The notes under the pieces are model-generated. The model was given only the letters and a program-made list of their open reading frames with translations, did no database searches and was not told the origin of the DNA. Below, one piece after another: positions 1 to 23,180 of a stretch of DNA of 23,180 nucleotides (the first letter of the stretch is position 1; each line of letters opens with the position of its first letter). Source of the DNA: a virus; IMG/VR virus record IMGVR_UViG_3300037584_004363, positions 1 through 23,180 of that record, one strand, 5' to 3'. A program made the translations under genes and the position numbers.

Positions 1-177
1 GGTGAAATACTAAAAACAGAACAGTTACATCTGTCTATACCAAAAGTAATATTCGATGAGTTGAATTGGGAAGAAGGAACTTTGGTTGAATGGGAAACCG
101 ATTTACATTTAGAAAATGGTAAGGATGACAAGGTTAGGATTTTGCTTAGAAATGTAGATGATAAAATTTTAGAATAA
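1..177 (+). CDS. C-terminal fragment of an AbrB/SpoVT-like small protein (5' end outside window)
   Basis: Frame 1 is open from the first base to a TAA at 175-177 and gives 58 residues. The stretch LSIPKVIFDELNWEEGTLVE, at residues 11-30, has the pattern of the swapped-hairpin AbrB/MazE/SpoVT fold: a strand, an IPK turn, a short helix, then a 'W-x-E-G-x-x-V' strand. That family binds DNA as a dimer, either as a transition-state regulator or an antitoxin. The fragment then ends with a short acidic tail (LRNVDDKILE). The resemblance is by pattern only, and the N-terminal part is missing, so a DNA-binding role is inference. A candidate promoter follows directly after the stop. Confidence 0.5.
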   Translation, partial: GEILKTEQLHLSIPKVIFDELNWEEGTLVEWETDLHLENGKDDKVRILLRNVDDKILE

Positions 178-182
178 AAAGC

Positions 183-212
183 TTGACTTGTATGGCATTT
201 TATTCGTATATT
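183..212 (+). promoter_or_regulatory. candidate sigma70-like promoter ahead of the regulatory operon
   Basis: TTGACT at 183-188 and TATATT at 207-212 are separated by 18 bases, in the 103-base gap before the 673-aa gene. This fits a host housekeeping promoter (5 of 6 and 4 of 6 consensus positions). The sequence is AT-rich, so a chance match is possible. The -10 side reads TATATTTAG, close to the TATATTTATA elements found further downstream, so it may instead be a variant of that element. Confidence 0.35.
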
Positions 213-280
213 TAGATGAAATGAGAGATACATTAAAAAAATTAATTACAAACAATATTTAGGAGAAGTAGGTAAATAAT

Positions 281-2302
281 ATGCAAGTAGTAGAACACAT
301 GATAAAAAAATCAAACCCACATCAAGTAGAATTATTTAAATATAAAAAAGCTAGATTTAAAGAGTTGGCAAGAGAAATACAATATAAAAAATATCAACAA
401 AAAGTATTTGATGTTGTAGAAAAATTAAACACTAAAAAAAATATTGATGAAGTAAACAGCGGAAAGGTAGCTAGTAAAACTGCAAAAGTAGAAGTACCTA
501 TTGGATATTTAGAATATATGACTAGATCTGAGGGGTTAGAAAGTAATTTCGATACTAAACCTTGGGTTATAGTAAACTCACCATATAACAGAGAACCATT
601 TTTAGAAGATGAGGCTACATTTGTTAAAAAAACTGCTTATCTTATAAGATGGTTATATGGAGAGGGTTCTTTTAATGGTTTGCCAGTATCTTTAATATCA
701 AATCCACATGACAATGTATTATCAGGTATAAAGATGATAGATTGTTTATTGGGAAAAGATAGAGGTCATTTTTTAACTGTATTTAAATATTTAGTTAATT
801 ATAACTATAAACTTTCAAAATCTTTTTGGCATAAAGTTATTAAACAGTTAAACAAAGAAAATGAAAAATCTAAGCTATGTAAAAATTTACAAACATTTTT
901 ACTAAACGGATGGAAAGAAAATCTCAAAGGTGTAAGTAGTTCAGATGAATTTACACTTAAAGATTTTTTAGATAAAGATGTATATGAAGAAATATACACA
1001 AGAGAAGAAACTATTGAAATAAGACTAGAAACCATAAATACTCATAAAAATGAAATAGTAAAAATTAATAATGATGAAAATAGATGGTTTCCACATAACT
1101 ATGAATTAGTTCCATTTATCGATCAACTTATTCTTAGAAATGAGTGGGGATATAGTCAAATGGAGATAGACAATCTTTGTGCTAAAAGCAAAGTTTTGAC
1201 AGGTCATAAAGAGTTTCTAAGTGGTAGAAAAAGAGTTGCATTTTCTGGCTATCAATCTGAACCATTAATGTTACTAGTAGCTTCTCTAAACAAACCATAT
1301 GCTGTAGAAAAAGGTTACAATATATATGAGTTTTTATCAAAACCAGAAGAGGGTTGTTATGTTGAAAATATAGCAAATCTCAATATAAAAACTTCTTATA
1401 TGAAAAAGTGGTTAAACAGAATTAATCAAGTTGCTGATTACAAAGATCCAAAAACAAGTAAAAATATATGGGAAAAACTTCATGATGCAGTAACAACTCA
1501 TTATGATGAATTTCAAACTAGAACAGGAAGAAAACCTTCTAATTTTGAAAAAATAAAGGGTTCTTCAATGGATACCGGATTACTCTATCTTAGATCGACT
1601 CATTACATTATGAAAGAACTTAGTTACGATAGAAACAATCATAATACTTTTGAAATAATTCTTGTTGAATTTTTGAATTATATAATTGATATAATTGAGA
1701 ATGATAGTTTAAGATATGAGTCTATGCTAGATGTAAAAGCTCATTTTGGAACTAGAATGAAAGGATTTTTTATACCTATTGTAAACGAATTTATTCAGTA
1801 TAAAAAGGATAATCGTAATCAAAAGGTAGGAAAAAGTAAACTTGAAAAAATAAAGAAAATGGAAGCTAGAAAAATCTTAGAGAGAGCAAATATGCCTTTT
1901 AAATTTCCGATGATGGATAGAATTAGAAAAAAATCTGATGGTTCATATGAGTGGGAAATTCGTATGTTTAATGCTTCAGAAACTACAGATATTGAACAAG
2001 ACTTTCCTGATACTGGCGCAGTATGTCATTATGATTCGGAAAACAATGGCGGTATATCATCTGAAAGAAACACATTTTTTGGTCCTTCAGGTGATAACAT
2101 AATGATGGGTGACACAAATTGTAGAAAAGATCATTTATCTACGAAAGGTGAATTTTATAAATCATTTGTAAAAGATAATCCTGATCCACCAGATGCCAAA
2201 AATTTTATTGAATTAGAAGCTTGGATGAATAATCACAAATTAGCTAAAGCTTACGATTGTATGATAATGGAAAGTTTAAAAGATGAACTGGAAAAAGCAT
2301 GA
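281..2302 (+). CDS. large protein of unknown function, first gene of the regulatory operon
   Basis: An open frame of 673 codons with normal codon use for the window. AGGAG at 261-265 lies 15 bases before the ATG, which is long. A closer GTAGG at 268-272 may serve, or the start may be the ATG at 299. I do not recognise the family. The N-terminal 65 residues are rich in Lys and helix formers. The middle (about 80-560) is a mixed helical region with a WVIVNSPYNREPF segment. The last 100 residues contain a Cys/His-bearing stretch (C582-H583 and C614...H618) that could be a metal site but is not convincing. No signal peptide, membrane segment or known catalytic motif was seen. Its stop codon overlaps the start of the glycosyltransferase gene (ATGA), so the two are probably translated together. 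A role with that enzyme is possible but unproven. Confidence 0.8.
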   Translation: MQVVEHMIKKSNPHQVELFKYKKARFKELAREIQYKKYQQKVFDVVEKLNTKKNIDEVNSGKVASKTAKVEVPIGYLEYMTRSEGLESNFDTKPWVIVNSPYNREPFLEDEATFVKKTAYLIRWLYGEGSFNGLPVSLISNPHDNVLSGIKMIDCLLGKDRGHFLTVFKYLVNYNYKLSKSFWHKVIKQLNKENEKSKLCKNLQTFLLNGWKENLKGVSSSDEFTLKDFLDKDVYEEIYTREETIEIRLETINTHKNEIVKINNDENRWFPHNYELVPFIDQLILRNEWGYSQMEIDNLCAKSKVLTGHKEFLSGRKRVAFSGYQSEPLMLLVASLNKPYAVEKGYNIYEFLSKPEEGCYVENIANLNIKTSYMKKWLNRINQVADYKDPKTSKNIWEKLHDAVTTHYDEFQTRTGRKPSNFEKIKGSSMDTGLLYLRSTHYIMKELSYDRNNHNTFEIILVEFLNYIIDIIENDSLRYESMLDVKAHFGTRMKGFFIPIVNEFIQYKKDNRNQKVGKSKLEKIKKMEARKILERANMPFKFPMMDRIRKKSDGSYEWEIRMFNASETTDIEQDFPDTGAVCHYDSENNGGISSERNTFFGPSGDNIMMGDTNCRKDHLSTKGEFYKSFVKDNPDPPDAKNFIELEAWMNNHKLAKAYDCMIMESLKDELEKA

Positions 2303-3651
2303 GCGTATATCATATTCCAAAATTAGTAGAGGGTGATGATAACACCAAAGAATATAAGTATAAGATTCTTGTATATCCTAATATTACATTTAAAAGAGAT
2401 TTAGAAAAAGATTCTTATGTTGTTGTCCTACACAATGTTATTAAAGAACTTAATGCTCTTCGTGACGATATACATTGGACTATATTATCACCATATGAAA
2501 CTCCAAGCTTAGGCTTTGAAAATACAACTCATTTACCAATAGAGTTACCATCTTATCCAAATGAGATGAGAACTCACTTCGATGCCATATACTTAAAAAA
2601 GCTATTGAATTGGAAATATAACGATTTTGATGTTGTTTACTCACATTTGCCTGAACATACATTACAACTTAAAAATTTGTTTCTAAATAGTACGAATATA
2701 AGTCCTAAGTTTTTTGGTTATTGTCATTGGTATGAAGTTGATGAAAACACAAATTATGCTGCTAGAATGTTATCAGCTAATTTCAATGGTATGTTAGAGA
2801 TGGAAGAGTGTGGTGTAAATAGTATTTGGTTAAAAGAGTTAGTGCTTGATAAAGCTAAAGAAATATACAAAGCAAAAGTTATCAATAAATTTAAAAAGAT
2901 AATCAAGCCACATTACTTAGGTGTTGATGAGATAGACTTATCTAAAGTAAGAACCAAAAAGAAAACCATTCTGTTTAATCACAGAAGTAATTTTTATACA
3001 GGTTGGAGTTGGTTTGTAAAGAGAATGGATGAGTTATATGAACAGAGACAAGACTTTAAGGTGTACACAACACTAGCTGAATTAGATAGACCTTATGCTA
3101 AAAAAATTACCATAAGTAGTAGAAAAGAATATCTTAAATTCATAAAATCTGTTCACTTTGGAGTTGGTACTTTTCAAAAATATTCTGCTTGGTCTATATC
3201 AACAACAGACTCTTTGAGTATGGGCGTTCCTTATATTTTGCCAGAAGAGTTATGTTATCCTGAAATGGTTGGAAAGGAATATCCTTTACTTTACAAAGGT
3301 AGGGATGAATTTTTAAGTAAGGTAAATGGAGCTTTAGATGGAGATGGAAGCGTAAAGAAAGCTAAAGATTACTTAAAAGTTAAAACAAAAGACTTTCCGT
3401 GGGCTGATAGAATTCCAAAATGGTTTAATGAATGGAGCTTTTTAGAAGAAGATTCTTTTGATATTATAGGAGATAAGAGTGAAGCATATCATAGAATTGT
3501 AGATTTTATTCACAAAAAGAAATCAGTTACGAAAAAAGAAATATTAGACTATCTTGGTTGGGGTGTTAGAATATCATTTAGTCCTTACAGAAACAGACTA
3601 AGAACAGAGCCAACAATTAAATTAACAAATTATGGATATGGAGTAAAATAA
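2299..3651 (+). CDS. GT-B-type glycosyltransferase with a possible winged-helix tail
   Basis: The 450-residue product looks like a two-domain GT-B enzyme. Residues about 19-70 give a Rossmann-type opening (YKILVYPNI...). A strand KKTILFNHRSNF at about 221-232 opens the second domain, and a segment around 303-312 (TDSLSMGVPY) occupies the place of the nucleotide-sugar-binding 'E-A-x-x-x-G-x-P' region of group 1 transferases. Residues about 394-450 form a separate tail with a helix-turn-helix-like pattern (KSVTKKEILDYLGW) and a basic RNRLR segment. GT-B enzymes move a sugar from a nucleotide donor. Phage examples include T4 alpha- and beta-glucosyltransferases that coat modified DNA. The acceptor here, DNA, virion protein or host glycan, is not visible. 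The gene overlaps the 673-aa gene by 4 bases and abuts the HD gene. Confidence 0.7.
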   Translation: MSVYHIPKLVEGDDNTKEYKYKILVYPNITFKRDLEKDSYVVVLHNVIKELNALRDDIHWTILSPYETPSLGFENTTHLPIELPSYPNEMRTHFDAIYLKKLLNWKYNDFDVVYSHLPEHTLQLKNLFLNSTNISPKFFGYCHWYEVDENTNYAARMLSANFNGMLEMEECGVNSIWLKELVLDKAKEIYKAKVINKFKKIIKPHYLGVDEIDLSKVRTKKKTILFNHRSNFYTGWSWFVKRMDELYEQRQDFKVYTTLAELDRPYAKKITISSRKEYLKFIKSVHFGVGTFQKYSAWSISTTDSLSMGVPYILPEELCYPEMVGKEYPLLYKGRDEFLSKVNGALDGDGSVKKAKDYLKVKTKDFPWADRIPKWFNEWSFLEEDSFDIIGDKSEAYHRIVDFIHKKKSVTKKEILDYLGWGVRISFSPYRNRLRTEPTIKLTNYGYGVK

Positions 3652-4416
3652 ATGAAACAACTTACAGAAAAGCAAATAGTAGAGAATTGGGGTAAACTTA
3701 TACAGCTGATAGAAGATACATTTGATGGAGATCGAAAAGATAAACTATTGGAAATGTATAAATATTTTGAGGATAGGATGTCAGTAGCACCTGCTAGTGG
3801 TAAGGCGGCTTATCATAATGCTATGATTGGTGGGTATGTAGAGCATGTATTGCATGTTACTGATTGTGCTTTACAAATCAAAAAACTATGGGAGTCCAAT
3901 GGTGCTATGATTAACTTCACCGATGAAGAGTTGGTATTTGCTGCTATGCATCACGACTTAGGTAAGGTAGGAGATCTAACAGAGGATTACTACATACCGC
4001 AAGACTCCGAATGGCATCGTAAGAATAGAGGTGAGATATTTAAACATAATCCAAATCTTCAATATATGACAGTTACCGATAGAGCGATTTTTCTCTTAAA
4101 TCATTTTGGTATTTCAATGTCTCAATGGGAGTATATTGGATTGAAGCTAACCGATGGTATGTATGAGGAAGCTAATAAGTCTTACTATATGTCTTACAAT
4201 CCTGATTGGGGATTGAAGTCTAATATAGCTTACATACTTCATCAAGCAGATATGATGGCTACGCATATTGAGTTTGATGAGTGGCAAAGAGAGGATGAAG
4301 AAGTAAGTAATAATTTTAAAGCCGCAGTTAAACCAAAAACTGAAACTAAACAACCATCACCTAAATTAAGTGCAAAATCTCAAGATTTATTTGATGAGTT
4401 ATTTGGAGATAAGTAA
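3652..4416 (+). CDS. HD-domain metal-dependent phosphohydrolase (YhaM-like HD core)
   Basis: The 254-residue protein carries the HD signature. GGYVEHVLHV at 60-69 supplies H65, HHDLGK at 100-105 supplies the H-D pair, and D200 in HQADMMA is the expected last ligand. The spacing and the 'H-x-x-x-x-G-G-x-x-E-H' block resemble the HD domain of the YhaM 3'-5' exonuclease family, but the OB-fold of YhaM is absent. HD proteins use two metal ions to hydrolyse phosphoester bonds in nucleotides or nucleic acids; the substrate here is unknown. After a Lys/Pro linker (about 227-240) the protein ends in SQDLFDELFGDK, which resembles the C-terminal clamp-binding peptides of T4-type proteins. GGAG at 3640-3643 sits 8 bases before the ATG, and the start follows directly on the glycosyltransferase stop. 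Confidence 0.85.
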   Translation: MKQLTEKQIVENWGKLIQLIEDTFDGDRKDKLLEMYKYFEDRMSVAPASGKAAYHNAMIGGYVEHVLHVTDCALQIKKLWESNGAMINFTDEELVFAAMHHDLGKVGDLTEDYYIPQDSEWHRKNRGEIFKHNPNLQYMTVTDRAIFLLNHFGISMSQWEYIGLKLTDGMYEEANKSYYMSYNPDWGLKSNIAYILHQADMMATHIEFDEWQREDEEVSNNFKAAVKPKTETKQPSPKLSAKSQDLFDELFGDK

Positions 4417-4677
4417 ATGTTTTTAGAAATAAGTCTTGTAATTGTATCACTTTTATTCGTAACTTCATGTTATATAATATGGAACTTAACAGTAAAGATA
4501 GAAATGTTAGAGGATTGGGTGGAACAATTTATACAGACAATAGATAGGGTGAATAGGGATTTGAAACAAGCAGATTACAGAGGTTCATTTGAATCAGATG
4601 ATGAAGTGGGTTTCATATTCAAAGAAATTAAAAATACAATCAAACAACTAGATAGGTTCAAAGGAGAACAATCATAA
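4417..4677 (+). CDS. small membrane-anchored phage protein of a conserved unknown family
   Basis: The 86-residue product begins with one hydrophobic segment (about residues 3-25, ending in YIIWN) and continues as a helical, probably coiled-coil, region. It then has a short motif, YRGSFESDDEVGFIFKEI (about 54-71), followed by a last helix. As I recall, small proteins with this 'G-x-F-E-S-D-D-E-V-G-x-x-F' block are common beside gp55-like genes in environmental T4-like phages; their function is not known. The hydrophobic start suggests it sits in the inner membrane with the acidic part in the cytoplasm. GGAG at 4405-4408 gives an 8-base spacing to the ATG. The stop overlaps the start of the sigma gene by one base (TAATG). 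Confidence 0.8.
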   Translation: MFLEISLVIVSLLFVTSCYIIWNLTVKIEMLEDWVEQFIQTIDRVNRDLKQADYRGSFESDDEVGFIFKEIKNTIKQLDRFKGEQS

Positions 4678-5438
4678 TGCCATCAGCACAAACATCAGGT
4701 TCAGCAGTTAAGAAAACTCGCAAAAGAAAAAAGAAAGGTAAGAACTATTACTTTCATCAAGGTACAGAGGATGCTATTATTCTATATAATAAAACGGAGG
4801 ATGTACATCTAAAGAATAAAATTTACAATGAACATATCAGAGCTGCTTTTGATAAGTTATGTGAAAATATTATTCACACATTTAAGTTTTATTATTTCGA
4901 TACATCATCTGAAGAAGTAAAGCATGAAGTAATTTCTTTCTTAGTTATGAATATGCACAAATTCAAAGAAGGTAAGGGTAAAGCTTTTTCTTACTTTAGT
5001 ATTGTAGCTAAAAACTATCTGATACTTAATAACAACAAAAACTATAAGATGGGAAAGATACACGATAAGATTGATGTATTGGATTATAAAAGAAATATAG
5101 TAGGTGAGGTTAGCGGTGACGATAGAAACGAAGTAAATAACCTTTTTGTGCAGGAATTAATTAGGTTTTGGGAATACAATCTTCCATATGTATTTAGAAG
5201 AGAAAAGGATATCAAGATAGCTGACTCCGTTCTACATATGTTTAGGATGAAAGAGAATATCGAAAACTTCAACAAAAAAGCACTTTACATTCTCATCCGA
5301 GAAATGACAGGTGCTAACACACAACACATCACAAGAATAGTAAATGTAATGAAGAAATATAATAAAAGGTTGATTACCGAATTTGAAAGGGATGGTGCTG
5401 TTGATTTATCTTATACGGGCTCTTTAATTAGAGACTAA
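4677..5438 (+). CDS. 55: late-transcription sigma factor, T4 gp55-like
   Basis: The 253-residue product has a basic N-terminus (KKTRKRKKKGK, about 12-22). It then has a helical core typical of the gp55 branch of sigma70-like factors. That core comprises a helix with NEHIRAAFDKLCENII (51-66), the EVKHEVISFLVMNMHKF block (80-96), and KGKAFSYFSIVAKNYLI (100-116), which corresponds to sigma region 2 (RNA polymerase core binding and -10 recognition). T4 gp55 directs the host polymerase to late promoters made only of a -10-like box. Here it closes an operon and lies just ahead of the structural cassette it would be expected to control. The C-terminus (LSYTGSLIRD) lacks an obvious clamp-binding hydrophobic peptide. 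AGGAG at 4662-4666 precedes the ATG by 10 bases. Confidence 0.85.
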   Translation: MPSAQTSGSAVKKTRKRKKKGKNYYFHQGTEDAIILYNKTEDVHLKNKIYNEHIRAAFDKLCENIIHTFKFYYFDTSSEEVKHEVISFLVMNMHKFKEGKGKAFSYFSIVAKNYLILNNNKNYKMGKIHDKIDVLDYKRNIVGEVSGDDRNEVNNLFVQELIRFWEYNLPYVFRREKDIKIADSVLHMFRMKENIENFNKKALYILIREMTGANTQHITRIVNVMKKYNKRLITEFERDGAVDLSYTGSLIRD

Positions 5439-5440
5439 AT

Positions 5441-5468
5441 AAAAGGGGAGTTTTTACTCCCCTTTTTT
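5441..5468 (+). terminator. Rho-independent terminator after the sigma gene
   Basis: AAAAGGGGAGT (5441-5451) pairs perfectly with ACTCCCCTTTT (5456-5466) around a TTTT loop, followed by more T. The stem is 11 base pairs with a GC core, and a run of six T begins at 5463. It starts two bases after the sigma gene stop and separates the regulatory operon from the structural genes. Because the stem also has an A-tract on its left side, it could work in the reverse direction too. Confidence 0.93.
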
Positions 5469-5503
5469 ATTATTATATATATTCGTTAAAATTACCTATA
5501 CAT

Positions 5504-5519
5504 TATATTTATTTATATA
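5504..5519 (+). promoter_or_regulatory. candidate late-promoter element ahead of the structural cassette
   Basis: TATATTTATTTATATA lies between the terminator and the first structural gene, 30 bases before its ATG. Its first ten bases match TATATTTATA, found in two later gaps, at 9 of 10 positions. Read on the minus strand it contains TATAAATA (complement of 5510-5517), the T4 late-promoter octamer, but no leftward gene is present. A role as the start point for the structural genes is inferred from its position and its recurrence. Confidence 0.4.
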
Positions 5520-5549
5520 CAATTCCCTAATATAATAAGAGGTATAATA

Positions 5550-5930
5550 ATGGCTAACGATTACGAAATATTTGAAGGTAAGTCGTTATCTGGCTTATTC
5601 AAAGATATATACGATAACACAGAAAGAAATAAAAAACAGCTTGAAGTCTTAATGCAAGAAGTTGTGGGTTTCATAAAAGATGGTGATACAGCAGTTCAAA
5701 TCATTCCTATGTTGAAAGAGTATTTAGAAATCAATGTAAAGAATGACGATCAGTTAGTAAAGGTAGCTGCTATTGTTCAAAGAATGATTGCTAATGAAGG
5801 CAAGGGTGGTTCAACTGAAGAGTTTGGTTTAAGTGATGCAGAAAAAGAGCAACTACTAAATGCTGTTGAGGATGTGGCTAATGATGTACAAAAACATTCA
5901 GATAATATTTCTACAAAATTAGAGACTTAA
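5550..5930 (+). CDS. small helical protein at the head of the baseplate cassette
   Basis: The 126-residue, acidic product is mostly helical, beginning MANDYEIFEGKSLSGLFKDI. It has a long amphipathic run (about 18-75) and a C-terminal helix (about 99-126). No catalytic motif, signal peptide or membrane segment was seen. As I recall, proteins opening with this 'Y-E-I-F-E-G-K-x-L-x-x-L-F-K-D-I' block are found upstream of the spike gene in environmental T4-like phages, without a known role. AGAGG at 5538-5542 gives a 7-base spacing. The next start follows after a single base, so it is very probably co-translated with the spike. A structural or chaperone role for spike assembly is a guess. Confidence 0.75.
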   Translation: MANDYEIFEGKSLSGLFKDIYDNTERNKKQLEVLMQEVVGFIKDGDTAVQIIPMLKEYLEINVKNDDQLVKVAAIVQRMIANEGKGGSTEEFGLSDAEKEQLLNAVEDVANDVQKHSDNISTKLET

Positions 5931-5931
5931 T

Positions 5932-7158
5932 ATGAAGCCAGGTTATCGTAAAAAGACAACACATGTGTATATTGGAGCAGATGATACTGGATTTATAAAC
6001 AAAAATCAAGCAGGTGAGCTAATAAGAGAATTAGCTACTACTCAAGAATTTTATGAAATAGAACCTGCTAGAGTTGTGAAAGTAAATTTAAATCCTTTTG
6101 ATGAAGAATTTCCTATTTTATCAAATGGTAGTCCTGATTATTCAGCTTTGGGAACAATTTATGTTCAGTTAATGTATTCTCAAAAAGGAACTGGCAAAAG
6201 ACTTGACGCTTTGGTGAAACCTATTTCACCACACATCGTTCAATATCCTATGATTGGAGAGATTGTAAATGTAGCTGAATACCATAATCAATTATATTAT
6301 CATAACCCATTAAACTCAAATGCAAGAGTAACTTCAAATTCCGATATAGAAACTGATGGTAATATATTTTATCCATTAATAAAACATAATAGAAGAATAT
6401 TTCCTAATCATGGTGATACTATATTTCAAGGAAGATTTGGTCAGTCAATACAATTTAGCAGTGATGAAAACAAAGTTCAGCCAAATATAAAAATAGTAAA
6501 TGGTCAGATAGGCGATAATGAGGAATCCAAATTAAATCAAGCTAAACAAATAAACGAAACTTTTCCACACGGAACAAATATAAATAACGACAATTCAAGC
6601 ATATATATGACTTTAAATGAGCATGTTCCTTTAAAGACTGGATTTAAAAGTTTAGCTAAAGGTCCAAATACTACGTTTAACCAGCCTATGCATTCTAATA
6701 TAGTTTTAAATGCTGACTCACTTATTTTCAATGCAAAGAAAAAGAAAATAAATATGTTTGCTCCTACACAAATTGCAGTATCTTCTAATATTGTAACCTT
6801 AGAGGTTGGTGAAGGTAAAGTAGAGTTGGGTAATGTTGGTGCTAATAATGCCGTAGTCGGAGAAAATGAATTGGAAACTCTTTTAACAGATTTTGCTACT
6901 GATTTAAGTGAAATTATAGGAGATGTAATTAGCGAATGTCAAAGTATAGTTACTAGACTACCATTACCTGTACCCGAAGGTAAAACAGAAGCAGATGATA
7001 TAGGCCTTTTAGAAAGAAGGTTTGACGCAGTAGCTGATAAAACAACTTCTAAACTCAATAAGTTTAGTGAAACTATAAAGAACTATTTTAAAGATGTAAA
7101 TGTGTTTATGGCGCCTAAAAGTAAATTGGATGGTAATGTTGAATGGGAAAAAAAATAA
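5932..7158 (+). CDS. 5: baseplate central spike, gp5/gpV-like OB-fold protein without lysozyme domain
   Basis: The 408-residue product contains the OB-fold hallmark of phage spike proteins. A first strand pair is near 105-128 (YPMIGEIVNVAEYHNQLYYH). GDTIFQGRFGQSIQFSSD follows at 161-178, matching the 'G-D-x-x-x-x-G-R-x-G-x-S-I-x-x' end of the gp5/gpV fold. From about 220 to 295 there are short repeated strands (IYMTLNEHVPL, LIFNAKKKKINMFAP, VTLEVGEGKVELG) suited to a beta-helix needle. The last 100 residues are helical. T4 gp5 has a lysozyme domain between the OB-fold and the helix; none is seen here, so peptidoglycan cutting would need another protein. The protein should form a trimer at the baseplate centre that pierces the outer membrane. 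The start is one base after the preceding stop, with only a weak AGAGA before it. Confidence 0.78.
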   Translation: MKPGYRKKTTHVYIGADDTGFINKNQAGELIRELATTQEFYEIEPARVVKVNLNPFDEEFPILSNGSPDYSALGTIYVQLMYSQKGTGKRLDALVKPISPHIVQYPMIGEIVNVAEYHNQLYYHNPLNSNARVTSNSDIETDGNIFYPLIKHNRRIFPNHGDTIFQGRFGQSIQFSSDENKVQPNIKIVNGQIGDNEESKLNQAKQINETFPHGTNINNDNSSIYMTLNEHVPLKTGFKSLAKGPNTTFNQPMHSNIVLNADSLIFNAKKKKINMFAPTQIAVSSNIVTLEVGEGKVELGNVGANNAVVGENELETLLTDFATDLSEIIGDVISECQSIVTRLPLPVPEGKTEADDIGLLERRFDAVADKTTSKLNKFSETIKNYFKDVNVFMAPKSKLDGNVEWEKK

Positions 7159-7176
7159 TCTTCTTAGGAGAATAAT

Positions 7177-7749
7177 ATGGCTGGAGAATCAAAAGTTATA
7201 AAAGACATAACAGAAAAAGTTAAAAATCCTACACAGGCTGCTAAGGGTACGATAGACGGATTGATATCTAATATCAATAAATTAGATTCTAATCAAAAAA
7301 TACCAGCAGAGGATAGAGAAAAAATAAAGAAAGTTAGTGAAGATGTAGGTGGGATAATTAAAACAATAAATGATGTAGAAGAGCAGAGAGCGTTATGGCA
7401 AAGTAGATACGATACATATTTAAAAATAGCTGCAGGATATGAGGCTTTACAAAAAGTATACAACATTTCATCAAGTCTAAATCCAGTTGCAGCTGCACTA
7501 GCACTAACACAGGCAATTTTAAAAGATGCTGCAAATAGAACTAAGGCTGGTATTGGAGATGTAATTATAGCTTTAAAAAATACTCCAAAAAAATCAAAAG
7601 AGCTACTTAAAACAATGATGATTAAATTAGATAGAACTATAAGAAGAAAAGAAATTCAAGAACAAGAAGCACATCAAAGATTTTTAGATGATGGTTTTGA
7701 AGATGATTTAGAAATAGAACCATTAGAGTTTGATGATGTAGAAATTTAA
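7177..7749 (+). CDS. helical protein between spike and wedge genes, unknown function
   Basis: The 190-residue product is rich in Lys, Glu and Ala and almost wholly helical. An Ala-rich segment sits at about 102-118 (VAAALALTQAILKDAA), and a strongly acidic tail follows (FLDDGFEDDLEIEPLEFDDVEI in two parts, about 169-190). The Ala-rich part is too polar at its ends to be a clear membrane segment. I do not recognise the family. A site between the spike and the gp25/gp6 wedge genes suggests a baseplate or tail-tube component, or an assembly chaperone. AGGAG at 7166-7170 is 6 bases before the ATG. Confidence 0.75.
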   Translation: MAGESKVIKDITEKVKNPTQAAKGTIDGLISNINKLDSNQKIPAEDREKIKKVSEDVGGIIKTINDVEEQRALWQSRYDTYLKIAAGYEALQKVYNISSSLNPVAAALALTQAILKDAANRTKAGIGDVIIALKNTPKKSKELLKTMMIKLDRTIRRKEIQEQEAHQRFLDDGFEDDLEIEPLEFDDVEI

Positions 7750-7755
7750 AAATTA

Positions 7756-7765
7756 TATATTTATA
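7756..7765 (+). promoter_or_regulatory. TATATTTATA element ahead of the 160-aa gene
   Basis: An exact TATATTTATA lies in the 33-base gap between two structural genes, 17 bases before the ATG and six bases before AGGAG (7772-7776). It is identical to the element at 18949-18958. If it is a -10-type late promoter, transcription would start very close to the ribosome-binding site, which is tight but workable. AT-rich gaps can give such strings by chance. Confidence 0.35.
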
Positions 7766-7782
7766 GTAAATAGGAGTCAATT

Positions 7783-8265
7783 ATGGCAAAATCAAATAAA
7801 CTTGCAAATCTAATTAGAGAATTAGTAAAGCAAGAGGTTAAAAAACAGGTAACTGAGATATTTATTAAAGAAGGTGTAAAGTCTATGACTGAAAGTGCGT
7901 CTAAAAATGATGTAATGGAAGTCTTACCTAAAAGAAAACCCAAACCTAAAAAAGAAGTTACCTACACTAAGAATCCTGTATTGAATGATATTCTAAATGA
8001 AACAGCAAATGCAGGTGATAGTGATTTTGAAGAGTATCCTACAATGACTGGTAAACCTTTTGATAGTACGAGAATGGCTGAAGCTATGGGGTATGGTGGT
8101 ATGTTAGGTGATGCTGAAAGTCGTAGAAAACAAGCTGCTATACAAACTGCACAAGCAGTAGGAGCTGATACAAATAATGAAGCAGTTCAGAATGTAATGC
8201 AAGACTTAACAAAAGATTACAGAGGTGTAATGAAAGCATTAGATAAAAAAGATGGAAAAATATAA
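7783..8265 (+). CDS. conserved phage protein of unknown role, upstream of gp25
   Basis: The 160-residue product starts with a basic amphipathic helix (KLANLIRELVKQEVKKQV, about 6-23). It continues through a Lys/Pro linker (about 50-60), then KNPVLNDILNETA (63-75) and a Gly/Met-rich stretch (about 92-112, EAMGYGGMLGD), and ends in helices. As I recall, the 'helix, then N-P-V-L-N-x-x-L-N-E-T' arrangement recurs in environmental T4-like phages next to gp25, with no function assigned. The protein may be an assembly factor or a minor baseplate part. Its stop overlaps the gp25 start (TAATG at 8263-8267), so the two are coupled. AGGAG at 7772-7776 gives a 6-base spacing. Confidence 0.78.
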   Translation: MAKSNKLANLIRELVKQEVKKQVTEIFIKEGVKSMTESASKNDVMEVLPKRKPKPKKEVTYTKNPVLNDILNETANAGDSDFEEYPTMTGKPFDSTRMAEAMGYGGMLGDAESRRKQAAIQTAQAVGADTNNEAVQNVMQDLTKDYRGVMKALDKKDGKI

Positions 8266-8741
8266 TGTCTAACTTAGAAAAAGATTTAAATCCAGATACC
8301 TTTATAGGTATTAGTCTACCATTAGAATATGGTACTAAAGGATTTTTTAATCAAACAAAAACTACTTTACAACAAGCTCAACATAATATAAGAAATCTTT
8401 TACTAACTATAAAAGGTGAAAGGTTGGGGAATCCTACTTTTGGTAGCGATTTGATGAGGGTAATCTTTGAGCCAGAAGATGAGTTTTTAGAATCTAAAAT
8501 AGAAGAGGCTATTAGATCTTCTATGGATGAATGGCTTCCTTACATCAATTTACAAAAAATAAAGGTTGAACCTAGTCTTGTACCGAATAAAGTTGTAGTA
8601 GATTTAAAATTTACAATAAACTTTGATCAAAATGTACAGACTCTTACTATGAGTTTAGGTCCTCAAGCACCATTTAATCAATATGAAAATGAGGATGATG
8701 GGCAAACCACAGGCAATGACGATGCAGGTAGTGGTTATTAA
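8265..8741 (+). CDS. 25: baseplate wedge protein gp25 (GPW_gp25 family)
   Basis: The 158-residue product carries the gp25/GpW lysozyme-like fold signature. It begins with FIGISLPLEYGTKGFF (13-28), then the QAQHNIRNLLLTIKGER helix-turn (37-53) and NPTFGSDLMRVIFEP (56-70). An amphipathic helix (about 76-90) and the final strands follow. GERLGNPTFG at 51-60 corresponds to the conserved 'G-E-R-x-x-x-P-x-F-G' core that holds the gp6-gp7 wedge together in T4. The family usually has 120-140 residues; the extra part here is an acidic tail (about 136-158). It is not expected to be enzymatic. It is translationally coupled to the gene before it and is followed within 12 bases by gp6. Confidence 0.92.
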   Translation: MSNLEKDLNPDTFIGISLPLEYGTKGFFNQTKTTLQQAQHNIRNLLLTIKGERLGNPTFGSDLMRVIFEPEDEFLESKIEEAIRSSMDEWLPYINLQKIKVEPSLVPNKVVVDLKFTINFDQNVQTLTMSLGPQAPFNQYENEDDGQTTGNDDAGSGY

Positions 8742-8752
8742 GGAGAATTAAA

Positions 8753-10789
8753 ATGCCATACAGTCAAAATAAAAAAGCAGTAAAAGAAGTTAGATATTTA
8801 AATAAAGACTTTGCTTCTTTCAAATCCAATCTAATTGAATTTACTAAAATTTATTTTCCAAATACATATAATGACTTTAATGAAGCTTCACCTGGTATGA
8901 TGTTTATTGAAATGGCATCATATGTTGGCGATGTTCTTTCTTACTATGTAGATAATCAGTTTAAAGAATCATTACTGTCTTTTGCTCAAGAAAAAAGAAC
9001 TGTATATAATATGGCTCAAACTTTTGGATACAAACCAAAGTTAGGTGCACCATCTACAGGTATGTTAGATGTATTTCAAACTGTACCTGCAATATCAGAG
9101 GGAACAGGTGAAAATTATACAACTAATCCTGATTTAAGATATGCTATGGAAATAAAATCAGGTATGATACTCAATTCTTCAGCCGGTGTAAACTTTACAA
9201 CTGTAGAAGATTGTAACTTTAAATTTTCATCATCTTATGATCCAATGGAAATTAGCGTATACGAAAGCGCAAATGATGTGCCTGTTACTTACTTACTAAA
9301 AAAATCGGTAAAAATCGAAAGTGGAAATATTGCCACAGAATTCTTTTCATTTGGAAATGCGACAAAATTTGATAGAATAGCCTTATCAAATGAAGTAGTT
9401 ACTGAAATAATAAGCTGCACAGACGATGATGGTAAAGAATGGTATCCCGTAGATTATTTAGCGCAAGATACTGTATTTGAAGATATGGAAAACAATGCAG
9501 ATACCGATCCTGATTTAGCTCAATATGCTGATCAATCGCCATATTTGCTTAAACTATTAAAAACATCAAGAAGATTTACAACATTTATTAGAGAAGATGG
9601 TAAAACAGAATTACGATTTGGAGCTGGGATATCCGATTCACCAGATGAGGAAATCATACCTAACCCAAATAATGTAGGTTCATCCTTACCTGGTTCACCA
9701 AGCTATCTCAATACTGCATTTGATCCTTCTAATTTTCTGAGTACCAAAACTTATGGTCAAGCGCCTTCAAATACCACACTAACAATTCAATACAGATATG
9801 GTGGTGGGGTAGATCATAACGCATTAGCTAATAGTATAACATCTGTTGTGTCGTCAACTGTAAACTTAAATACTTTAGGATTAAATCAAAATTTAGCTAA
9901 TGTTAGCAGAGCTTCACTAGCAGTAACAAATCCTGATTCAACAACGGGTGGTAAGAGTGCGGAAAGTATTACAGAGGTTAAGAACAATACATTAGCTTAC
10001 TTTCAAGCACAGCAAAGAGCGGTTACTAAAGCTGATTATATAACGAGAGTGTATGCTCTACCACCTAAGTATGGTAATGTTGCAAAAGCTTACATAGTAC
10101 AAGATACTCAAATAGATCCTGCAAGTGTAAATCCAAAACCTAAAAAGAAGAAAAAGAAAAGAGCTATGGATGGAAAAGAGGTGATAAATATAGAACCACA
10201 AAAGCCTTCAGTCATACCAAATCCATTGGCTATGAATTTGTATGTATTAGGATTTGATGCCAATAAGAAACTAACTAATCTTAATCAGGCAGTTAAAGAA
10301 AATATACAAACTTACTTAACTCAATTTAGAATGATGACTGATGCTATAAACATTAAAGATGCTTATGTTATAAACATAGGAGTTAAATGTAATATCTTAA
10401 CTAAAGCTGGATACAACAAAGAACAGGTTATTTTACAAGCAACCGAAAAAATTGCAGCATTTTTTGATATTGAAAAGTGGCAAATTGGACAACCAATAGT
10501 TTTAGGAGATATAGCTTATCAGGTTTCTTTAGTAGATGGAGTTTCTGCTGTAGTTGCTCCTGATGATGAGGATGAAGAGTTAGGAAAAAATGAAAAACCG
10601 CCAATTGTTCAGGTTGTAAATAAACATTCTAGAACTGATGGTTATTCTGGTAATTTATATGATATAGTAAGTGCTACAAAAGAAGGAGTGGTTTATCCTT
10701 CTATGGACCCAAGTTGTTTTGAAATGAAATATCCAAACATAGACATAGAAGTTAGAGTCGTAGGTGACTCTACAGGAGGAGCTAGCTAA
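8753..10789 (+). CDS. 6: baseplate wedge protein gp6 (baseplate J-like)
   Basis: The 678-residue product matches T4 gp6 in length class (T4 660) and in its opening block. This includes YLNKDFASFKSNLIEF (15-30), EASPGMMFIEMASYVGDVLS (about 44-63) and YNMAQTFGYKP (about 84-94), the baseplate-J signature. A Pro-rich loop leads to the conserved ring-forming part, with KNNTLAYFQAQQRAVTKADY near 412-431. An unusual Lys run (P463, K464-469, R470) sits in a loop before the C-terminal domain (about 490-605, containing YVLGFDANKKL and IQTYLTQFRMMTDAI). gp6 forms the inner ring of the baseplate and triggers sheath contraction. AGGAG at 8741-8745 is 7 bases before the ATG. The last bases overlap the next gene (TAATG). 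Confidence 0.92.
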   Translation: MPYSQNKKAVKEVRYLNKDFASFKSNLIEFTKIYFPNTYNDFNEASPGMMFIEMASYVGDVLSYYVDNQFKESLLSFAQEKRTVYNMAQTFGYKPKLGAPSTGMLDVFQTVPAISEGTGENYTTNPDLRYAMEIKSGMILNSSAGVNFTTVEDCNFKFSSSYDPMEISVYESANDVPVTYLLKKSVKIESGNIATEFFSFGNATKFDRIALSNEVVTEIISCTDDDGKEWYPVDYLAQDTVFEDMENNADTDPDLAQYADQSPYLLKLLKTSRRFTTFIREDGKTELRFGAGISDSPDEEIIPNPNNVGSSLPGSPSYLNTAFDPSNFLSTKTYGQAPSNTTLTIQYRYGGGVDHNALANSITSVVSSTVNLNTLGLNQNLANVSRASLAVTNPDSTTGGKSAESITEVKNNTLAYFQAQQRAVTKADYITRVYALPPKYGNVAKAYIVQDTQIDPASVNPKPKKKKKKRAMDGKEVINIEPQKPSVIPNPLAMNLYVLGFDANKKLTNLNQAVKENIQTYLTQFRMMTDAINIKDAYVINIGVKCNILTKAGYNKEQVILQATEKIAAFFDIEKWQIGQPIVLGDIAYQVSLVDGVSAVVAPDDEDEELGKNEKPPIVQVVNKHSRTDGYSGNLYDIVSATKEGVVYPSMDPSCFEMKYPNIDIEVRVVGDSTGGAS

Positions 10790-11931
10790 TGCATTACTTT
10801 ATTTTTCCTGATGTAGATAATACTTTATATTTTAACAGTTCTAGCTTAAATGCTGGATTAGATGAAATATTAGAAATTAGAAAAGATATAAAAGGCGATG
10901 GTACAGATGTAAAAGTATCTCGTATACTTATGAAGTTTGATTTAGCTGAAATATCTCAATCAATAGTTAGAGGTACAATCACTAATCCAAAGTTCTATCT
11001 TAACCTTTACGATGCTAACTCTACTGAATTAGGAGTAAGTCAATCATTATGGGCTTATCCCGTTAGTCAAAGTTGGGATGGTGGAGAAGGATTTAGATTT
11101 GATTCGCCTGTAACTCAAGAGGGTTCGAGTTGGGATTTTAGAACAAGCAAAAACGATGAAGATTATTGGAGACCTGAATCAGGTAGTGAGTCTGGTTCTT
11201 ACTTTCAAGGTGGTGCATGGTTTAACGAAGTATACGCTTCACAATCTTTTGAATATGAAACTAAAGATATGAGAATGGATGTAACTCCTATTGTAAATAA
11301 GTGGCTGGATGGAACTTATCCAAATGAAGGATTTATAATAAAAAGAAGTGGTAGCATCGGAGATGGAAACCTAATAAGTGGTTCAGGCGAAGAAGGTAAT
11401 AATGATAAGTTAGGACATTTTTCATTTTTCTCAAGACAAACCAATACTATATATCCACCAAAATTAGAAGTTCAATGGGAAGATGCTAAATATTCTACAG
11501 GCTCATTAAGCGCATTAGATAGTTCTGAATTAGAAGATTTGGTAGTTTATATGAAAAATATCAGAGACAAATATAAGGAAAAGTCAAAAGTAAAATTTAG
11601 AGTTTCAGGTAGAGGTAGATATCCTACAAAAACTTATTCTACTACATCTTCACCCTTTTTGAGTACAAAGTTTTTACCTGTATCACAGAGTTCAGGTGAT
11701 GGTTTTTACTACTCTGTAAAAGATGCAGAAACAGAAGATGTGATTATACCATTTGGAAGCGGTTCGCTTGTTAGCTGTGATTCATCAGGTAACTATTTTA
11801 ATCTATGGTTAAATGCTTTTCAAGCAGAAAGGTATTATCGATTTGAATTTAAAATGGTTAGTGGTAGCGGAACTATTGATGAGACTGTTCAATATTTTGA
11901 TGATAATTTTACATTTAAAGTAGTTAGATAA
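10789..11931 (+). CDS. DNRLRE/CBM96-like baseplate-associated protein
   Basis: The 380-residue product has two parts. The first (about 1-235) follows the DNRLRE/CBM96 plan. A strand with SRILMKFDLAEI is at about 44-55, and DVTPIVNKWLDGTYPNEGFI at about 165-184 matches the typical 'D-V-T-x-x-V-x-x-W-x-x-G-x-x-N-x-G' ending of those modules. The second (about 260-380) is a beta-rich domain with FYYSVKDAETEDVI and the closing YFDDNFTFKVVR. CBM96-type modules bind sugar polymers, so the protein may be a wedge-attached adhesin or a stabilising fibre. It is not a classical T4 gene product, although it sits where gp7 would be expected. AGGAGG at 10774-10779 is strong and the start overlaps the gp6 stop. 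Ser/Gly pairs (SGSESGS) are frequent. Confidence 0.72.
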   Translation: MHYFIFPDVDNTLYFNSSSLNAGLDEILEIRKDIKGDGTDVKVSRILMKFDLAEISQSIVRGTITNPKFYLNLYDANSTELGVSQSLWAYPVSQSWDGGEGFRFDSPVTQEGSSWDFRTSKNDEDYWRPESGSESGSYFQGGAWFNEVYASQSFEYETKDMRMDVTPIVNKWLDGTYPNEGFIIKRSGSIGDGNLISGSGEEGNNDKLGHFSFFSRQTNTIYPPKLEVQWEDAKYSTGSLSALDSSELEDLVVYMKNIRDKYKEKSKVKFRVSGRGRYPTKTYSTTSSPFLSTKFLPVSQSSGDGFYYSVKDAETEDVIIPFGSGSLVSCDSSGNYFNLWLNAFQAERYYRFEFKMVSGSGTIDETVQYFDDNFTFKVVR

Positions 11932-11932
11932 A

Positions 11933-12238
11933 ATGCCATATAGTAAAGAAGAACTAAAAGAATTACCATTCTATCAGAATTTGGTAGATGGGGATGAGCA
12001 AGCTTATCTACAGAATAGAGAAGTTATTAAGATGAAAATGGCTATTTCTGGATCTGCTTATGATGGAAGTTTGATTAGTAGAGATGAGGATGGAACTATA
12101 CTTCTTTTTGAAGATCCCTATACAAACAAATTATATGAAGATGAAACAACAGAACTTTATGTAAGCAGAGTTGTAGACCAGTTAAAAGATGATGATTCAA
12201 TAAATGATGTAATAGATAGAACAATTAGAGAATTATAA
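11933..12238 (+). CDS. small conserved baseplate-cassette protein, unknown function
   Basis: The 101-residue acidic product begins MPYSKEELKELPFYQNLVD. Its most regular parts are PFYQNLVDGDEQAYL (12-26) and GTILLFEDPYTNKLYEDE (about 54-71), a likely beta-hairpin, followed by a C-terminal helix (VSRVVDQLKDDDSINDVI). It starts one base after the stop of the DNRLRE-like gene, and its own stop overlaps the giant wedge gene (TAATG at 12236-12240). It may act as a small adaptor between those two proteins, similar in size to phage wedge connectors. That is inference from position only; I do not recognise a named family. Confidence 0.75.
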   Translation: MPYSKEELKELPFYQNLVDGDEQAYLQNREVIKMKMAISGSAYDGSLISRDEDGTILLFEDPYTNKLYEDETTELYVSRVVDQLKDDDSINDVIDRTIREL

Positions 12239-15200
12239 TGGCAAGTCAATTAAGACCAGAAGATAAAGTAAGTATACTAAAAGGTGTAACTAAAAAAATT
12301 GGTGATAGATCATATGAAAATGGCTATTGGGGAAGTATAGTTCAGCGTGATTATGTTTTAGTAGAGTTACTAAACGAAGCAGGAACTGTGATTGATTACA
12401 AAGATTTGACTATAGCTCAAGCTGGTATTGAAATTGTTGATGAACAATTTAAACTCTTACCTGGTTCTCATCTAACCGCATTTGGATTTGAAACAGGCAC
12501 TTTTAGAATACGATATAGGTTTATAAGAAATCTTGCAGGTGTAGAAAAACCTATATTATTAAGAAGTAAGGTAGGTTTTGAGAATAATATATTTGAGATA
12601 AATAGTGATGCTTCTAACATTTATATTACAGATGATAAAAAAATATTCGGAGTATCAGAAGAGGAGTATTTACAAAATCCTGAAACAGCGGAAAGATTAT
12701 TTCTAACAAATTTTAAATATGTTGTAGATGCTATTTCACCATCAAGAACTGAAATTAGATTAAAAGCTAAAAATATATTTGATAATTCTTATTTAGGTGA
12801 ATATAGATATCAATCAGATTTTTTAAAGTTACAAGAATCTATGAAGATAGAAAATGTATCTTCTGCTATTGAATTTATAGGAGTGTTAGATATACCAGCA
12901 AATCAGACTGCAGGAGGACCACCGCCACCTGTTAACTTTGATATAACACAAGATCTTAAAATAACATCAAATAATGGTGGATTTGCCTTTACTGATAATA
13001 TGGAAGGTGGAACTTTAACCCTTCCTAATGCTTATCTGGTAGGGTATGAAAGAACAAAAATTAAAACTGATTTAAATATAATACCAAATTCAGAGTTTGA
13101 AAGATTAGAATTAAATTTAAATACAGGAGAACCAAAAGATATTAGTGGAATTGGATGGGACCCAAGCCTACATGGTGATGCAGTTCAAATAAAAAATTGG
13201 AGCTCTGGCTATGCAAATGGAACTGGACCTCATGTTGGAACTGAAGCCATAGGTTATCATGCAAAGTTTGTTCGTAACGAAGGAAACAGCGGAGGAACCT
13301 GTTTAAAATTTATAGATCAAAATAATGCATTTGTAGATTTACCTGACTGGCCAACCTTAAATTCACATAGAAGAATGATGGTTGGAACTGAATTTACAAA
13401 TTTAGATGGGCTTGGAACTTCTGCTGGTGACATAATGAATATATCGTTAGATATGAAAAGTACAGTTGCAGGAAAGGGTGTTACTTTTCAAATGGTTTAT
13501 CCATCTGAATTGGTTATTGAAGATGCTCCTGTAAGGCCTCCACAGGGATACTACGATCCTGCATCGCCTGGTCCATTTGAGTCACGGCCTGAAGATCCAC
13601 CAGAAGGTTTTGTTCCTAATACAGCAGCAGGTGCTAGTACGCTTGAAACAAAACCACCTAGTTCAATAACGGATTTAATAGTTCATTTCAATATATCACC
13701 ACCAGCATACTTTGCTGAAGTTGGACATACCACTTCTCTTCCAATATTAGGTGGTTCAGGATATTGGAAAGTAAGTAGTATCGATGGTGGTAGTATTGAA
13801 TGGAGTCCAAATGTTCCAGATAGCTTTACTAAAGCAGGTACATTAAGTCAATTAACAGATTGGGAATGGGATGGTAGTCAATGGGTGGAAAGTGGATTAA
13901 ATGTTCCTGCAAGTTTTCCAACGCCTCCAGCCGATACAGTTGCTCCAGCTGATTATTCAGGTTTTGATGTAGTTAATGTACATCCTTTTCAACAGCCAGG
14001 ACAAGGTGGATATCCTAGATTTAAAAGAACGACATTTAGAGGAGATAATAGAGGTTGGCAGTCAGGTACAAATTTAGCTGCTAGAGATTCTTACCTTGTT
14101 ACTAAATTGGGAATAGATCCTCAATTTCAAACTGATAGCGCCTTTCTACTGTTAAAGGATGATCTGATTTGGTTGATTGCTGAACCAAACTATACAACAA
14201 ATAGTGATAAGATTCTTCTAATTACCTTTGACGAAATGTTTCCAGCTGTACATAATTCATTTGTAGATAACGGTAATGGTGGAACTCATTCTATATATGA
14301 GGATATTTTTAAGCAGGGTAGGATACAGAGTATAACAAGAACAAAAGAAACAGGAACAGATAGTGGAGATGATGATAAAACACGTAGTAATAATTTTATA
14401 GTTTTTTACAACGATGGTAGAGCAACCGATGAGTCCAATAAAGCTATGAGAGTTATTATAGCAGCTGACAATATAGGAGAATTTCACTTACTAAAAAATT
14501 TAGATGAAGGATTCAACGCAACAGTATCAAATGCTGGTGGTGAAATGGAATGGGCTTACAGAGGAGAAAAAGAATCTGGAGCAGAGTGGAGACATTGGGC
14601 TTGTGTTAAAGGTACTAATAGAGTTTACTATTTGGATGACGGAGATGGTGATTTCTTTGAACTGATAGACGATCAATGGTTTGTACAGGGTGAAGATTCA
14701 GGTGAGAGTAATTCTTTTGAAATTCACTTTCAAGGAGTTGCTAATAACTACTTTGATGTTTGGTTTAGTACAAAACATGCAGATGGTCATTGGTCTAACT
14801 ATAGTGGTTTGGAAAATACTAATGGACCTGGTGGTGGTTCTTGGATAAACCTAAAATCTGATGAATCAGGTGTATCGGAAAGAATACCTCTTGCTGATTG
14901 GGCTTATAATGCTGGAGTAGTGGGAACTGCGGGTGCAGAATTACAATTTGGTTCTAGAAATCCTGGTGCTGCTAATTACAATCCTAATGCAATTTATGAT
15001 GATGGTAGTACTGAGTTTGATTTTGATCAAAATCCTCTTAAAGAAGGTACTTTAAGTCCACAAGAACAATGGGAATGGGATGGTTATCAATGGAACAATA
15101 CCGGTGGCTCTCCTACCTATACATATGAAAGACTTAATGTAAAAGCTTTTACAACTCAAGCTGGATCTTGGAATAGATATAATGTTGAAGCAGAAATACC

Positions 15201-18200
15201 AGAAAATTGGAATCCATTGGTTACATGGTATTTTTACATAAGAGGACATGATGCTTATGTTGGTGAAGGTAATGTAAATGGAACAGTATGGGTTGATAAT
15301 TTGTATGTTGATTTTACATTAACTCAACAAGAAATATCTACGCCTATATATCGTGATTTTACTGCTAATATTACAAATGTAGTTGATTCTTCTACAGTAA
15401 GAGTTAGTAGAAACTATAATGATGCAGCTGCAGCTGTTGTTCAAGAAAATACTGATGTAGATACATTACCTACAGAAAATATCAATCCTATAACATTTGA
15501 TAATTTTAAAGTTAGCTATTTAGTTTACAATCCATATGATTTAAGAACCTATCTAAAGTTTGGAAATCAAATGTTTTTAACTACTAACTTCAAAAAAGAT
15601 GTGGTAAGCAATGGATATCCATTTTCAGTAGTTTACAAACTTTACGAACCACTTCCTGATGGTATTCAAAGAAATGACGAATTGGTTGTTATCAAAGAAA
15701 TGGCAGATATGGTTGAGGAAAGAATTAAGGTAGTTGATTTTGTAGATACTGAAGTTGGTGATGTGGTTTTAAAAACACCTGATTTATCAAATGTTGAAAG
15801 TCCTGTACAAAGAATTACTACTGATTATAAAACAAGAAATGATATTTTAAGTCAAGATTCAGATATTGCTGAATCTTTAAGAAATGAATTTTTAAGTCAA
15901 AGTTTGGATAGTGCTGAAATCAATGTAGACTACTCTAAATTTAAAAACTTTATAAACTTCAGTTCTGTGAGAAGTAGAATAGAAAACTTTAAATATAAAG
16001 TTGAACAAATAGAGGCTGAAACAGCAAAAAGTGCTTCTTATGCTGGAGTTAGTGGTTCTTTTGAAGATATAAACAAAGCTTTAAATAAGATAAACGAATA
16101 CAAAAATGGATTTGATGGATTTGAAAAATATATGTATTTTCAAAGTTCGTCTTATGTAAGTAGTTCGTTAGGGCAATTTTTTGATAATGCATGGCCAAAA
16201 GTACCTGGCGGAAATGGAAGTTTTGAAAATCCTTATGTTTTAGCTAGTTCAACATCAGATCAAGCAAAAAGTTGGTATAGTGAACAATTAAGTAGTGCTT
16301 CTGTTTACGACACAGATAACTTTAATAGACTTAGTAATTTGTTGCCAGAGCATGTAAAAGCTAATACATCTAATCAAACTTATTTGAGAATGACAGATAT
16401 GTTTGGTCAACACTTCGATGATATCTGGCTTTACATAAAAGCTTTGGGTGATACATACGATAGAAGAGAAAAACTTACAGAAGGTGTCTCTAAAGATTTA
16501 TTAGAAAGTGTTGGTAAATCTTTAGGTTGGCAATTAAGTGATGGTAAAAGTTCAATTTCATTATCTAAATATGCTTTAGGTAAAGAAGTTACAGGTTCTT
16601 CATACTCCAACTATTCTACAAAATCAGAACGTGATGTATCAAGAGAAATTTGGAGTAGGATAATAAACAACATGCCTTTCTTTTTGAAAAACAAAGGAAC
16701 TGTTAGAGCTATAAAAGGACTGATAAGTGCTTATGGTATACCATCTACAATTTTAAGAGTACGAGAGTATGGTGGTCCTGATTTGCCAGATGATGCAGTT
16801 CCACAGTTTGAGATTGGTAGAAAATTTACAAAGGCTTTAGATTTCAGAGGAGCTCAGTTTGTTTCTAGTAGTTGGATAGATGATGTGGATAGCGGTAGAA
16901 AGCCCGACACTATTGAATTTAGATTTAAATCGCCTACAGGATCTAATCAAATATTAGTAGAAAAACATCCAATAGATTCTGATGTATCATCTAGTTTCTA
17001 TATTAAGTTAAAAGATAATGATTCACCTGATAATTACGGATATGTTGCTTTTCAAATAAGCGGCTCTGATGGTATGAAGGAAATATCATCATCTAACTTA
17101 CCAATATATGATAACGATTTTTATTCTGTTATGGTTCGTAGAACTTCTGGCAGTGACAATCCAAATGTTTCACAATCTTTTGAATTATCGGTTGGTAAGT
17201 ACGATGCAGGTAGAAGTAAAATACATTTATATTCTACATCTACATTAGTTACTGATGTTGCTAGCTCAGCTTCTTACAATGCTAATTGGGAAACTGATGG
17301 TAACATATACATAGGTGGTAGTGGTAGTATTGCTTCTACTGATATAGGAGTTCAGTTTAGTGGTTCTATAATGGAGTACAGACATTGGACAGAAGTCTTA
17401 AACACAGGTTCATTTAAAAATCATATAGCTAACCCAAAAGCTTATAATGGTAACTCCCTTTCTTCCTCTTATGAAAACTTAGTACTGCGATACTCATTTG
17501 ATGATAATAAAGATTTAAGTAGCGATACAGATGGTATTCGTGATACGAGCGCTAATCAAACTTTTACTATGCCAGGTGTACATAATGGATTTACAGGTAA
17601 CTTTTTTGGTAATGTGGTTGATGAAACAAAAACACACATACCAAGCATAGGCGCTTTAAGAAGAGTTACAAATAAAATAAGAATAGAAGCAAATGCACCA
17701 AAGCCAGGTGCTATATTATCTTATAAAGAAAGAGCAACAAAAAGTGCTTATGATTTAGCGCCAGTAGATTCTAATAAGATTGGTGTTTATTTTGCTCCTA
17801 CCGATGTAATCAATACTGATATAATAGAGTCAGTAGCTAATTTAAATTTTGATAATTACTTAGGTGATCCAAGAGATGTTCAAAAATTAGAATATAGGGG
17901 GTTGAAAGATGCATCAAATAATTATTGGAGAAAATATACAGGTAAAAATGATTTTTGGGATTATATTAGATTACTAAAATATTACGATCAGTCTATTTTT
18001 CCACAAATTAGAAAGATGATACCTGCTAGAGCAAAATCTAATTTAGGAATATTAGTAGAACCTAACATATTTGAAAGACCTAAAGTAGTTATAGGAAAAG
18101 ATCCTGTTATAGAAACTCCTATTTATAGAGATACTATAAAAATTATGGATGATTTTGTTGAAGTTACTTCTTCTTTTAATCACGACAGATTTACAATCAC

Positions 18201-18912
18201 AGATTACAGCGCTTACGACTCAGTAATAAATTTATCTAATATAGATAGTGGTAGCAATGCAGTAGTTTCTATGAGTGCAGATTACAAAACTTACGAAGGT
18301 AATGTGACTGGCTTTAAGGATGAAGTATATAAAAATACGATATGGCAGAGAATAGGTGAGGAAGGATCTTACAAATCAGGATCTGTTACAACTGGTGATG
18401 TAAAATTTGCAGAAGTATTACAACCTATAATCAGCGAATCCAGAATTTATGGTAATAATCAAAAGTTAATGAAGTTTTACAGCACAGTAGAAAATGCTGC
18501 GAAGGGAGTTGCTAACTCATCCTCTTTTTATAATGTGGATATAGACAATTTAGTAGAACATTGTCAAGCTAAATTTGACTCCTACTATGCAGGAGTTAAG
18601 AATACAAAACTAACCACATTTGATGGTGGACCGCCAGTTGAAGTTACCATTACATCACCAACACGATTGGTTAAGAGCAAAGGTGGAGAATCATCATTAG
18701 ATACAGGTGAGGGTAAGGTTGCTAAATTTTTACCAAAGAAAAAGAAAAAGAAGAAAGGTGGATTTTTCCAACAGGCCTTTTCTAAAACTAAACCTGCTAC
18801 AATACAAAAAGCTATAAAGCAAGCAGAAGAAGATAAAGGAGATTTTTTAACATTTCAAGAAACTATGAAGGTGGTTAACAAATTTAAAAAAGATAATAAT
18901 CTTAAAAAGTAA
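12238..18912 (+). CDS. 7: giant gp7/gpI-like baseplate wedge protein with LamG-like and CBM-like domains
   Basis: The 2224-residue product is about twice the length of T4 gp7 (1032). Seen in order, the N-terminal strands (1-240) begin LRPEDKVSILKGVTKKIGDR. A CBM4/9-like start is at about 278-420 (NLNIIPNSEFERLEL), and its apparent second half is at about 974-1030 (GTVWVDNLYVDF), with about 550 residues inserted between. A coiled region is at about 1235-1306. A P2 gpI/gp7-like block spans about 1367-1500 (YLRMTDMFGQHFDDIW and KNKGTVRAIKGLISAYG). A LamG/concanavalin-like domain is at about 1530-1762. A conserved FWDYIRLLKYYDQSIFPQIR follows at about 1906-1925, and a Lys-rich tail has seven lysines near 2167-2173. 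gp7/gpI links the gp6 ring to peripheral parts; the extra beta domains probably contact host glycans. The start overlaps the previous stop and the SD is weak. Confidence 0.75.
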   Translation: MASQLRPEDKVSILKGVTKKIGDRSYENGYWGSIVQRDYVLVELLNEAGTVIDYKDLTIAQAGIEIVDEQFKLLPGSHLTAFGFETGTFRIRYRFIRNLAGVEKPILLRSKVGFENNIFEINSDASNIYITDDKKIFGVSEEEYLQNPETAERLFLTNFKYVVDAISPSRTEIRLKAKNIFDNSYLGEYRYQSDFLKLQESMKIENVSSAIEFIGVLDIPANQTAGGPPPPVNFDITQDLKITSNNGGFAFTDNMEGGTLTLPNAYLVGYERTKIKTDLNIIPNSEFERLELNLNTGEPKDISGIGWDPSLHGDAVQIKNWSSGYANGTGPHVGTEAIGYHAKFVRNEGNSGGTCLKFIDQNNAFVDLPDWPTLNSHRRMMVGTEFTNLDGLGTSAGDIMNISLDMKSTVAGKGVTFQMVYPSELVIEDAPVRPPQGYYDPASPGPFESRPEDPPEGFVPNTAAGASTLETKPPSSITDLIVHFNISPPAYFAEVGHTTSLPILGGSGYWKVSSIDGGSIEWSPNVPDSFTKAGTLSQLTDWEWDGSQWVESGLNVPASFPTPPADTVAPADYSGFDVVNVHPFQQPGQGGYPRFKRTTFRGDNRGWQSGTNLAARDSYLVTKLGIDPQFQTDSAFLLLKDDLIWLIAEPNYTTNSDKILLITFDEMFPAVHNSFVDNGNGGTHSIYEDIFKQGRIQSITRTKETGTDSGDDDKTRSNNFIVFYNDGRATDESNKAMRVIIAADNIGEFHLLKNLDEGFNATVSNAGGEMEWAYRGEKESGAEWRHWACVKGTNRVYYLDDGDGDFFELIDDQWFVQGEDSGESNSFEIHFQGVANNYFDVWFSTKHADGHWSNYSGLENTNGPGGGSWINLKSDESGVSERIPLADWAYNAGVVGTAGAELQFGSRNPGAANYNPNAIYDDGSTEFDFDQNPLKEGTLSPQEQWEWDGYQWNNTGGSPTYTYERLNVKAFTTQAGSWNRYNVEAEIPENWNPLVTWYFYIRGHDAYVGEGNVNGTVWVDNLYVDFTLTQQEISTPIYRDFTANITNVVDSSTVRVSRNYNDAAAAVVQENTDVDTLPTENINPITFDNFKVSYLVYNPYDLRTYLKFGNQMFLTTNFKKDVVSNGYPFSVVYKLYEPLPDGIQRNDELVVIKEMADMVEERIKVVDFVDTEVGDVVLKTPDLSNVESPVQRITTDYKTRNDILSQDSDIAESLRNEFLSQSLDSAEINVDYSKFKNFINFSSVRSRIENFKYKVEQIEAETAKSASYAGVSGSFEDINKALNKINEYKNGFDGFEKYMYFQSSSYVSSSLGQFFDNAWPKVPGGNGSFENPYVLASSTSDQAKSWYSEQLSSASVYDTDNFNRLSNLLPEHVKANTSNQTYLRMTDMFGQHFDDIWLYIKALGDTYDRREKLTEGVSKDLLESVGKSLGWQLSDGKSSISLSKYALGKEVTGSSYSNYSTKSERDVSREIWSRIINNMPFFLKNKGTVRAIKGLISAYGIPSTILRVREYGGPDLPDDAVPQFEIGRKFTKALDFRGAQFVSSSWIDDVDSGRKPDTIEFRFKSPTGSNQILVEKHPIDSDVSSSFYIKLKDNDSPDNYGYVAFQISGSDGMKEISSSNLPIYDNDFYSVMVRRTSGSDNPNVSQSFELSVGKYDAGRSKIHLYSTSTLVTDVASSASYNANWETDGNIYIGGSGSIASTDIGVQFSGSIMEYRHWTEVLNTGSFKNHIANPKAYNGNSLSSSYENLVLRYSFDDNKDLSSDTDGIRDTSANQTFTMPGVHNGFTGNFFGNVVDETKTHIPSIGALRRVTNKIRIEANAPKPGAILSYKERATKSAYDLAPVDSNKIGVYFAPTDVINTDIIESVANLNFDNYLGDPRDVQKLEYRGLKDASNNYWRKYTGKNDFWDYIRLLKYYDQSIFPQIRKMIPARAKSNLGILVEPNIFERPKVVIGKDPVIETPIYRDTIKIMDDFVEVTSSFNHDRFTITDYSAYDSVINLSNIDSGSNAVVSMSADYKTYEGNVTGFKDEVYKNTIWQRIGEEGSYKSGSVTTGDVKFAEVLQPIISESRIYGNNQKLMKFYSTVENAAKGVANSSSFYNVDIDNLVEHCQAKFDSYYAGVKNTKLTTFDGGPPVEVTITSPTRLVKSKGGESSLDTGEGKVAKFLPKKKKKKKGGFFQQAFSKTKPATIQKAIKQAEEDKGDFLTFQETMKVVNKFKKDNNLKK
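13837..13884 (+). repeat. internal repeat copy 1 (GTLS...WEWDGxQW) in the giant wedge protein
   Basis: These 16 codons (residues 534-549, GTLSQLTDWEWDGSQW) recur at 15046-15093 (residues 937-952). By my count 38 of 48 bases agree, with TGGGAATGGGATGGT identical in both. The aromatic WEWDGxQW hairpin resembles short sugar-binding or trimer-surface motifs in fibres. Confidence 0.85.
15046..15093 (+). repeat. internal repeat copy 2 (GTLS...WEWDGxQW) in the giant wedge protein
   Basis: Second copy, residues 937-952 (GTLSPQEQWEWDGYQW), of the motif at 13837-13884. In both copies an acidic or aromatic segment precedes it and a Pro/Gly turn follows. The copies bracket about 390 residues that have no visible counterpart elsewhere in the protein. 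Confidence 0.85.
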
Positions 18913-18943
18913 GAAATAGTCTTTTATTTAAGAAAAATTAGAA

Positions 18944-18968
18944 TTGATTATATTTATATATGAATCAA
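18944..18968 (+). promoter_or_regulatory. TATATTTATA element inside an inverted repeat, ahead of the 227-aa structural gene
   Basis: The 93-base gap after the giant wedge gene holds an exact TATATTTATA (18949-18958). It is framed by TTGATT (18944-18949) and AATCAA (18963-18968), a perfect 6-base inverted repeat. The element lies 47 bases before the ATG at 19006, leaving room for a normal leader and the AGGAG at 18994-18998. A late promoter, possibly with an operator-like palindrome, is the likeliest reading. No terminator hairpin with a GC stem was seen in the gap. Confidence 0.45.
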
Positions 18969-19005
18969 AATTTAAAATCCAAACAATACATTTAGGAGTT
19001 TTTTT

Positions 19006-19689
19006 ATGGGATTTCTCAACAACACTACAGTAACCGTAGATGCTATCTTAACTAAAAAAGGTCGAGAGTTATTAGCACAGGGTTCAAACGCTTTCAATAT
19101 AACAAAATTTGCATTAGCTGATGATGAAGTAGATTACAAACTATTTGATGTTACTCATCCTAATGGTTCAGAACAATATGGTGCAGTCATTGAGAATATG
19201 CCACTACTTGAGGCATTTGCAGATGAAAATCATGTGATGAGATATAAGTTGGTAACTTTACCAAAAAATACTCAGAAGATGCCTATTATTTCAGTTCAAC
19301 CAGCAACTGTTCATTTTACGGCTGGTGCTGGATTGGTTCAACCACCAATAACAGTAGCACCATCTACTGCTAATGTATCTGATAATTCATACACATTTAT
19401 ACTACATGATCAAACTATAACTACTATGGTTGTTCAAAATCCTGCTGGTGGACAAGGTGGTGGTGGAGCTACCACTCCATTTTTCTTAGGTGATGATGAT
19501 GCTCCAAATAGTAAAACACTTGTTGCTAAAAGTGTTAGGTTGCAAGTTAAACCACTTGCGGCTTCGGCTGGTACAAGCTCTAAGAGTACACAACTAACAA
19601 TAGTTGGCAACGATACAGGTGCTACAATCTCAATTACAGTTAAAAATAGTGTGGTATTAGGTACTGGTAACCAAACATTATTTCCATAG
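19006..19689 (+). CDS. conserved virion structural protein, first of the post-wedge set
   Basis: The 227-residue product has a characteristic N-terminal part (about 1-95) with NNTTVTVDAILTKKGRELLA (5-24) and FNITKFALADDEVDYKLFD (about 30-48). As I recall, this block recurs in virion proteins of environmental T4-like phages, without a named T4 equivalent. The rest (about 100-227) is Thr/Ser/Val-rich with alternating strands and a Gly-rich loop (AGGQGGGGAT, near 147-156), suggesting an Ig-like or similar beta-sandwich. No signal peptide is present. It probably builds a tail or baseplate part attached after gp7. AGGAG at 18994-18998 gives a 7-base spacing. The next gene follows after 12 bases. 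Confidence 0.75.
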   Translation: MGFLNNTTVTVDAILTKKGRELLAQGSNAFNITKFALADDEVDYKLFDVTHPNGSEQYGAVIENMPLLEAFADENHVMRYKLVTLPKNTQKMPIISVQPATVHFTAGAGLVQPPITVAPSTANVSDNSYTFILHDQTITTMVVQNPAGGQGGGGATTPFFLGDDDAPNSKTLVAKSVRLQVKPLAASAGTSSKSTQLTIVGNDTGATISITVKNSVVLGTGNQTLFP

Positions 19690-19701
19690 GAGACATAAGA
19701 T

Positions 19702-20733
19702 ATGGCTATTTATAAAGAATTTGACATACAACCACAGAACAGCGCAGAATCTGGTGATGTTATAAGTAATATAAAAGATATTGTATCTTCAGGTATGTGG
19801 GCAGAAGGTGCTGCTTCTATCACTACATTCTTCACATCTTCAGTTCAATCTGGAAGTTCAGGTGACTACTACTTAGATGTGTACTCTTCTGATACGGCTA
19901 CTGATACTCAAGCTAAACCTCAATTTTCAGTAGCTTATGGACATTTTAATGGAAGTGGATCATTAGGAAGATCGGGTATTACAGGAAATAGAGCAGCTGC
20001 TTCTATTTATAGACAATTATCTCAGACACTTTTAGGACCTGGTGAAGATCAATTTACATTTGCAGGTTCTGGAGCTCATATAAAACCAAAGTATGTATAT
20101 GCTATATCAGTAAGTAGACAACAACTTCGTGAGAAAATGGATCCAGGTAATTGGGAATTGAAAATAGGAACTAGAAGATTTATTGACGATAGTGGCGCTA
20201 CCACAAATCCTGCAGTAAATCAAGGTGGTAGAGTATTTAACATCGTTAGTGGTTCAATTCAAAGCGGAACAGCTGTTATAAAACATACTGCAACAGAACA
20301 ATTTGGTGGTGCTTATGGATTATTTTATCCTGATTTAGGAATGTTAGTTTTTAACGGACCTATAATAAACACATCTGCTTCATTGGGAACTGTAACGACA
20401 ATAAATACTCTCGGTGGAAATAATGATAAATTCGTTGCAAAAATAAAAACAGGTGCTTATTTTCAGTCTCGTAGAGAAGAAGTAGTGACATCACAACATT
20501 ACTTTTGTAGAGTTCCAAACAAAGAGTTTAACTTTAGTTCTAATCCAACATTTGCTACGGCTTCTGATGGTTCATTTACTCAAGCGACTTTCTTTAAGAA
20601 TCCAAAGACATTTATAACACAGGTTGGATTATATAATGATGCTGGTGAATTACTCGCAGTTGCTAAACTAAGCAAACCTTTATTGAAATCTTACTCAAGA
20701 GAAGCTATTATCAAAGTTAAATTAGACTTCTAA
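19702..20733 (+). CDS. virion structural protein, paralogue A
   Basis: The 343-residue beta-rich, Ser/Gly-rich product begins MAIYKEFDIQPQN. It shares an ordered set of blocks with the next gene: AISVSRQQLREKMDPGNWEL (about 134-153), a GLFYPDLGMLVFNG hairpin (about 208-221), and the C-terminal QVGLYNDAGELLAVAKLSKP (about 307-326). The last block ends in a strand, IIKVKLDF. The closing 'G-L-Y-N-D-x-x-E-L-x-A-x-x-x-L-S-x-P' motif also reads like known phage tail proteins of unassigned role. The protein is likely part of the baseplate rim or a short fibre. AGGAG at 19688-19692 overlaps the previous stop codon and sits 9 bases before the ATG. Confidence 0.75.
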   Translation: MAIYKEFDIQPQNSAESGDVISNIKDIVSSGMWAEGAASITTFFTSSVQSGSSGDYYLDVYSSDTATDTQAKPQFSVAYGHFNGSGSLGRSGITGNRAAASIYRQLSQTLLGPGEDQFTFAGSGAHIKPKYVYAISVSRQQLREKMDPGNWELKIGTRRFIDDSGATTNPAVNQGGRVFNIVSGSIQSGTAVIKHTATEQFGGAYGLFYPDLGMLVFNGPIINTSASLGTVTTINTLGGNNDKFVAKIKTGAYFQSRREEVVTSQHYFCRVPNKEFNFSSNPTFATASDGSFTQATFFKNPKTFITQVGLYNDAGELLAVAKLSKPLLKSYSREAIIKVKLDF

Positions 20734-20751
20734 TTTTGGGAGATAATAGTC

Positions 20752-21750
20752 ATGTTTAAAAGACTAGACCCACAAGATGTAGATAAGACTCCTTTTAAAG
20801 TATATAAAGAGTTTACTGTCACCAATAATGACAGCGGTAGTGGTGTGTATAATTTTAGAGCCATTAGTGGAAGTCATCGTAATTATATATCTTCAAGTGC
20901 TGATGTAAAACATTATCCATCGGCTTCATTCTATTCATTACCATCTTATTTTATGATAAACAGTAGGTATTACAGACAAACAAAACCTGGTGTTAGAAGA
21001 ACAGTTGTAAATCCTTATAATAATTTTGCATCAAATAATCCCGATCAATACAGAATGTTACATCAATCAGCTTCTATAATTTCAGTAAGTAAAACTATGT
21101 ATGGTGAAAGAATAAAACCAGGTTCTATAAGATTAGAAGATGACAGTACAAATGATACAGTAGTAATAGTTGATGATGCAAAAGGTAATTTATATGATTT
21201 AAGTGTATCTTCTAGTTTTGCCAGATTTGCTAGCCATAGTTTTAGTGATGATTATAAAATAGATGAAACGGGTAGCTTTGCAGGTAATATTTTTTACGAA
21301 GAAGGAGTTTTAGTAATAACAAATACAGGCTCAAAATTTGTAGATGTTGGAACTAAAGTTGGAACTGATGGGTATTCTTTAGAGTATAAGTCTCAAGTCA
21401 CACTAAATGAATATTCATATCTTTGTATAGCTGGAGAAAATGAGTTTAATTCATCTACAAATATATCTACTACATTTCAGAGAAGCGGTAGTATAAATGT
21501 TTCAGGCTCTGATAGTTGGAGATTCTTTCCAGCTGGTGATGCAGCAAACAAATCTGGTTCATACAAACATTCATACGAACAGGCGACGAGATATGCTGCT
21601 TTCACAACACATTCTAAGTTTCAACCTTATATTACCAAAATAGGATTATACAATGATTTTGATGAACTGATTGCTATTGGACAATTATCTGCTCCAATTA
21701 AAAACGAAAAAGAATTAGCTTTAGGTTTCGTAGTGAGGTTTGATGCGTAA
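20752..21750 (+). CDS. virion structural protein, paralogue B
   Basis: The 332-residue product is a diverged relative of the gene before it. Matching blocks appear in the same order: FKVYKEFTVTNN near the start, ISVSKTMYGERIKPGSIRLE (about 110-129), NIFYEEGVLVITNTG (about 179-193), and KIGLYNDFDELIAIGQLSAP (about 297-316), ending GFVVRFDA. An insert of about 30 residues before the last block (around GSDSWRFFPAGDAANKSGS) is absent from paralogue A. The two may form a hetero-oligomer on the tail or have split their host-contact duties. GGGAG at 20738-20742 is 9 bases before the ATG. The stop overlaps the next gene (TAATG at 21748-21752). Confidence 0.75.
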   Translation: MFKRLDPQDVDKTPFKVYKEFTVTNNDSGSGVYNFRAISGSHRNYISSSADVKHYPSASFYSLPSYFMINSRYYRQTKPGVRRTVVNPYNNFASNNPDQYRMLHQSASIISVSKTMYGERIKPGSIRLEDDSTNDTVVIVDDAKGNLYDLSVSSSFARFASHSFSDDYKIDETGSFAGNIFYEEGVLVITNTGSKFVDVGTKVGTDGYSLEYKSQVTLNEYSYLCIAGENEFNSSTNISTTFQRSGSINVSGSDSWRFFPAGDAANKSGSYKHSYEQATRYAAFTTHSKFQPYITKIGLYNDFDELIAIGQLSAPIKNEKELALGFVVRFDA

Positions 21751-22391
21751 TGGGTAAGTTTAAAAAGATGATGGAACATTCTTACTTAATTAATGAAATG
21801 AAAATAAAAGTTCTTTCAGGTCATCTAACTGCTTTAGATAAAAGAGTTGTTAAACAGATGTTGGATAAAAAGATGGAAAGCGGTAATGTGAAAAAGACGG
21901 ATTATTTCATAAAAGATATGGGCGGTGGTAAATATGAAATAACTCAAAGAAAAATGGATGCTGGAATCGGAATAGGTTCGAGAAAAGTTTTGAGACATTA
22001 TAAATCAAAAATACAAGTCAAAGAAGGTTTGGTATCTGAAAGAATAGATTATATGGATACAGCAAAACAAATGGTAAAAAAGTATAATCTGAAATCTAAA
22101 GTAAAGATGGTTTCAGGCAAAAACTATGGTGATTACATTCCTGAAACCGATACAATAACAATAAGACCATCTTATAAATCAGTCAGAGAGTTCTTAATGA
22201 CTGTATTGCATGAAATACAACATGCTTTAGATGCTGATAATTTAGGTAAGAGAAAATTTATAAAGAAATACAATCAAGCTGGTACAATGGCTGCACACGG
22301 TGGATTAGATCCTCATGATGATAATAAGTGGGAAGAGAAAGCAGAAAGATTTGCAGAAAAAGAAATAAAAAAATATTTGAATAATAAATAA
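21750..22391 (+). CDS. HExxH zinc-metallopeptidase-like protein in the tail gene cluster
   Basis: The 213-residue basic product carries HEIQHALD at 154-161, a zincin H-E-x-x-H motif in which H154 and H158 would hold zinc and E155 activate water. A third ligand may be a glutamate in the WEEKAERFAEKE helix (about 190-201), as in gluzincins. The region before the motif (about 127-153, with ETDTITIRPSYKSVREFL) forms the usual strand and helix leading into it. The first 100 residues are basic and variable, beginning MGKFKKMMEHSYLINEM. No signal peptide is seen. It may cut virion proteins during assembly or aid envelope passage. The start overlaps the preceding stop, so it is coupled to the structural operon. 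Enzyme activity is inferred from the motif only. Confidence 0.7.
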   Translation: MGKFKKMMEHSYLINEMKIKVLSGHLTALDKRVVKQMLDKKMESGNVKKTDYFIKDMGGGKYEITQRKMDAGIGIGSRKVLRHYKSKIQVKEGLVSERIDYMDTAKQMVKKYNLKSKVKMVSGKNYGDYIPETDTITIRPSYKSVREFLMTVLHEIQHALDADNLGKRKFIKKYNQAGTMAAHGGLDPHDDNKWEEKAERFAEKEIKKYLNNK

Positions 22392-22516
22392 TTTCTGTAT
22401 ATATATTACTAATGTTAACATTTAATTTGGTTATAAAAAATTCTTATAGGTTTTTTAATAAAATATCTTTGCCTTGAATTATATAATCTGAATTAAGTAT
22501 TAATAATTAAAATTTA

Positions 22517-22554
22517 TAAGCAATTAAGCATTAAGCAAATAAGTAATAAAGCAT
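22517..22554 (+). repeat. tandem TAAGCAAT-type short repeat in the gap before the nuclease gene
   Basis: Five adjoining 7-8 base units read TAAGCAAT, TAAGCAT, TAAGCAAA, TAAGTAA and TAAAGCAT, followed by TATAAT (22555-22560) and the ATG at 22564. The 172-base gap around them is very AT-rich and holds no open frame. The array could be a protein-binding site (iteron-like operator or origin element) or simple-sequence drift. The nuclease gene lacks a clear Shine-Dalgarno site, so the A-rich repeat may also act as an unstructured leader. Confidence 0.6.
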
Positions 22555-22563
22555 TATAATAAT

Positions 22564-22917
22564 ATGAAAACTTCTTCAGCGAAGGCCAAAGGCCGTAGAC
22601 TACAACAAAAAGTCAGAGACTTACTTTTAGAGACATTCACAGAATTAGAACCTGATGATATCAGAAGCACATCAATGGGTGTATCAGGTGAGGATTTACA
22701 ATTATCACCAGCAGCTCGAAAACTTATACCTTATGCTATCGAATGTAAGAATCAAGAAAAACTAAATGTATGGGATTCGCTAAAACAAGCAGAAGAAAAT
22801 AGTGGTGATTACTCTCCCGTATTGATATTTAAAAGAAACAGAAGTAAAACTTATGCTGTTTTAAACATAGAGAAATTTATAGAATTGATAAATGAAAATA
22901 ATAAATCTTCTAAATAG
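22564..22917 (+). CDS. PD-(D/E)XK phage nuclease, Holliday-junction-resolvase-like
   Basis: The 117-residue product follows a common small phage nuclease pattern: a basic helix (KAKGRRLQQKVRDLLLE, 7-23), DDIRSTSMGVSGEDLQLSP (31-49) and YAIECKNQEKLNVWDSLKQA (57-76). D44, E60 and K62 fit the D...E-x-K catalytic triad of the PD-(D/E)XK fold, and Q75 fits the later Q often seen in the resolvase and VRR-NUC groups. It would cut DNA at branched or specific structures during recombination or packaging. The glutamate usual in the first helix of some resolvases is not evident. No good ribosome-binding site precedes the ATG. Its end overlaps the primase-like gene by 26 bases in another frame, so the two are expected to be expressed together. 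Confidence 0.8.
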   Translation: MKTSSAKAKGRRLQQKVRDLLLETFTELEPDDIRSTSMGVSGEDLQLSPAARKLIPYAIECKNQEKLNVWDSLKQAEENSGDYSPVLIFKRNRSKTYAVLNIEKFIELINENNKSSK

Positions 22918-23180
22918 AGTAATAGGAAATCGTGGTAGGCGATTAAAGAAAGCCGATGAGTATATGTATTGGTCTCCTTTTACTTCACATCATAAACCAA
23001 AACTACAGATTAATATAAAAACTGGCAAATGGCATTGTTGGGTTAGTAATCAAGGTGGACACAATCTCTTTCAATTATTCAAAAAACTAAAAGCCAGTAG
23101 AGAACAATTCACAGAATTAGGTGATATAGTAGGTAAACCCTCTAAATCACTATCATCACAGACTTCCGACAAAAAGCAGA
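22892..23180 (+). CDS. N-terminal part of a primase-like protein with a degenerate zinc ribbon (runs off window)
   Basis: The ATG at 22892 lies within the end of the nuclease gene; the frame stays open to the window edge (96 residues). WSPFTSHHKPKLQINIK (27-43) and KWHCWVSNQGGHNLFQLFKK (46-65) have the layout of the CHC2/T4 gp61 primase zinc ribbon: 'C-P-F-C...H-K-x-K-L-x-x-N...W-x-C-W-x-C-x-x-x-G'. Only C49 remains; S28, T31 and S52 stand where cysteines are expected. The basic N-terminus (VIGNRGRRLKK) and the later segment (FTELGDIVG) fit a linker towards the catalytic TOPRIM part, which is not in the window. A primase makes RNA primers with the replicative helicase. The family call rests on the surrounding residues. 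Confidence 0.65.
   Translation, partial: MKIINLLNRVIGNRGRRLKKADEYMYWSPFTSHHKPKLQINIKTGKWHCWVSNQGGHNLFQLFKKLKASREQFTELGDIVGKPSKSLSSQTSDKKQ

Follow-up and report, generated by a model that had tools for sequence, protein, structure and literature searches.

The window analysed here is an entire viral record of 23,180 bases and, judging from the baseplate wedge subunit matches of two of its genes (8265–10789), is a fragment of a contractile-tail phage. At its end lies the 5′ part of a gene for a phage primase of the DnaG/gp61 type (22892–23179, plus strand), of which the contig end leaves the first 96 of about 312 amino acids. The Pfam model for the CHC2-type ribbon, PF01807, matches this open reading frame with an E-value of 4e-4 and 20.6 bits, under the curated cut-off of 24.9 that is passed, at 28 bits, by G014 (L295), one other record in the search. 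The ‘DNA primase’ profile phrog_2304 matches it with an E-value of 4e-4. The gene directly upstream (22564–22917, plus strand) encodes a PDDEXK_15 or RusA-like resolvase nuclease (PF24608, E=9e-8; phrog_244, E=6e-21) and overlaps the start of the primase gene by 26 bases. Between the genes of the tail region and those of replication is placed a gene for a zincin-like metallopeptidase (21750–22391, plus strand; phrog_87 and a weak match to PF18818), whose HExxH motif reads HEIQH, and an HD-domain phosphohydrolase-like protein (3652–4416, plus strand; phrog_28876, E=4e-10, and a weak match to PF01966) is encoded near the structural genes.

The ribbon of the window primase reads S28-P-F-T31...C49-x-x-S52, all of its codons lying on the plus strand. 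S28 (TCT, 22973–22975) stands in place of zinc ligand 1, T31 (ACT, 22982–22984) in place of ligand 2, where nearly all relatives of the same kind, here called the Ser type, have V, I or T, and S52 (AGT, 23045–23047) in place of ligand 4. The third cysteine, C49 (TGT, 23036–23038), is retained, and its flanks in H48-C49-W50 (23033–23041) align to His64 and Tyr66, through which T4 gp61 touches DNA. W27 (22970–22972) and F73 (23108–23110), the latter in the second helix past the ribbon, occupy two aromatic sites that mark the Ser type. The codons and coordinates given for S28, T31 and S52 in the first-pass annotation match exactly on re-reading, and its statement that three of four cysteines have been replaced while the neighbouring residues are kept is borne out by the sequence, in which HHKPKLQIN, KWHCW and GGHNLF are all found. 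Members of the CHC2 or Cys4 class have Cys or His at the second ligand position and Cys at the other three; the window protein has one of the four and, as judged by its ligands, lies outside this zinc-binding class.

Because the window copy is cut before the TOPRIM domain, its catalytic site is judged through relatives only. The full gene has about 312 codons in relatives that are up to 98% identical over the 96 residues of the window. One of these, L002, itself 98% identical, matches phrog_47 ‘DNA primase’ (E=5e-38), DNAG_N (PF08275, 32 bits against a cut-off of 26) and, weakly, TOPRIM models. The TOPRIM acids are intact in the full-length relatives, E202, D206, D243 and D245 (EG...D and DxD) showing no variation among the 67 Ser-type sequences of alignment A7. 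The earlier assignment to the DnaG/gp61-type primases is thus supported by the profiles, the TOPRIM acids and the fold of the relatives; that the family is not a primase is ruled out by phrog_47, DNAG_N and the matches to PDB structures.

An AlphaFold2 model made from the Ser-only alignment has a mean pLDDT of 91.6 and block means of 92–96 over ribbon residues 21–60, values that show only that the sequence fits the ribbon fold, since AlphaFold2 takes no account of zinc or other metals and could reproduce a familiar ribbon even for an apo protein that does not fold. The order of strands and helices in the Cys-type model is nearly that of the Ser-type model, for which Foldseek finds the Aquifex primase (2au3), T4 gp61 (8dvf_H) and an isolated zinc domain (1d0q). 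VIA-align superposes the Ser-type model on DnaG (5guj) with a Z of 17.9 and an rmsd of 3.3 over 216 residues, and on T4 gp61 with a Z of 14.6 and an rmsd of 9.4 over 272 residues (1–305), a large value attributed, on the model, to domain movement or to poor placement of the two domains. The Cys and Ser ribbons, compared profile to profile, match at 99.9%. A PDB sequence search with the Ser-ribbon profile alone brought up no ribbon; the Cys-ribbon profile led to 1d0q. The suggestion made from the window alone that the fold may persist without zinc is probably right; the ribbon is predicted at a pLDDT of about 95.

Homologues were collected from viral contigs in five scans, of which three used the C-terminal half alone as seed in order not to select homologues on the state of their ribbon, and from bacterial and archaeal genomes in one. 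Among the 272 unique homologues in which the four positions are readable, 153 have CCCC, one has CHCC, still a possible zinc site, 117 have the third Cys only and one has none; not one of the 272 has a mixed ligand set. The full set is found in 154 and the Ser type, S-[V/I/T/A/K/Q]-C-S/T or a derivative, in 118, these being counts of unique sequences that are related and not independent. Within the C-terminally seeded set the Ser type makes up 33 of 175 readable proteins, a fraction not equal to prevalence, as sampling follows similarity to the queries. All but two of the 53 loci obtained with the window protein as query share its Ser/Thr pattern; the two are cut, L046 before the first two sites and L053 after residue 43. 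What had been described as one odd protein is actually one member of a large family that switches three cysteines as a set, so that the pattern stands and its singularity does not. Ser-type primases are carried by a large group of aquatic phages. Sequencing error is ruled out by the presence of the pattern in more than 100 distinct sequences across many contigs, and chance by its being common to so many unique proteins with mixed sets absent. In L057 (3992–4936), the primase of the 484-kb phage LR756508, none of the four ribbon cysteines is left (S, K, D and T stand in their place), and the TOPRIM acids are kept.

Over the first 80 codons of close relatives of the window gene, dN/dS is about 0.03–0.1. 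Every Ser type has Ser at site 28, encoded mostly by TCN and in 25 sequences by AGT; at site 52 two sequences have Thr (ACT) and the others Ser, with codons from both the TCN and the AGY family. Only six or seven sequences depart from V, I or T at site 31, having A, K or Q instead, and a single base change turns no codon for V, I or T into one for Cys. Cys49 is TGT or TGC in 117 of the 118 Ser types. The dN/dS values and the codon patterns at 28, 31, 49 and 52 indicate that the fixed replacements are kept by selection and speak against decay; purifying selection on the Ser-type ribbon is, on this sequence evidence, strong. That a Cys codon has been recoded is ruled out, since Cys49 is TGT and the Ser sites are ordinary TCN or AGY.

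The ribbon of T4 gp61 stacks His64 and Tyr66 on the bases of the template; Arg51 grips the 5′ triphosphate of the primer, and the helicase is bound by a helix-turn-helix that comes after the ribbon (PMC10359460). In an alignment with the Cys-type profile, W-H-C-W-V-C falls on gp61 residues 63–68, which makes H48 and W50 the counterparts of His64 and Tyr66; Ser types keep both positions. An aromatic residue 27 is seen in 32 of 33 Ser-type representatives against 10 of 58 of the Cys type; for residue 73 the counts are 32 of 33 and 11 of 58. This link comprises three independent contrasts, all on well-supported branches, and does not reach significance once relatedness is corrected for. The reading that we favour, and consider reasonably probable, is that the gene encodes an active phage primase of the DnaG/gp61 type in which zinc is not needed for the template-reading ribbon to fold, the absence of the metal being what we infer. 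The zinc site would be replaced by a small packed core made of the hydrophobic residue 31, Cys49 and the aromatic residues 27 and 73, to which Ser28 and Ser52 would contribute hydrogen bonds. Such a ribbon would still read the template and hold the 5′ end of the primer, and the helices past it may, by analogy with T4 gp61, dock on a DnaB-type helicase. A helicase of this type is present in all four of the largest Ser-type records.

The ribbon might still bind zinc or another metal through Cys49 together with H33, H34, H48 and H57. Cys49 (118/119), H33 (119/119) and H48 (118/119) are nearly invariant among Ser types, which leaves room for a weaker metal site. However, four-cysteine relatives keep H33 about as often (143/154), many Ser types have Tyr in place of H34, H57 occurs in only about half of them, H48 aligns to the DNA-contacting His of T4 gp61, L057 lacks even Cys49, and no gain of Cys or His accompanies the loss across all Ser types, so that we regard a site of this kind as unlikely. 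Conserved in both types as H33 is, the pair H33-H34 (22988–22993, plus strand) is probably structural or DNA-contacting, and the proposal of the first-pass annotation that these histidines serve as substitute ligands receives little support.

Loss or reduction of primase activity in a decaying ribbon has a precedent in metazoan Twinkle, the N-terminal domain of which has a DnaG-type ribbon without its cysteines, lost together with primase activity (PMC3610141). Animal Twinkle has lost its catalytic motifs too, whereas Ser-type primases keep the TOPRIM acids; moreover, the strong purifying selection on the domain, a fixed replacement pattern held across two codon families and the failure to find another DnaG or AEP primase in the four largest Ser-type records make decay highly improbable. 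Template recognition could instead be provided in trans by a separate zinc ribbon or partner protein, much as standalone primase-type ribbons accompany the DnaG-like primases of jumbo phage group 2 (PMC7824862). We hold this to be very unlikely as well, for the primase ribbon keeps its own DNA-contact residues, and a search of seven long Ser-type records with the Cys-ribbon profile A9, PF01807 and phrog_2304 found no other, apart from a 27-codon match at chance level in LR756508; the partner on which the primase had been thought perhaps to depend is not seen, as a ribbon, in these seven phages. With the Pfam models tried, the four largest Ser-type records yield no second DnaG gene beyond one weak match inside a 1,066-codon frame of G009, and no AEP primase. 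By deposited status Mel-JY01 is a complete genome and LR756508 one assembled chromosome. Since these searches for another ribbon, DnaG or AEP primase brought up nothing further in these records, the Ser-type protein appears to be the phage’s own primase.

An active primase with a zinc-free ribbon, as we prefer to read it, has several partial counterparts. T4 gp61 (8dvf, 8gao) is alike in size, in its layout of ribbon, helical hairpin and TOPRIM domain, and in the His and aromatic residue at the DNA face of the ribbon, but it has four zinc cysteines where three are replaced here, and overall identity is only about 17–20%. The primase of Flavobacterium phage immuto and other CCCC members of phrog_47 are direct homologues of the same architecture, about 36–55% identical over the full length, but keep all four cysteines and are mostly non-aromatic at 27 and 73. 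Zinc-independent alternative ribosomal proteins have lost most or all of their cysteines and kept their function, the forms that lost them being shared across species (PMC5912738). They are zinc-regulated second copies in bacteria, whereas the Ser-type protein is the phage’s only primase of its type. The same Ser pattern, SPFV...HCWIS, is present in the ‘DNA primase-like protein’ of Microcystis phage Mel-JY01, which is the sole DnaG-type primase found in that complete 190-kb genome, although it is only about 40% identical and its annotation is silent on the missing cysteines. A zinc-less phage primase of this kind was not found described, for Mel-JY01 or otherwise, in a literature search that reached few subscription journals; a phage primase family that switches three ligands as a set and keeps its catalytic residues is undescribed in the papers searched.

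DnaG-type primases are held to need the zinc ribbon in order to recognise start sites, and the work on T7 and T4 rests on a Cys4 site. A natural and selected metal-free ribbon in a phage’s only such primase would, if true, separate the fold from the metal and reveal the real part that zinc plays in template reading. Primases with CCCC and SxCS at about 50–60% identity would provide a clean natural series for the all-at-once loss of a zinc site.

The history of the switch depends on the part of the protein considered. The tree of the C-terminal part only has nine switches (7–9 in bootstraps) and rejects a single Ser clade (AU p=0.0045), while the full-length tree, from which residues 27, 28, 31, 49, 52 and 73 were left out, has seven (5–7 in bootstraps), of which well-supported branches force at least three; here too one clade is rejected (AU p=0.005). 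It follows that either joint changes of the cysteines took place repeatedly or phages swapped N-terminal domains. The trees are unrooted; the presence of Cys in the gp61 and DnaG relatives is the reason for treating it as the ancestral state. The Ser state probably arose from four-cysteine ancestors by all-or-none switches more than once, and phages may have spread the Ser ribbon by exchanging N-terminal domains. As a matter of history only, the Ser ribbon may have arisen a single time and then spread by N-terminal recombination in place of repeated independent loss: the tree of the N-terminal 80 residues has only 3–4 switches, against 7–9 in the C-terminal tree, and does not reject a single Ser clade (AU p=0.24). 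Yet in this tree, too, supported branches keep the two large Ser groups apart, and the full-length tree without the marker residues stands against one clade, which leaves a single origin rather doubtful. We advance tentatively, and at somewhat short of an even chance, the broader proposal that replicative phage primases of a widespread class read the template with a truly metal-free ribbon, reached several times independently by an all-or-none swap of the same three ligands for the same residues, and that replication would thereby be freed from host zinc at this step. Two four-cysteine primases, L102 (5989–6930) and L117 (5986–6939), are nested in a marine Ser-type group of the full-length tree and are candidates for regained cysteines or for exchange of the N-terminal domain.
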